Assembly: GCF_947259345.1 (NCBI RefSeq)
Contig: NZ_CAMYLS010000017.1
Span: 1-54,928, forward strand
From: an uncultured Maricaulis sp.
GTDB lineage: Bacteria > Pseudomonadota > Alphaproteobacteria > Caulobacterales > Maricaulaceae
DNA length: 54,928 nucleotides
Direction: 5' to 3'
The notes under the pieces were generated by a model. The model was not told where the DNA came from. It made no database searches and saw nothing but the letters and a program-made list of their open reading frames with translations. This document shows positions 1 to 54,928 of the stretch, in pieces. A program made the translations under genes and the position numbers. The first letter of the stretch is position 1. Every line of letters begins with the position of its first letter.

Positions 1-522
1 CTGGCCGGCGCCGTCGCCCAGGCCCAGGGCCCCGGTGGCCGCCATCACGGCGCTGACCGCCATGGCGGGCCCGGCGGTGGTGGCGCGCATCGCGCCATGA
101 TGACGCTGCGTGCGGCCGATGCCGATGGCGACAATTCCATCACGCGCGCCGAAGTCGACGCCCTGCGGGCGGAGATGTTCGCCTGGATGGACCGCAATTC
201 CGACGGTTATCTGGACCAGGCAGATGCCTCGCCGGTGCGCCAGCGCTTGCGGGCACGCCATGAAGCTGCACGCGCCGAACAAGGCGATGAGGATGATCGC
301 CGCGGACGTCGTGGCCATCGCCGTGGCGGGCGCGGCGGAGATGGTCCGGGCCGGCATATGGATGCCGACGAGGATGGTCGCATTTCGCGGGCCGAATATT
401 TGGAGAGCGAAAGCCGAATCTTCGCGCGGCTGGATACCGATGAGGATGGTGTGATCACGCCGGACGAGCTGGACGCCGCTGTGGAACGGCGACAGGATCG
501 CCGACATTGGTGGCGGAACTAG
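1..522 (+). CDS. Exported EF-hand protein (5' end outside window)
   Basis: The frame is open to the left edge, so the start lies outside. The first visible residues (LAGAVAQAQ) look like the end of a Sec signal peptide, implying export. Four EF-hand-like Ca2+ loops follow: DADGDNSITRAE, DRNSDGYLDQAD, DADEDGRISRAE and DTDEDGVITPDE, with acidic or Asn residues at positions 1, 3 and 5. A Gly/His-rich stretch precedes loop 1 and an Arg/Gly-rich stretch separates loops 2 and 3. EF-hand loops are established Ca2+ ligands; a role as a periplasmic Ca2+ or metal sensor or buffer is inference. It lies directly before an ECF sigma operon on the same strand, so it may belong to that regulatory unit. Confidence 0.85.
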   Translation: MAGAVAQAQGPGGRHHGADRHGGPGGGGAHRAMMTLRAADADGDNSITRAEVDALRAEMFAWMDRNSDGYLDQADASPVRQRLRARHEAARAEQGDEDDRRGRRGHRRGGRGGDGPGRHMDADEDGRISRAEYLESESRIFARLDTDEDGVITPDELDAAVERRQDRRHWWRN

Positions 523-551
523 CCGCTTCGCTGATGTTTGACGGGCACGGC

Positions 552-1229
552 ATGACGACAGCTGAACCGGCGGATGCCGGGCCCATGTCCGGCCGTGTCC
601 GCAAACGGCCGCAATCCGCGACATCGGCACCGGTCGATGTCCGGGCTGCGGAAGACAGGCTCATGGCGCGTATCGGCGCGGGCGACCGTGACGCGGCGCG
701 CGAGCTGATGGCGGCCAATCTGTCGCGGGTTCTCGGCTTGGCCCGCCGCACCTTGGGCGATGCCGTGGAGGCCGAAGATATCGCCCAGGAAACATTTCTG
801 CGCATCTGGAAGGCCGCGGGCCGCTGGCAATCCGGTCAGGCCCGCGTCTCCAGCTGGGTCTGTCGGATCGCCCTCAATCTCTGCTATGACCGTCTGCGCA
901 AGCGGCGCGAAGTCCTGACGGACTCTGTGCCGGAACAGGCGGATGCCAGTCCCGGCCAGGACCGGCGCATGGAACAGGCAGAAAGCGGCCATCGTGTCGC
1001 TGACGCGGTGGCCCGGCTGCCGGACCGGCAGCGCCAGGCCCTGGAACTGGTCCATTTCCAGGAGCTGAGCAATATCGAGGCGGCCGCGATCATGTCGGTC
1101 AGCGTTGATGCGCTCGAATCCCTGCTGGCGCGCGGTCGGCGCAAGCTCAAGGCCTTGCTCCTGGGCGATGCGCGCGATCTGATAGCCAGTTATGAAGAGG
1201 GCGGCGATGCCCGCTACGGTGATGAATGA
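552..1229 (+). CDS. ECF-type RNA polymerase sigma factor
   Basis: About 225 residues. Sigma region 2 is recognisable around residues 35-105 (core-binding helix with EAEDIAQETFLRIWK, then WVCRIALNLCYDRLRKRRE). Region 4 lies in the C-terminal third (ARLPDRQRQALELVHFQEL and a helix-turn-helix ending in LLARGRRKLKALL). There is no region 1 or 3, as expected for the ECF group. The start is uncertain: ATG at 552 gives a natural N-terminus (MTTAEPADAG), but ATG at 534 or 585 and TTG at 507 are in frame and none has a strong ribosome site. The stop overlaps the next gene's ATG (ATGA), indicating translational coupling with a probable anti-sigma factor. Confidence 0.93.
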   Translation: MTTAEPADAGPMSGRVRKRPQSATSAPVDVRAAEDRLMARIGAGDRDAARELMAANLSRVLGLARRTLGDAVEAEDIAQETFLRIWKAAGRWQSGQARVSSWVCRIALNLCYDRLRKRREVLTDSVPEQADASPGQDRRMEQAESGHRVADAVARLPDRQRQALELVHFQELSNIEAAAIMSVSVDALESLLARGRRKLKALLLGDARDLIASYEEGGDARYGDE

Positions 1230-1636
1230 TGACTGAGCACCGCTTTTTCCAGATTCTCGAAGCCTATGGCACCGATCCGGCCCGTTGGCCGGCTGATGAG
1301 CGCGCCGCGGCCGAGGCCTTTGCACGCGCACACGCCGAGCAGGCCGGGGCCGTGATGCGCGCGGAAAGCGCGCTGGATGATCTGCTCGATCAGCTGGCCG
1401 AACCGGCGCGGGACAATGCATTCCTCGAGCGTCGACTGCTGGCCGGACTGCCTGTGCCGGCAGCCTCGCGCTGGATGGCCCCGACTGCGCTGGCGGCTGC
1501 GCTCCTTCTGGGGGTCTGCCTGGGATTTGCCAGTGGCGCGCTCACGGGCGATTACAGCACCGATGATGTGCTCTATGCCGATGCCTTCACAGGCTATGAA
1601 GAGGACTGGGTCGAGTGGCTGGGAGAGGACGCATGA
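1226..1636 (+). CDS. Small membrane protein, probable anti-sigma factor
   Basis: 136 residues. An acidic N-terminal cytoplasmic region begins TEHRFFQILEAYGTDPARWP, a pattern I recognise from uncharacterised alphaproteobacterial proteins encoded next to ECF sigma genes. One transmembrane helix follows near residues 88-108 (ALAAALLLGVCLGFASG) and then a short acidic periplasmic tail. It overlaps the sigma gene by ATGA upstream and the periplasmic-sensor gene by ATGA downstream. Size, single membrane span and coupling fit an anti-sigma factor that holds the upstream sigma at the membrane; no zinc-binding HxxxCxxC motif is visible, so it is not a classical ZAS protein. Function is inferred from context. 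Confidence 0.8.
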   Translation: MMTEHRFFQILEAYGTDPARWPADERAAAEAFARAHAEQAGAVMRAESALDDLLDQLAEPARDNAFLERRLLAGLPVPAASRWMAPTALAAALLLGVCLGFASGALTGDYSTDDVLYADAFTGYEEDWVEWLGEDA

Positions 1637-2178
1637 GGCCGGGCCTTCCTTGGATTATCGCCCTGATCGGCTCGGTGCTGATCAATGGCGCGCTTGTCGG
1701 CTATCTGGTTCACAGCACGTCTGACGGTCCGGAGTGGCGTGTGCGGGCGCCGGGGTCTGTCGGCCACCATGCGCGCGGCGATCGTCCAGGGCGCGGCGGT
1801 TTTGACCTGCGCGGCTTTGTGGAGGCCCTGCCGGAGGCCAGCCGTCAGGAAGCCCGCGAGCGCCTGCGGGCCGACTTTGACGAAATGCGTGGTCTGGCCC
1901 GGGACGGGCGGGCGGCACGTCGTGAGCTGGATGCGCTTCTTGTGGCCGAAGAGTTCGACACCGAGGCGGTTGCCGCGGCGATGGCGCAGCTTCGCGACAC
2001 CCAGCGCGAGGTCGAGGCGCGGATCGAGGCCATCGTCCTCGATGTTGTCGCAGATCTGGATGCCGAGACCCGGACCGCTGCCCTGCAGGCCGGCCGGGAG
2101 CGGATGGGGCGGCGAGGGCCGCCACCGGACGGACATCGTCATCGTCGGCCGCAGGACGGCCCGCCGACGCGCGACTAG
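1633..2178 (+). CDS. Periplasmic metal-resistance/heavy-metal sensor-like protein
   Basis: 181 residues. The N-terminal signal anchor (WIIALIGSVLINGALVGYLV) precedes a periplasmic, helical, Arg/Glu-rich domain with the layout of the Metal_resist/CpxP/CnrX-like families (FVEALPEASRQEARERLRAD, then a long amphipathic helix). The C-terminus is rich in His, Arg and Pro (HRHRR), suggesting metal binding. I chose the ATG that overlaps the upstream stop and follows GGGAGAGGAC, a good ribosome site. Third gene of the ECF sigma cluster; by analogy with CnrX-type systems it could pass a periplasmic metal or envelope signal to the anti-sigma factor. The sensor role is inference. Confidence 0.75.
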   Translation: MRPGLPWIIALIGSVLINGALVGYLVHSTSDGPEWRVRAPGSVGHHARGDRPGRGGFDLRGFVEALPEASRQEARERLRADFDEMRGLARDGRAARRELDALLVAEEFDTEAVAAAMAQLRDTQREVEARIEAIVLDVVADLDAETRTAALQAGRERMGRRGPPPDGHRHRRPQDGPPTRD

Positions 2179-2184
2179 CCGCGT

Positions 2185-4941
2185 CTATTCACCGGCCGCG
2201 AAGCGGGGCGGGTTGTCGCCATCGACGAATTCATCATCGGCATCGAAACCGTCATCGATCGGCAGTGCCGGTGACTGGCCGAGCGGTGCATGCGCATCGA
2301 ACGCGGCCTCTGCATCGTCCATGTCCAGCTCCAGCGCGTCTGCGAGGGCGGCCTCGTCGGCGCCGTCATCATTCGCATCGCGTGTGATGGGTTGATCCTG
2401 GCTGATGGGCAGGACGATGGAGACGGTGGTGCCTTCGCCCAGGGTCGAGTCGATCGACAGCGTCCCGCCGTGCAGCTCGATCAGGGATTTGGACAGGGCG
2501 AGGCCGAGGCCGGACCCCTGGAAGCTCTTGGAATGCTGGCTCTCGATCTGTTCGAAGGGCCGGCCAAGACGGGGCAGGTCGTCCTTGGCGATACCGATGC
2601 CGGTGTCGGAGACCTGAAAGGCGACGCCGAGGCCGGACAGGAAGCCGCGCACCGTGACCCGGCCACCTTCCGGCGTGAATTTCACCGCGTTGGAGACCAG
2701 ATTGATCATGATCTGCTTGAAGGCGCGCGGATCAACCTCGATTTCGGGCAGGTCGGAGACATCGGCACGCAGCTGGAGACGTTTCTCCTCGGCACGGCCA
2801 CGGACGATGCGAATGCTCTGCTCGACGAGCTCGCTGGCATCGGTCGGCTCGGGCTGGAGCTGCATCTTGCCGGCCTCGATCTTGGACATGTCGAGAATGT
2901 CGTTGATCAGTTCCAGCAGATGTTTGCCCGAGGACAGGATGTCCTTCATGTAGCCGACATAGCGATCATCGCCGAGCGGGCCGAACATTTCCTGCATCAT
3001 GATTTCGGAGAAGCCGTTGATGGCGTTGAGCGGCGTACGCAGCTCGTGGCTCATATTGGCGAGGAATTCCGACTTGGAGCGATTGGCTTCCTCGGCCCGG
3101 ATCTTCTCTTCTTCATACTTTCGGGCCAGGTCCGCGATGCGGGCCTGGGAGCGCTTGACGTCGTCGACCGTCTTGCGGAGCTGGCTCTCATTCTCGGTGA
3201 GGGCGGCTTCATGATGCTTGAGGTCGGTAATGTCGGCGCCCACCGACACCAGGCCGCCATCGGCAGTCGGGCGGTCGGAATAGTGCAGCCAGCGACCATT
3301 CGAGAGCTCGATCTCATAGGCTGCCTTGCCCTCGGTTCCGCCATGCACGGTCTTGATTGCCCGCGAGGCCGCTTGCTCGACCGCATCATAGCTCATGCCC
3401 GGCTTGAGCATGCCTTCGGCAAAATCGAACAAGTCCCGGAATTTGCGATTCCACAGGACGAGCCGCTGTCGGCTGTCCCAGAGCACAAAGCTTTCCGACA
3501 TCGATTCGAGGGCGGCGCGCAGGCGGCTTTCAGCCGCAGCGACGCGGGCCTGGGCACCCTTGCGATCCGTCACATCGATGGCGACGCCGACAATCCGGGT
3601 ATGGCTGGCTTCTCCACCGGGCAGGATGCGGCCGCGCATTTGCAGCCAGACGGGTGAGCGGGCGGCGAGGGCTTCATGATCGACTTCGGCGCCGGCCGGG
3701 GCGCCACGCATCGCCGCGCGCAGGCGCTCGCGGTCGGGCTTGGAGAAGAGCTGCAGGAATTGCTGGCCGGTGCATTCGGTCGCCGCTTCCAGCCCCAGGA
3801 TACGGGCCAGTGAGTCGGTAATGAAGACCGTGTCGGCTTCCGGATTCCAGTCCCAGACACCGCAGCGCGCGCCTTCGATGGCGACCCGGAAACGCTGTTC
3901 ATTGTCCTCCAGCATCTGCCGGGTCGAGCGCAGGCGACCCATCTGCATGAAAACCAGGGCGCACAGGCCAAGTGCCACGAAGATCGGGGCGATGAACATC
4001 AGCCCGTAGAAGGAAATCGTCCGGTACCAGGCATTCTGGTTGATCCGCATGGCGCCCAGTGCATAGACGCGCAGCTCGGTGCCGGAAATCGGGGCGACCG
4101 CGAAAGTCACGCGTTCCTCGCCAAAGCGCGCATCGGATGTGGCCCCGCCGCCGCCGCTTGCCAGCGTATCGATGAAGGCAGGCTGCAGGCCGAAACGTTC
4201 GGCCAGCTGCGTGCCGGCGCGCGCGCTGGGCATGCGCGGGCGGATCGCCAGCATGCTGCCATCGGCATCGGCGAGCGCCACGACGCGATCATCGCCCCAG
4301 TCCGGCAGCGCGGTCTCGGCACTCAGCCGCGCCACGAAGGCGCCGACCGTGCCATCGCTCAGCGGGGTCGGGACGGCGAGCACAAGAAAGGCCTGATTGC
4401 CATTGACCTGGGCTGTCAGGCCCGATTGCGCATCGAGTGCGGCGCCGGCCAGATCTCGCAGGTTTTCGACCGCTTCGCCATTGGCGATGACCTGTCCGCC
4501 CGGCAGAAGGAGCGCGACGTCAGCGACGAGATCGGATTCAGCAATAGCGGCCAGGCGCGCATTGGCGAGGCTTTCAACCTCGCTTGCGCGAGCACTGCGC
4601 AAATCAGCGGCGGCAAAGGCCAGGGCGTAGCGAGCTTCGGCGATACGGGCGGTGACGCGTTCGGCAAGATAGCCGGCGGCATTGGCCTGAGATCGCTCCG
4701 CCTCGGTGATCAGGATCTCGCGCTCCTGCTGGATCTTCACCAGCAGGATGCCGCCATAGGCGAGGGTGAAGAGTACCATCGCCAGAATGATCCACATCGC
4801 ACCACTGCTGCGGCGTGATTTGCGGGGTGTTTCGTCCGGATCGCGGGCGTGACGATGCGATCCCCGTGACGGGGAGTTCGACGCCCTGTCCCGACCCTTG
4901 GCGGACCCGGACGAGCGGTGATCGAACCGCATCTGATTCAT
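2185..4941 (-). CDS. PAS-domain sensor histidine kinase
   Basis: 918 residues. Order: basic cytoplasmic N-terminus, transmembrane helix at about 49-71, a periplasmic sensing domain, a second transmembrane helix near 315-338 (YGLMFIAPIFVALGLCALVF), two PAS domains (about 345-470 and 480-600), a short coiled linker, HisKA with the phospho-acceptor His near 632 in NMSHELRTPLNA, and an HATPase domain with N-box NLVSNAVKFT, G1 DTGIGI and G2 GSGLGLALS. It ends in an acidic tail with no receiver domain. Last gene of a minus-strand unit behind a phosphodiesterase and a receiver protein, so it probably phosphorylates the neighbouring receiver. The ligand is unknown. Confidence 0.93.
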   Translation of the reverse strand: MNQMRFDHRSSGSAKGRDRASNSPSRGSHRHARDPDETPRKSRRSSGAMWIILAMVLFTLAYGGILLVKIQQEREILITEAERSQANAAGYLAERVTARIAEARYALAFAAADLRSARASEVESLANARLAAIAESDLVADVALLLPGGQVIANGEAVENLRDLAGAALDAQSGLTAQVNGNQAFLVLAVPTPLSDGTVGAFVARLSAETALPDWGDDRVVALADADGSMLAIRPRMPSARAGTQLAERFGLQPAFIDTLASGGGGATSDARFGEERVTFAVAPISGTELRVYALGAMRINQNAWYRTISFYGLMFIAPIFVALGLCALVFMQMGRLRSTRQMLEDNEQRFRVAIEGARCGVWDWNPEADTVFITDSLARILGLEAATECTGQQFLQLFSKPDRERLRAAMRGAPAGAEVDHEALAARSPVWLQMRGRILPGGEASHTRIVGVAIDVTDRKGAQARVAAAESRLRAALESMSESFVLWDSRQRLVLWNRKFRDLFDFAEGMLKPGMSYDAVEQAASRAIKTVHGGTEGKAAYEIELSNGRWLHYSDRPTADGGLVSVGADITDLKHHEAALTENESQLRKTVDDVKRSQARIADLARKYEEEKIRAEEANRSKSEFLANMSHELRTPLNAINGFSEIMMQEMFGPLGDDRYVGYMKDILSSGKHLLELINDILDMSKIEAGKMQLQPEPTDASELVEQSIRIVRGRAEEKRLQLRADVSDLPEIEVDPRAFKQIMINLVSNAVKFTPEGGRVTVRGFLSGLGVAFQVSDTGIGIAKDDLPRLGRPFEQIESQHSKSFQGSGLGLALSKSLIELHGGTLSIDSTLGEGTTVSIVLPISQDQPITRDANDDGADEAALADALELDMDDAEAAFDAHAPLGQSPALPIDDGFDADDEFVDGDNPPRFAAGE

Positions 4942-5010
4942 GATCTCAAACTAAGGTGCGTTCGCGGTCTGTGTCGACCGAACAACGCGGGCTTCCATTT
5001 GTCTTTTGGC

Positions 5011-5562
5011 TCAGCCTTCGCCGGAAGGCGGGGCATCGCCGGTTGCCTCGATATCGGCGCCGACTTTCTGGCGTGCCTTGCGGCGTTCCGGCCCCTTATA
5101 GGTGCCGCCATCGGGATTGGCACGACGGCGGTCCGGTCCAAAATAATTCCTGTTGCGGATGAAGGGGCGCGGTTCATTGATCACCGAGGCGATCTTGGAG
5201 AACATTTCCTTCGCCGTGACCGGCTTGCAGCAGAATTCCGTGACCCCGGCATCGCGAGCCAGCATCACTTTGGACTTCTCCGAATAGGCGCTGAGCATGA
5301 TGATCGGGACGAGCGGGTTCGGACTGTCATCGGCGGTCCGCACCAGGCGCACGAAGTCGAGACCATCCAGGATTTCCATCTGATAGTCAGTGATGATGAT
5401 GTCGACGGAATCGGATCGCACCAGGTCAAACGCATCGGCCGGGTCTTTGGACTCGAAAATCTGCTTGATTCCAAACCCGTGCAGAATGGTGCGCAGGATC
5501 GTCAGCATATAGCCGTTATCGTCGACGATCAGGACTCGTACACGGCTGAAATCTGCGGCCAT
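5011..5562 (-). CDS. Single-domain response regulator with FGPDRRR tail
   Basis: 183 residues. A CheY-like receiver fills about residues 8-125: acidic pair D14/D15, phospho-acceptor D59 (IITDYQM), switch residue S91 (IIMLSAYS) and K113 (CCKPV). There is no DNA-binding output domain. The basic tail carries YFGPDRRR and YKGPERR, a repeated motif I know from alphaproteobacterial receiver proteins but whose function is not settled. It lies 19 bp after the phosphodiesterase gene and 69 bp before the histidine kinase, in one operon. Most likely it is the kinase's phosphorylation partner and acts by protein contact. Confidence 0.92.
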   Translation of the reverse strand: MAADFSRVRVLIVDDNGYMLTILRTILHGFGIKQIFESKDPADAFDLVRSDSVDIIITDYQMEILDGLDFVRLVRTADDSPNPLVPIIMLSAYSEKSKVMLARDAGVTEFCCKPVTAKEMFSKIASVINEPRPFIRNRNYFGPDRRRANPDGGTYKGPERRKARQKVGADIEATGDAPPSGEG

Positions 5563-5581
5563 GGCTGCCTACCTCAACGCC

Positions 5582-7192
5582 TCACGCCGCGCGCGAGGCC
5601 TTCTTCTTCATATCCTTCAGTGAGCTTAGCGGCACAGGCTTACCGAAATAGTAACCCTGGCCGTAAGTCACACCGAAGCTCTTGAGCGCCTTGGCCTGGG
5701 CCTCGGTTTCGATCATTTCGGCGACCGTGGCGGCGCCCACACTGCGGCAGATATTGATCATGCCTTTCAGCAATGTCGCATCCCGTTTCGATTGCTCGAA
5801 ACGCTTGATATAGGAACCGTCGATCTTCACCACATCGGCCGGGAAATCGCGCAGATAGTGGAAGCCGGCCGAGCCTGCGCCGAAATCATCCAGGCAGACC
5901 TCGTGGCCCCGTTCGCGGATTTTCTGGATAATGGCGTTGGCGGACTTGATATTGTTCACGGCGGCGGTCTCGGTGAGCTCGAAACTCAGCCGTTTGCGAT
6001 CAATCTTCAGATCGGCCAGCTGCGCCAGGAAGCGCTTGCCCCAGGCCATGTTGGTCAGTGATTTGCCGGAGAGATTGACGGCCAGGGAGGGGCGATCGAA
6101 ATCATCGCGCAAAAAGCTCGCGGCGATATCCACCATCGCGGTGTCGATCTCGTAGATCAGCCCGGTGCTCTCGGCAAAGCCGACACTGTCCTGTACCGGG
6201 CTGCCGCCCGGCAGGCGCAGCAAGAGCTCGTAGTGGTGGATCTCACCGGTTGCCAGATCGACCACGGGCTGGGCGTGAGGTTCGATCACACGGCCTGCAA
6301 TCGTCGTCCGCAATTCGGACATGCGCCGCTCATTTTCGCGCATCATGACCTCGGCGGTTTCCTGCAGGCTGACAATATCCAGAACCCCGTCACATTGGGC
6401 GGCCTCATTGACGGCATGGAGGAAGGCCTGCACGGCGATGCCCGGCTCGATGTTGGGCGCGTCGCAAACCGAGTCGATCTGAACCTGTGCGTTGTGCAGG
6501 CCGGCATCGGCGAGGGCGCCCTCAATCTCTGTCTTGAGCAGATCAAGCTCGACCGACCGGCCATGAATCAGCGCCGTCCGCTCCTCGTCAACCTGCCGCG
6601 CGACGCCATCATCGCCGACAGCGAGCGCACAGGACGCCGCGATGGACTGGTGGATCGCTGCGGCACGATCCGGTCCGACGAGACGGTCCAGGGTATCCTC
6701 GGTGACCACACGCAGGACCGACATCGCCATGTCGAGGCCGGCAGAACGGGCTTTCGCGATGGCGTCTTCGGCCGCGCTTTCGAAGGCTTGCGGGTCAAGC
6801 TCGTCCGGCGCATGCATGGCTTCGTAGGACAGGCTCCAGCGAATGCGCTCGTCATCGCCCAGCATCCAGCCGGACAGGCGGCATTCGCGGCCCCCCACGG
6901 CCACCCGGACCGGCCCCAGGCGGCGTCCCGGCTTGAGCCGATGCATGATGGCCTGAAAGACCGGCCTGGACGTCCGGTCAAAACGCCTGGCCAACTCTTC
7001 TCCGGTTCCGGCCAGGGTCGGTTCACCCAGGGCGGCGATGGCGCCGGCCGCATAGGTGACACGCCCTTTGGGGTCGGTCTCGATGAGTATGTCTGCCGAA
7101 GCAAAGGCGAAGGAGAGAAAACGGTTGCGTTGTTCGACCAGCGACATGGGCAATCCAATCGTGTGCACAGACCGATGATTTTCGTCCGGCAA
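5582..7192 (-). CDS. EAL-domain c-di-GMP phosphodiesterase with N-terminal PAS
   Basis: 536 residues. The N-terminus resembles a PAS fold (ASADILIETDPKGRVTYAAG); the middle is helical and unassigned; a C-terminal EAL domain covers about 285-525. The signature reads YELLLRL rather than EALLR, keeping the metal-binding Glu. The other key positions look intact: AVNLSGKSL, FELTETA, CLDDFGAGSAGF, VKIDGSYIK, AEMIETEA and GQGYYFGKP. There is no GGDEF domain. Active hydrolysis of c-di-GMP is therefore expected. A shorter start (MSLVEQRNR, 15 codons later) is possible. First gene of the operon with the receiver and kinase, linking that signalling unit to c-di-GMP turnover. Confidence 0.9.
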   Translation of the reverse strand: MPDENHRSVHTIGLPMSLVEQRNRFLSFAFASADILIETDPKGRVTYAAGAIAALGEPTLAGTGEELARRFDRTSRPVFQAIMHRLKPGRRLGPVRVAVGGRECRLSGWMLGDDERIRWSLSYEAMHAPDELDPQAFESAAEDAIAKARSAGLDMAMSVLRVVTEDTLDRLVGPDRAAAIHQSIAASCALAVGDDGVARQVDEERTALIHGRSVELDLLKTEIEGALADAGLHNAQVQIDSVCDAPNIEPGIAVQAFLHAVNEAAQCDGVLDIVSLQETAEVMMRENERRMSELRTTIAGRVIEPHAQPVVDLATGEIHHYELLLRLPGGSPVQDSVGFAESTGLIYEIDTAMVDIAASFLRDDFDRPSLAVNLSGKSLTNMAWGKRFLAQLADLKIDRKRLSFELTETAAVNNIKSANAIIQKIRERGHEVCLDDFGAGSAGFHYLRDFPADVVKIDGSYIKRFEQSKRDATLLKGMINICRSVGAATVAEMIETEAQAKALKSFGVTYGQGYYFGKPVPLSSLKDMKKKASRAA

Positions 7193-7223
7193 TCGTTAGA
7201 ACGCCCTTAAAATTTTAGGTAAA

Positions 7224-7775
7224 TCAGGCTGCGCGCGACTCGGAGCGGCCATCACGCTTGGCAGGCTTGGTGTTCACGTCTTTCAGAACGCTCTCGGCGC
7301 GGCGCGAAAGCTCGGCCAGTGCGGGTGGTAATTCACCATCTTCGCCAGCCAGGGCTGCCAGATGCTCTGCAATCTCCAGCAGACGCGGACTGTTCGCGAG
7401 CAGGCGGGCCTGGGCCTCAATGCGGTGCGGATCGCGGTCATACTCCGCCGCCGGCACCCGCCAGCCACCCCAATCCATCGCCTCGGTGACCACGACGGGG
7501 AAAGTGCCGGGGAAGGGATGCCCGGCACAGTCCTCAATGGTCTGCCATTTATTCTTGGCCCGAAGGACGCGCCAATGACCGGCCTCGACATGATCGGCCT
7601 GTTCGGCCGACAGCTCCTCGGCGGTGAAATCGCGTCCAAGACCGCAATCATAAGCGACCCGGATCGGCTCTTCGACGTCCTTCACCCACTGCGGCTTGAC
7701 CTGCTCGACCAGCGCCCAGGTCCCGACCGGGCCGACAAAGACCCGCTGATGCTTGTGAAAGACTGCCTTGGCCAT
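7224..7775 (-). CDS. Conserved hypothetical protein
   Basis: 183 residues, function unknown. It begins MAKAVFHKHQRVFVGPVGTW and is predicted soluble, with no signal peptide or membrane helix. The N-terminal half is rich in Trp and aromatic residues (TWALVEQVKPQWVKDVEEP) and the C-terminal half is helical (IEAQARLLANSPRLLEIAEH). I recall similar uncharacterised proteins in Caulobacterales. The start is the ATG preceded by GGGAGAAGC; the upstream in-frame extension has no ribosome site. It stands 31 bp upstream of the phosphodiesterase gene on the same strand and may be cotranscribed with it. Confidence 0.75.
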   Translation of the reverse strand: MAKAVFHKHQRVFVGPVGTWALVEQVKPQWVKDVEEPIRVAYDCGLGRDFTAEELSAEQADHVEAGHWRVLRAKNKWQTIEDCAGHPFPGTFPVVVTEAMDWGGWRVPAAEYDRDPHRIEAQARLLANSPRLLEIAEHLAALAGEDGELPPALAELSRRAESVLKDVNTKPAKRDGRSESRAA

Positions 7776-7904
7776 GTCCGCTTCTCCCTCGCCACCCTCA
7801 CACAAACACAGTCCCGTTTAAACCGGGTGAACGGAACAGGTCGGATTTGAAAGATCGACGCTCCGGGCGCGTGTGCTGCGTTGCGATAAGCGCGCGCACA
7901 CGCT

Positions 7905-8912
7905 ATGTCGCCGGTCATGAACGCCAAGATGCCTTTTTCCCGCCGCCTCTCCGTGGCGCCGATGATGGACTGGACCGACCGGCATTGCCGGGCCTTTCAC
8001 CGTGTCCTGACGCGACGGGCATTGCTCTATACCGAGATGGCGGTCGACAAGGCGATCATTCATGGCGACACGGACCGCTTGATCGGTTTCAGCGCGCGCG
8101 AACATCCGGTTGCGATCCAGCTGGGCGGGTCTGATCCGCACGAGCTCGCGGCCGCGGCGAAAACCGCAGAGGCCTTCGGCTATTGCGAGATCAACCTCAA
8201 TGTCGGTTGCCCGTCCGACCGGGTCCAGTCGGGCCGTTTCGGGGCCTGTTTGATGCAGGAGCCGCGACTCGTCGCGGATTGCGTCGCGGCCATGGGGGAG
8301 GCGGTCACAATCCCGGTCACGGTGAAATGCCGGATCGGTGTCGAGGACCAGGAACCCGAAGAGGCGCTCTTCACTCTGGTCGACACGGTCGCTGCGCGTG
8401 GCGTGACCAGTTTCGCCGTGCATGCCCGAAAAGCCTGGTTGAAAGGTCTGAGCCCGAAGGAAAACCGCTCCGTGCCGCCGCTTGATTATGATCTGGTGCG
8501 CCGCCTCAAGGCCGAGCGGCCCGAGCTGGAAATCATCCTCAATGGCGGGTTGGCCGACCTTGATCACGCCCTCGCCGAGGCCGAGGCGCTGGATGGCGCC
8601 ATGATCGGCCGCGCCGCCTATCACACACCCTGGATTCTCGCCCGGGTCGACTCACAGATTTTCTCAGAGGCAGATCCGGTCGCGACGCGCTCGCAGGCGC
8701 TGGAAGCCTATCGGCCCTATATCGCGGCCCATCTGGACGCGGGCGGGCGCCTTCACGATGTCACGCGCCACATGCTCGGCCTTTATGCCGGCGAGCCGGG
8801 CGCGCGCCAATGGCGGCGCATCCTGTCGGAAAAGGCGCCGCGACGCGGTGCCGGCCTCGATGTGCTTGATGAAGCCCAGGCGGCCGTGTCGCCGCGAGAT
8901 GAGGCGGCCTGA
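7905..8912 (+). CDS. dusA: tRNA-dihydrouridine(20/20a) synthase DusA
   Basis: 335 residues, a full-length FMN-dependent TIM-barrel enzyme that reduces uridine in the tRNA D-loop. Diagnostic segments: SVAPMMDWTDRHCR near the N-terminus, the catalytic Cys at about 102 in NLNVGCPSDRVQSG, VKCRIGV, FAVHARKAWLKGLSPKENR and the flavin-binding LNGGLADL. The SPKENR element is typical of DusA rather than DusB or DusC. An ATG four codons downstream is an alternative start. The stop is followed immediately by the ATG of a TauE-type transporter, so the two are probably cotranscribed. Confidence 0.96.
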   Translation: MSPVMNAKMPFSRRLSVAPMMDWTDRHCRAFHRVLTRRALLYTEMAVDKAIIHGDTDRLIGFSAREHPVAIQLGGSDPHELAAAAKTAEAFGYCEINLNVGCPSDRVQSGRFGACLMQEPRLVADCVAAMGEAVTIPVTVKCRIGVEDQEPEEALFTLVDTVAARGVTSFAVHARKAWLKGLSPKENRSVPPLDYDLVRRLKAERPELEIILNGGLADLDHALAEAEALDGAMIGRAAYHTPWILARVDSQIFSEADPVATRSQALEAYRPYIAAHLDAGGRLHDVTRHMLGLYAGEPGARQWRRILSEKAPRRGAGLDVLDEAQAAVSPRDEAA

Positions 8913-9737
8913 ATGACCGAAATCTGGATTCTGGTCCTGGCGATGGCGGCCACGGGCGCCTTTGCCGGACTGATCGCCGGCCTGTTCGGCATTGGCGGCG
9001 GCGTCGTGATGGTCCCGGCCATGTATTACGCCTTTCAATTCCTCGGCTATGACGATCCGCGCATCATGCAGGTCGCGGTCGGGACCTCGCTGGCTGTGAT
9101 TATTGCCACTTCGATGCGATCCGTCTCCTCGCATGCCAAACGGGATGCGGTCGATTTTCCCGTCCTCAAGGCCTGGGCGCCCTGGATCGTGATCGGCACA
9201 CTGATCGGCTCGCGCATTGCTCACATGCTGCCCGGCAATTTCCTGACCGGACTGTTCGGCGTGATGGCGGTGCTTCTGTCGGCCCAATTCTTTTTCGGCC
9301 GACCGGACTGGCGCCTTGCGGACACGCTGCCGTCCGGGCCGCTGCGCTGGGGCCTGGGTGGTCTGATCGGTATTCTCTCGGCCCTGATGGGCATTGGCGG
9401 TGGTGTGTTCGGCGTCACCTTGATGACGCTGTGCGGCAAGCCGATCCACAAGGCGGTTGCAACGGCTGCCGGTTTTGGTGTCGCCATCGGCTTGCCAGGC
9501 GCGGTCGGCTTCATCGTCAATGGTTGGGGTGAGGTGATCGTGCCGTACTCGCTGGGCTATGTGAATCTGCCCGGTTTCGCCCTGCTCGCCGGTTCGGCCT
9601 TTTTTGTTGCGCCGCTGGGCGCCAGGCTGGCTCACGCCCTGCCGGAAAAAACACTCAAGCGGTGCTTTGCGATCGGTCTGGTTGTGGTCGGCGTCATGCT
9701 GGTGCGCGAAGCCTGGCTGGCCAACGCTGCCGGCTGA
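8913..9737 (+). CDS. TauE/SafE family membrane transporter (DUF81)
   Basis: 274 residues with about eight hydrophobic helices. It has the family's duplicated glycine-rich motif: GLIAGLFGIGGGVVMVPAM near the N-terminus and GILSALMGIGGGVFGVTLM in the second half. The family exports sulfite, sulfoacetate or similar small anions, but the substrate cannot be read here. It starts on the base after the dusA stop and ends 1 bp from a convergent protease gene. Confidence 0.92.
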   Translation: MTEIWILVLAMAATGAFAGLIAGLFGIGGGVVMVPAMYYAFQFLGYDDPRIMQVAVGTSLAVIIATSMRSVSSHAKRDAVDFPVLKAWAPWIVIGTLIGSRIAHMLPGNFLTGLFGVMAVLLSAQFFFGRPDWRLADTLPSGPLRWGLGGLIGILSALMGIGGGVFGVTLMTLCGKPIHKAVATAAGFGVAIGLPGAVGFIVNGWGEVIVPYSLGYVNLPGFALLAGSAFFVAPLGARLAHALPEKTLKRCFAIGLVVVGVMLVREAWLANAAG

Positions 9738-9738
9738 C

Positions 9739-10458
9739 CTAGGGTCGAAGGACCAGCTGGTCGCGGCGCATCTCCACCGCGTCGAACTCGCCCAGCACAG
9801 ACATGCCGAGCAGGGAACGTTCGCCGCCGCTCATCACCAGGGCCGGGTGGTTCTCGAATGTGCGTCCGGGCAGGACAAGCGCCGGGATGGTGACCAGCGC
9901 GGCCATCGACGGGCCAGCAGCGGTCGAGGTGCGGATGTTGAAATCCAGCGTGTCGGTACGGATACCGATGCGCCGGGCATCGTCCAGCGTCAGCGCCACG
10001 CCGGTCGCGCCGGTATCGATCAGGAATTGGACCGGCGCACCATTGATTTCGCTGTCGATGTAGAAATGACCGTCGAAATGGCGTTCCAGAACCAGCGAAC
10101 CGTCGGCCAATTGCACGCCATTGCCACCTCGGAGTGGGCGCGTCTCGCCATCCATCGCGGCCACGCCCCAGACGCGCTGATGCTCCAGCTGGGTATAGTC
10201 ACGATCCAGGATCGCGACCCCGCCGGCCGCGACACCGATGGAGAGCCAGGCGAGGAGGTTGCGATGCCGCGCGCCGTCTGGCGCCACGGCGGAACCCAGA
10301 AGGGCCAGGGCCAGCAGAGCGAGCGCGATCGCGATATAGAGCGTGCGCACCATAGGTTCGACGTCGGTCCAGAGCGGCCAGCTGATCAGGCGCAGCCCGA
10401 TCAGGGCGATGCCAAGGGCGAGGGCAGGCAGGGCTAAACGGATGATGAGGGCGCGCAT
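9739..10458 (-). CDS. Membrane-anchored retropepsin-like aspartic protease
   Basis: 239 residues. Three hydrophobic helices occupy about residues 1-100. A single retropepsin-type domain follows, with the catalytic triad FLIDTGATGVALT and a downstream flap-like hydrophobic stretch (TIPALVLPGRTF). This matches the bacterial clan AA (TIGR02281-like) proteases, which act as dimers because each chain provides one Asp. The domain is presumably periplasmic. The gene follows a DUF1289 gene by 6 bp on the same strand. The substrate is unknown. Confidence 0.88.
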   Translation of the reverse strand: MRALIIRLALPALALGIALIGLRLISWPLWTDVEPMVRTLYIAIALALLALALLGSAVAPDGARHRNLLAWLSIGVAAGGVAILDRDYTQLEHQRVWGVAAMDGETRPLRGGNGVQLADGSLVLERHFDGHFYIDSEINGAPVQFLIDTGATGVALTLDDARRIGIRTDTLDFNIRTSTAAGPSMAALVTIPALVLPGRTFENHPALVMSGGERSLLGMSVLGEFDAVEMRRDQLVLRP

Positions 10459-10464
10459 CTCTTG

Positions 10465-10680
10465 TTATCCCTGCTGAACCGGCTTGGCCGCCTTGTACGC
10501 GGCTTCGCGCTCGGGCAGGGCGGTCATGATGGTCTCGCGTTCGGCGTCACTATAGCGCGTCCAGCGCCCCAATTCTTCCATTGTGCGGAAACAGCCGACA
10601 CATAATTGCGCTTTGGGATCGACGAAACAGACCTGTACGCAGGGCGTCCTGATCGGCGGTTTGAGGGGCGTTGACGTCAT
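10465..10680 (-). CDS. DUF1289 small Cys-containing protein
   Basis: 71 residues with the DUF1289 pattern: TPCVQVCFVDPKAQLCVGCF has four cysteines, followed by RTMEELGRW and a helical region. The cysteines suggest a metal or Fe-S site; the family is uncharacterised. The start chosen is MTSTPLKPP, because the upstream in-frame codons add an unlikely basic extension. First gene of a two-gene unit with the aspartic protease. Confidence 0.88.
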   Translation of the reverse strand: MTSTPLKPPIRTPCVQVCFVDPKAQLCVGCFRTMEELGRWTRYSDAERETIMTALPEREAAYKAAKPVQQG

Positions 10681-10775
10681 GCGCTGCAGCATTTCGCGGG
10701 CCGGGCGTTGAGGCAAGTGCTTGCAGCCGCGGGGTCGTGCGGAATATGGTCCCGCTTTGACCGGCGGGGACTTTC

Positions 10776-12056
10776 ATGGATGATCTTTTGCTGCAAGGCC
10801 GCAGCTTTGCGGGCCTGTTCCTTCTTGCCGGCATCGCCTGGCTATTGGGACCGCGCAAACGCTTCCCCTTCATCCTGCTGGGCGGGGCCATCGGCCTGCA
10901 GCTGATCATCGCCACACTGCTGTACACGGTCGCACCGTTTCGCGCCTTCCTGCAATCGCTGACCGGTGTGGTCGCGGTGCTTCAGGAGGTGACCAATGAG
11001 GGCGCGCAATTCGTCTTCGGCTATCTGGCTGGCGGCGTCATGCCCTTCGAGATCAATCCGGACGCGGCTGGCGGTACCTTCCTTTTCGCCTTCCAGGCCC
11101 TGCCCATGGTCATCGTGCTCTCGGCCCTGTCGGCGCTGTTGTGGCGCTGGCGTATCCTTGAAGTCCTGGTGCGCGGCTTTGCCTTTGCTTTTCAACGCCT
11201 GCTCAACCTGTCCGGCTCGGCCAGTCTCGGCGCCGCGGCCAATATCTTTCTCGGCATGACAGAAAGCCCGGTCCTGATCCGGCCGCGCCTGCCCGATATG
11301 AGCCGCTCTGACCTCTTCCTGATCATGACGGTCGGTTTTTCTACCGTCGCCGGCTCGGTGATGGCGCTCTATGTCTCCCAACTCTCCGGCATCATCGACG
11401 GTGCGGCCGGTCATATCTTCACTGCCTCGCTGATCTCGGTGCCCGCCGCCGTCCTCCTGTCGCGCCTGATGATGCCCGCAGAAGCCATGACGCCGGAGGC
11501 CGAGGCCAAGGAGAAGGTGCCGACCCAGATCTATCATTCCTCCATGGACGCGCTCACGACCGGCGTTTCGGACGGGATGCGGCTTTATTTCAACATCATC
11601 TTCATGCTGCTGGTCTTCACCGCGCTGGTCGCCTTGCTCAACGTCATGCTGGGCCTCTTCCCCGACGTGTTCGGCGCCGCCCTGTCGGTCGACCGCATCC
11701 TGGGCTGGCTCTTCGCCCCCATCGTCTGGCTGGCTGGTGTCCCGTGGTCGGAAGCGACCCAGGCCGGCTCCCTGATGGGTCTCAAGACGGCGCTCAACGA
11801 GGTCTATGCCTATGACCGCCTGGCCCAGATCGGCGACGAGCTCTCCCCGCGCACCAGCCTGATCATGACCTACGCCCTGTGCGGTTTCGCCAATTTCTCC
11901 AGTGTCGGGATTTTGACCGGCGGCCTGGTTGCGATTGCGCCTTCAAGGCGTGAGGACATTCTCCAGCTGGCCCCGAAAGCGCTGATCTCCGGCACGCTGG
12001 CGACGCTGATGACCGGCGCAGCGATTGGCGTGCTGCCGCAGGGTTTGTTCGGGTAG
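10776..12056 (+). CDS. nupC: Concentrative nucleoside transporter (CNT/NupC family)
   Basis: 426 residues, polytopic, with gate and core regions of CNT transporters. Visible family signatures are the NLSGSASLGAAANIFLGMTE segment with its TESP motif, VGFSTVAGSVMALYV, and the C-terminal TYALCGFANFSSVGILTGG. These symporters import nucleosides with Na+ or H+. The ATG follows CGGGGACTTTC. The gene stands alone; a repeat-rich gap follows and no rho-independent terminator is obvious. Confidence 0.94.
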   Translation: MDDLLLQGRSFAGLFLLAGIAWLLGPRKRFPFILLGGAIGLQLIIATLLYTVAPFRAFLQSLTGVVAVLQEVTNEGAQFVFGYLAGGVMPFEINPDAAGGTFLFAFQALPMVIVLSALSALLWRWRILEVLVRGFAFAFQRLLNLSGSASLGAAANIFLGMTESPVLIRPRLPDMSRSDLFLIMTVGFSTVAGSVMALYVSQLSGIIDGAAGHIFTASLISVPAAVLLSRLMMPAEAMTPEAEAKEKVPTQIYHSSMDALTTGVSDGMRLYFNIIFMLLVFTALVALLNVMLGLFPDVFGAALSVDRILGWLFAPIVWLAGVPWSEATQAGSLMGLKTALNEVYAYDRLAQIGDELSPRTSLIMTYALCGFANFSSVGILTGGLVAIAPSRREDILQLAPKALISGTLATLMTGAAIGVLPQGLFG

Positions 12057-12094
12057 GGGCGGGGAGGTGAAGGAACGCGCACGGCGCGGACCGC

Positions 12095-12225
12095 TCCATA
12101 CATCCCTTGTCAGCCAGTGCGCCGTATCCGGGTCTTGAGGTCAAGGGCGCATCAGCGCCGCTTCGCGGTTTCACCCTTGACCTCAAGACCCGGATACGGC
12201 TTTGTCCCGGCAAGGGATGTATGGA
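12095..12225. repeat. Nested long palindrome (27 bp and 15 bp arms)
   Basis: The inner arms at 12121-12147 and 12174-12200 are perfect 27 bp inverted repeats (beginning GCCGTATCCGGGTCTTGAGG) around a 26 bp loop. The outer arms at 12095-12109 and 12211-12225 are a second perfect pair (TCCATACATCCCTTG). A diverged part of one arm recurs at 38098-38138. No transposase or poly-T tract accompanies it. Confidence 0.85.
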
Positions 12226-12249
12226 CGGGTTTGCGCCGATGCGCGCCTT

Positions 12250-12313
12250 GCCAATCCCACCTTCACCATTTTTCCCGGACGGAACCCCGCGCCTCCGGGA
12301 AAAGTGGATTGGC
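12250..12313. repeat. Interrupted hairpin within the repeat cluster
   Basis: GCCAATCC and TTTTCCCGG on the left (12250-12278) pair with CCGGGAAAAGTGGATTGGC on the right (12295-12313), with a bulge on the left arm. It lies between the nested palindrome and the REP-like element. Confidence 0.6.
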
Positions 12314-12320
12314 TCGGTAG

Positions 12321-12469
12321 AGGTCCTTCCCCTTGATGGGGAAGGTGGACCCTGCGTAGCAGGGGTCGGAAGGGGTAAAACGCGTCAGCGTTCCGGCATC
12401 CACCTTCGATCACCCACTCCGTCTCGCCGTCGGGCGGCGATCCACCTCGCCCATCAAGGGCGAGGACCT
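12321..12469. repeat. REP-like element with inverted, self-palindromic ends (copy 1)
   Basis: The ends at 12321-12349 and 12441-12469 are inverted repeats of each other (25 of 29 match). Each is also a hairpin: CCTTCCCC-TTGAT-GGGGAAGG on the left and CCTCGCCC-ATCAA-GGGCGAGG on the right. The four differences between ends preserve both stems. A second copy is at 37919-38068, sharing the ends and an internal ATCACCCACTC block. Confidence 0.8.
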
Positions 12470-12477
12470 GCTCCACT

Positions 12478-13200
12478 TCAATCCCCCCGCGCCGGCCAGA
12501 GCCGACTCCTCAGCCAGCCAATCGTCGAATTGCCCGCCAGTGACTGCCGGTAGGCTGTGTCCATGAAACGGTCGAGACCTTCGGCGTCGGCGAACAGGTC
12601 GGAGCGGGTTTTCATCGGGGCGTCGGGGTCGATGCGTTTGATCACCTTGGCCGGATTGCCCGCGACGATGGTCCAGGGCTCGACATCCTTGGTGACCACC
12701 GAGCGGGCGCCGACGACGGAATTTTCGCCAATGGTGACACCCTTGCCGACAAAGGCACCATCGCCGATCCAGACATTTTTGCCCAGTTTTACCGGTTTGA
12801 ACGCCGGCTGCGGATCGACGCGGTCATGGATGGAATGCCAGTCGCAATCGGTGATCGTGACCTTGTTGGCGATCAGGGCTGCATCGCCGATCTCGATCTC
12901 GCCGGCGGCGAGAATGCGCGTGCCCGGCGCCAGGAAGACATGATCGCCCAGGCTGATCCGCCCGGCCTGGGTCTGCGGTGACCACACGGTGAGGCGGACC
13001 GGGTCATGCTTGTTGGCGATGATGTGGAGATGGTCACCGGCGGTGATATTGGGCCCGAAGACCTCGACCGCCCAGGGCAGGACGATCTTGGGGTTGCGGC
13101 CGAGCCCGGCGAAGTGCGGGGCCAGGAAATGGCCGGCCCAGGCATTCTCGAACTGCTCCCAGAAACGGTGCATCCAATAGGGGCGGTGGTCGCGGCGCAT
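12478..13200 (-). CDS. Left-handed beta-helix (hexapeptide) acyltransferase
   Basis: 240 residues. The C-terminal two thirds are hexapeptide repeats characteristic of LbH acetyltransferases: ISLGDHVFLAPGTRI, IEIGDAALIANKVTI, VKLGKNVWIGDGAFVGKGVT, IGENSVVGARSVVTKDV, then WTIVAGNPAKVIKRI. The catalytic His is probably the one in TDCDWHSIHD. Proteins of this type acetylate sugars or other small acceptors; the acceptor is unknown. The start is the ATG beginning MRRDHRPYW; further upstream sequence would overlap the divergent thioesterase promoter. Confidence 0.9.
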   Translation of the reverse strand: MRRDHRPYWMHRFWEQFENAWAGHFLAPHFAGLGRNPKIVLPWAVEVFGPNITAGDHLHIIANKHDPVRLTVWSPQTQAGRISLGDHVFLAPGTRILAAGEIEIGDAALIANKVTITDCDWHSIHDRVDPQPAFKPVKLGKNVWIGDGAFVGKGVTIGENSVVGARSVVTKDVEPWTIVAGNPAKVIKRIDPDAPMKTRSDLFADAEGLDRFMDTAYRQSLAGNSTIGWLRSRLWPARGD

Positions 13201-13299
13201 GCTGGGTCCCGTCTGGCTGGCGGCTGTGTCCGCAACTTGCCGCACGGCGCGGCGGCGGCAAAGCTTTCGTCTGCAGCGCTCGGAAGGAAAGCGGACACG

Positions 13300-13743
13300 A
13301 TGAGTTTGACGATTCACATGGATGCTGCGGCGGTCGCGGCCTATCTCGACGAGGTCTTTCCGCAATGGAATCAGGGCGGGATCAAGTTCGGAATTGAGCG
13401 GATCGAGCCCGGCCGGGCCATTGTCAGTGCCGAGGCCCAGACCGCGCATCTGCGTCCGGGCGGGACGGTGTCCGGTCCGACGCTCTTCACCCTCGCGGAT
13501 TTTGCCGCCTATGCGGTGATCCTTGGCCATGTCGGCAGGCAGGCGCTGGCCGTCACCACCAATCTCAACATCAATTTCCTGCGCAAGGCGCCGCCGGGAC
13601 CGGTAACCGGCCAATGCCGCCTGCTGAAACTGGGCTCGCGACTGGCGGTCACCGATTGTGATATCAAGGCGGGCGGCTCGGATGACTTGATCGCCCAGGC
13701 CAGCGCGACCTATTCACTGCCGCCCAAGCAACATCATGGCTGA
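13300..13743 (+). CDS. PaaI-type hotdog thioesterase
   Basis: 147 residues with a single hotdog fold: RAIVSAEAQTAHLRPGGTVS, then TLFTLADFAAYAVIL (helix with the usual Asp) and NLNINFLRKAPPGPVTGQC. Members hydrolyse acyl-CoA thioesters. The ATG follows AAGGAAAGCGGACACG. A DUF3253 gene starts 6 bp after the stop and a DNA-glycosylase-like gene overlaps that one, so all three may form one transcript. Confidence 0.88.
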   Translation: MSLTIHMDAAAVAAYLDEVFPQWNQGGIKFGIERIEPGRAIVSAEAQTAHLRPGGTVSGPTLFTLADFAAYAVILGHVGRQALAVTTNLNINFLRKAPPGPVTGQCRLLKLGSRLAVTDCDIKAGGSDDLIAQASATYSLPPKQHHG

Positions 13744-13749
13744 ACCTGT

Positions 13750-14022
13750 ATGACCGAGAAACCCGAAACCGAGCTCACCGATCCCGATCCGATCGAGGCT
13801 GCCATCCTCAGCCTTGTCGCGGCGGCCCCGGAGAACCGCTCGATCTCGCCCGCCGATGTTGCCAAGGCGGTGGACCCGGAGCGTTTCAATCGCAAATTCG
13901 GCCATGTGCGCCAGGCCGCCATCCGTCTCGCCAAGGCAGGCAAGGTGACCATTTTGCGCAAGGGCAAGCCGGTCGAGGATCCGGAGGCTTTCAAGGGTGT
14001 CTGGCGGATTGGCCGCGCCTGA
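13750..14022 (+). CDS. DUF3253 protein
   Basis: 90 residues. The body (IEAAILSLVAAAPENRSISP, ADVAKAVDPERF, HVRQAAIRLAKAGKVTILRK) is the DUF3253 pattern and looks like a small winged helix-turn-helix. Function is uncharacterised. In other bacteria I recall DUF3253 fused to DUF2256; here DUF2256 is a separate gene at 52076-52216. The end overlaps the glycosylase-like gene by 26 bp, indicating coupling. Confidence 0.88.
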   Translation: MTEKPETELTDPDPIEAAILSLVAAAPENRSISPADVAKAVDPERFNRKFGHVRQAAIRLAKAGKVTILRKGKPVEDPEAFKGVWRIGRA

Positions 14023-14599
14023 TCTCGACGCACTTCTGGCGGATATCCGCGCCTGCCGGGTCTGCGCGGAGGCCATGCCGCATGAGCCTCGACCGGTCAT
14101 CCAGGCGCATCCGGACGCTCGCATCCTGCTGGTCGGCCAGGCGCCGGGCACGCGTGTACATGCCTCCGGCAAGCCCTTCACCGACCCGTCCGGTGACCGG
14201 TTGCGCGACTGGCTGCAGATCGATGAAGCGGATTTCTATGACCCGGCCAAGCTGGCCATCGCGCCGATGGGCTTCTGTTTCCCCGGTCTGGACGCCAGGG
14301 GCGGCGATCTGCCGCCGCGTCGCGAATGTGCGCCACTCTGGCAAAATCAGGTGCGCGAGGCCCTGCCCAATATCCGCTTGACCCTGCTGGTCGGGCAGTA
14401 TGCCCAGCGTTTCTGGCTGGGTTCGCAGGCGCACAAGACGCTGACCGAAACCGTGCGCCATGCGGCCGATTACGGGCCTGATTTTCTCCCGCTCCCCCAT
14501 CCGTCATGGCGGAATAGTGCCTGGTTGCGCAAAAACCCCTGGTTCGAGGCAATAATTCTCCCGATGCTGCGGTGCCGCATGAAAGAATTGTTGCCGTAA
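13997..14599 (+). CDS. Uracil-DNA glycosylase superfamily protein
   Basis: 200 residues. The N-terminus has CRVC (ADIRACRVCAEAMP), as in family 4-type UDGs, followed by motif A ILLVGQAPGTRVHASGKPF, DPSGDRLRDWL, and a C-terminal HPSWRN segment in place of the usual HPS motif. Spacing and length fit UDG-like proteins of the superfamily; substrate and activity are not certain because the motifs are variant. The GTG start gives GGAGG at a workable distance; a TTG four codons downstream is an alternative. It overlaps the DUF3253 gene. Confidence 0.85.
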   Translation: MSGGLAAPDLDALLADIRACRVCAEAMPHEPRPVIQAHPDARILLVGQAPGTRVHASGKPFTDPSGDRLRDWLQIDEADFYDPAKLAIAPMGFCFPGLDARGGDLPPRRECAPLWQNQVREALPNIRLTLLVGQYAQRFWLGSQAHKTLTETVRHAADYGPDFLPLPHPSWRNSAWLRKNPWFEAIILPMLRCRMKELLP

Positions 14600-14718
14600 A
14601 CCCGTTTCGGGGTGTTTTCGAGCGCTTGTGTGTTGGCCCGCGAAGCGGTATTCCGGCGCCCGAAATCGCGGCTCCGTCAGCGGTGGCCGTCTCAGCTGAA
14701 CAAAAGGGTTTGCTGCCT

Positions 14719-15792
14719 ATGAGCGTTCTCGAGCATCCGTCTTTCGACAATCACGAGAGAATTCTTTTCGCGACCGATGAAGTCACCGGGCTGAAAGCCA
14801 TTATCGGTGTCCACACCACGGTCAGCGGTCCGGCCTGCGGTGGCTGCCGCATGTGGTCTTATCCCAATTCGGAGGCTGCGCTCCAGGACGTGCTGCGCCT
14901 GTCCCAGGGGATGAGCTACAAGAATATCATGGCCGACCTGCCGATCGGTGGCGGTAAGTCCGTGATCATGAAGCCGGAAGGCTCCTTCGACCGCAAGGCC
15001 CTGTTCGAGGCCTTCGGTCGCGCCGTGGCCAGCCTGAATGGCATGTACATCACGGCCGAGGATGTCGGCGTCAGCCCGGACGACATGATGGCCGTGCGCG
15101 CCTCGACCGAGCATGTGGTCGGTTTGCCGGAAGGCAAGGACGCTTCGGGTGACCCGTCGCCGGTGACCGCCGAGGGCGTGTTCCGCGGCATGAAGGTCTG
15201 CGTCGAGCGCGGCCTGGGCAAGTCGGACATGTCCGGCGTCAAGGTCGCCATCCAGGGCGCCGCCGGTCATGTCGGTGCCTATCTGGCCGGCCATCTGGCC
15301 AAGGCCGGGGCCGAGCTCTTCATCACCGATATCAACCAGGACGGTCTCGAGCGTCTCAAGGCCGAGCATGGGGCCACCATTGTCGGCCTCGACGATATCT
15401 ACGACCTCGATGTTGATGTCTTCGCACCCTGTGCGCTGGGCTCGGTGATCAATCCGGACACGATTGACCGCATCAAGGCGAAGATCATCGCCGGTGCTGC
15501 CAACAACCAGCTCGCCACGCGCGAGATGGGGGCGGAAATCCTCAAGCGCGGCAAGGTCTACGCGCCGGACTATGTGCTCAATGCCGGCGGCATCATCAAT
15601 GTGATGGGCGAGATTGCCGGCGACTTCAATCCGGAATGGGTGAAGGGCAAGCTGATCGGTCTCGAGAAGACGCTGGGCGAGATCCTCGACCAGTCGGAAA
15701 GTGAAGGCCGCCCGTCCAACCTCATCGCCGACGAGATCGCCCGTCAGCGCATCGAGGAAAAGCGCGCCGCCAAGCTGGGCAAGGCTGCCTAG
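14719..15792 (+). CDS. Leucine dehydrogenase-type amino acid dehydrogenase
   Basis: 357 residues, Glu/Leu/Phe/Val dehydrogenase family. The N-terminal domain has GPACGGCRMW and the catalytic Lys segment DLPIGGGKSVIMKP; ITAEDVGVSP follows; the Rossmann domain has VAIQGAAGHVGAYLAGHLAK and a DINQD acidic end; FAPCALGSVINPDT and AGAANNQLA follow. It performs NAD-dependent oxidative deamination of branched-chain or related amino acids. A 119 bp leader separates it from the previous gene and a strong terminator follows, so it is probably transcribed alone. Confidence 0.93.
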   Translation: MSVLEHPSFDNHERILFATDEVTGLKAIIGVHTTVSGPACGGCRMWSYPNSEAALQDVLRLSQGMSYKNIMADLPIGGGKSVIMKPEGSFDRKALFEAFGRAVASLNGMYITAEDVGVSPDDMMAVRASTEHVVGLPEGKDASGDPSPVTAEGVFRGMKVCVERGLGKSDMSGVKVAIQGAAGHVGAYLAGHLAKAGAELFITDINQDGLERLKAEHGATIVGLDDIYDLDVDVFAPCALGSVINPDTIDRIKAKIIAGAANNQLATREMGAEILKRGKVYAPDYVLNAGGIINVMGEIAGDFNPEWVKGKLIGLEKTLGEILDQSESEGRPSNLIADEIARQRIEEKRAAKLGKAA

Positions 15793-15820
15793 GCAAGCTG
15801 CGCTGCACAAGCCGAATGCG

Positions 15821-15850
15821 AAACGCCCCCGCCGATCGGCGGGGGCGTTT
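15821..15850 (+). terminator. Rho-independent terminator, perfect 30 bp palindrome
   Basis: AAACGCCCCCGCCGATCGGC followed by its mirror GGGGGCGTTT forms a perfect palindrome, with the A and T runs able to act in both directions. It lies 28 bp after the dehydrogenase stop. Confidence 0.9.
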
Positions 15851-16011
15851 TGTCGTTGGGTGCGCATTCGTTCCGCAAGTGTCATTGCCGGGGTCGTCCA
15901 GTCGGACCGTAACCGCCTGCAGGAATGCTCCGCGCCCGTTCGGCTTTTCAGTCAGGCGGCGCCAGGCGGCCCGGCCTGGTGCCGGACCGCGCTGGATTGC
16001 AAGCCGAACAG

Positions 16012-18171
16012 CTACTGATCGAACCCGGTGCCGGTGACATGTCCGTTGCGGGTAAGCAGACGCAGCGCCCGGGCTCCGGCATGGTTGACCGTGTCGTCGT
16101 GGATCAGGGCGAGGGTAATGTCACCATTGACGTTGAGGCCGGTGGTGCCAAGAGCGGCTGCCAGGTCCGTGCTTGAGAATGTTGCCGTCCAGGTCCCGTT
16201 CGCACCCTCGACCAGCGATACGTCGGGTATGAGTGCTGTCGCGGTCGGTATCGGGCCAGTCGTTCGTCTGACTGTGACCTGAATGCCTTCACCTGCCAGC
16301 GTGTCCAGTCCGGAAGCGATTCCGGTAATACGGAATCGGCTCGTGACCCCGCCACTCTCGCGCAGGTTAACCCAGGCGAAGTCGCCATGGGTGATGGCGG
16401 TGGTCTCCAGCCCGTCGTCCCGTGAGAGCGGCGCGGCGTCGGTGTCTGCGACCGCGCTCGCCGTAAACCCGGCATCCGCGACCAGTTCAAGCGTGACCGT
16501 CGGCGTTTGCGGCGTGATGACGGTTTGGTTGTCGGCGTCGGCCGTGATCGTAACCAGCCCGTCCGTGGCGCCGTCAAAGGCGTCCACCTCCGCGCCCGTC
16601 GCCGGGCATGTGAACACGTTCGCACTCGCTCCGCCTCCTGGCGTGCACGCTCCGGCCCCCGAGACCGCTACGCCGCCAATCCCGGTCGCGCCGGCCGGGA
16701 AGGTGATGATTACGTCAGCCGATGCCAGCACGTCGTCGGCGCTGTCAGCCGAGGCGCCGCCACCCCCGATCGTGGTTTCGTCCACATTGCCATCGCGCAC
16801 TGTCGCGATCCGCGCGATCTGGCCTGTGCCCTGCAGGGCGTCGCCATTGCTGTCGAACTGACCAACCGGTGGGTCGGCCGCAGTGTCGAAGTCGATCGCG
16901 AAGGAGACAAACCCGGCGAAGGTCAACACCTCAAGAGTCTCACTGTCGCCGGCATAGGAGCCCGCATCATTCGTCGGAGTAAGGGTCACCTCAACGCTTA
17001 CCGGATCGCCGTTGCTTACCACCTCGATCGGCAGCAGGATTGAGCCGTCATTGGCGTCAAATCCGCTGCAGGCGTTGACTTGACCGGTGGAAACGAAACC
17101 AATCGAGGAGCCGCGTGCCCCACCGCCAGACGCGATTTGAAAGGCGCAGTCCGGATCGGTTGCCTGGCTGAAATCGCCCGTGTTCACAGGTTGGTCAAAT
17201 ACCGCGTTGGACAGTGTGATGAGCAGGTCGACCTCGCCGCCAGCGCCCATCTGCACGAACCTGTCGGAAAGACCGAAATCAAGTACGAGGTTGCCGATTA
17301 AAGTGCTAGAGGCCTCCGTTGCCAGCACCTGGCCAGAGAGGTCTGATGCGGCGTCAAGCGAAACCAGGGCGGCGGACGCGTCTGCCTGGATAGAAAACTG
17401 GGTCGCGGCGAGGCTGAGATTATTTGCCGCGTCACTCGCTACGCCTGCCGCAACATCAATGGTAACCGGCCCGGTGCCAACCGGCGAAATCGTGGCCGTA
17501 TAGACTGTGTCGCCATCTGATCCGGTGAAGTTTGACGCGGTACCATTTCCGACATCGATCTCCCCCAGCGTGAAACCATTCACGGCCTCAGAGAAGGTCA
17601 CCGTGATCGTGAAATCGCCTTGTACGGGGCCACCCGCGGCGGAGCTGAGCGACACGTCCGGTGGGGTCGTATCGCCACCGCTGTATTGGATGTCATCAAT
17701 ATCAAAACTATGGGGCATTCCGTTTGGATCTACTCCACCAATGTAGAGAACGGTCGTTCCTGCCGGTGGCGTGTAGACACCATTCCCGGGATCAAACGCC
17801 TCAGAGCCAATTACGCCCGGATCCCCGTATGTAATTGAAGTAGTGCCTGAATTCGCAGTAAAATTTGTCAGGGTGAATTGGGTAATCTCATTGCCGCCCA
17901 GCGCAGTAATGGAACTGGATCCGGTCGATCTTTGCATTCGCAAGGACCCAGCAATGACTTCGATGCTGCCGCCGGACGCGCCGAACGATAATGTGTTTTC
18001 ATCATTCGTGAAGCTATCGCCCTTCGCGCCGGGTGTTTCGCCAGAGAAATCCTCAACAGCCTGCGCCAGCGACGCGCCAGTATGCCCTATGGCGCTCATG
18101 CTCCCGATTAATATGACCATAAACAAGTAAACAATCGGATGATTACTCGTTTTTCTGAAACCGTTCCTCAC
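16012..18171 (-). CDS. Large exported protein with bacterial Ig-like domain
   Basis: 719 residues. A signal peptide (IVYLFMVILIGSMSAIGHTG) ends near SLAQA. The next region is beta-rich and Ser/Thr/Gly-rich with FDIDDIQYSG. An Ig-like module then begins TTPPDVSLSSAAGG and contains ITVTFSEAVNGFTLGEIDV, the Big_12-type pattern. The remainder is a tandem of acidic, beta-rich, Cys-poor repeats without recognisable catalytic motifs. No autotransporter barrel, LPXTG or PEP-CTERM anchor is visible, so the attachment mode is unknown. The GTG start follows AGAGGGGG. A surface or secreted adhesive role is inference. Base composition around it is less GC-rich than its neighbours. Confidence 0.82.
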   Translation of the reverse strand: MRNGFRKTSNHPIVYLFMVILIGSMSAIGHTGASLAQAVEDFSGETPGAKGDSFTNDENTLSFGASGGSIEVIAGSLRMQRSTGSSSITALGGNEITQFTLTNFTANSGTTSITYGDPGVIGSEAFDPGNGVYTPPAGTTVLYIGGVDPNGMPHSFDIDDIQYSGGDTTPPDVSLSSAAGGPVQGDFTITVTFSEAVNGFTLGEIDVGNGTASNFTGSDGDTVYTATISPVGTGPVTIDVAAGVASDAANNLSLAATQFSIQADASAALVSLDAASDLSGQVLATEASSTLIGNLVLDFGLSDRFVQMGAGGEVDLLITLSNAVFDQPVNTGDFSQATDPDCAFQIASGGGARGSSIGFVSTGQVNACSGFDANDGSILLPIEVVSNGDPVSVEVTLTPTNDAGSYAGDSETLEVLTFAGFVSFAIDFDTAADPPVGQFDSNGDALQGTGQIARIATVRDGNVDETTIGGGGASADSADDVLASADVIITFPAGATGIGGVAVSGAGACTPGGGASANVFTCPATGAEVDAFDGATDGLVTITADADNQTVITPQTPTVTLELVADAGFTASAVADTDAAPLSRDDGLETTAITHGDFAWVNLRESGGVTSRFRITGIASGLDTLAGEGIQVTVRRTTGPIPTATALIPDVSLVEGANGTWTATFSSTDLAAALGTTGLNVNGDITLALIHDDTVNHAGARALRLLTRNGHVTGTGFDQ

Positions 18172-18479
18172 TGGACGTCCCCCTCTTGAACAACAAGCGT
18201 TTACGCCCGCGAACAAATCAAAGGCTTCGCAGCGAAAACCTGTTCTACGCGAGCTGAATACGCCCAATTTTTAGTTGACCGCCAATACTGGAGCAGGGAC
18301 ACACGAGAGACCGACAGCTCAGCATTGATATTGGGGCCAATACCAATCGCTACTCAGGTTCTGTGCTGTCTGGACGACAACATAGCCATGCGGGTCAGTT
18401 AAGTGTTATCGCAAAGCCGTGTTAATGATCGCTCGTGCATAATCGCATTGCACCGTGTCCAGAATGGCGGTGAAACGCT
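18172..18479. other. Intergenic region upstream of the Ig-like gene
   Basis: 308 bp, comparatively AT-rich, between the AraC-type gene and the surface-protein gene on the same strand. It presumably carries the latter's promoter. A 14 bp palindrome, TATTGGGGCCAATA, at 18329-18342 is a possible operator. No coding sequence was seen. Confidence 0.6.
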
Positions 18480-19514
18480 TCACGCAATCTGCCGGATCCA
18501 GTCCGCATATTTGACATCACCAACGCGGTTGGAAAGCGCCCGGCCATCATTCGCTGTCTGCGATTCCGAGCGTGCTTCGGTCGGGCTGATACCAAAGCGG
18601 AACTTGAATTGGCGCGAAAAGACTGCCGGATCGGAGAAGCCGAGCGTGAACGCCAAATGGGAAATGCTCTTTGGTTGTCCGCTAAAAGCTGCGAGCTCAG
18701 AAAAAGCGCGCCTGAGTCGAAGCTCGCGCAGATAGGCCTTCACGCCTCCGAACTCCCTGAACAGCTCGTATAGTTTCGAGCGGGAAACGCTCAGGTGCGC
18801 TGAAATATGCGACACTGAAAGGTCTGGATTGTGTAGGTGTTCTTTCATGAATATTTGAGCGCGCATCAGAATGCTGCGATTATATACCTTGGGCGGGTTT
18901 TGTAGATCGATCTGTGCGCCGTTCAGCGCCATCGCGGCAAGATTGACCAGCGTCTTCGCCGTCTCGGAGATCTGCCAATCCGGCAGGTCCCGGGCGACCT
19001 TGAACAGGGAAACCAGGAATTCTTTCAAAAGCATGCCAGCACCAGAGTGGCCATCGAACACGAGGCCGTGTGTGGCGTCCGGGCGCTGCAGGAGCGGCGC
19101 GAGCCGGCGGCGGGGAATGAAAGCGTTAATGATCTCGTAGTTGCTCGTCCAGGAATAGAATTCATCGGCCTGATCAAGAACCACGAAATCGCCAGCTCCG
19201 CTTTCCACGGCGCGGCCTGCACACTTCATCTCCGCCTGTCCGTTCAAAAAGATATGCAGCTGATAATTGTCAATCCCGTCGCGGGCGATGCGGGCGGGGT
19301 CGCGCCGGAATTCTTGCGCGCCGAGACGGCAGTGATTGACCGCGATGTCTTCCAGCAGAAAACTTTCAACGCATGCGTTGAATGGACGGGTGTGCCCGCT
19401 TCGATGAGGGTTTACCTCAAAACAAACGTCGATCGCCTCTCGCCAGATGGAAAACCGGTCCGAGGGCGCAAGACTCGACGTGTCAAAATAAGAGTGATCG
19501 GTCGTGTTCGACAA
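18480..19514 (-). CDS. AraC-family transcriptional regulator
   Basis: 344 residues. The N-terminal two thirds resemble the AraC_binding_2 cupin-like domain (DNYQLHIFLNGQAEMKCAGR, GDFVVLDQADEFYS). The C-terminal double helix-turn-helix has LSVSHISAHLSVSRSKLYEL and ISHLAFTLGFSDPAVFSRQF followed by FRFGISPTEAR. It activates or represses genes in response to an unknown ligand. It lies upstream of the Ig-like gene on the same strand, which makes that gene a plausible target. Codon use is less GC-biased than in neighbouring operons. Confidence 0.92.
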   Translation of the reverse strand: MSNTTDHSYFDTSSLAPSDRFSIWREAIDVCFEVNPHRSGHTRPFNACVESFLLEDIAVNHCRLGAQEFRRDPARIARDGIDNYQLHIFLNGQAEMKCAGRAVESGAGDFVVLDQADEFYSWTSNYEIINAFIPRRRLAPLLQRPDATHGLVFDGHSGAGMLLKEFLVSLFKVARDLPDWQISETAKTLVNLAAMALNGAQIDLQNPPKVYNRSILMRAQIFMKEHLHNPDLSVSHISAHLSVSRSKLYELFREFGGVKAYLRELRLRRAFSELAAFSGQPKSISHLAFTLGFSDPAVFSRQFKFRFGISPTEARSESQTANDGRALSNRVGDVKYADWIRQIA

Positions 19515-19750
19515 TTCTTACCCAATCCCGGCTTCTGCAAACCCTTGCGGACTTTGCACCGGGACCCTCACTCACTGCTGATTTGAGGTAACAGGCATAA
19601 TTTGAGACCTTTGCGGGATCAATAATATTTTGTGTTGTGAGATGATAGGGCGAAATTCAAGGTCACGTTAATGAGAGTTTAGTCAAAGATTATCTCGTGA
19701 TCGAATATATAGAGGTGATTACTAATTCTATGTTGTAGAGCTTCCACCTT
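19515..19750. other. AT-rich intergenic region
   Basis: About 235 bp of markedly lower GC than the rest of the window, upstream of the AraC-type gene. It includes a near-match to a CtrA site (TTAA-TGAGAGT-TTAG at 19668-19682). No gene was seen. Confidence 0.5.
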
Positions 19751-20065
19751 TTACCCGGTTGAAGCAATGGTCAGCCGGAGGTCTCGGATGACGGCGCGAG
19801 GCTTGCGTACCTTGTTGTCGTCGCCCGCTGAGGCTTGGTCGCGGCGAATGCTGGTGACTTTTGAGAGATTGGTGGTGATGCGCTTTACCTTGGCGACCAT
19901 CTCCAACGCTCCGATCAGATAGTCGCCGCCTGTTTTCCGGTACAGGGCGATATCGCTGACGAAGTCCTCGACGCCGGCATCACCGGCAAAGTGTTCTTCC
20001 TGCTTCGTTTCGATTCCCGCAAGAGAACTTTTTACTCTGTCTGTCCCATCTAGGAAGGCCTGCAA
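19751..20065 (-). pseudogene. Orphan 104-codon ORF, possible gene remnant
   Basis: The frame reads KQEEHFAGDAGVEDFVSDIA, then ALYRKTGGDYLIGALEMVAK and a basic C-terminal part. I do not recognise it. The only in-frame start near its 5' end is TTG without a ribosome site, and it lies next to an AT-rich stretch at the edge of the accessory-looking block. The composition is protein-like, so it may be the end of a truncated gene, but it could be non-coding. Confidence 0.3.
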
Positions 20066-20098
20066 TACGAGTTGCCCCGGACGAGTCCAGTTGTAAGC

Positions 20099-21130
20099 CT
20101 ACGCCGCCACGACCCGCACATAGACCGGGTCCAGCTCGACGCTGACACGATCACCTTCCTGGATCGGAGAGGGGGCGGGCGTTTGCGCGGTCCACTCGCC
20201 CGCCTCGCTGGCGAAGCGATGGGTGAGGTGAGGGCCGGCGGAGCGGCGGCGGGTGATGGTATACTCGCCTTCGGGCTTGAGGCTCAGTGTGAAGGCGCGG
20301 GGACGGATCAGCACGGAGACCGGCTGGTCGTCCTCGAAGCCATTGGCATCGACGGGACCAAAGGGTGTCTCGGCCTGACCGCCGGTGACGCTTGCCTCGA
20401 TAATCTCGACATCACCGAGCAGTTTCGCCGCCGTGGCGGAGACCGGGCTCATCCAGACCTCGTCCGGCGCGCCGGTCTGTATCACGCGACCGCCATCCAT
20501 CAGGGCCAGCTGGTCGGCGACGGCCATGGCCTCTTCCGCGTCATGGGTGACGATGAGGGCGGTGGTGCCGGCGGCCCGCAGCGTGTCGACCGTGCGCTCG
20601 CGCAGCTCGCCACGCAGGCGCCGGTCGAGACCGGAGAAGGGTTCGTCCAGCAGAACGACCGCGGGCTCGGGTGCCAGCGCCCGCGCCAGCGCCACGCGCT
20701 GCTGCTCGCCGCCGGAAAGCTCGTGCGGATAGGCCTTGGCCTTGTGACCCAGCTCCGCCGCCTCCAGCTGCGTCATGGCGCGCGCCTGCTTGTCCGGACC
20801 GGAAAGACCGAAGGCGACATTGGCCAGAGCGGTCATGTGCGGGAAGAGGGCGTAATCCTGGAAAACCATGCCGACGCGGCGCGCTTCTGGCGGGACATGG
20901 GTGCGCGCATCATTCCAGATCGTGTCGCCGAGGCGGATCGATCCGGCTTCGAGGCGTTCGAGCCCGGCGATGGCGCGCAAGAGGGTGGATTTGCCGCTAC
21001 CCGACGGGCCCAGCAGCGCGGTGATGCGCCCGGCCTGCAGGTCGAGATCGGCACCCGCCAATGCCGCATGATCGGCGCGGTAGCGACGCTCGGCTCCGCG
21101 AATGCTCAGCACTGTACGCATGTCGGCCAT
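20099..21130 (-). CDS. fbpC: Ferric-iron ABC transporter ATP-binding protein
   Basis: 343 residues. Walker A GPSGSGKS at about 41-48, Q-loop VFQDYALFPHM, signature LSGGEQQR, Walker B VVLLDEPFSGLD and the switch His in VTHDAEEAM. The C-terminal third is a TOBE-like regulatory domain. FbpC/PotA-type subunits energise uptake. I chose the ATG (MADMRTV) preceded by GGGGGAAGC; a GTG at 21157 overlaps the permease stop and would add nine residues. Third gene of the fbpABC-like operon. Confidence 0.9.
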   Translation of the reverse strand: MADMRTVLSIRGAERRYRADHAALAGADLDLQAGRITALLGPSGSGKSTLLRAIAGLERLEAGSIRLGDTIWNDARTHVPPEARRVGMVFQDYALFPHMTALANVAFGLSGPDKQARAMTQLEAAELGHKAKAYPHELSGGEQQRVALARALAPEPAVVLLDEPFSGLDRRLRGELRERTVDTLRAAGTTALIVTHDAEEAMAVADQLALMDGGRVIQTGAPDEVWMSPVSATAAKLLGDVEIIEASVTGGQAETPFGPVDANGFEDDQPVSVLIRPRAFTLSLKPEGEYTITRRRSAGPHLTHRFASEAGEWTAQTPAPSPIQEGDRVSVELDPVYVRVVAA

Positions 21131-21153
21131 GCGGGCTTCCCCCAGGAGACGTT

Positions 21154-22776
21154 TCACGGATCCTGTCTGGATAGGTAGCGGGCCACGAAGATCATGGGAA
21201 GCAGGGCGACCAGCGGAATGAGGAGTGAGGGCAGGGCGGCCTCGCCCAGACGCTCATCGCTGGCGAAATTGTGGGCGATGATGGCCAGGGTGTCATAGTT
21301 GAAGGGGCGCAGGATCATGGTCGCCGGCAACTCCTTGAGCACCTCGACAAAAACCAGCAGACCCGCCGAGGTTACGCCCGCGACAATGAGCGGCCAGTGA
21401 ATGTGCCAGACGCGCTGGCCGCGGCTCGCACCCAGCGTCCGGGCGGCACCATCCAGCGAGGGCGTGACGCGCGCCAGCGCCGTTTCGGCAGGGCTGATGG
21501 CGGCGGCAGCAAAGCGCGAGAGATAGGCGAAGACCAGCGCGGCGCCGGTCCCGGTGAGCAGGATGGGGAAGACCTCACCGGTAACAGAGCGCCAGGCCGG
21601 ATCGAGCAGGGATTGCGTGCCGGACAGGATGGCGATCACGCCGACGGCGGCGACGGCGCCCGGTACGGCATAGCCCAGGCCGGCCGCGCGGGCAGCCAGG
21701 GTGGCGATGGCTGTGCGGCTGCGCAGGGCATAGGCGGTGGCCAGACCCAGTGCTGCAGCGATCAGGGCGGTAATCCCGGCCAGACTCAGCGAATGCCAGC
21801 TGGCCGCGACAAGGCCCGGCGCGGTCTCGGTATGGGCGGCCAGCCAGACCAGCCGGCCGAGTGGAATGAGCATGCCGAGGGTCAGCGGCAAGAGGCAGGC
21901 CGTGAGGGCGCCCAGCGCGGGCAGGCCGCTCAGGCGAATGCGCGGCGAGGGCTTGTGCCGGCCGGCGGCATTGACGCTGCGCGCGCGGCGGCGCTGAGCC
22001 CGCTCCAGCCCAAAGACCAGCATGGCGATGAAGACGAGGACGAGGGAGAGGCGCGCGGCATCAACCAGCGAACCGGCGCCACTCCAGGCGCGGATCAGGC
22101 CGATCGACAGGGTCGGGGCACCGAGGTGGGAGACGGTGCCGTAATCCGCCAGACTTTCCATCACGACCAGGGCGAGGCCTGCGGCGATGGCCGGGCGCGC
22201 CATTGGCAGCGAGGTGCGCGAAAAGGCGGACATGGGCCCGGCACCCAGTGTGCGCGCCGCATTATAGGCGTCGGCGGACTGGCTGGAGAAGGTGTTGCGG
22301 GCCAGAAGGTAGACATAAGGATAGAGGACGAGGGCGAACATCAGGCCCGCCCCCCAGCTGCCGCGAATGGTCGGGAAGAGGCCGCCCGTGGCCGCGTGCA
22401 GCGGCCCGCCAGCGGCACTGAGGTCGAGCCAGGCATAGGCGGCGACATAGGCCGGGACAGCGAGTGGCAGGATGAGAATCCAGCCGAGCGTGCGGCGTCC
22501 GGTAAACTCGGTCCGCGCCATCAGCCAGCCCAGCCCCGTGCCGATCAGCCCGGCACCACCCGCCGCGATCAGGCCAACCAGAGCAGAGGTGAGGAGATAG
22601 GTGGGAAGTCGCGTTCCGGCGAGATGACGCAGATAATCACCGGTCTCGCCGGACAGGCCGATCCAGACCACAGCGAGGATCGGCGCCGCGCACAGGGTCG
22701 CGGCGAGGATGGCCAGGCTGGTGGCCCGCCCGGGCATTAGGGTGCCCGGGCGTTTGAAGGCAGCCGTCAGACTCAC
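21154..22776 (-). CDS. fbpB: Ferric-iron ABC transporter permease (fused two-domain)
   Basis: 540 residues with about twelve membrane helices arranged as two homologous permease halves, each with an EAA-like loop (AYNAARTLGAGPMSAFSRTS and DGAARTLGASRGQRVWHIHW). This is the FbpB layout in which one chain supplies both halves. The GTG start is 2 bp after the binding-protein stop. A perfect hairpin at 22727-22752 lies within the first codons; an in-frame ATG (MPGRATSL) falls in its loop and is an alternative start. Confidence 0.9.
   Translation of the reverse strand: MSLTAAFKRPGTLMPGRATSLAILAATLCAAPILAVVWIGLSGETGDYLRHLAGTRLPTYLLTSALVGLIAAGGAGLIGTGLGWLMARTEFTGRRTLGWILILPLAVPAYVAAYAWLDLSAAGGPLHAATGGLFPTIRGSWGAGLMFALVLYPYVYLLARNTFSSQSADAYNAARTLGAGPMSAFSRTSLPMARPAIAAGLALVVMESLADYGTVSHLGAPTLSIGLIRAWSGAGSLVDAARLSLVLVFIAMLVFGLERAQRRRARSVNAAGRHKPSPRIRLSGLPALGALTACLLPLTLGMLIPLGRLVWLAAHTETAPGLVAASWHSLSLAGITALIAAALGLATAYALRSRTAIATLAARAAGLGYAVPGAVAAVGVIAILSGTQSLLDPAWRSVTGEVFPILLTGTGAALVFAYLSRFAAAAISPAETALARVTPSLDGAARTLGASRGQRVWHIHWPLIVAGVTSAGLLVFVEVLKELPATMILRPFNYDTLAIIAHNFASDERLGEAALPSLLIPLVALLPMIFVARYLSRQDP
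22727..22752 (-). promoter_or_regulatory. Strong hairpin at the fbpA/permease junction
   Basis: CGCCCGGGCA and TGCCCGGGCG are perfect 10 bp inverted repeats around a 6 nt loop, about 27 bp downstream of the binding-protein stop and inside the first codons of the permease. Such structures can stabilise the upstream message or limit downstream translation; the effect here is inference. Confidence 0.55.
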
Positions 22777-22778
22777 GC

Positions 22779-23819
22779 CTACTGCCAGCCGACCCGGTCA
22801 AAGATGCGCTGGGCCGTCTCGTTGTGATCGCCCAGGTCGGAGACATTCAGGTCGTCTTCATTGAAGGGCAGCATGGCGGCCAGGGTCGGATTCTCCCAGC
22901 TGACATCGGTGCGGACCGGGATTTCATTGGTCATCTCGGCAAAGGCGCGCTGGGCGGTGTCAGAGAAGAAGAAATCGATCAGGGCGCGGGCATTGTCCGG
23001 GTGCGGCGCGTTCATCGCGATTCCGGCGCCGGACACGTTCACATGAGCGCCGGTCGTTTCCTGATTGGGGAAGAAGAGCGTCACTTGGGCCGCGGCGGCC
23101 TGGGCGGCCGGATCGTCGGAATTGACCATCATCGCGTAATAATAATGGTTGGTGATGGCGACATCGCATTCGCCGGCAGCAATGCCGTTGATCTGGGTGC
23201 GGTCACCGCCCTGCGGGTCGCGCGCCATATTGTCGACAATGGCCTGGGCCCAGGCCTCGGCGCTCTCTTCGCCGAGATGGGCGACCAGGGAGGCGAGCAG
23301 CGACTGGTTATAGGCATTGCCGCTGCCACGCACGCAGATACGGCCCTGCCATTGCGGATCGGCCAGATCCTCATAGGAGGTTATCTCGCCCGGCTGGACC
23401 CGCGTGTTCGACCAGGCGATGACGCGAGAGCGCTTGGCGAAGCTGACCCAATAGCCTTCCGGATCGATCAGATTGGCGGGGACCGTATCGGTCAGGTCCG
23501 AGAAATCGGTTTGTGCGAACAGGCCGGCTTCTTCAGCGCGATGCAGGCGTGCGGCGTCGACGGTGATGATGACATCGGCCGGGCTGCGCTCGCCATCGGC
23601 GCGCACGCGCTCGATCAGCTGGTCGCCATTGGCTGAAACGAGATTGACCTCGATGCCGGTTTCCTCGGTGAAGGCGGCATAGATGGCGGCGTCGCTGGAA
23701 TAGTGACGAGCGCTGTAGACATTGACGACTTGTGCGGTCTCGCTGGCCTCATCGGCCGGCTGTGAACAGGCTGCAACCGCGAGGCTGGCAGCAAATGCGA
23801 AGAATTTCACCGGTTTCAT
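22779..23819 (-). CDS. fbpA: Ferric-iron ABC transporter substrate-binding lipoprotein
   Basis: 346 residues. The signal peptide ends in the lipobox LAVAAC, so the mature protein is probably a lipid-anchored periplasmic protein. The body has VVNVYSARHYSSDAAIY near the N-terminus and, in the second lobe, TNHYYYAMM, whose adjacent Tyr residues match the Fe3+ ligands of FbpA-type proteins. It delivers ferric iron to the permease encoded next. A Fur-like box lies 43-57 bp upstream of the start. Confidence 0.92.
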   Translation of the reverse strand: MKPVKFFAFAASLAVAACSQPADEASETAQVVNVYSARHYSSDAAIYAAFTEETGIEVNLVSANGDQLIERVRADGERSPADVIITVDAARLHRAEEAGLFAQTDFSDLTDTVPANLIDPEGYWVSFAKRSRVIAWSNTRVQPGEITSYEDLADPQWQGRICVRGSGNAYNQSLLASLVAHLGEESAEAWAQAIVDNMARDPQGGDRTQINGIAAGECDVAITNHYYYAMMVNSDDPAAQAAAAQVTLFFPNQETTGAHVNVSGAGIAMNAPHPDNARALIDFFFSDTAQRAFAEMTNEIPVRTDVSWENPTLAAMLPFNEDDLNVSDLGDHNETAQRIFDRVGWQ

Positions 23820-23861
23820 GGCTCACCCGTTAAGACTGATTTGCATTACCTCTCCCACTTC

Positions 23862-23876
23862 TGAGAATGTTTCGCA
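23862..23876 (-). promoter_or_regulatory. Probable Fur-type operator upstream of fbpA
   Basis: On the minus strand TGCGAAACATTCTCA is an imperfect 7-1-7 inverted repeat resembling Fur boxes. Position ahead of an iron-uptake operon supports Fur repression in iron-replete cells; binding is not shown. Confidence 0.5.
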
Positions 23877-24012
23877 AGAAATCCCTGCAGGAATTGACTG
23901 CGCCATCGCGCCGCAGGGCGTTGCCGCTGTTCTCGAGGCGAGAGGATTCGCGTGGAATCAACGCGCAATTGCGCGCTACTCGCCGGGCATGTTGGACGGG
24001 GCAGAATGGAAA

Positions 24013-24087
24013 TGGTGGGCGATACTGGGATTGAACCAGTGACCCCCTCGGTGTGAACGAGGTGCTCTCCCGCTGAGCTAATCGCCC
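24013..24087 (-). tRNA. tRNA-Val (anticodon CAC)
   Basis: 75 nt including an encoded CCA. The acceptor stem GGGCGAT pairs with ATCGCCC, the D-arm reads AGCTCAGCGGGAGAGC, the anticodon stem CCTCG/CGAGG encloses TTCACAC (anticodon CAC, codon GUG), and the T-arm has GGTTCAATCCC. Confidence 0.95.
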
Positions 24088-24338
24088 GGTGTTTCCGGAA
24101 AGCGACCGTATAAGCAGGCACTTCGGACCGGTCAACTACGCGAGGAAGTTGAAGAGCAGATGGGACACGCGTGGAGTGCGACAACTTGCCACACCGTCAT
24201 GCTCTCGTCATATCCGCCCCCTGCCTATATCAGCCTCCACCAAGCTGGAATTCGGCCGCAGTGGCCGGTCCCGTCAATCACCCGATTGGACGCAATTCCC
24301 GGCCGAGGACAGCTTCGGTCGAGCAGGAGGTTTTGTTC

Positions 24339-24557
24339 ATGAGTAATGATCTGTGCACGCCCGACGGTGCGCGTCGTCTCAAAGCGCGTATTGAAGCCTA
24401 TTGGGCCGAGCGCGGCTATGATGTTTCCGTGGATCTCGTGGAAGCCGGTTTTATGCCCGCCATGCGCTCTGCACGCACGGATGTGCGTTCCAACCTCGTC
24501 AACGGCATGCCGACCCGCGCTGCCAATGACGCTGGTCGTGAGCGCCGCACGGCCTGA
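24339..24557 (+). CDS. Small conserved protein
   Basis: 72 residues, MSNDLCTPDGARRLKARIEA at the N-terminus, then YWAERGYDVSVDLVEAGFMP and a basic, Asn/Arg-rich tail. It is preceded by an ideal ribosome site (CAGGAGG) at correct spacing, strong evidence that it is translated. Soluble, no signal peptide. I recall similar uncharacterised short proteins in alphaproteobacteria but cannot assign a function. Its stop lies 2 bp from the convergent gph stop. Confidence 0.82.
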   Translation: MSNDLCTPDGARRLKARIEAYWAERGYDVSVDLVEAGFMPAMRSARTDVRSNLVNGMPTRAANDAGRERRTA

Positions 24558-24559
24558 TT

Positions 24560-25249
24560 TCAGGTCTTCGCTCGCCACAATTGAGCGAGCGCCAGCGGTA
24601 CATCGCTGAAGGCATGAATGACCCGGTCGGCTCCCAAGGAGCCGGCCGGTCTTTCGCTGTAGCCATAACTCATCACAATACTGGGCAGGCCCGCTGCGGC
24701 CGCCGAGGCAACATCCGGCTCACTATCCCCGACCAGGGCCGCGCGCGTATACCCGTTGCCGAGTGAATCCAGCAAGTGGTCGGCGGCCGGCTTCTTGGCT
24801 GTCGTGCGATCCGGCCCGATGATGCGGTCGAAATACCCTGCCAGACCCGTTTCCTTCATCAAGGCGTCCGACAGGATAGAGGGCTTGTTGGTGCACACGG
24901 ACAGCCGACTGCCGCGTGTGCGCAACCAGTCCAGTGTCGCCTCCACCCCGTCAAAGACCCGGCTGTCGGCGCAGATATCGGCGGCGTAAATCTCGATGAA
25001 TTCGGCAACCGCGGCCTCTGCGCCCTCCAGCCTGCGCCCCTGACTGTCATGGGCCCGCTCGAGCAGGGCCCGCGCGCCGCGTCCGACCATGGCGCGCACC
25101 GCGCTCAATTCCACGGCGACCAGGCCGCGCGGGACGATCACCGCGTTGAGCGCGCGCAGCAGGTCCGGCGCGGTATCGACCAGCGTGCCATCGAGGTCGA
25201 AGGCGATCGCGGCGCCGTCAAACAGGGCAGCATCGTCCAGGTCGGGCAT
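24560..25249 (-). CDS. gph: HAD-family phosphatase, probable phosphoglycolate phosphatase
   Basis: 229 residues. HAD motif I AFDLDGTLVDTAPDLL with the nucleophile and acid-base Asp; cap domain; motif II VCTNKP; motif III Lys in TTAKKPAADHLL; motif IV GDSEPDVASAAAAG. Gph removes phosphate from 2-phosphoglycolate, largely produced by repair of oxidised DNA ends. The start is MPDLDDAAL; the longer upstream frame would run into the divergent glmU promoter. Confidence 0.88.
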   Translation of the reverse strand: MPDLDDAALFDGAAIAFDLDGTLVDTAPDLLRALNAVIVPRGLVAVELSAVRAMVGRGARALLERAHDSQGRRLEGAEAAVAEFIEIYAADICADSRVFDGVEATLDWLRTRGSRLSVCTNKPSILSDALMKETGLAGYFDRIIGPDRTTAKKPAADHLLDSLGNGYTRAALVGDSEPDVASAAAAGLPSIVMSYGYSERPAGSLGADRVIHAFSDVPLALAQLWRAKT

Positions 25250-25364
25250 GATTTCAGGCCTTTGAGCGTTGAAAGCAGGAGAAGCTAGGTTACGCACGCC
25301 GGAGCGATAGGCTATAGCGCTCGACAGGTCGAAACCGTCGATTCCACAGGACAAGGAAGCCGCA

Positions 25365-26723
25365 ATGTCCCGAACCCGCGCCGCCATCATCCTCGCAGCC
25401 GGTCAAGGCACGCGGATGAAGTCCAAGACAGTGAAAGTGCTTCACCCGGTCGGGGGACGCCCCATGCTGGACTGGGCCGTGGCGCTGGCCGGCGAGTGCG
25501 GGGCGGCCGATATCGTCACCGTCTATGGCGCGCATTCTCCGGCAGTGAAGGATGCAGCCGAGGCGCTCGGCACACGGACCGCCTTGCAGGACCCGCCCAA
25601 GGGCACCGGCCATGCCGTGCAGGCAGCCCGCGAGGCGCTGGCCGCTCTGAGCGGCGACGCCATCGTGCTCTATGCCGACACACCGCTGATCACTGCGGGC
25701 ACGGTCAGCCGTGTTTTTGAAGCGCTCGAAGCGGGAGCGTCGGTGGCTGTGCTCGGTTTCGAGCCGGCGGATCCGGCCGCTTATGGGCGTCTCATCACGA
25801 ATGAGGTCGGCGATCTGGACCGGATTGTCGAGTTCAAGGATGCCAATGCGGCAGAGCGCGCGGTTGGCCTGGTCAATTCCGGCGTGTTGGCCGCTCCGGC
25901 CGAGCTTCTCTTCGACCTTCTGGGCGAGGTCACCAATGACAATGCCAATGGCGAATACTATCTGACGGATGTGGTTGGTCTGGCCCGGATTCGTGGTCTG
26001 CGGGCTGCCGTTGTCATCGCCGATCCCGATGAAGTGCTCGGTGTCAATTCGCGCGCCGACCTGGCGGCGGCCGAGGCCGCTTTTCAGGCGCGCATGCGCA
26101 GGCAGATGATGGCGGACGGGGTGACCCTGCTTGCGCCGGAAACGGTCTTCTTCGCGCATGACACGCAAATCGCCCGTGATGTCGTGATCGAGCCCAATGT
26201 CGTCTTTGGTCCCGGTGTGGAGATCGAGGAAGATGCGGTCATCCATGCCCATTCCCATATTGCGGGTGCGCGCATCGGTCGCGGTGCCCATGCCGGTCCC
26301 TTCGCCCGCCTGCGCCCCGGCGCCGAGCTGGGGGCGGGCTCGAAAGTGGGAAATTTCGTCGAGATCAAGAAATCGCAGCTCGCAGAGGGCGCAAAAGTCT
26401 CCCACCTTACCTATATCGGCGATGCGTCGGTCGGCGCGAACGCCAATGTCGGGGCCGGAACCATCACCTGCAATTACGACGGATATGACAAGCATCGCAC
26501 GGTGATCGGCGCCAATGCCTTCATCGGGTCGAATACCTGTCTCGTCGCGCCGGTTACAGTCGGCGAGGGCGCCTTCACGGCGACCGGCACGATCGTGACG
26601 CAGGATGTACCCGCGGCCGCGCTGTGCCTGGCGCGGACCCCGCAAACCCACAAGCCGGGCTGGGCGGCGCGCTTCCATGCCGCCAAGCAGGCCCGGAAAT
26701 CCAGAAAGGACAGCCAGACATGA
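25365..26723 (+). CDS. glmU: Bifunctional GlmU (UDP-GlcNAc pyrophosphorylase / GlcN-1-P acetyltransferase)
   Basis: 452 residues. The N-terminal nucleotidyltransferase domain has the loop LAAGQGTRMKS (10-20), VLYADTPL and NSGVLA; the C-terminal left-handed beta-helix has VIEPNVVFGPGVEIEEDA, KVGNFVEIKKSQL, LTYIGDASVGANANVGAGT and YDKHRTVIGANAFIGSNT. It makes UDP-GlcNAc for peptidoglycan and LPS. RBS CAAGGAAGC. Its stop overlaps the next start (ATGA). Confidence 0.97.
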   Translation: MSRTRAAIILAAGQGTRMKSKTVKVLHPVGGRPMLDWAVALAGECGAADIVTVYGAHSPAVKDAAEALGTRTALQDPPKGTGHAVQAAREALAALSGDAIVLYADTPLITAGTVSRVFEALEAGASVAVLGFEPADPAAYGRLITNEVGDLDRIVEFKDANAAERAVGLVNSGVLAAPAELLFDLLGEVTNDNANGEYYLTDVVGLARIRGLRAAVVIADPDEVLGVNSRADLAAAEAAFQARMRRQMMADGVTLLAPETVFFAHDTQIARDVVIEPNVVFGPGVEIEEDAVIHAHSHIAGARIGRGAHAGPFARLRPGAELGAGSKVGNFVEIKKSQLAEGAKVSHLTYIGDASVGANANVGAGTITCNYDGYDKHRTVIGANAFIGSNTCLVAPVTVGEGAFTATGTIVTQDVPAAALCLARTPQTHKPGWAARFHAAKQARKSRKDSQT

Positions 26724-28189
26724 GTGTGACGGACCGCCTGAGCGACAAGAGCCTGTTTCGTACCGACAGCTTTATCGATGGCCAGTGGGTAAAGGGTGAA
26801 GGCGCGGATGACATCATCAACCCGGCCAATAATGAGGTCATCGCCACAATTGGTGATGTCGGCGAAGCCGGTGCCCGCCAAGCCGTGGCTGCCGCGACCC
26901 GCGCTTTTGAAAGCTGGAAAAAGCGCTCATCCTTCGAACGCGCGGCCCTGTTGATGAAATGGCACAAGCTGATCCTGGAAAACGCCCAGGATCTGGCGAC
27001 GCTGATCACGCTGGAAATGGGCAAGGTCAACAAGGAAGCCCAGGGCGAGGTCGTCTATGGCGCCTCCTTCATCGAATGGTCGGCGGAAGAAGCCAAGCGC
27101 GTGCATGGCGAGACCCTGTCGACGCCCTTCCCGGGCTCGCGCGGCTGGACCATCCGCCAGCCGATCGGCGTGGTTGGCTGTATTACGCCGTGGAATTTCC
27201 CCAATGCCATGATCACGCGCAAATGCGCCCCGGCCCTGGCTGCGGGCTGCACCATGGTGATCAAGCCGGCACCGGAAACCCCGCTCTCCGCCCTGGCTCT
27301 GGCCGAACTGGCCAAGCGGGCCGGCATTCCCGACGGCGTGTTCAATGTTGTGTGCGGTGATGCCCCGGCCATTGGCGGCGTGCTGACCAGTTCGGACGAT
27401 GTCCGCATGATCGGCTTCACCGGCTCGACCGCCGTTGGCAAATTGCTGATGAAGCAGGCCGCCTCGACTGTGAAGCGGGTCGCGCTCGAGCTGGGCGGCA
27501 ATGCGCCCTTCATCGTCATGGATGACGCCGATATCGAGAAGGCCGCCGACGGCGTGATCGCCTCGAAATTCCGCGTCTCCGGCCAGACCTGTGTCTCGGC
27601 CAACCGGATCATCGCCCAGCCGGGTATTGCCGACAAACTGGTCGCGGCGCTGGAAGCGCGAATCTCCAAACTCAAGGCCGGTGACGGTTTTGCCGAGGGT
27701 ACAGATGTCGGTCCGCTGATCCACATGGAAGCCGTGGGCCGCGTCGACAAGCTGGTTGTCCAGGCCCGCAAGGCCGGCGCCCGCATCGTCACGGGCGGCA
27801 AGCCGTTGACCGATGAACTTGGCGGCTCCTTCTATGCCCCGACACTGATCGATGGTGGTGACCCGTCCATGGATGTGTCCTGCTCGGAAATCTTCGGACC
27901 GGTGGCCTCGGTCTACCGGGCCGAGAGCGAAGATGACATCATCAAGCTGGCCAATGACACGCCTTACGGCCTGGCGGCTTATATCTACACCAATGATGTC
28001 GGCCGGGTGCACCGCCTGTCAGAGGGCATTGAGTACGGCATGATTGGCGTCAATGCGCCCATGGTCGGTGCCGCTTCGACTCCCTTTGGTGGGGTCAAGG
28101 AGAGCGGGATCGGTCGGGAAGGCGGCAAGTGGGGCGTCGAGGAGTTCACCGAACTCAAATACGTCCTCCTGGGCGGCGTCGACCAATGA
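26720..28189 (+). CDS. gabD: NAD(P)-dependent succinate-semialdehyde dehydrogenase
   Basis: 489 residues, full-length aldehyde dehydrogenase. The general-base Glu is near 257 (ALELGGNAPF) and the catalytic Cys near 291 (SGQTCVSANR); PWNFPNAMITRK and FTGSTAVGK form the cofactor pocket. Similarity along the chain (YGASFIEWSAEEAKR, SKFRVSGQTC, GREGGKWGVEEF) is closest to GabD, which oxidises succinate semialdehyde to succinate. Other aldehydes are possible. Coupled by ATGA overlaps to glmU and rpiA. Confidence 0.92.
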   Translation: MSVTDRLSDKSLFRTDSFIDGQWVKGEGADDIINPANNEVIATIGDVGEAGARQAVAAATRAFESWKKRSSFERAALLMKWHKLILENAQDLATLITLEMGKVNKEAQGEVVYGASFIEWSAEEAKRVHGETLSTPFPGSRGWTIRQPIGVVGCITPWNFPNAMITRKCAPALAAGCTMVIKPAPETPLSALALAELAKRAGIPDGVFNVVCGDAPAIGGVLTSSDDVRMIGFTGSTAVGKLLMKQAASTVKRVALELGGNAPFIVMDDADIEKAADGVIASKFRVSGQTCVSANRIIAQPGIADKLVAALEARISKLKAGDGFAEGTDVGPLIHMEAVGRVDKLVVQARKAGARIVTGGKPLTDELGGSFYAPTLIDGGDPSMDVSCSEIFGPVASVYRAESEDDIIKLANDTPYGLAAYIYTNDVGRVHRLSEGIEYGMIGVNAPMVGAASTPFGGVKESGIGREGGKWGVEEFTELKYVLLGGVDQ

Positions 28190-28887
28190 GTGCCGAACGC
28201 CAGAAAACCCGCGCCGCCGCGGCCGCGCTCTCCTATGTCGAGAACGGCATGACGCTGGGGCTTGGCTCGGGTTCGACGGCAGAGATTTTCCTGCGCCTCC
28301 TCGGTGAGAAGGTGAAGGAGGGGCTGGATGTGCGCGGCGTGCCCACCTCGCAGCGTACAGCCGAGGTGGCGACCGAGAATGGTGTGCCGCTGATTGATGT
28401 CGACCACGTCAATCGCATCGCCATCACCATTGACGGGGCGGACGAGGTCGATGGTCGCTTCCAGCTGATCAAGGGCGGCGGCGCCTGCCTTTTGCGCGAG
28501 AAGATCATTGCCCACGCTTCGGACCTGATGATCGTCATGGTCGACGAAACCAAGCTGGTCTCGACCCTGGGCAAATTCCCTCTGCCGGTCGAGGTCGACC
28601 GTTTCGGTTTCTCGCTGACCGCAGGCCATGTCTATGACGCCCTGCGCAAGGCCGGTGTGACATCACCGGACGTTCAGTTGCGCCGCAAGGGTGACGGGCT
28701 GGAACCTCTGGTCACAGATGGTGGCCACTACATTCTGGATGCGGCATGCGAGGCTATCCCGGATGCCCGGGCTGTCGACCAGGCTCTGAAAGCGATTCCG
28801 GGCATGGTCGAGCATGGCCTGTTCATTGATCTGGCCCGCGTGGTCATCGTCGGAGAGGACGGTGATGCGCGGGTGATGGAGCTCTAG
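28186..28887 (+). CDS. rpiA: Ribose-5-phosphate isomerase A
   Basis: 233 residues. Family signatures: LGLGSGSTAEIFL (phosphate-binding), VPTSQRTAEVA, TIDGADEVDG with catalytic Asp residues, LIKGGGACLLREKI with the catalytic Glu, and GMVEHGLFIDLA near the end. It interconverts ribose-5-P and ribulose-5-P. The ATG overlaps the gabD stop (ATGA). Confidence 0.97.
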   Translation: MSAERQKTRAAAAALSYVENGMTLGLGSGSTAEIFLRLLGEKVKEGLDVRGVPTSQRTAEVATENGVPLIDVDHVNRIAITIDGADEVDGRFQLIKGGGACLLREKIIAHASDLMIVMVDETKLVSTLGKFPLPVEVDRFGFSLTAGHVYDALRKAGVTSPDVQLRRKGDGLEPLVTDGGHYILDAACEAIPDARAVDQALKAIPGMVEHGLFIDLARVVIVGEDGDARVMEL

Positions 28888-28919
28888 AACGCCCCAGTTT
28901 ATTCAACGAGGCTATTTGA

Positions 28920-30308
28920 ATGACCCAATACGACTACGATCTCTTCGTTATCGGCGCCGGTTCCGGCGGCGTGCGCGCGGCCCGGATGGCCAAACAGCAT
29001 GGCGCGGCGCGTGTCGCTGTGGCCGAGGAGTATCGGGTCGGCGGGACCTGTGTGATCCGCGGCTGCGTGCCTAAAAAGCTTCTGGTCTATGCCAGCGAGT
29101 TCGCCAAGACGTTCAAGCTGGCCGAGAACTATGGTTGGTCGGTCGGCGAGACGTCGTTCAGCTGGGAAAAGCTGATCAATGCCAAGGATGCCGAGATCGA
29201 TCGATTGTCCGGCATCTATATGCGCAATCTCAATAATTCCGGCGTCGAGATCATCGAGGACCGGGCGGTGTTCGAGGATGCGCACACGATCCGACTGGTG
29301 AAGTCCGGCAAAACCGTCACTGCGGACAAGATCCTGATCGCGGTTGGCGGTACGCCTTTTATCCCGGACATCGAGGGCGCCGAACTGGGCATTACCTCCA
29401 ATGAGGCCTTCCACCTGGAAGAACTGCCCAAGCATGTCGTGATCGCGGGCGGCGGTTATATCGCCTGTGAATTCGCCCAGATATTTGCTGGCATGGGCGC
29501 CGATGTCTGTCAGGTCTATCGTGGTGATACCGTGCTGCGCGGCTTTGACGATGATGTGCGCAGCCATGTCCATGAAGAACTCGTGCGCTCGGGCGTGCGT
29601 GTGATCACGCACTCCGTCTTCGAGCGCATCGAAGCACTCGAGGATGGCCGCAAGCGTGTCCATCTCGATACCGGGCACCATATCGACACCGACGTCGTCA
29701 TGTATGCCATCGGCCGCAATCCCCATGTTGACGGACTTGGGGTCGAGAAGGCCGGCGTGGCGCTGGATCCAAAGGGCGCCGTCAAGGTCGATGCCTATTC
29801 GAAAACCACGGCCGACAATGTCTACGCCGTGGGCGACGTCACCAATCGGGTCAATCTGACCCCGGTCGCCATTCGCGAGGGGGCGGCCTTCGCGGCGACC
29901 GTTTTTGGCGACAAGCCGACCGCCTATGACCACGAAGACATTGCGTCAGCCGTGTTTACGCAGCCACCGGTTGGCTCTGTCGGTCTCTCGGAGGTCGATG
30001 CGCGCAAAAAATATGCACAGGTTGATGTTTACAAGACGTCGTTCCGGCCTATGAAACTATCCCTCACGTCCGAAGCCTCGCGGATGTTGATGAAACTCGT
30101 CGTCGACGGGGAGACAGAGCGGGTGCTGGGCGTGCATATTGTCGGGCCGGATGCGCCTGAAATGATCCAACTGGCCGGGATCGCCGTGAAGGCGGGCTTG
30201 ACCAAGGATCAATATGACGCGGCCTGCGCCGTGCATCCGACCAGTGCGGAAGAGTTGGTGACCATGAAGGAAAAATGGACGCCACCGGAGTTGAAGGCAG
30301 CAGAGTAA
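28920..30308 (+). CDS. gor: Glutathione-disulfide reductase
   Basis: 462 residues. The FAD-binding [13 protein letters not shown] is near the N-terminus; the redox-active disulfide C44/C49 is in [13 protein letters not shown]; the NADPH-binding [10 protein letters not shown] precedes a second FAD contact YAVGDVTNR; the C-terminal catalytic [10 protein letters not shown] completes the dimer active site. It regenerates reduced glutathione. 32 bp follow rpiA, so cotranscription is likely. Confidence 0.95.
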
Positions 30309-30309
30309 C

Positions 30310-31680
30310 ATGACCTGGTCTCCCCAATCCTGGCGCGCCAAGCCCGTCAGCCAGATGCCGAACTACAAGGACGCGGCCAAGCTGGAGGCCGTCATCGACG
30401 AGCTTTCGGCCCGTCCGGCCCTCGTCTTTGCGGGCGAGGCGCGGCGTCTGCGTCGGCAATTGGCGGATGTGAGCGCGGGCAAGGCCTTCCTCCTGCAGGG
30501 CGGTGATTGCGCGGAGAGCTTCAAGGAATTCTCGACCGAGGGCGTGCGCGACACTTTCCGCGTCCTGCTGCAGATGGCGGTGGTGATGACCTTCGCCGCG
30601 TCCAAGCCGATCGTGAAGGTCGGACGGATCGCCGGTCAGTTTGCCAAGCCGCGCTCCTCGGACACGGAAACCATCGACGGCGTGACCCTGCCGAGCTATC
30701 GCGGTGACAGCGTCAACGGCTCCGAGTTCACGCCGGAGGCCCGCGAGCCGGACCCGCAGCGCCTGATCCGCTCCTATGACCAGTCGGCCTCGACATTGAA
30801 CCTGCTGCGGGCCTTTGCCTCGGGCGGCTATGCCGACCTGCACAATGTCCACCAATGGACCCAGGACTTCGTCAGCGGCAGCCCGGCAGCCGAGCGCTAT
30901 GCCGAGACCGCAACGCGCATTTCCGAAGCCCTGGCCTTCATGAAGGCCTGCGGTATCGGACGGGACAGCGCACCGTCGCTGGAAGCGGTCGATTTCTTCA
31001 CCAGCCACGAAGCCCTGCACCTGCCCTTCGAGGAGGCGCTGACACGGCGCGATCCCAATACCGGGCAATGGTATGCCACGTCTGCTCACATGATCTGGAC
31101 CGGCGAGCGGACCCGTCAGCTCGACGGCGCCCATGTCGAGTATGCCCGCGGCATCTCCAATCCGGTCGGTGTGAAATGCGGGCCGACCATGCAGCCGGAT
31201 GATCTCCTGCCGCTGATCGATGCCCTCAACCCGGACAATGAAGCCGGGCGCCTCGTGCTGATTGTGCGCATGGGCGCGGACAATGTCCGCAAGAACCTGC
31301 CGGCGCTCGCCGCTGCCGTCACCAAGGCCGGGCGCAATGTGGTCTGGTCGTCCGATCCGATGCACGGCAATACGCACAAGACCGGCAATGGCTACAAGAC
31401 GCGCGACTTTGATCGCATCCTGCTGGAGCTCGAGGGCTTCATGGATGTGCTCTATGCCGAGGGTGCCTATCCCGGCGGTGTGCATTTCGAGATGACGGGC
31501 CGCGATGTCACTGAGTGTGTCGGCGGTGCCAAGACCGTCACCGAGGCCGATCTGGCGGCGCGCTATCACACCCATTGCGATCCGCGACTCAATGCCGACC
31601 AGGCGCTCGACATGGCGTTCCGCATCGCCGAAAGCCTCAAGCGCGTTCGGGGCAATAATTCGGCTGTCGACGCGGCGTAG
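30310..31680 (+). CDS. Class II 3-deoxy-7-phosphoheptulonate synthase
   Basis: 456 residues, plant/mycobacterial-type (class II) DAHP synthase, unrelated in size to the 350-residue class I enzymes. Visible: N-terminal [12 protein letters not shown], metal-binding Cys near 67 in [46 protein letters not shown] and [12 protein letters not shown]. It catalyses the first step of the shikimate pathway. It starts 1 bp after gor and ends the metabolic run. Confidence 0.95.
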
Positions 31681-31690
31681 GGGCTGCCTT

Positions 31691-31713
31691 CCTCCCCATG
31701 CCAAATGGGGAGG
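31691..31713. repeat. REP-like GC-rich hairpin
   Basis: CCTCCCCAT-GCCAA-ATGGGGAGG is a perfect 9 bp stem just after the DAHP synthase stop. Its sequence resembles the single end-hairpins of the longer repeats at 12321 and 37919. Confidence 0.6.
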
Positions 31714-31745
31714 GGACCCGCGATGTGGGGAAGAAACCCAAAGAA

Positions 31746-31777
31746 AAACGCCGTCCGGAGTGATCCGGACGGCGTTT
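31746..31777. terminator. Bidirectional rho-independent terminator
   Basis: AAACGCCGTCCGGA, a GTGA loop, then TCCGGACGGCGTTT: a perfect 14 bp stem with A and T tails, placed between the convergent DAHP synthase and HU genes. Confidence 0.9.
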
Positions 31778-31803
31778 GACGTAATCAGAACCCGTTGGAC
31801 TGA

Positions 31804-32070
31804 TTAGATGTCCTTGAGGGCAGCCGCCGGACGGAAAGCCGCCGCGGTGCGAGCCTTGGACATCATCGTTTCGCCGGTGCGCGGATTGCGCACTTCACGG
31901 GCTTCACGGTGCTTGGCATAGAAGGTGCCGAAGCCAGCGATCTGGACACTGTCATTGCCCTTCACCGAGCCCACGATGGCTTCGATGGCGGCATCAACAG
32001 CTTCGCCCGCTTGAGCGCGGGACAGGCCGGTCTTTTCAGAGACAGACTTGGCGAGATCAGACTTGTTCAT
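31804..32070 (-). CDS. HU-family DNA-binding protein
   Basis: 88 residues, MNKSDLAKSVSEKTGLSRAQ at the N-terminus, dimerisation helices, IAGFGTFYAKHREAREVRNP with the beta-arm, and a Pro-containing tip (NPRTGE). It is a nucleoid-associated protein that bends DNA as a dimer. The start is the ATG after GGGGGGAACCCT. The longer upstream frame is non-coding promoter. Confidence 0.95.
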   Translation of the reverse strand: MNKSDLAKSVSEKTGLSRAQAGEAVDAAIEAIVGSVKGNDSVQIAGFGTFYAKHREAREVRNPRTGETMMSKARTAAAFRPAAALKDI

Positions 32071-32274
32071 AGGGTTCCCCCCAGTTGTTCGCGGTCCGGC
32101 AAGTACGGTCATCGTATCCGTCCGGCTATCGCGTGTTCGTTGACGGTCCATCAAGGCCAAGAACCGCCCGCGATTGCAAGGCGCAACAGGCGAATCCGAG
32201 CCAATTCGCTGCATTTTCCCGGTCAAAACACGGTTTTTCGCAGTTCGGCCCCCAAATTGCGTACCATTGGCAGC

Positions 32275-32463
32275 ATGTATCAGGGTGAACCGACTCATAA
32301 CGCGCGCTCCGCGAATCGTTCGATTCGCATGCTCCCGTTCGCACTTGCAGCAGGTTTGGGGGTGTATTTGCTCGCCCATCTCGCAGGTGCGGGGGCCACT
32401 TGGTCACCGGTTTGTGCGGCGATTGCGGGCGGTTGGACGCTGGGTCGACTGACGCGGCGCTAG
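32275..32463 (+). CDS. Small membrane protein candidate
   Basis: 62 residues: a basic soluble N-terminus (MYQGEPTHNARSANRSIR) and two short hydrophobic segments (MLPFALAAGLGVYLLAHLAG and WSPVCAAIAGGWTLG). No recognised family. No strong ribosome site precedes the ATG. It lies between HU (divergent) and a convergent membrane-protein gene, ending 3 bp from the latter's stop, a spacing usual for real genes here. Confidence 0.55.
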   Translation: MYQGEPTHNARSANRSIRMLPFALAAGLGVYLLAHLAGAGATWSPVCAAIAGGWTLGRLTRR

Positions 32464-32466
32464 CTG

Positions 32467-33216
32467 TCAGGGCGCCGCGTTGGCCGCCGCAGCCTGCAGG
32501 CTTGTCACGGCATGGTTCATGCTGATGCCGACTGTGATCATTCCCGCGATCATCAACAGGACGAGAATGACGCAGCTGATCAGGGTCGCCTTCGCGATCC
32601 GTCCGGCGGTGCCCGATGCGAGGACCTCCGGCGCGCCGCGAAACAGTGTCAGCCAATAGACCATCCAGATCGGAATCAGTGACCAAAGCCCCAGCTGCGG
32701 GAAGCGGACCAGTATCGGGAACAGGGCAAGACCCAGAAGCGATCCTGTGGCCAACACACCGAAGGTCAGATTAATACGGGCAACCCAGCTCAGCCCGCGA
32801 TCGAGCGCTGCGATCAGGAAGACAGTCAGTCCCAGCGAGAAACCGACAATGATCGGCTGCAACAGGCTGAACGTGTTGGCGTAGATTTGCGCAAAGTCGT
32901 CCATCCGCCCGTCGATCGAGTGAAGGAAGGCCGTTCGTTGGGCATCGGGCCAATTGCCGATGACTTGCCGGATCAAATCGTCCTGACCCCCGAAAAAGAA
33001 GCTGAGAAGGGCCAGGACGACCGTCAGGCCGAGCCAGAGGCGCAGGGCTGGCGTGTAAGTCTCTGTTTCACGCAGGGCGTAGGCGCGGAAAACCTGGCCC
33101 GGTCTGGCGACCAGGTCAAAGAAGGTGCGAAAGCTTCGAAAATTGAACCCGGCAACATCCTCCAGGACTTCCTCGAGACCGGAAAGGTCCCGAGGTTTCC
33201 GCGCCCCCTCCGTCAT
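32467..33216 (-). CDS. Multi-pass membrane protein (Yip1/DUF3667-like)
   Basis: 249 residues. The soluble N-terminus includes GFNFRSFRTFFDLVARPGQV, a short amphipathic segment typical of DUF3667/Yip1-like bacterial proteins, followed by about five membrane helices. Function unknown. Its start overlaps the oxidoreductase stop by 1 nt (TGATG). A second protein of the same general build is encoded just before the oxidoreductase. Confidence 0.78.
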   Translation of the reverse strand: MTEGARKPRDLSGLEEVLEDVAGFNFRSFRTFFDLVARPGQVFRAYALRETETYTPALRLWLGLTVVLALLSFFFGGQDDLIRQVIGNWPDAQRTAFLHSIDGRMDDFAQIYANTFSLLQPIIVGFSLGLTVFLIAALDRGLSWVARINLTFGVLATGSLLGLALFPILVRFPQLGLWSLIPIWMVYWLTLFRGAPEVLASGTAGRIAKATLISCVILVLLMIAGMITVGISMNHAVTSLQAAAANAAP

Positions 33217-34211
33217 CAGATCTTGACCAGCATCTTGCCGGTATTCTGGCCGGTAAAGAGACCGGAGAAAGCGGCCGGCGCATTCTCGATCCCTTCCATG
33301 ATCGTTTCCGCCGGCTTGATCTTGCCGGCGGCCATCCAGGCCCCGAGATCCTTCACGAAATCACCGAACATGTCGGCATGATCGGACACGATGAAGCCGC
33401 GAATGGTCAGAGACTTGCCGACAATCTGGGTGAGATTGTCGGGCAGGGTTGCCGCGCTGGTGTCATTGTAACGCTGGATCATGCCACAGGCGGCCATGCG
33501 GCCTTTCGGACGAAGCGAGTTCAGCGCCGCCGTGAAATGGGTGCCGCCGACATTCTCGAAATAGCCGTCCACACCCTGGGGCGCGACTTCGGCGATCGCG
33601 GCGGTCAAATCGTCGGTGGCCTTGTAGTCGACGACATGGTCGGCGCCGAGCGATTTGACGAAGGCGCATTTCTCCGGTCCGCCGGCGGTGGCGATCACAG
33701 TAGCGCCCATGGCCTTGGCGAACTGGATGCCGGATGTGCCGACCGCGCCGGCGCCGCCGGACATCCACAGGGTCTCGCCTGGCTGCAGGTCGATCATGCG
33801 CTTGATACCGACATAGGCGGTCAAGCCCGGCATGCCGGCAATACCCAGAAAGGCTTGCGGCGGCAGCTGGCTGGTGTCGATCCTGGTCAGGGCTTCGCCC
33901 GGGGCCACATAACCCTCGCGCCAGCCGAACATGGAGGAGACATGATCACCCGGCTTCAGCCCGTCGAAATTGCTCTCGACGACTTCGCCGACGGCGCCGC
34001 CTTCCATCACCTTGCCCAGCTCGAAGGGGCCGATATAGGTGCGGACACCGCTCATGCGGCCGCGCATGTAGGGATCAACCGAGATGAAGAGATTGCGGAC
34101 GAGCACCTCGCCCGGGCCCGGCGCGGGGACTTCCGTCTCCACGACGTCATAATATTTCGGATCCGGTGCGCCCTTCAGATAGGCGTTCAAATGGATTTCA
34201 CGCGATTTCAT
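33216..34211 (-). CDS. NADP-dependent MDR oxidoreductase (PTGR/CurA-like)
   Basis: 331 residues, zinc-free medium-chain reductase. VDPYMRGRMSG and FELGKVMEGGAVGEVV are the leukotriene/prostaglandin-reductase signatures; the Rossmann motif is SGGAGAVGTSGIQFAKAMGA; YFENVGGTHFTAALN follows. Such enzymes reduce alpha,beta-unsaturated ketones or aldehydes and quinones using NADPH. The ATG follows GGGAGTTGGTTG. Middle gene of a minus-strand trio with two membrane proteins. Confidence 0.92.
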   Translation of the reverse strand: MKSREIHLNAYLKGAPDPKYYDVVETEVPAPGPGEVLVRNLFISVDPYMRGRMSGVRTYIGPFELGKVMEGGAVGEVVESNFDGLKPGDHVSSMFGWREGYVAPGEALTRIDTSQLPPQAFLGIAGMPGLTAYVGIKRMIDLQPGETLWMSGGAGAVGTSGIQFAKAMGATVIATAGGPEKCAFVKSLGADHVVDYKATDDLTAAIAEVAPQGVDGYFENVGGTHFTAALNSLRPKGRMAACGMIQRYNDTSAATLPDNLTQIVGKSLTIRGFIVSDHADMFGDFVKDLGAWMAAGKIKPAETIMEGIENAPAAFSGLFTGQNTGKMLVKI

Positions 34212-34232
34212 CAACCAACTCCCGTTTCTTTC

Positions 34233-35057
34233 TTATGGTGAGGATAGTTCGGCAAAGGCCTCCGGCGCCATCAGGGCCATGAGATGCAGGCCGAATGAGT
34301 TTTCCAGTACCCAGTCGATCGTGAAGAAGGTGCCGACCATTGTGATTAACATGGTGATTGGCAGGAGCGCGATCAGTCCCACAAGTCTCAGGGCTAGAGC
34401 GCTCGCCGATCCGCCGTACAAATGTGCCAGCAGGATGCCTGCATAGACAAAGAAGATCACTAGCGCGATCGTCATGCCGATTGCCATCCCGGCGCCACCG
34501 AAGGTGTGTAGCGGGATAAAGGCGATCATGACGATGAAGCTGGCATTGGTGACCGCCAGATAAATCTGCAGATGGCCCCAGAGCGGGATCGACGGCCGGT
34601 AGAGTTTGAGCGCAATCAGATAAGGCATCGAGGAAAGCACGGTCAGCGGCCAAAGTGTGAGTGACTGGACCGCTTTCAATTCATCCTCGACCCTTTGCAG
34701 GGTGAGCGGGGCCTCAAATTGCACGCGCGCCGTTGTCAGCCATGCGTCGATATCGACATCGGGGTCTGCGGCGGTCATCGACTCGATCGTGGCCGTAACG
34801 GGTGTTCCAAACAAGGCGGCGGCAACAAACTGGAAGGAGAAGAGCGCGATGAAGACACGGATCGGAGACAGATAAAGTGAGTAATCGCGCGAAATGCCGG
34901 CGGTGGCGACTGTGACCGGTTTGAGGAAGTAATCCCGCATTGTCCGGAATATCCGCGCATCGACGTCAAAGACCGCGATGGAGAGGGAATCGAGCGGCGT
35001 ATCGCCGTCCTGCTTGGCTGCGCCGTCCCGCTTGTCCTGATTGTCTGTCACGCGCAT
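34233..35057 (-). CDS. Multi-pass membrane protein (DUF3667-like)
   Basis: 274 residues. The soluble N-terminus has RIFRTMRDYFLKPVTVATAG followed by RDYSLYLSPIRVFIALFSFQ, the arrangement seen in DUF3667 proteins, then a periplasmic loop and about four helices. The ATG follows GGGGGA. It precedes the oxidoreductase by 21 bp and resembles the protein after it, so the operon may encode two related membrane partners. No function is assigned. Confidence 0.8.
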   Translation of the reverse strand: MRVTDNQDKRDGAAKQDGDTPLDSLSIAVFDVDARIFRTMRDYFLKPVTVATAGISRDYSLYLSPIRVFIALFSFQFVAAALFGTPVTATIESMTAADPDVDIDAWLTTARVQFEAPLTLQRVEDELKAVQSLTLWPLTVLSSMPYLIALKLYRPSIPLWGHLQIYLAVTNASFIVMIAFIPLHTFGGAGMAIGMTIALVIFFVYAGILLAHLYGGSASALALRLVGLIALLPITMLITMVGTFFTIDWVLENSFGLHLMALMAPEAFAELSSP

Positions 35058-35237
35058 TCCCCCGTCTTCCCGCCATCCTAGGGCGGGCCTGTGCCGGTGC
35101 AAGGCGTGATTGTGGGTCCGGTCGACAAGCGATTGCAGCCTCTGCCCTGCAATCGCCCGAAACAAGTGGTGATGCATGCCATGCTTGATCGTGACGGCGG
35201 CGGCGCTATGCACGGCGCCATCAAATGAGGTGAGTTC

Positions 35238-36167
35238 ATGACATCCAATTCTCGCATCCTGCGGACCGGCATTGTCGGTGCCGGCGTGTTCGGCGGCTTC
35301 CATGCGTCGAAATACGCCGCTCATGAGCGGGTCGAGCTTGTGGGTGTCTATGAGCCGGATATCGAGCGCGCCCGCGCGCTGGCGGAAAAGCACGGCGCCA
35401 AGGGGTTCGACAATTTTGCCGAATTTCTCGGCGAGGTCGATGCCATCACCGTGGCCAGCCCGGCCGTGCATCATTTCGAGGCTGCGGCGACAGCACTGGC
35501 CATGGGCAAGCATGTGTTGGTTGAAAAGCCGATTGCCGCATCGGTGGAGGAGGCGCGCGAGCTGATTGCGCTGGCTTCAAAGCATGGCTGTGTATTGCAG
35601 GTCGGGCATCAGGAGCGGTTTGTCTTCAACGCTATGGGTCTGTTCGCGGTCGATGCGACGCCGAAGAAAATCGCCGCCAGCCGGATGGGCCCGCCCTCTG
35701 ATCGCTGCCTCGATGTTTCGGTCACGCTGGACCTGATGGTGCATGACCTCGATCTCGTCATCGCCCTGTCCGGCGGTGCTGTGAAGACCGTGAAGGGTCT
35801 GGTCGATGAGGGTCGTTTCGGTCATCCCGATGTCGCCAAGGCGCATTTGGTCTTCGACAATGGCTGCACGGCAGACCTGATCGCCAGCCGGGTTCATCAC
35901 GAGCGTGAGCGCAAGATGCGGGTCGAGTACGAGACCGGCGTGCTGGAGATCGATTTCGTCGCGAAGACTTTCGAGAATTCGACGCCTTACGAATTGAATC
36001 CCGACTTTGCGGAGGATCCCAGCGCCAGGGATTCCCTGGGTGCAAACGTCAATGCTTTCATCGCCTCTGTGCTCGATGGCGCGCCTGTGGCGGTGCCGGG
36101 GATTGCCGGCCTGCGGGCGCTGGATGCGGCGCGGGCGGTCGATGGTGCCCGCACCTATGGCAGCTGA
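35238..36167 (+). CDS. Gfo/Idh/MocA-family oxidoreductase
   Basis: 309 residues. The Rossmann motif GIVGAGVFGGFHASKY is near the N-terminus and the family's EKP motif is at 96-98 (VLVEKPIA); the C-terminal alpha/beta domain has VHDLDLVIALSGG with the substrate-proximal His. These NAD(P)-dependent enzymes act on sugars, inositols or biliverdin-like substrates; the substrate is not evident. Possibly associated with lipid A or cell-envelope sugar metabolism, but only by family analogy. Confidence 0.9.
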   Translation: MTSNSRILRTGIVGAGVFGGFHASKYAAHERVELVGVYEPDIERARALAEKHGAKGFDNFAEFLGEVDAITVASPAVHHFEAAATALAMGKHVLVEKPIAASVEEARELIALASKHGCVLQVGHQERFVFNAMGLFAVDATPKKIAASRMGPPSDRCLDVSVTLDLMVHDLDLVIALSGGAVKTVKGLVDEGRFGHPDVAKAHLVFDNGCTADLIASRVHHERERKMRVEYETGVLEIDFVAKTFENSTPYELNPDFAEDPSARDSLGANVNAFIASVLDGAPVAVPGIAGLRALDAARAVDGARTYGS

Positions 36168-36252
36168 CCGGCGCCGCAGGACCGGCCAGACTCAGACCGC
36201 GATGCGCGCGAGAATACTTGCCGTTGCCCGCGGCGCGGTCTAAGTCGCGCGC

Positions 36253-37911
36253 ATGACTGATCGCATCCTGCTCGTAACCGCCCAGCTCAACCCGGTTGTT
36301 GGGGATATTGCGGGCAATCTGGCCAAGGTCCGCGCTGCCCATGCCGAGGCGCGCACGCGTGGCGGCGACATGGTCCTCTTCCCGGAAATGTTCCTGATGG
36401 GCTATCCGCCCGAGGACCTGGTGCTCAAGCCCTCAGCGGTGGAAGCCTGCCGTACAGCCCTGGACGAGCTTGCCGCGATCACTCGCGAGGGCCCGGCCAT
36501 TCTCATCGGCCTGCCCTGGCGCCAGAACAAGCGCCTGCACAACGCCGTTGCGCTGCTCGATGAGGGGCGGCTGGTCGCGCTGCGCTTCAAACATGAATTG
36601 CCCAATTATGCGGTCTTCGACGAGAAGCGCGTTTTCGAGCCGGGTCCGGTGCCGGAGATCGTCAAATGGCGCGGCATCAAGCTCGGCCTGCCTATTTGCG
36701 AGGACTTGTGGCTGGGCGTCGTGCCCGAGGCGCTGATTGCGAAGGGGGCGGAGATGATCATCACCCTCAATGGATCGCCCTGGCGTCGCACGATCGAGCG
36801 CGAGCGCAACCAGGCCTTCTCCGCCTGGTTTGACAAGTGGGACAGCCCCAAGGCGATGATCTTCGTCAACCAGGTAGGCGGTCAGGACGAGCTTGTCTTC
36901 GACGGCGCTTCCTTCTCGCGCGACAGTGAGGGGCGGGAGGTCCAGCGCCTGCCGGCCTTCGAGGAATGCATCGACGCGGTCGAATGGGTGAAGACGGACA
37001 AGGGCTGGTTTGGCGCTGGCGGCAAGATGGTCTCGGTGAAGTCCGGCCTCGAGGCGGACTGGAAAGCCATGACGCTCGCCTTGCGCGATTATATCGACAA
37101 GAACGGCTTCCCCGGGGTCGTGCTGGGCATGTCCGGCGGCATCGACAGTGCCATCTCGGCGGCCATTGCCGTCGACGCCCTGGGAGCGGACAGGGTCTGG
37201 GCGGTAATGATGCCGTCGAAATACACCAGCCAGGAAAGCCTGGAAGATGCCAAGGCCTGTGCCGAGGCGCTGGGCGTGCGCTATGACATCATCGATGTCG
37301 AGCCAACGATCGCCTCCTTCAATGCCATCCTGTCGACGCCCTTCAAGGGTACCCAGCCCGACACGACCGAGGAAAACCTGCAATCGCGGGCCCGCGGCGT
37401 GGTCTTGATGGCCCTGTCCAACAAGTTCGGGCCGATGGTCCTTTCGACCGGCAACAAGTCGGAAATGGCGGTCGGCTATGCCACCCTCTATGGCGACATG
37501 AATGGCGGCTATAACGCCCTCAAGGACATCTACAAGACGGAAGTTTTCGAACTGGCCTGGTGGCGCAATTCGGCCAATCACCAGGTCGGCCTCGGCCCGG
37601 TCGGCCAGGTTATTCCCGAGCGCATTATCACCAAGCCACCTTCAGCCGAGCTTGCCGAGGACCAGAAGGACGAGGATAGCCTGCCGCCCTATGACGTGCT
37701 CGATGCCATCCTCTATGGTCTCGTCGAGGAAGAACGCGCGGTCCGCGATCTGGTCGCGGACGGTCATGATGAGGCCGAGGTCAAGCGCATCGAAAACCTG
37801 CTTTACCGCGCTGAATACAAGCGCCGTCAGGCCCCGCCCGGCGTCAAGATCGGCCCCAAGAATTTCGGCCGCGACCGGAGGTATCCGATCACGAACAGGT
37901 TTCGGAACTAG
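36253..37911 (+). CDS. nadE: Glutamine-dependent NAD+ synthetase
   Basis: 552 residues. The N-terminal nitrilase-type glutaminase has the triad E45 (FPEMFLMGYPPEDL), K113 (FKHELPNYAVFDE) and C149 (LPICEDLW). The C-terminal ATP-pyrophosphatase domain has SGGIDS at 294-299 and STGNKSEMAVGY. It amidates deamido-NAD using glutamine. Both domains look intact. A repeat-rich gap follows. Confidence 0.96.
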   Translation: MTDRILLVTAQLNPVVGDIAGNLAKVRAAHAEARTRGGDMVLFPEMFLMGYPPEDLVLKPSAVEACRTALDELAAITREGPAILIGLPWRQNKRLHNAVALLDEGRLVALRFKHELPNYAVFDEKRVFEPGPVPEIVKWRGIKLGLPICEDLWLGVVPEALIAKGAEMIITLNGSPWRRTIERERNQAFSAWFDKWDSPKAMIFVNQVGGQDELVFDGASFSRDSEGREVQRLPAFEECIDAVEWVKTDKGWFGAGGKMVSVKSGLEADWKAMTLALRDYIDKNGFPGVVLGMSGGIDSAISAAIAVDALGADRVWAVMMPSKYTSQESLEDAKACAEALGVRYDIIDVEPTIASFNAILSTPFKGTQPDTTEENLQSRARGVVLMALSNKFGPMVLSTGNKSEMAVGYATLYGDMNGGYNALKDIYKTEVFELAWWRNSANHQVGLGPVGQVIPERIITKPPSAELAEDQKDEDSLPPYDVLDAILYGLVEEERAVRDLVADGHDEAEVKRIENLLYRAEYKRRQAPPGVKIGPKNFGRDRRYPITNRFRN

Positions 37912-37918
37912 GGGCGAC

Positions 37919-38068
37919 GGTCCTTCCCCTTGATGGGGAAGGTGGCGCGTCGCGGAGCGATGCGTCGGACAGGTTGAGGCGCGCCATCGTTCCGACACCG
38001 ACCGCCCATCACCCACTCGGTCTCGACGCTGCGCGCCGGTCCACCGCGCCCGTTGAGGGCGAGGACCT
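37919..38068. repeat. REP-like element with inverted ends (copy 2)
   Basis: The left end contains CCTTCCCCTTGATGGGGAAGG (37922-37942), identical to copy 1. The right end near 38041-38068 has CGCCC-GTTGA-GGGCG before GAGGACC. The internal ATCACCCACTC block (38008-38018) aligns with copy 1. It starts 8 bp after the nadE stop. Confidence 0.78.
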
Positions 38069-38097
38069 GTGCAAAGCGTACCCCTGGTGCGCATTCA

Positions 38098-38138
38098 TCC
38101 ATAAACCGCTTGCCGGGACTGCGCCGTATCCGGTCTTG
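38098..38138. repeat. Diverged half of the long palindrome family
   Basis: TTGCCGGGAC and GCCGTATCC-GGTCTTG are shared in order with the reverse complement of the right arm region 12185-12225. The opposite arm is absent, so this copy is not a palindrome. Confidence 0.65.
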
Positions 38139-38208
38139 GTGACCGGTTCGCGCTTTGCGCATATGTCCAGATCCCCTGCGTCACCCTGCCTCATTCATAT
38201 AGTCTGTA

Positions 38209-38228
38209 ATTTCTGTCAAAACAGAAAT
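38209..38228. promoter_or_regulatory. Perfect 20 bp palindrome, candidate operator
   Basis: ATTTCTGT-CAAA-ACAGAAAT sits 32 bp upstream of the first of three small membrane genes. It lacks a poly-T tail, so an operator for a dimeric regulator is likelier than a terminator. The regulator is unknown. Confidence 0.55.
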
Positions 38229-38260
38229 GGGAAGATCAATCGAAGTAGAGGGGCTGAGAC

Positions 38261-38668
38261 ATGGTAGCGAACACGACACCAGCACCGGTCGAGGTAGATG
38301 TGGGGGCGGGTTTGAAGGCGTGGTTCGTGGCCTGCGTCGCGGTTTCGGGCACAGTCAGTCTTTTCGTCGGTATGGGCCTTGCCCCGGTCGCACCGCTTGT
38401 ATTCATCATCGCACTTGTGGTGACGATGGCGCTGACCGGAATCCCCGCCATTCTCCTGGTCAATCTTGTCCGGGGCCTCGGATTGAAGCGAGGTTATACC
38501 GACGCTGGCATTCCCGCCGTGCTGAGCCTGCTGGTTTCGGCGGCCTGGCTTGGCGGGGACCCGGCCGCATTCCTTTTTGCCCTGTTGGGCGCGCTCGGTA
38601 GCAGTGCCTACTGGGTCGCCGCAGGGAAACCGCGCGCAAATCAATTGATGAATGGAGAAACCTCGTGA
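38261..38668 (+). CDS. Small multi-pass membrane protein
   Basis: 135 residues with about four helices (WFVACVAVSGTVSLFVGMGL, LVFIIALVVTMALTGIPAIL, then AGIPAVLSLLVSAAWLGG and FLFALLGALGSSAYWVA). The short soluble N-terminus lacks a signal peptide. No family recognised. First of three consecutive genes for small membrane proteins that share the ending pattern of a GxxYWxxxGxP helix; its stop overlaps the next GTG. Confidence 0.8.
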   Translation: MVANTTPAPVEVDVGAGLKAWFVACVAVSGTVSLFVGMGLAPVAPLVFIIALVVTMALTGIPAILLVNLVRGLGLKRGYTDAGIPAVLSLLVSAAWLGGDPAAFLFALLGALGSSAYWVAAGKPRANQLMNGETS

Positions 38669-39102
38669 CCGCGACCACACGCCCGCCCTTCAGCCTCGCC
38701 GGGACGCTCCGGAACCTGTTCGCTTGGCTCGTGGCCGCACTCCTGTCCGGTCTGGCCATCATTGTCGGGTTTGCTGTTGTCGGTGGGATTGAGGCTGGCC
38801 GACTGGACCCGCTCGACAGCGATTTCCTGGAAGCCCTCATCCCCGGCAGCCTCTTCATCGGGCTCTATGTCGCCGCGCTGACGGCGCTGCCGACTGTGAT
38901 CCTGACTTGGGTGAGGCGCGCGGCCGGCTGGTACGGCCTTGCCTCCCATCTCCTGATGGGCGCGCTGACCGGGGCGGCCACGATCCAGATTTTTGGGTTT
39001 CCGCTCCAGTACGGCCTGGAAGGCCTGCCCATGACCGGTTTCTTTGCGGCTGCAGGACTAGTCGGCGGCGTGGTGTACTGGCGGCTGTCGGTGCGGCCTT
39101 AA
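38665..39102 (+). CDS. Small multi-pass membrane protein
   Basis: 145 residues, about four helices (LFAWLVAALLSGLAIIVGFA, LFIGLYVAALTALPTVILTW, HLLMGALTGAATIQIFGF, FFAAAGLVGGVVYWRL). The GTG start overlaps the upstream stop (GTGA) and follows GGAG. No family recognised. Similarity in length and in the final VVYWRLSVRP to its neighbours suggests a tandem duplication. Confidence 0.78.
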   Translation: MTATTRPPFSLAGTLRNLFAWLVAALLSGLAIIVGFAVVGGIEAGRLDPLDSDFLEALIPGSLFIGLYVAALTALPTVILTWVRRAAGWYGLASHLLMGALTGAATIQIFGFPLQYGLEGLPMTGFFAAAGLVGGVVYWRLSVRP

Positions 39103-39158
39103 TTCGGTCGCGAGCCGTGGCTTGAGTGTCGCGCACCCGCCTCAGGAGGACACCCGCC

Positions 39159-39668
39159 ATGCCCACAGTGTTCCAGCGCTTTTTCGGTCGCAATGCGTGG
39201 CGCGCGATCGGGGCCTGGCTGCTGACCTGCTATCTGGCCGCTGTGGTGGTGATTGCCGGGTTTGCCTTCATTGGCGCGATCGATGCGGCCAGCGATCCGG
39301 GGCGGCAGGCTTACTGGGGCAGCGTCACAATGGCGCCTGTCTGGGGGGCATTCGCCGGTGGTGTCACGGCTGCTGTCTCGGCGCTGCCGGTCTGGGGCTT
39401 GGTCAGTCTGTTTCGCGTCATGAAATGGTCGCGACCGCTCTGTGAGCTCGTCGCCGGTGCGCTGCTCTCGGTGGTATTTCTGCGAATGCTGGTCGGCGCC
39501 TTGGCCTTCGGCGCCGCTGCGGGACCACGGCCTTTCCCGCTTTGGCTCTATCTGGTCTTCCTCGTCATCGGCGCGGCCGCCGGCTGGTGCTATTGGCGGT
39601 TGGCCGGGCGTCCCGGACGCGCGACCGATGTGGCCGAGGAGGCGATGAAGGCGCGCATCTTCGACTAG
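39159..39668 (+). CDS. Small multi-pass membrane protein
   Basis: 169 residues, about four helices (AWLLTCYLAAVVVIAGFAFI, APVWGAFAGGVTAAVSALPV, ELVAGALLSVVFLRMLVGAL, LYLVFLVIGAAAGWCYWRLA) and a charged C-terminal tail. The ATG follows CAGGAGGACACCCGCC, a strong ribosome site. The C-terminal GWCYWRLAGRPG echoes the two upstream proteins. Function unknown. Confidence 0.78.
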   Translation: MPTVFQRFFGRNAWRAIGAWLLTCYLAAVVVIAGFAFIGAIDAASDPGRQAYWGSVTMAPVWGAFAGGVTAAVSALPVWGLVSLFRVMKWSRPLCELVAGALLSVVFLRMLVGALAFGAAAGPRPFPLWLYLVFLVIGAAAGWCYWRLAGRPGRATDVAEEAMKARIFD

Positions 39669-39757
39669 CGAGCCCGCCCCCATCCGCACCCCCCGCTTGC
39701 CCCTTTGCCCTGACAGCGCTAAGCCCTGCGCCTCAATCTCTGTGAGGCTCCACGTCG

Positions 39758-41095
39758 ATGACCAAAGTCCGTTTTGCGCCCAGCCCGACCGGCAAGCTTC
39801 ATGTCGGCAATGTCCGCACCGCGATCTTCAACTATCTGTTCGCGCGCAAGTCGGGTGGCACCTTTGTGCTGCGCATTGACGATACCGATGTCGAGCGCTC
39901 GACCCAGGCTTTCGAGGACGGCATCCGCGCCGACCTGACCTGGCTGGGCATTTCCTGGGACGAGACCTTCAAACAGTCTGACCGCTTTGATCGTTATGCC
40001 GCGGCGGCGGAAAAGCTGAAGGCCGAGGGCTTGCTCTACCCGTGCTATGAGACCGGCGATGAGCTGGACCGCAAGCGTCGCCTGCAAATGGCCAATGGCC
40101 GGCCGCCGGTCTATGACCGCGCCGCTCTGGCCCTCACCGATGACGAAAAGGCCGCCTTCGAGGCTGAAGGGCGCAAGCCGCATTGGCGTTTCAAACTGTC
40201 GGGCAATCCGGTCCAGTGGGACGACATGGTGCGCGGCCATGTCTCGATCGCGACGTCGTCCCTGTCGGACCCGATCCTGATCCGCGAGGACGGCTCCTAT
40301 CTCTACACCCTGCCCAGCGTGGTCGATGATATCGAAGCCGATATCACCCACATCATCCGGGGTGAGGATCACACCACCAATTCCGGCGCCCAGATTGAAA
40401 TCTTTGAAGCCCTTGGCGGCAAGGCGCCGCTCTTTGGACACCAGGCCCTGCTGGTCGGTGCCGATGGCGGCAAGTTGTCCAAGCGTCTCGGTTCGCTCGG
40501 GATCCAGGAATTGCGCGATGCGGAAGGCCTCGAGCCAATGGCGATCATGTCGCTGCTGGCCAAGATCGGCACCTCCGACCCGGTTGACGCCTTTGCGGAT
40601 GTTGACGGGCTTCTGGAAGGCTTTGACCTCGGCAAGCTGTCCCGTTCGCCGGCCCGCTTTGATGATGAAGAGCTGAAGCGTGTGAACGCCAAACTCCTGC
40701 ACGCCATGCCCTATGCGGCGGCCCAGCCGCGCCTGGCCGAGCTGGGTGCCGACAAGGGCGAGGCGGTCTGGGAGGCTGTGCGTCCGAATCTGGAAATCCT
40801 GGCCGATGTGAAAGCCTGGGCCGCGCTGATCGATGGCCCGGTCACCCCGGTGATCGAGGAGGCGGACTATGCCGCGGTTGCGGCCGATTATTTGCCCGCT
40901 GGCGAGCTTGACAGTGATAGCTGGTCGGTCTGGACCAATGCCCTGAAGGAGGCCACCGGCCGCAAGGGCAAGCAACTCTTCATGCCCTTGCGGCTCATGC
41001 TGACGGGTGAACCGCGCGGTCCGGAAATGGCCGTTCTCTTGCCACTCATCGGTCGCGAGACGGTTCTCAAGCGTTTGGCGGGTGAGGCGGCCTAA
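39758..41095 (+). CDS. gltX: Glutamyl-tRNA synthetase (short GluRS type)
   Basis: 445 residues. The HIGH-type motif is HVGN at 15-18 (PSPTGKLHVGNVRTA) and the KMSKS-type motif is KLSKR at 239-243. DDTDVERS and IRGEDHTTNSGAQ are class I GluRS signatures. The length and KLSKRLGS context match the shorter of the two GluRS forms common in alphaproteobacteria; a second gltX elsewhere would then be expected. The stop interlocks with the convergent serine hydrolase stop (CTAA). Confidence 0.94.
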   Translation: MTKVRFAPSPTGKLHVGNVRTAIFNYLFARKSGGTFVLRIDDTDVERSTQAFEDGIRADLTWLGISWDETFKQSDRFDRYAAAAEKLKAEGLLYPCYETGDELDRKRRLQMANGRPPVYDRAALALTDDEKAAFEAEGRKPHWRFKLSGNPVQWDDMVRGHVSIATSSLSDPILIREDGSYLYTLPSVVDDIEADITHIIRGEDHTTNSGAQIEIFEALGGKAPLFGHQALLVGADGGKLSKRLGSLGIQELRDAEGLEPMAIMSLLAKIGTSDPVDAFADVDGLLEGFDLGKLSRSPARFDDEELKRVNAKLLHAMPYAAAQPRLAELGADKGEAVWEAVRPNLEILADVKAWAALIDGPVTPVIEEADYAAVAADYLPAGELDSDSWSVWTNALKEATGRKGKQLFMPLRLMLTGEPRGPEMAVLLPLIGRETVLKRLAGEAA

Positions 41096-42477
41096 TCACA
41101 GCTATCCGCCGTGCGCCGGAAGGCGCGGACCCAGCTGCCCAAAGCCAGGATCTCGCCGCGCGCGTCGAAATAGAGGCGATAGCGGGCTCGCACGTTGCCG
41201 TCTGCATCCAGCCCCACCAGCCCCGTCTCGCCATCGCGATGCAGGCTCAGCGTCCGGCCGCGACTGTCGATACGGGGGGCGCCGTCTCGCTCATAAACGC
41301 ACAGGCTTGGCAGGTCATCGGCTTGTGTATAGAGCCCGGCCAGGCGCGGCATGGACGCGACGTCACCGCTCATCGGGCCGCTTGGTGAGGTTGGGCTTGG
41401 GGGCGCTGACGGGATGAGTGTTTCCAGCAGGGCAGTTCGGTCAAAGCCCTCACCATTGGCCAGCAGCGCGATCGCCAGATTGTCATCTGGCAAGGCCAGC
41501 ACATTGGCGCGATAGCCGGGCAGGCCACCGGAGTGGAACCAAGCGCGGTGTCCGGCGAACGTGCCGATCATCACGCCATAGCCATAACCGAAGCCGGTCG
41601 CCGTCTCCTCGGCGCGGACATGGTCCGTGACCAGGCGTTCGCTCAGGCCGGCGGGCCAGACGCGTTCGCCGTCAATGATCCCGTCCTGCATCAGCGCGGC
41701 CAGGAAGCGCCCCACATCGGCGGCGCTAGTATACATCATGCCGGAGGGCCATTCGGCCCGGTTTTCGGGATTTCGTTCGAGCGGTGTGCCCTGCCAGTGC
41801 GGTGCGGCCCAGCCGAGCGCTTGGGCCCGCGCGGTTTCGAATGTGCTGTGGTCCATCGAGAGAGGGGACAGGACAAGCCGCTCGAGCGCGACATCAAAGG
41901 GTTCGCTCGCCATGCGCTCCAGAACATAGCCTGCGATATTGTAGCCGATATTGGAGTAGCTGAAGGCCGTGCCCGGCGGCAGGTAGAGTGTGTCCGGCTC
42001 GAGGGCGAGAATGGCGTCACGCAGCGCGGCGGCGTCGAGACGGCCAAAATCATCCGTGCGGTCCACCAGCCCGCCGGTATGGGTCAGCAATTGGTGCAGG
42101 GTGATCGGATGCAGAAATCCGGGCAGGTCCGGTGCCAGGCTTCCGATAGGGGTGTCGAGCGAAACCCCGTCAATCTCTGCCTGGCGCAGCACCGCAGCGG
42201 CCACCACCATTTTGAGCGTCGATGCCGACCGGAATGGACTGGTCGGTGAAAGGGGCCGACCGGTTTCCGTGTCTGCCGTACCAAGCGTGATGATGTCTGA
42301 CACGCGATCAGCTTCGACCAGCGCCACGGCGAGCCCGGGCGCGGCCGGGTCGCTCATCTGCCGCTCGGCTTCCGCAAGGAAGGCGGCAGAAATCGGTGCG
42401 GGGTCCGTCTCGGCGGTCTGGACTAGAAGGGTGAGGCTGGCGAGCGCTGGCGAGAGAAGGGTCAGTAACATCGACAT
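41092..42477 (-). CDS. Exported serine hydrolase (beta-lactamase/esterase class C-like)
   Basis: 461 residues. Hydrophobic N-terminus (LLTLLSPALASLTLLVQTAE) suggests export. Active-site motifs of the Beta-lactamase (PF00144) family: SxxK as STLK in FRSASTLKMVVA, YxN as YSNIGYNIAG, and a C-terminal HSGG in WFHSGGLPGYRA. The final roughly 100 residues form a separate beta-rich domain. It could be an esterase, D-aminopeptidase or penicillin-binding-like enzyme; lactamase activity should not be assumed. The start is MSMLLT. Confidence 0.88.
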   Translation of the reverse strand: MSMLLTLLSPALASLTLLVQTAETDPAPISAAFLAEAERQMSDPAAPGLAVALVEADRVSDIITLGTADTETGRPLSPTSPFRSASTLKMVVAAAVLRQAEIDGVSLDTPIGSLAPDLPGFLHPITLHQLLTHTGGLVDRTDDFGRLDAAALRDAILALEPDTLYLPPGTAFSYSNIGYNIAGYVLERMASEPFDVALERLVLSPLSMDHSTFETARAQALGWAAPHWQGTPLERNPENRAEWPSGMMYTSAADVGRFLAALMQDGIIDGERVWPAGLSERLVTDHVRAEETATGFGYGYGVMIGTFAGHRAWFHSGGLPGYRANVLALPDDNLAIALLANGEGFDRTALLETLIPSAPPSPTSPSGPMSGDVASMPRLAGLYTQADDLPSLCVYERDGAPRIDSRGRTLSLHRDGETGLVGLDADGNVRARYRLYFDARGEILALGSWVRAFRRTADSCD

Positions 42478-42584
42478 TCCACTTGACGCAGGGAGGCTGA
42501 TACAGCCCGGGAGCGCCGGAGATTGCCCATCGACAGCTTCACGCTCCAATCAAGTCTGTGCGAGTCTCGTTTAGAATGGCCAGC

Positions 42585-42599
42585 ATGACTTATTGTCAT
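42585..42599. promoter_or_regulatory. Operator O1: ATGAC-N5-GTCAT
   Basis: ATGACTTATTGTCAT, extending to a 17 bp block (42584-42600) repeated in inverted orientation at O2. It sits 6 bp upstream of a TTGACA -35 candidate (42606-42611). Confidence 0.6.
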
Positions 42600-42605
42600 G
42601 TTGTC

Positions 42606-42611
42606 TTGACA
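42606..42611 (+). promoter_or_regulatory. Candidate -35 element of the hydrolase/XRE operon
   Basis: TTGACA inside the small palindrome TTGTCTTGACAA (42601-42612), flanked by O1 and O2. No strong -10 hexamer is seen at 16-18 bp (TCAGGT at 16 bp is the best), so the exact promoter is tentative. Confidence 0.4.
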
Positions 42612-42637
42612 ATTCTGGATCGGAATATCAGGTAAGC

Positions 42638-42652
42638 ATGACAATAAGTCAT
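42638..42652. promoter_or_regulatory. Operator O2: ATGAC-N5-GTCAT
   Basis: ATGACAATAAGTCAT, the mirror of O1 with the spacer also reverse-complemented. Centre-to-centre distance from O1 is 53 bp, close to five helical turns. It would overlap the transcription start region. Confidence 0.6.
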
Positions 42653-42673
42653 GAAAAGCTGATGGAGAAACTC

Positions 42674-43597
42674 ATGAAAGCGCGCAGACCCGGACGAATG
42701 AGTATGGCCGGTTGGATCGGGATCATGGTGGCGATCGTGACCGCAACCATGGTCGCCCGCAGCGAGGCCCAGGATCTGGCGACCCTGGAGATCGAACGAA
42801 ACGGTTCGGGCGAGGGCCGGACCGTGGTGTTCATTCCAGGGCTCGCAACCCCGGGCGACGTCTGGGACTCGACCGTCGCGGCGCTGGGCCCGGATATCGA
42901 CGCCCATGTTGTGACCCTGGCCGGTTTCGGCGATGTGCCGGCCGTGCCGCGCGGCGAAGCCGGTGTCATCGGCAGTGCGGTCGCAGATCTGGATCGCTGG
43001 CTTGAGTCCGAAGGCCTCGACGACGTCGTCCTCGTTGGTCACTCCATGGGCGCGCAGATTGCCTTGCAGATCGCCGCGAGCGCGCCAGAACGCGTCAGCG
43101 ACGTTGTCGTGGTCGACAGTGCGCCCTTCTTCGCCCGGCTCTTCAATCCGGCGATCACGCCGGGCCAGGCGGCAGCTTATGCGGCCGGCGTCTCAGCGCA
43201 GATGGCGGCCGCGCCGCGGGAACAATTCCTCGCCATGTCCCGACAGGGCCTTCCGGTCCAGTCGATCACTGAGGCCGGACAGGCGCAGGTCATGAGCTGG
43301 ATGGAACAAGCCGATCAGGCCGTTGTCAGTGCCGCGATGGGCGAGGTCATGGCAACGGACTACAGCCCGGTCCTGTCGGATGTCGCCGCGCCGGTCACCG
43401 TGCTCATTGCCTGGAGCGAGGGCTCGCCGATGAGCGCGGACCAGCTCGAATCCGTCTATGCAAGGCAATATGCCGGTTTGGCCTCGCTGGACCTGCTGCG
43501 GATCGATGGCTCGCGCCACTTCATCATGCTCGACCAGCCGGACAGGTTCCGATCCGCACTGGGTGCTGTGATTGTGCGCCAGAATGAGGAGAATTGA
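42674..43597 (+). CDS. Exported alpha/beta hydrolase
   Basis: 307 residues. The basic N-terminus and hydrophobic core (MAGWIGIMVAIVTATMVA) form a signal peptide ending near ARSEA. The hydrolase fold has VFIPGLATPGDVW (oxyanion region), the nucleophile elbow VGHSMGAQ with Ser at 124, and the catalytic His in GSRHFIML. The acid residue is not certain. The ATG follows GGAGAAACTC; upstream in-frame ATGs fall in the O2 operator. First gene of an operon with a membrane protein and an XRE regulator. Confidence 0.88.
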   Translation: MKARRPGRMSMAGWIGIMVAIVTATMVARSEAQDLATLEIERNGSGEGRTVVFIPGLATPGDVWDSTVAALGPDIDAHVVTLAGFGDVPAVPRGEAGVIGSAVADLDRWLESEGLDDVVLVGHSMGAQIALQIAASAPERVSDVVVVDSAPFFARLFNPAITPGQAAAYAAGVSAQMAAAPREQFLAMSRQGLPVQSITEAGQAQVMSWMEQADQAVVSAAMGEVMATDYSPVLSDVAAPVTVLIAWSEGSPMSADQLESVYARQYAGLASLDLLRIDGSRHFIMLDQPDRFRSALGAVIVRQNEEN

Positions 43598-43599
43598 TC

Positions 43600-43989
43600 A
43601 TGGCCGAGAACGTCAAGCGCTACATGATCCGCTTCACCGCCTCGATGGTGGCCTACATGCTGATCCTGATCAGCTCGGTCTCCTGGCTGGGGTCCAACGA
43701 GACCGGACCCCTGATGCGCGGCGCGGTGGCCCTGATGCCTGTCATACCCGGCCTGTTCGCCTTGTGGGCCGTGGTCGTGTTCTATCGCTCGATTGACGAA
43801 TTCAAGCAGCGCCTGATCGCCGAGGCGATGATCATCGCAGCCTTGTTGATGGGGTTCGGCAGCTTCGCCTACGGTTTCCTGGAAGGTGCTCTAGCACTAC
43901 CCGCCTTCCCGACAATCTGGATATTCCCGACCTTGATCGGCTTTTGGGGCCTGGTCGGCTGCTTCCAGAAATATGTGGTGTACCGGTGA
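43600..43989 (+). CDS. Four-helix membrane protein of the XRE-linked operon
   Basis: 129 residues with four membrane helices (MIRFTASMVAYMLILISSVS, LMPVIPGLFALWAVVVFYRS, IAEAMIIAALLMGFGSFAYG, IFPTLIGFWGLVGCFQKYVV). The loop SIDEFKQRLIAEAM is recognisable from a family of small membrane proteins that are regularly encoded next to compact XRE regulators. RBS GAGGAGAATT. It starts 2 bp after the hydrolase stop and ends overlapping the XRE start (GTGA). Function unknown. Confidence 0.85.
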   Translation: MAENVKRYMIRFTASMVAYMLILISSVSWLGSNETGPLMRGAVALMPVIPGLFALWAVVVFYRSIDEFKQRLIAEAMIIAALLMGFGSFAYGFLEGALALPAFPTIWIFPTLIGFWGLVGCFQKYVVYR

Positions 43990-44189
43990 GGAACCGGCTG
44001 CGCGTGCTGCGCGCCGAGCGCCGCTGGAGCCAGGCCGAGCTGGGTGAACGGGTAAATGTGTCGCGCCAGGCCATCAATGCGGTTGAAACCGGCAAGCATG
44101 ACCCGTCCCTGACCCTGGCCTTTGCCCTGGCCGGTGCGTTCGACCTGACGATTGAAGACGTCTTCGACCCGAAAGGCGAGGCGGACTGA
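43986..44189 (+). CDS. Compact XRE-family transcriptional regulator
   Basis: 67 residues, essentially one HTH_3 domain: RNRLRVLRAERRWSQAELGE, recognition helix VSRQAINAVETGKHDPSLTL, and the tail FDLTIEDVFDP. The GTG start overlaps the membrane-protein stop. Proteins this small usually bind as dimers to short palindromes; the ATGAC-N5-GTCAT pair at the operon's promoter is the natural candidate, implying autoregulation (inference). Its stop sits in a perfect palindrome shared with the convergent gene. Confidence 0.9.
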   Translation: MRNRLRVLRAERRWSQAELGERVNVSRQAINAVETGKHDPSLTLAFALAGAFDLTIEDVFDPKGEAD

Positions 44190-44204
44190 TCAGTCCGCCT
44201 TTTC
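44179..44204 (+). terminator. Terminator embedded in two convergent stop codons
   Basis: AGGCGGACTGA and its mirror TCAGTCCGCCT form a perfect 22 bp palindrome, followed by TTTT on the plus strand. The centre falls exactly between the XRE stop and the LOG stop, so both genes encode part of the stem. Confidence 0.75.
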
Positions 44205-44789
44205 GGCCTTCGCCGTGTCCTGCTCGTCGAGCTGGGCGCAAATGCGGGCGATTGCCAGGTCAGCCCGGTCAATCAGATCGACATGGTCGGCCAGGGATTG
44301 CGGGGTGAACCCTTCTTTGACCGTGTGAGCGATGAGGTCGATGAAGGGGGCCCAGAAGCCGTCCGTGTTGAGGAAAACGATCGGCTTGTCCTGCAAGCCC
44401 AGCTGCTGGCGCGAAATGACGTCGAAGACTTCTTCCAGCGTTCCGGTTCCGCCGGGCAGGATGATGTAGGCGTCGCTCTCGGCGATGAGCAGGCTCTTGC
44501 GCTCGCTCATCGTCTCCACGATCTTGATCTCGACCCCCTCGAGATGACCCTCGCGGGCGATCAGGAAGCCGGGAATGATTCCGTATACTGACCCGCCCTC
44601 GGCGGCGGCGGTCGAGGCGGAAATCCCCATCAGGCCGACATCGCCCCCCCCATAGACCAGACGGCATTCCGCTTGGGCGATGGCGCGGCCGACCGCCTCC
44701 GCGGCATCTGCATAGGATTTGCGTTCACCCATACGTGATCCGCAGAAGACACCAATCGACCTTAGTTTTGCCATCGTCACATCACTCAT
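44190..44789 (-). CDS. LOG-family protein (TIGR00730, nucleoside 5'-monophosphate phosphoribohydrolase-like)
   Basis: 199 residues. Rossmann-like fold with GVFCGSRMGE, LVYGGGDVGLMG, ETMSERKSLL and the diagnostic PGGTGTLEE at 112-120. LOG proteins hydrolyse cytokinin riboside monophosphates or AMP-like nucleotides; in bacteria the physiological substrate is often unclear. Either ATG at 44789 or ATG at 44774 (MAKLRS) could be the start; neither has a strong ribosome site. Confidence 0.92.
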   Translation of the reverse strand: MSDVTMAKLRSIGVFCGSRMGERKSYADAAEAVGRAIAQAECRLVYGGGDVGLMGISASTAAAEGGSVYGIIPGFLIAREGHLEGVEIKIVETMSERKSLLIAESDAYIILPGGTGTLEEVFDVISRQQLGLQDKPIVFLNTDGFWAPFIDLIAHTVKEGFTPQSLADHVDLIDRADLAIARICAQLDEQDTAKAEKAD

Positions 44790-44909
44790 ATTTGCTTTAT
44801 CGAACCGGGATGCTATTCGCCGAAGGCTGACGGCGCGAGGTTTGCATCCAGTTCCGGTATGCCGGAGCGCACTTTTGTGTCCAGCCGAATTGACGACGGG
44901 AGAGCCGCC

Positions 44910-45929
44910 ATGACCGCCACGCGGTCGTTTATCATCGCTGCAGCCCTTGCCGCGCTGGCGATTGCCGCCGCGCTGGCCTTCATCATGTATCGTCCCGGGC
45001 CCGCCGACGATGGAGCGCCTGCGCCCGCGGTCGGCAATCCGGTGTCTCCTGCCGGGACAACAACCCAGCCCGATCCGAGCGATGCCATGCTGGCGGCTCC
45101 GGTTTTCGACATTGTCCGTGTGGCTCCGGCCGGTACCGCGGTCGTCGCGGGCCGTGGTGAACCCGGCGCGGCCATTCAACTGCTGGCCAATGATGTCGCG
45201 CTGGAATTCGACAATGCCAGTTCGCGCACCGATCGCATGCCGATCAACGAGCGCGGCGAGTGGGTGATCATTCTGAATGATCCGCTGCCCTCCGGTGCGG
45301 TCGAGCTGTCCTTGCTGATGACCGCCCAGGACGGGCGCGAATTGCGCTCGGAACAGGTCGTCGTGGTCTCCATCCCGGAACAGCGTGGTCCGACCCCGCT
45401 GGTCGTGGTCGGTCGTCCGGGCGAAGCCAGTCGTGTCTGGCAATGTCCGTCCTGTTCTACGGGTGAAATGGGTCCACTGGTGCTGGAAACCGTCGATTAT
45501 GACGAGACCGGCGCCGTGATCTTCTCCGGCCGCGCGGAAGCTGGCACCCAAGTCCGCATCTATGCCAATGGCGCCCAGGTCGGCGAGACCAATGTCGGAC
45601 GCGATGGTCGCTGGACCTTGCAGGCCGGGGCGCTTCTGGCGCCGGGCGTTTATGACCTCCAGATCGACCAGGTCGATGAAGACGGCCATGTCAGTGCGGT
45701 CATTGTCCTGCCGTTCGAGCGCGTCGCAGCCGAGGATCTCAATATGGGGCCCAATTCGGTGGTTGTTCAGCCGGGCAATTCGCTCTGGCGCCTGGCGCGC
45801 CGACTCTATGGCGAAGGCGTGCAGTACACCGTCATCTATGAGGCCAATCGTGAGCAGATCCGGGATCCGGACCTGATCTATCCTGGCCAAGTGCTCGAAG
45901 CTCCGACAGAAGACGGGCAGGGCGGCTAG
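44910..45929 (+). CDS. Membrane-anchored LysM protein
   Basis: 339 residues. Signal-anchor FIIAAALAALAIAAALAFIM at the N-terminus, a Pro-rich linker, two beta-rich Ig/carboxypeptidase-regulatory-like repeats (AGTAVVAGRGEPGAAIQLLA and TGAVIFSGRAEAGTQVRIYA), and a C-terminal LysM domain (SVVVQPGNSLWRLARRLYGE, then PDLIYPGQVL). LysM binds peptidoglycan, so the protein probably tethers to the wall from the inner membrane. The ATG follows ACGGGAGAGCC. A small membrane gene starts 5 bp after it. Confidence 0.9.
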   Translation: MTATRSFIIAAALAALAIAAALAFIMYRPGPADDGAPAPAVGNPVSPAGTTTQPDPSDAMLAAPVFDIVRVAPAGTAVVAGRGEPGAAIQLLANDVALEFDNASSRTDRMPINERGEWVIILNDPLPSGAVELSLLMTAQDGRELRSEQVVVVSIPEQRGPTPLVVVGRPGEASRVWQCPSCSTGEMGPLVLETVDYDETGAVIFSGRAEAGTQVRIYANGAQVGETNVGRDGRWTLQAGALLAPGVYDLQIDQVDEDGHVSAVIVLPFERVAAEDLNMGPNSVVVQPGNSLWRLARRLYGEGVQYTVIYEANREQIRDPDLIYPGQVLEAPTEDGQGG

Positions 45930-45934
45930 CCTCG

Positions 45935-46306
45935 ATGGGCGATCCTGAAAAGGACCTCCCGCTCGACCTGGATTCCTCGCCCTGGCGCCGTTGGTCTCCC
46001 ATCCTGCTGGATGTGGGCGTGGTCCTTGTCGGTCTGCATATCATCCATGCCCTGCTGATTGCGTTCTATCCGTACGGGGTCATGGTGGGGTGGTCCCGGG
46101 ACCCCGGCGATACACAGCTTGGGCCGTTGGCGGCGATCCTGACCGGCATGACGGGCAGCTGGATCGGCTTTGCCGCCTTCGGCTTTGGTCTGCTGCTCCT
46201 TCGGGTCGGAAGCGGCCTGCTCGGCTGGCACCGGCTGGTTTTCTGTATCTGCCCATTGCTTATTCCCGTGCTCTGGCATGCCTGGACCCGGGCCGACCTC
46301 GCCTGA
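45935..46306 (+). CDS. Small membrane protein
   Basis: 123 residues, acidic soluble N-terminus (MGDPEKDLPLDLDSSPWRRW) and four hydrophobic segments, including ILLDVGVVLVGLHIIHALLI and WIGFAAFGFGLLLLRVG. I do not assign a family. It follows the LysM gene closely and may be cotranscribed. Confidence 0.75.
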   Translation: MGDPEKDLPLDLDSSPWRRWSPILLDVGVVLVGLHIIHALLIAFYPYGVMVGWSRDPGDTQLGPLAAILTGMTGSWIGFAAFGFGLLLLRVGSGLLGWHRLVFCICPLLIPVLWHAWTRADLA

Positions 46307-46371
46307 GGCCGGCGCTCGGATGCGGGTAAACTCCAGGCCTGACACCCTGTCTCCGGGAGATTCTCATTGCT

Positions 46372-46390
46372 TACTGTGCGACTCACAGTA
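46372..46390. promoter_or_regulatory. Operator for the PadR gene (TACTGTG-N5-CACAGTA)
   Basis: A perfect 7-5-7 inverted repeat, 11 bp upstream of the PadR start codon, followed by a further CAGTG half-site. Position and symmetry fit autorepression by the adjacent regulator. Confidence 0.6.
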
Positions 46391-46401
46391 CAGTGCGGCA
46401 T

Positions 46402-46749
46402 ATGGTAGAGACTGATGACCCCTTCGCGAAGCTTGAACTCGAATTGCGCCGCGGTGCGATCGTGCTGGCGGCCCTGTCGCAGCTGACCCGCGCTCAATAC
46501 GGCTACTCCCTGCGCCAGGCGCTGGCGGCGCGAGGCATGGAGATCGAGGAGGGCACGCTTTATCCGCTTTTGCGGCGGCTGGAGACGCAGGGCGTGCTGG
46601 TCAGCGAGTGGCGGACCGGAGAGGGGGCGCCGCGGCGCTACTACACGCTGAGCGAGGACGGGCAGCATCTCTACTCCCGGCTTTCAAAATCATGGCACGC
46701 GCTTGGCGCGGTTATGGACGGACTTGTCACGGATGGAGCGGACCAATGA
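46402..46749 (+). CDS. PadR-family transcriptional regulator
   Basis: 115 residues. A winged helix domain: RGAIVLAALSQLTRAQYGYS, LRQALAARGMEIEEGTLYPL, LRRLETQGVLVSEWRTGEGA, RRYYTLSEDG. The GTLYPLLRRLE segment is the PadR signature. The C-terminal helix is short, as in the PadR-s2 subgroup. It overlaps the next membrane-protein gene by ATGA, the usual PadR plus HAAS-type pair. The ligand is unknown. Confidence 0.93.
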   Translation: MVETDDPFAKLELELRRGAIVLAALSQLTRAQYGYSLRQALAARGMEIEEGTLYPLLRRLETQGVLVSEWRTGEGAPRRYYTLSEDGQHLYSRLSKSWHALGAVMDGLVTDGADQ

Positions 46750-47711
46750 CTGCCCAGGAACTGATTGCCCGCTATGTGCAGGCGGTGACCCGGCGTTTGC
46801 CGGCAAGGCGACGCGCCGATATCGGCGCCGAATTGTCGGCCCTCCTGAACGAAGAACTCGCCGGGCGGGCGCCGGGGGGCGAGCCCGACGCGGCGACGGC
46901 GGAGGCTTTGTTGCTGGGGTTCGGGCATCCGGAAACCGTGGCGCTCAGCTATCACCGGCCGGCTCAAGTGATCGAGGCCTTTGACGCATGTCTATTCCGC
47001 AAGCTGGCCGTGATCCTGGTCGGTGCCCTGGCGGTCCTCGGGCTGGGCGTTGCATTGTCCGATCCGGCGGCGCGATCCGACCCGTCTTTCGGCAGCCGGA
47101 TCGCTGACGAGACGTTGGCGGCAACCCTTCAATGCCTTGGCGGATTACTGGTCGTGTTCTGGATCGTCGGCTTTGCCCGTCGTCATTGGCTGCGGGGTAA
47201 ATGGTCGCCGACTGCGCTGCCTCCGGTTCGTGATCCGGCTGCGGTCAACCGGCCCTTGATGGTCGCCTCGACCGCCTTCTGGTCGGCCGGCCTGGCGATC
47301 CTGGTCGTTGGTCCGGCACAGGTCATGGCGGGTTTGACGAGCGGCGCTGCCCCGACCGCCCTGCTCGACGCCTTCGCCTATGATCCGGCCTTCGCGGCGG
47401 AGCGCGCGCCGGTCCTGTGGGGCCTGCTGGCGCTGTCCATTCTCGTCCCTGCCTGGCAAGCGCTTGCCGGCCGCGTGACGCGGTCCTCACGCCGCGTCGA
47501 GGCAGTGCTGACCCTGATACTCTCGGCGGCCCTCTTCCAGATGGTGCTGGCCGGCGATGTCTTTGCCGCCGAGCCGACCAATGAATACATGAAGCTAGCC
47601 ATGGCCTTGTTCGGAGGCTGGGGGCTGATCAGCAGTATCACGGCATTGCATCGGGAATGGCGCAACCATCGCGGAGCGGTCATAGTCGGCGCGCAGTCCG
47701 CTCCCGATTGA
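46746..47711 (+). CDS. PadR-linked membrane protein with HAAS-like N-terminus
   Basis: 321 residues. The first about 70 residues are helical and soluble (LIARYVQAVTRRLPARRRAD, IGAELSALLNEELA), matching the HAAS/DUF1700-type signalling domain found downstream of PadR genes. About seven membrane helices follow. The start overlaps the PadR stop. It may modulate PadR or be its main regulated target; the molecular role is unknown. Confidence 0.85.
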   Translation: MTAQELIARYVQAVTRRLPARRRADIGAELSALLNEELAGRAPGGEPDAATAEALLLGFGHPETVALSYHRPAQVIEAFDACLFRKLAVILVGALAVLGLGVALSDPAARSDPSFGSRIADETLAATLQCLGGLLVVFWIVGFARRHWLRGKWSPTALPPVRDPAAVNRPLMVASTAFWSAGLAILVVGPAQVMAGLTSGAAPTALLDAFAYDPAFAAERAPVLWGLLALSILVPAWQALAGRVTRSSRRVEAVLTLILSAALFQMVLAGDVFAAEPTNEYMKLAMALFGGWGLISSITALHREWRNHRGAVIVGAQSAPD

Positions 47712-47778
47712 GTCGGCGGAGATCATTGGCACACCGCTCACTGGCGCGTGACACCGCCACGCCCTATCTCTAGTCGTC

Positions 47779-49686
47779 ATGAGACCGACAGCCCCAGATA
47801 GTGCGGAAGACGCCAAAGTGGCGCCCAAGGGGGCGCTCGGGCTGACCATGCTGCGCCTTTTCGCCCTGCTGGCCTCGCCGGACATGGCCAAATGGCGCTT
47901 TCGCATGGGCCTGGCGCTGGTCCTGACAATCATCGCCAAGCTCTTTTCCGTGGGCGCGCCGATCCTGTTTGGTGACGGGATCAATCTGATCGTGGAGGCC
48001 ACCGGCGGCGGCGGCGGCGGCGGCGCGGCGGGAGAGGGGAGTCAGGGCAGCACGCTCTGGCCCGGCGTCCTCACGACTTTCTCGCTGGCCTTCATCGCCT
48101 ATGCCGTAGCGCGCTTCATGTCGGTCGGGGCGCCGCAATTGCGCGACGCGCTGTTCTCGCCGGTCAGCCAGGACGCCCAGCGCCTGACCGCAGTGCGGGC
48201 TTTCGCCCATGTCCAGCGTCTGTCCATCGGCTATCACCAGACCAAGCGCACCGGCGCCCTGCAGCGCATCATCGAACGCGGCGCCCGTGCCGTCGATTTC
48301 CTGATGCGCTTCTTGATTTTCAACATCGCGCCGACCCTGTTCGAGCTGACGCTGGCGGCGATCGTGCTCAGTGCCAATTACGGCTGGGAGTTCGCAGTCA
48401 TCGCGGTGGTCACCATCGCGGTCTATATGGGCCTGACCTGGTCGATGACTGAATGGCGCGTCGTCATCCGGCGGCAGATGAATGAGGCCGATAATGAAGC
48501 CTCGGCCCGCGCCGTAGACGGGCTGATCAATTTCGAGACGGTGAAAGCCTTCGCCGCCGAAGAACGCGAGAGCGAGGCCTATAATTCGGCGATGACGCGC
48601 TATGCCAGCGCCGCGGCGAAGTCCCAGTCCTCGCTGGCCTTGCTCAACGGATTGCAGGCCCTGGTGATGAATGCCGGCCTCCTGGCCATGGCGCTCACGG
48701 CTGGCTGGAAAGCCTATAATGGCGTGCTCGGCGTCGGCGATGTGGCGGCGGTGACCATGGTGCTGATGAATATCTATCAGCCGCTGAACATCCTTGGCTG
48801 GGCCTATCGCGAGATCAAGCAGGGCGCGGTCGACATGGAGCGTGTTTATGAGACGCTGGCGCTGGAGCCCGATGTCGATGATGCGCCGGATGCCCGACCG
48901 CTGAAGCTGGCCGGCGGGGCGGTGCGCTTCGAGGATGTGGCCTTCACCCATGATGGGCGCTCGCGCTCGCTGGGCGGGGTGAGCATGGATATACCCGCCG
49001 GCGGCTTTGTCGGGATTTGCGGACCCTCGGGTGCCGGCAAGTCGACCGTGCTGCGCCTGCTCTTCCGCTTTTATGATCCCGAGCAGGGGCGGGTGCTGAT
49101 CGATGGCCAGGACCTGCGTGGCATTGCCCAGACCAGCTTGCGCGATGCGCTCGGCCTCGTGCCGCAGGATGTGGTGCTGTTCAATGACACGCTCCGCGCC
49201 AACGTCATCTATGGCAAGCCGGATGCCAGCGAGGCGGAGATCGAGGCCGTGCTGGAGCGTGCGCATCTCTCGGATTTCGTACGCGGCCTGCCGGAGGGTC
49301 TGGAGACACTGGTCGGCGAACGTGGCCTGAAACTCTCGGGCGGCGAGAAACAGCGCGTCGGTGTGGCCCGCGCCATCCTCAAGGACCCGGCCGTGCTGAT
49401 CCTCGACGAGGCGACCTCGGCGTTGGACAGTCAGACCGAGGGCGAGGTCCAGGCCGCGCTCAGCGATGCCGCCCGGGGCCGGACCACGATTGCCGTCGCC
49501 CACCGCCTCTCGACTATTGCCGGAGCGGACCGGATTTTCGTGCTCGATGCCGGTCGTGTGGCGGAAGCGGGCACGCATGATGAGCTGCTCGCCCTGAACG
49601 GGCTCTATGCCGATATGTGGCGGCTTCAGAGCGAAGCGGTCTCTGCGGCGGGCGAGACGCTGGAAACGGCTCGCATGGCCGAATAG
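47779..49686 (+). CDS. ATM1-type ABC transporter (permease-ATPase fusion)
   Basis: 635 residues. Six-helix exporter membrane domain with ATM1 features (VRAFAHVQRLSIGYHQTKRT, GLINFETVKAFAAEERE), then an ATPase with Walker A GPSGAGKS, signature LSGGEKQRVGVAR, Walker B VLILDEATSALD and switch His AVAHRLSTI. ATM1 homologues export glutathione-linked sulfur or metal compounds, connecting Fe-S biogenesis and metal tolerance. A run of seven Gly sits in the first periplasmic loop, coded by GGC repeats at 48004-48024. Confidence 0.93.
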   Translation: MRPTAPDSAEDAKVAPKGALGLTMLRLFALLASPDMAKWRFRMGLALVLTIIAKLFSVGAPILFGDGINLIVEATGGGGGGGAAGEGSQGSTLWPGVLTTFSLAFIAYAVARFMSVGAPQLRDALFSPVSQDAQRLTAVRAFAHVQRLSIGYHQTKRTGALQRIIERGARAVDFLMRFLIFNIAPTLFELTLAAIVLSANYGWEFAVIAVVTIAVYMGLTWSMTEWRVVIRRQMNEADNEASARAVDGLINFETVKAFAAEERESEAYNSAMTRYASAAAKSQSSLALLNGLQALVMNAGLLAMALTAGWKAYNGVLGVGDVAAVTMVLMNIYQPLNILGWAYREIKQGAVDMERVYETLALEPDVDDAPDARPLKLAGGAVRFEDVAFTHDGRSRSLGGVSMDIPAGGFVGICGPSGAGKSTVLRLLFRFYDPEQGRVLIDGQDLRGIAQTSLRDALGLVPQDVVLFNDTLRANVIYGKPDASEAEIEAVLERAHLSDFVRGLPEGLETLVGERGLKLSGGEKQRVGVARAILKDPAVLILDEATSALDSQTEGEVQAALSDAARGRTTIAVAHRLSTIAGADRIFVLDAGRVAEAGTHDELLALNGLYADMWRLQSEAVSAAGETLETARMAE

Positions 49687-49742
49687 GCGTTGTCTTTGCC
49701 GCCATGCTGCCTAGTCTGCTCACAGCAGCGCGGGGGCGTCTC

Positions 49743-50441
49743 ATGGACATGATTTTAGAGGGCTGGCAGGCCTTTTCTGGCTCGGGTGTCGGGCAGGTTC
49801 TGACCTCGCCGGAGGCCCAGCGAAGTTATGCGTGGCTTGGTCTTGGGCTCGGATTTATCGGGTTCTTGTTGCTGGCGCGCCGACAATTGAATGTGCTTGA
49901 GGGCTTCAAGGAGAGTGATCTTCTGCTCCAAAAGCGCGGCCGCCGACCAACACGCCCGGACTCTATCGACAAGCGGATTGTGGAATTGCGAGAAACACGC
50001 GCCACCGCCCGCCGCCAAGCCGTGCTTCGGGCGTTTGGCCTCGTTGCCCTCGGTATCGGTGGGCCATCCCTTCTTCTTTTTATCGTTATCTGGTCACATC
50101 CTTGGCTTCTTCCGGGCTATGCCGACCCGGTGACCGGTGCTGCGGGCTATCCCGCGTCGGGGGCGGCCATTGGGGTCTTCCTGGCTGACCAGGTGTTTCG
50201 GGGTGCCCTCGGCGATGTGCCGGAAGTGTTCGGGCTTGGATTCGCGCCGCTGGAGAACAATCCGGCCAATCTGATCGTTTCCTCCCTTGTCGTCGCCTAC
50301 CGAGCAACCGCCGGCCTGGTGTCAGTGGGCGTCCTCTACCTGTTCTGGCGCGTATGGCGTGGCTCGCGACAGGTGGACCGAATTGTCGGCCAGCTGGCCG
50401 CCGATCGCGATTCCGCTCACGCGGAGAGCGCCGGGACATGA
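49743..50441 (+). CDS. Membrane protein of unknown function
   Basis: 232 residues. Helices: AWLGLGLGFIGFLLLA near the N-terminus, a charged cytoplasmic loop with KRIVELRETRATARRQA, GLVALGIGGPSLLLFIVIWS in the middle, and a C-terminal LIVSSLVVAYRATAGLVSVG followed by LYLFWRVW. No family recognised. Its stop overlaps the start of the dehydrogenase-like gene (ATGA), indicating coupling, although no functional link is evident. Confidence 0.78.
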   Translation: MDMILEGWQAFSGSGVGQVLTSPEAQRSYAWLGLGLGFIGFLLLARRQLNVLEGFKESDLLLQKRGRRPTRPDSIDKRIVELRETRATARRQAVLRAFGLVALGIGGPSLLLFIVIWSHPWLLPGYADPVTGAAGYPASGAAIGVFLADQVFRGALGDVPEVFGLGFAPLENNPANLIVSSLVVAYRATAGLVSVGVLYLFWRVWRGSRQVDRIVGQLAADRDSAHAESAGT

Positions 50442-51160
50442 CATCGAGCCTTTCCGTCGGCCTGATCGGCGCGGGCGCTTTCGGGCGTCTGGCGGCGAGC
50501 CATCTCGTCCCCCATCTCGATCTGGTCGTCCATGACCCGGCAGTTACCGCGCTGGACGGCGTGACGCTTGTCTCGCTCGCAGAGGCGGCGTCGCGCCCGG
50601 TCGTGATCCTGGCGGTGCCTGTGCAGGTCATGGCGGAGGTGTGCCGCGAGATTGCGCCCCTCATTCAGCCGGGGGCGCTGGTGATGGATGTCGCCTCGGT
50701 GAAGCTGGAACCGATGGCGGCGATGCGCACCGAGCTGCCCGACACCACCCGTATTCTCGGGACCCACCCGCTTTTCGGCCCGCAGAGCGCGGCGCACGGG
50801 CTGGCAGGACAATCCATCGTTCTGTGTCCCGAGCCGGGCGTGGACCCGTCCTGTGTGGCGAATTTCCTGCGCGATGACTTGCGGCTCGATGTGCATGTGT
50901 CCGACGCTGACACCCATGACCGCACCATGGCCAGCGTGCAGGCCCTGACCCATCTGGTCTCCAAGGTCATCACCGATCTCGACCTGCCGGCTGCGCCCTA
51001 TACGACGCGCAGCTATGAGCTTCTGAAACAGGCGGCGGATCTGGTCGCGGGTGACAGCGACGCGCTGTTCCGCGCCATCGAGCGCCACAACCCGCATGCT
51101 GCTGATTTGCGAGCGCGATTCTTCCGGACGGCACGGGCGCTGGACGAGCGGCTGGAATAG
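50438..51160 (+). CDS. Prephenate/arogenate dehydrogenase-like protein
   Basis: 240 residues. N-terminal Rossmann motif GLIGAGAFGRLAASHL, VILAVPVQVM, VMDVASVKLEPM and the signature GTHPLFGPQSA with the catalytic His, then DADTHDRTMASVQALTH. These identify the TyrA fold. It is shorter than typical TyrA (about 290 or more), with a compact helical C-terminal domain and no ACT domain. It would supply tyrosine from prephenate or arogenate; substrate preference is not predictable. Confidence 0.88.
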   Translation: MTSSLSVGLIGAGAFGRLAASHLVPHLDLVVHDPAVTALDGVTLVSLAEAASRPVVILAVPVQVMAEVCREIAPLIQPGALVMDVASVKLEPMAAMRTELPDTTRILGTHPLFGPQSAAHGLAGQSIVLCPEPGVDPSCVANFLRDDLRLDVHVSDADTHDRTMASVQALTHLVSKVITDLDLPAAPYTTRSYELLKQAADLVAGDSDALFRAIERHNPHAADLRARFFRTARALDERLE

Positions 51161-51184
51161 GGCGGCTTGCTGAAATCCGGCATG

Positions 51185-51207
51185 AAAAAGCCCGCCGGAG
51201 AGCGGGC
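51185..51207 (-). terminator. Rho-independent terminator of tRNA-Asn
   Basis: On the minus strand GCCCGC-TCTCCG-GCGGGC is followed by TTTTT, 36 bp after the tRNA 3' end. A second hairpin, CCCCGC-GAG-GCGGGG, lies at 51215-51229. Confidence 0.8.
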
Positions 51208-51242
51208 CATTCAGCCCCGCGAGGCGGGGTAGGACTTGAGAA

Positions 51243-51318
51243 TGGCTCCTCGGGACGGGCTCGAACCGCCGACCCGGTGATTAACAGTCACCTGCTCTAC
51301 CAACTGAGCTACCGAGGA
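51243..51318 (-). tRNA. tRNA-Asn (anticodon GTT)
   Basis: 76 nt with encoded CCA. The acceptor TCCTCGG pairs with CCGAGGA, the anticodon stem GGTGA/TCACC encloses CTGTTAA (anticodon GTT), and the T-arm has GGTTCGAGCCC. Confidence 0.96.
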
Positions 51319-51407
51319 ACATGTGCTCTCAAGCGAGGCCCGGCTTTTATCAGAGCTTTTGCTCGGGGCGCAAGCACCCTTGTGTGCAAGAAGCAGCAAG
51401 TGGGTGC

Positions 51408-51438
51408 AAAAAAAATCGGGAGCCGCTGGGGCTCCCGA
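51408..51438 (-). terminator. Strong minus-strand rho-independent terminator
   Basis: TCGGGAGCC-CCAGC-GGCTCCCGA is a perfect 9 bp stem followed by eight T residues on the minus strand. There is no annotated protein gene upstream of it on that strand. Confidence 0.85.
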
Positions 51439-51482
51439 AAAGGCATTGGGTGGATGGTGGGGTGTCTTCACGGGAAGACGCA
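51408..51482 (-). ncRNA. Candidate small RNA behind a CtrA-type site
   Basis: On the minus strand a predicted transcript of about 75 nt begins near GCGTCTTC, forms a 5' hairpin GTCTTC-CCGT-GAAGAC (51464-51479), has a C/A-rich open linker (ACACCCCACCATCCACCCAA) and ends in a textbook terminator. A full CtrA consensus lies 22 bp upstream of the proposed start. No protein gene uses this terminator from that side. The C-rich linker could pair with Shine-Dalgarno regions. It is not a known family to me; expression is unproven. Confidence 0.55.
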
Positions 51483-51503
51483 CTCAAAATCAGCCCCGAA
51501 CCC

Positions 51504-51518
51504 TTAAAGCGGAGTTAA
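51504..51518. promoter_or_regulatory. Full CtrA-type binding site (TTAA-N7-TTAA)
   Basis: TTAA-AGCGGAG-TTAA matches the Caulobacter CtrA consensus exactly. It lies 170 bp before the Mpo1-like gene and 22 bp upstream of the proposed small-RNA start on the minus strand. CtrA control is inference. Confidence 0.6.
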
Positions 51519-51687
51519 TGGGATCGGGAGAATTGGGGATTTGGTTTATTGTCCTTGCCTGTTTCCTAATGGAATCATGGAAATACGTGGAAAACGCCAC
51601 AGACATCATTCACCATGATAACGGCCCGCATTCGGGCGAGAAAGCTGCCGTGCTACTGATTCGGCAGGCGAATCACCGGAGGTGACC

Positions 51688-52038
51688 ATGCGCGAACACG
51701 CCACATTCGAATCATTCTGGCCCTTTTACCTGCGCGAACACGCCAAGCCCTGGACGCGGGCCTGGCATTTCGTCGGCTCGACCCTGGCCATATTCGTCCT
51801 GATCTACGCGCTGGCTTCGCAGACCTGGTGGCTGCTTCTGGCCGTGCCGGTCTCGGGCTATTTCTTCGCCTGGGTCAGTCATGCCTTCGTTGAGCGCAAC
51901 AAGCCGGCGACCTTCACCTATCCACTTTGGTCGCTCATCGGTGATTACCGCATGTACGGCCTCTTCCTCGCCGGGCGCCTGGATGCCGAGCTGGAGAAGG
52001 CGGGCGTGACCACCGGCGAACAGGCGAGTGAAGGCTAG
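51688..52038 (+). CDS. Mpo1-like (DUF962) membrane protein
   Basis: 116 residues. The family opening FESFWPFYLREHAKPWTRAW and HFVGSTLAIFVLIYAL are clear, with conserved His residues near the first helix and in VSHAFVERNKPATFTYPLWS. The yeast homologue Mpo1 is an Fe2+-dependent dioxygenase acting on 2-hydroxy fatty acids; whether this bacterial form does the same is inference. Two membrane helices. RBS GGAGGTGACC. A DUF2256 gene follows 37 bp later. Confidence 0.9.
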   Translation: MREHATFESFWPFYLREHAKPWTRAWHFVGSTLAIFVLIYALASQTWWLLLAVPVSGYFFAWVSHAFVERNKPATFTYPLWSLIGDYRMYGLFLAGRLDAELEKAGVTTGEQASEG

Positions 52039-52075
52039 GACTGGTCCGCGCGCCGCCGGGCACTAGGTTCGGCTC

Positions 52076-52216
52076 ATGGCCCGCCACATCTCCAGACAAC
52101 CCAAACCGGCCAAGATCTGCGCGAGCTGCGGTCGGCCGTTCGAATGGCGCCGCAAATGGGCGGCGGTCTGGGATGAGGTCAAATACTGCTCCGACCGCTG
52201 CCGCCGGGCGCGGTGA
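52076..52216 (+). CDS. DUF2256 zinc-ribbon-like miniprotein
   Basis: 46 residues: MARHISRQPKPAKICASCGR, PFEWRRKWAAVWDEVKYCSD, RCRRAR. Two Cys pairs (CASC and CSDRC) form a probable zinc site around a Trp-rich core, exactly the DUF2256 pattern. It ends 1 bp from the convergent photolyase stop. DUF2256 genes are, to my knowledge, frequent photolyase neighbours; function is uncharacterised. Confidence 0.92.
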   Translation: MARHISRQPKPAKICASCGRPFEWRRKWAAVWDEVKYCSDRCRRAR

Positions 52217-52217
52217 G

Positions 52218-53738
52218 CTAAAGCGCGGCGAGGACGTCGCGGGCCCGATCACGATAGGCTTGGCGCTTGGCGTCATCCATCCGGTCCCAATTGTGATAGA
52301 CCGGGCCCAGACGCGGATTGCTGCGCAACGTGTCGGCATTGCGGTCGAGAAAGTCCCAGTAGAGCGAATTGAACGGGCAGCTGTCCGGCCCCGTCTTGTC
52401 CTTCACATTATAGCGGCAATCGCCGCAATAATCGGACATGCGATCGATATAGGCGCCGCTCGCGGCATAGGGTTTCGAGCCCAGCAGACCGCCATCGGCA
52501 AATTGCGACATGCCGATCGTATTGGGCGCCTCGACCCATTCAAAGGCATCCACATAGACCGCCAGATACCATTCATGCAGGGCGTGCGGATCGATGCCGG
52601 CGATCAGGGCAAATGTGCCCGTCACCATCAGGCGCTGGATATGGTGGGCATAGGCCTCGCGGCGTGTCTGGTCGATCGCGGCCGCGAGGCAGGCCATGTC
52701 GGTCTCACCACTCCAGTAGAAGTCGGGCAGGGGGCGTTCAGCGCCCAAAGCATTGCGGCGGACATAGTCGGGACCTTCGCGCCAATAGATGCCGCGCACA
52801 TATTCGCGCCAGCCAATGATTTGGCGGATGAAGCCCTCGGCCGAGTTGAGCGGTACATCGCCGGCCCGCCAGGCCGCGTCGACACGCTGGCAGACGGCGA
52901 GCGGATCGAGCAGGCCGATATTGATGTACGCGGAAAGCACGGAGTGCCAGAGAAAGGCTTCACCGCGCAGCATGGCGTCCTGATAGGGCCCAAACTCGGC
53001 CAAAGCCGTGGCGATGAAATGGCCCAGAGCGAGTTCGGCCTGGTCAGTCGTGACAGCAAAGCGGAAGGGTTCCAGGTCGCCGAAGCCGTCGGGAAAGCGA
53101 TCAGCCACCATGTCCAGTACTTCGCGGGTGATGGCATCGGGCTCGACGCTGTGGGGGCGAGGCATGAAGAGGTCGTCGGTGGCCGGCCTGCGGTTCTCGG
53201 CATCGTAATTCCATTTCCCGCCGGCCGGCTTGTCGCCCTCCATCAGCAAGCCGGTTTCGCGCCGCATCTCACGGTAGAAATATTCCATGCGCAGCTGTTT
53301 GCGCCCTTCCGCCCAGCTGGCGAACCGGTCGTGCGAGCACAAGAAGCGGTCGTCTTCCAGGACCACAACGGGCAATCCAAACCGGTCGTGCCAGGTTTCG
53401 AATTCCCGACGCAGGCGCCATTCGCCCGGTTCGGTAATGATCAGGCGGTCATAGGTGTTCGCGGCCAGCGCGCGCTCGATCCCGTCGGCGAAATCGGCGC
53501 AGGGCTTGTCCTGGTCGAGGCGGTGATAGATGACCTTCCGGCCTTCGGCTTGCCGAGCCGCTGCGAAATGGCGCATGGCCGAGAAGATGAGCACCATCTT
53601 CTTGCGATGGTGCCAGACATAATCCGTCTCGCTGATTGCCTCGACCATGAGGATATCGGCATCCTCGGGCCGGGTCTGGCGCAGGCTTGGCAGGCCGGGG
53701 CTGAGCTGGTCGCCCAGAACGAGCACAAGATCAGTCAT
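52218..53738 (-). CDS. phrB: FeS-type bacterial (6-4) photolyase / cryptochrome (PhrB-like)
   Basis: 506 residues, the length of Agrobacterium PhrB (about 507). The N-terminal antenna domain has DLVLVLGDQLSPGL and the C-terminal FAD domain has FIRQIIGWREYVRGIYW and QRLMVTGTFALIAGIDP. Cys at 350, 438, 441 and 454 (DMAC, YCGDC, PDSC) coincide with the four [4Fe-4S] ligands of PhrB. It repairs UV-induced (6-4) photoproducts using light. The ATG follows GAGGGATGCCAC. It is flanked by DUF2256 (convergent) and an SDR gene (divergent). Confidence 0.95.
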   Translation of the reverse strand: MTDLVLVLGDQLSPGLPSLRQTRPEDADILMVEAISETDYVWHHRKKMVLIFSAMRHFAAARQAEGRKVIYHRLDQDKPCADFADGIERALAANTYDRLIITEPGEWRLRREFETWHDRFGLPVVVLEDDRFLCSHDRFASWAEGRKQLRMEYFYREMRRETGLLMEGDKPAGGKWNYDAENRRPATDDLFMPRPHSVEPDAITREVLDMVADRFPDGFGDLEPFRFAVTTDQAELALGHFIATALAEFGPYQDAMLRGEAFLWHSVLSAYINIGLLDPLAVCQRVDAAWRAGDVPLNSAEGFIRQIIGWREYVRGIYWREGPDYVRRNALGAERPLPDFYWSGETDMACLAAAIDQTRREAYAHHIQRLMVTGTFALIAGIDPHALHEWYLAVYVDAFEWVEAPNTIGMSQFADGGLLGSKPYAASGAYIDRMSDYCGDCRYNVKDKTGPDSCPFNSLYWDFLDRNADTLRSNPRLGPVYHNWDRMDDAKRQAYRDRARDVLAAL

Positions 53739-53809
53739 GTGGCATCCCTCATCCACTCACCCGTTCGATACGTAGACAGTGCTCAAGCAGACCAGCAGAT
53801 GGTGAGCCG

Positions 53810-54511
53810 ATGAGCAGGACAACAGCCCGATTGGCCGTGGTGATCGGCGCGACCGGCGGGGTGGGCGCAGCCCTGGTCTCGGCCCTGATCGCACATGACG
53901 CCTATGACCGCGTGATCTGCCTGTCGCGCGGATCGACTCCGGCTGTGGATCTCGAAAAGCCCGACAGTTTGTCCGGAGCGGCCGACTGGCTGGTCAATCA
54001 GCCGGGCGAGATTCGTCTGGTCATTGACGCCACTGGCTTCCTGCACGACGCGAAATTTTCGCCCGAGCGGAGCTTGCGCGATCTTGACCCGGCCCATCTG
54101 CACAAGGCTTTCGCCATCAATGCGGTCGGGCCGGCCTTGCTGATGAGACACATCCTGCCTCTCCTGCCGCGCAAGGGGCGGGCGGTATTCGCGACCCTGT
54201 CGGCGCGGGTAGGCTCGATCGGTGATAACCGGCTCGGAGGCTGGCATGCCTATCGCGCCTCGAAATCAGCGCTGAACCAGTTCGTGCGTGGTGCGGCCAT
54301 CGAATTGTCGCGCAAGCGACCGGAAGCAATTTGCGTGGCCCTGCACCCGGGTACGGTCGACACCAGATTGTCAGCGCCCTTTTCCAAATCCGGCCTGGAT
54401 GTCCGCCCGGCAGGGGAGGCAGCCTCGGATATCCTGCGCGTGATCGAGGCCCTGAGCGTAGACCAGAGCGGCGGCTTTTTCGACCACAAGGGTGAGCCCG
54501 TCCCGTATTGA
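53810..54511 (+). CDS. SDR-family oxidoreductase (C-factor-like)
   Basis: 233 residues. The cofactor motif is unusual in lacking the first Gly of TGxxxGxG: VVIGATGGVGAALV. NAVGPALLM is the structural Asn region, LSARVGSIGDN provides the Ser, and YRASKSALN holds the catalytic Tyr/Lys. It resembles CsgA/C-factor-type SDRs that often accompany photolyase genes in light-stress clusters (recollection). Divergent from the photolyase, with 71 bp between starts. The substrate is unknown. Confidence 0.9.
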   Translation: MSRTTARLAVVIGATGGVGAALVSALIAHDAYDRVICLSRGSTPAVDLEKPDSLSGAADWLVNQPGEIRLVIDATGFLHDAKFSPERSLRDLDPAHLHKAFAINAVGPALLMRHILPLLPRKGRAVFATLSARVGSIGDNRLGGWHAYRASKSALNQFVRGAAIELSRKRPEAICVALHPGTVDTRLSAPFSKSGLDVRPAGEAASDILRVIEALSVDQSGGFFDHKGEPVPY

Positions 54512-54551
54512 GCGGGCGGTTGATTATCGGTCGGGAAATTCGCGGGAAGGC

Positions 54552-54625
54552 TGGAGGCACCGCCCGGAATCGAACCGGGGTACACGGATTTGCAATCCGC
54601 TGCGTCACCACTCCGCCACGGTGCC
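54552..54625 (-). tRNA. tRNA-Cys (anticodon GCA)
   Basis: 74 nt with encoded CCA. The acceptor GGCACCG pairs with CGGTGCC, the anticodon stem GCGGA/TCCGT (one G-T pair) encloses TTGCAAA (anticodon GCA), and the T-arm has GGTTCGATTCC. Confidence 0.96.
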
Positions 54626-54928
54626 AAGCCTTGCGAGCCGGGAGCTATAGCGCTCTCGCGCGGCGCGAGCAATCCGGCTTTGTCACCTGTCGGGCAGTGG
54701 AGTGTGGGTTGCGGCGCCCAAGCGCACAGTTTTGGCTCCGCACGCATCAATCGCCGGAGGGATGGGAGGGGAACGGGATGTCGGCCAATGCCGATAACCG
54801 GTTGATTTGAATAACGTGACATCGCCGACATCCCGTCCGCGGAGTTTTCCCGGGCTGTCTCCACCCCGATTCCAACACGCCAGGTAGATGGGGTCGGTCG
54901 TTTAGTGCCCCGCGACCTGATCGCACGC
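54626..54928. other. Right-end intergenic region with a 13 bp inverted repeat
   Basis: 303 bp to the window edge, upstream of tRNA-Cys. ACGGGATGTCGGC (54773-54785) and GCCGACATCCCGT (54824-54836) are perfect inverted repeats around a 38 bp spacer. No coding sequence was seen, though a gene may begin beyond the edge. Confidence 0.6.

Follow-up and report, generated by a model that had tools for sequence, protein, structure and literature searches.

We have analysed a 54,928-nucleotide stretch of DNA from an uncultured Maricaulis sp. (contig NZ_CAMYLS010000017.1, here called the window) and find that it very probably carries a real small RNA gene on the minus strand, between a tRNA-Asn gene and a gene for an Mpo1-like protein. 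Judged by conservation and covariance model matches, this RNA, which changes little throughout its order, is a homologue of the Caulobacter small RNA CC0196 (Rfam RF01519) and not a new kind. The explanation that we favour, and that we consider probable as a whole, is a stand-alone gene homologous to CC0196, whose transcription would be activated by CtrA and whose linker is likely to act by base-pairing in trans. An initial annotation of this DNA had proposed a small RNA of roughly 75 nt at this place, and the proposal is borne out by conservation, by covariation and by homology to an RNA annotated in Caulobacter. The elements of the locus and its neighbours are as follows.

51504 to 51518, minus strand: CtrA full site TTAA-N7-TTAA, its 5' nucleotide at -39 from the inferred transcription start.
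51486 to 51491, minus strand: -10 element GATTTT, with A-11 and T-7 conserved in the members.
51408 to 51479, minus strand: small RNA of about 72 nt, a homologue of CC0196 by conservation and model matches; +1 placed at 51479, end at about 51408.
51464 to 51479, minus strand: 5' hairpin of 6 bp, GUCUUC-CCGU-GAAGAC; the sequence and length of the loop vary among members.
51439 to 51463, minus strand: C/A-rich single-stranded linker of 25 nt with the strongly conserved core ACCCCACCAU, the presumed interaction site.
51408 to 51438, minus strand: intrinsic terminator, a 9-bp stem and eight U.
51347 to 51374, minus strand: probable own promoter of the tRNA-Asn gene, CTTGCG-16 nt-TGATAA, identified by eye.
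51243 to 51318, minus strand: tRNA-Asn(GTT), a conserved neighbour.
50438 to 51160, plus strand: PDH_N gene, flanking the small RNA region.
51682 to 52038, plus strand: Mpo1-like gene (PF06127), flanking the small RNA region.

The strong minus-strand terminator of the initial annotation is present. Its stem, read from 51438 to 51416, has 9 pairs, 7 of them G-C, with a loop of 5, and is followed by eight T. Terminator-like sites taken alone are unremarkable here, with 2 per 3 kb scanned against a shuffle mean of 2.4. The predicted fold of a 79-nt stretch has an energy of -25 kcal/mol, against a mean of -14.2 for shuffled sequences (z -4.45), and none of 200 shuffles equals it. The terminator had been described as having no protein gene to feed it, and this also holds: the recognisable protein genes on both sides of the small RNA lie on the plus strand, according to a domain search, and none of the minus-strand frames that span the region resembles, when judged by eye, a gene feeding the terminator. 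The 6-bp hairpin and the C/A-rich linker are found upstream of it as described. The perfect TTAA-N7-TTAA at promoter distance is likewise there, and is the only exact match in the whole 54.9-kb window, where 0.01 would be expected. The combination of hairpin, linker, terminator and CtrA box is not a product of chance, since the same set recurs in relatives.

A DNA search with a 121-nt region gave matches at an E-value of 1e-3 or better throughout the genus and, beyond it, in many genera of the family and the order; the count of 59 out of 61 genomes in this search was made at E 10 and includes chance matches. The matches align over the hairpin, the linker and the terminator, and upstream over the TTAA pair as well. 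A covariance model built from 15 sequences of two families only (R1; families f1 and f4 in our numbering) finds a match at E 0.01 or better in 219 of the order's 299 genomes, spread over 44 of 54 genera. No R1 match at that threshold was obtained in the other 80 genomes, and family f5 is the source of 20 among the weakest matches. A wider model of 98 sequences (R2) was run on 33 genomes, mostly those with a weak R1 match or none: 30 match, one of them (L471) probably by chance, and 3 do not. Sixteen of the 18 f5 genomes in this search match; 14 of their loci were placed, each with 7 or more of the 8 CtrA letters at -38 or -39 and with a tRNA-Asn gene in the locus. A pattern scan of named genomes yielded at least 116 stretches; among the matches listed are Maricaulis, Caulobacter, Phenylobacterium, Hyphomonas, Hyphobacterium, Glycocaulis, Woodsholea, Hirschia, Robiginitomaculum, Hellea and Rhizomicrobium.

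Across the class, R2 matches 28 of 385 genomes: 5 within the order, 14 strong matches outside it and 9 weak ones. The strong outside matches come from six families with E-values of 4.1e-12 or better; at least 4 of these 14 are identical in sequence to loci on which R2 was trained and are thus not independent of the model. A CtrA box is present in 13 of the 14, and the locus of the fourteenth was not located. The nine weak matches (E 3.7e-6 to 8.5e-4) were rejected as chance matches; the five that were located have no CtrA box, and four were not located. In two weak matches, L237 and L242, which are probably due to chance, a terminator comes directly after an apparent tRNA 3' end (CACCCCACC...), as judged by eye; the linker of the small RNA resembles a tRNA acceptor end.

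The initial annotation had suggested that relatives be searched for covariation in both stems, and in the terminator stem such covariation is seen. In an alignment of 97 distinct sequences that was fitted to the structure, 98.1% of the cells pair. All 8 modelled pairs of the terminator vary on both sides, and the covariation score is 0.53, compared with 0.135 after shuffling and at most 0.157 after sliding. For helix 1 the alignment is biased, because 46 of its 98 members came from a pattern that required the stem; pattern-free support comes from the f5 genomes found by R2, where the stem is AUCUUC/GAAGAU at 6 loci and GUCUUC/GAAGAU at 6 others. Two loci cut by contig ends (L109 and L149) and nine weak second matches were removed before this alignment (A4); L040-L042 were left out as non-members. 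Another reading is that the region codes for a small protein, starting for instance at the GTG of the hairpin loop. Open frames do cross the region, among them one of 90 aa from 51483, and in the Maricaulis copies a short frame begins at this GTG, as seen by eye. However, the start codon is missing from the loops of many other members, and from family to family the linker is longer or shorter by a base or two, which would break any frame; we regard a small protein as extremely improbable.

The CtrA box keeps a fixed register with the RNA. In 97 of the 98 aligned members at least 7 of its 8 letters are found at -38 to -40, and all 8 letters in 56 of them; a control window of the same size at -150 to -75 has at least 7 letters anywhere in 4 of the 98, and letter shuffles give 3.3%. 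The initial annotation had also pointed to conservation of the TTAA half-sites in relatives, and at least 7 of 8 letters are indeed present in 129 of 131 distinct members (127 at -38 to -40 and 2 at -34), the other two, L085 and L457, having merely 6. The members were picked by their RNA and not by their promoter, with the exception that the first BLAST query (121 nt) included the promoter. Left out of the promoter and neighbour counts in the set of 131 were L227, L229, L231, L462 and L470, which are cut or mis-located, and L471; duplicates (L220 and L114, L221 and L104, L223 and L163, L225 and L156) were counted once. A-11 is conserved in 104 and T-7 in 95 of the 131, and +1 is therefore placed at the first G of the hairpin (51479). 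The start at 51482 proposed earlier is thereby replaced, while the end at about 51408 stands. It is from this start, derived from conserved letters, that the spacing of -39 for the window site is counted.

In Caulobacter, full TTAA-N7-TTAA sites near -35 are reported to activate transcription in predivisional cells, the CtrA site of the ctrA P2 promoter lies at -39, and six ncRNAs are given among the CtrA promoters (Zhou 2015, PMC4287350). The window site at -39 falls within the definition of a CtrA full-site promoter, whose 5' nucleotide is near -35. Position-locked conservation and this published geometry together lend strong support to CtrA-activated transcription of the window RNA, as the initial annotation had supposed. 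One CtrA-controlled sRNA is reportedly mentioned in the Landt abstract of 2008. The SciP motif is not enriched upstream (it is present in 58 of 135 members, a control stretch giving 71 of 135, with four members counted twice), and GANTC occurs upstream in 41 of the 135, a count made without a control and with the same four counted twice.

Since the site is palindromic and stands in the intergenic spacer that precedes the Mpo1-like gene, it might serve that plus-strand gene, the hairpins being incidental. The register argues against this, as 127 of 131 distinct members have the site at -38 to -40 of the hairpin, whereas the Mpo1-like start in the window is about 165 nt away from it; at the Caulobacter locus L075, moreover, the upstream frame is a different one (GST-like by eye) on the same strand as the RNA. 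Service to the Mpo1-like gene is thus highly improbable. The segment from 51682 to 54511 beside the small RNA encodes the Mpo1-like protein, a DUF2256 small protein, a photolyase-related protein (PF04244) and a short-chain dehydrogenase.

The identity of the RNA was indicated by an Rfam search of the members, in which L037 scores as RF01519. The window copy does not reach the gathering cut-off of that model (35 bits), only tRNAs reaching gathering in the window, and its own genome has no RF01519 match at E 0.01 or better. Of the 299 genomes of the order, 92 have an RF01519 match at E 0.01, in many cases weak and partial, and 27 score over the cut-off. R1 finds the RF01519 place in 26 of these 27 loci, and the remaining one, L097, has a higher score as MmgR. 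Because a model trained on f1 and f4 finds the RF01519 place in this way, the window RNA is considered a divergent homologue of CC0196, and it is almost certainly its orthologue. As the window copy scores below the cut-off, the family is wider than the Rfam model shows. The two RNAs share the order of hairpin, C-rich linker and terminator, the position of the CtrA box and the tRNA-Asn neighbour; they differ in the linker, which reads CACCCCACCAU in the window and CACCCACCAU in the best RF01519-scoring loci, and in the sequence of the terminator.

CC0196 is in turn probably CCNA_R0004, a 133-nt RNA described as having its own promoter and lying between CCNA_00197 and CCNA_00196, all in one direction (PMC6237742). 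L075 has 133 nt, and both L073 and L074 have 134 nt, from the hairpin G to the base before tRNA-Asn, and the frames that flank L075 share one direction, as at CCNA_R0004. The annotated 133 nt exceed the length from start to terminator. The expression values given for R0004 over 140 min are 5.5, 3.9, 8.0, 4.8, 12.8, 2.2, 3.7 and 4.2, with the peak at 80 min; the RNA is labelled 'Cell cycle regulated' there yet has no assigned phase, and one CtrA half site and no full site are listed upstream of it (PMC5988900). These tabulated values are low and noisy (2.2 to 12.8). The loci L445 and L446 carry TTAG-N7-TTAAC, in agreement with the listed half site. Mitomycin C is stated to raise R0004 3.7-fold, not specifically (PMC6237742), and the in-silico targets published for it are CpaE and maf (PMC5988900, Table 2). 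In the literature that we located on CC0196 or CCNA_R0004, no assigned function was found.

In 114 of the 131 distinct members, the best-scoring Caulobacter loci included, a tRNA-Asn gene follows the RNA in the same orientation and no more than 600 nt away. In the remaining 17 it is on the other strand (6) or not close (9), or the stretch ends too soon (2). The small RNA could on these grounds be seen as a 5' leader or attenuator of tRNA-Asn, in which case CtrA would drive the tRNA transcript; that the 133-nt CCNA_R0004 would end where tRNA-Asn begins or one base before, at the three nearest Caulobacter loci, also favours this view. It is made improbable by the covarying terminator, which separates the small RNA from the tRNA, by a CTTG[CA] motif that 58 of 88 members have in the 75 nt preceding the tRNA (11.5 in shuffles), and by the persistence of the RNA in the 15 members whose tRNA-Asn is on the opposite strand or not close, 13 of which have at least 7 of 8 CtrA letters. 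Because the tRNA has its own promoter motif and some members have no tRNA downstream, the small RNA is an independent unit whose place beside tRNA-Asn is mostly kept. The tRNA-Asn gene and a tRNA-Cys gene (54552-54625) form a conserved pair around the small RNA, about 3 kb apart in the window and about 0.6 to 1.5 kb apart in many relatives. In the Caulobacter-type loci L073-L076, two tRNA-Asn genes follow the small RNA.

Several other known RNAs were compared with the window RNA. CcnA, a cell-cycle ncRNA of Caulobacter, is presumably CCNA_R0094. It is likewise non-coding, two CtrA full sites are listed upstream of R0094 (PMC5988900), and CcnA modulates CtrA and GcrA according to the title of the paper on it. 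As described, R0094 differs from the window RNA in being 182 nt long and transcribed from the replication origin region. EcpR1 of Sinorhizobium meliloti is described as an alphaproteobacterial trans-sRNA tied to the cell cycle; unlike the window RNA, it is stress-induced. The targets of EcpR1 are gcrA and dnaA, and gcrA shows no complementarity to the window linker. Two Rfam families have a similar anatomy, ncS16 (RF02866) and MmgR/suhB (RF00519). Identity with ncS16 was rejected, the window scoring 27 bits against a gathering cut-off of 48, and so was MmgR/suhB, with 25.3 bits on one member, L039, against 41; other Rfam matches, weaker than that of ncS16, were rejected as well. MmgR/suhB itself is found over gathering in two f4 genomes (L097 and L101, at about 1488-1569 on the minus strand). 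RF01519 cross-matches L097 at 35.9 bits, just above its cut-off, which thus admits at least one MmgR.

The linker is the best-kept part of the RNA, with 28 nt identical across 19 loci of the window's genus. The form GACACCCCACCAU occurs in most of the other f1 and f4 members shown, and the form of the best RF01519-scoring loci is shared by some f2, f3 and f5 genomes. This conservation suggests a conserved partner. The target search covered part of one genome and three gene families, plus seeds in 12 genomes. Exact complements of the linker, GATGGTGGGGT and AATGGTGGGGT, occur in the 12 genomes at 54 places, of which 50 were taken as loci. Nine of these are the small RNA itself, and the other 41 lie mostly within mechanical ORFs, judged by eye; among these 41, again by eye, no start-proximal gene recurs between genera, and two pairs of loci resemble the same internal coding stretches. 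In a duplex scan that paired the linker with each of the 1067 gene starts predicted for 1.2 Mb of one genome (G010), the best two duplexes have energies of -40.3 and -37.8 kcal/mol, where the best for each of 20 shuffled linkers ranges from -31.1 to -37.3. The best target (GspN-like by eye) was rejected on its 15 same-genus orthologs, with a mean z of -0.28 and none below -1.4; the second-best place is a short frame with a TTG start. A CheY-like target ranked ninth was also rejected, z being below -1.4 in 5 of the 29 loci scored out of 30, all 5 of the same genus, with a mean of 0.07. For gcrA the mean z is +0.18 over 29 of 30 loci, none below -1.4, and ctrA ranks 229 of 1067 in the duplex scan. 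The initial annotation had suggested that the C-rich linker could target Shine-Dalgarno regions; as these partial seed searches and duplex scans gave no conserved target, that suggestion is not supported and stays a guess.

Strong conservation of the linker across families, yet no conserved complementary target from the searches, is also what might be seen if the linker were a protein site and the RNA acted by titration or as a scaffold, with no base-pairing. R0004 is, furthermore, missing from the published list of Caulobacter sRNAs with an Hfq enrichment of 3-fold or more (PMC11005374, Table 1, which has 18 rows where the text says 19), where a classical sRNA that pairs and has a U tail would usually be expected. 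However, several Caulobacteraceae-type members are without one core C, so that a rigid site would have to tolerate a one-base deletion, and the target search had just the scope given above. In addition, trans-acting sRNAs ordinarily have such an anatomy, with a C-rich single-stranded stretch joining a hairpin to a terminator with a U tail. We therefore consider a protein site unlikely and regard base-pairing in trans as the somewhat favoured mode of action of the linker.

The events that we propose for the favoured stand-alone, CtrA-activated RNA are these. Phosphorylated CtrA would bind the full site at -39 and, most likely in the predivisional cell, activate a promoter of the sigma-70 type. 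Transcription would begin at the first G of the hairpin and end at the terminator about 72 nt further on. The 5' hairpin would shield the 5' end and present the conserved linker, which would most likely base-pair in trans with one or a few RNAs.

The RF01519 family is wider and older than its Rfam entry. CtrA regulons differ between species; as the same spacing is found in all five families of the order that were sampled, and beyond, while regulons differ, this RNA is probably a core output of the circuit. Whether it is an ancient one that predates the Caulobacterales, with an in-register CtrA site across the sampled families and their relatives and a linker with one dedicated partner, is a matter on which our judgement is evenly balanced. 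If true, the RNA would give the CtrA regulon a post-transcriptional arm, one that has escaped notice since the Rfam model reaches only the relatives of Caulobacter. The gene is short and well defined and comes with a clear prediction, namely that its expression would be predivisional and CtrA-dependent. Its interest lies in the conserved promoter register and in the partner of the linker, and it raises the question of a conserved RNA arm in the CtrA circuit.
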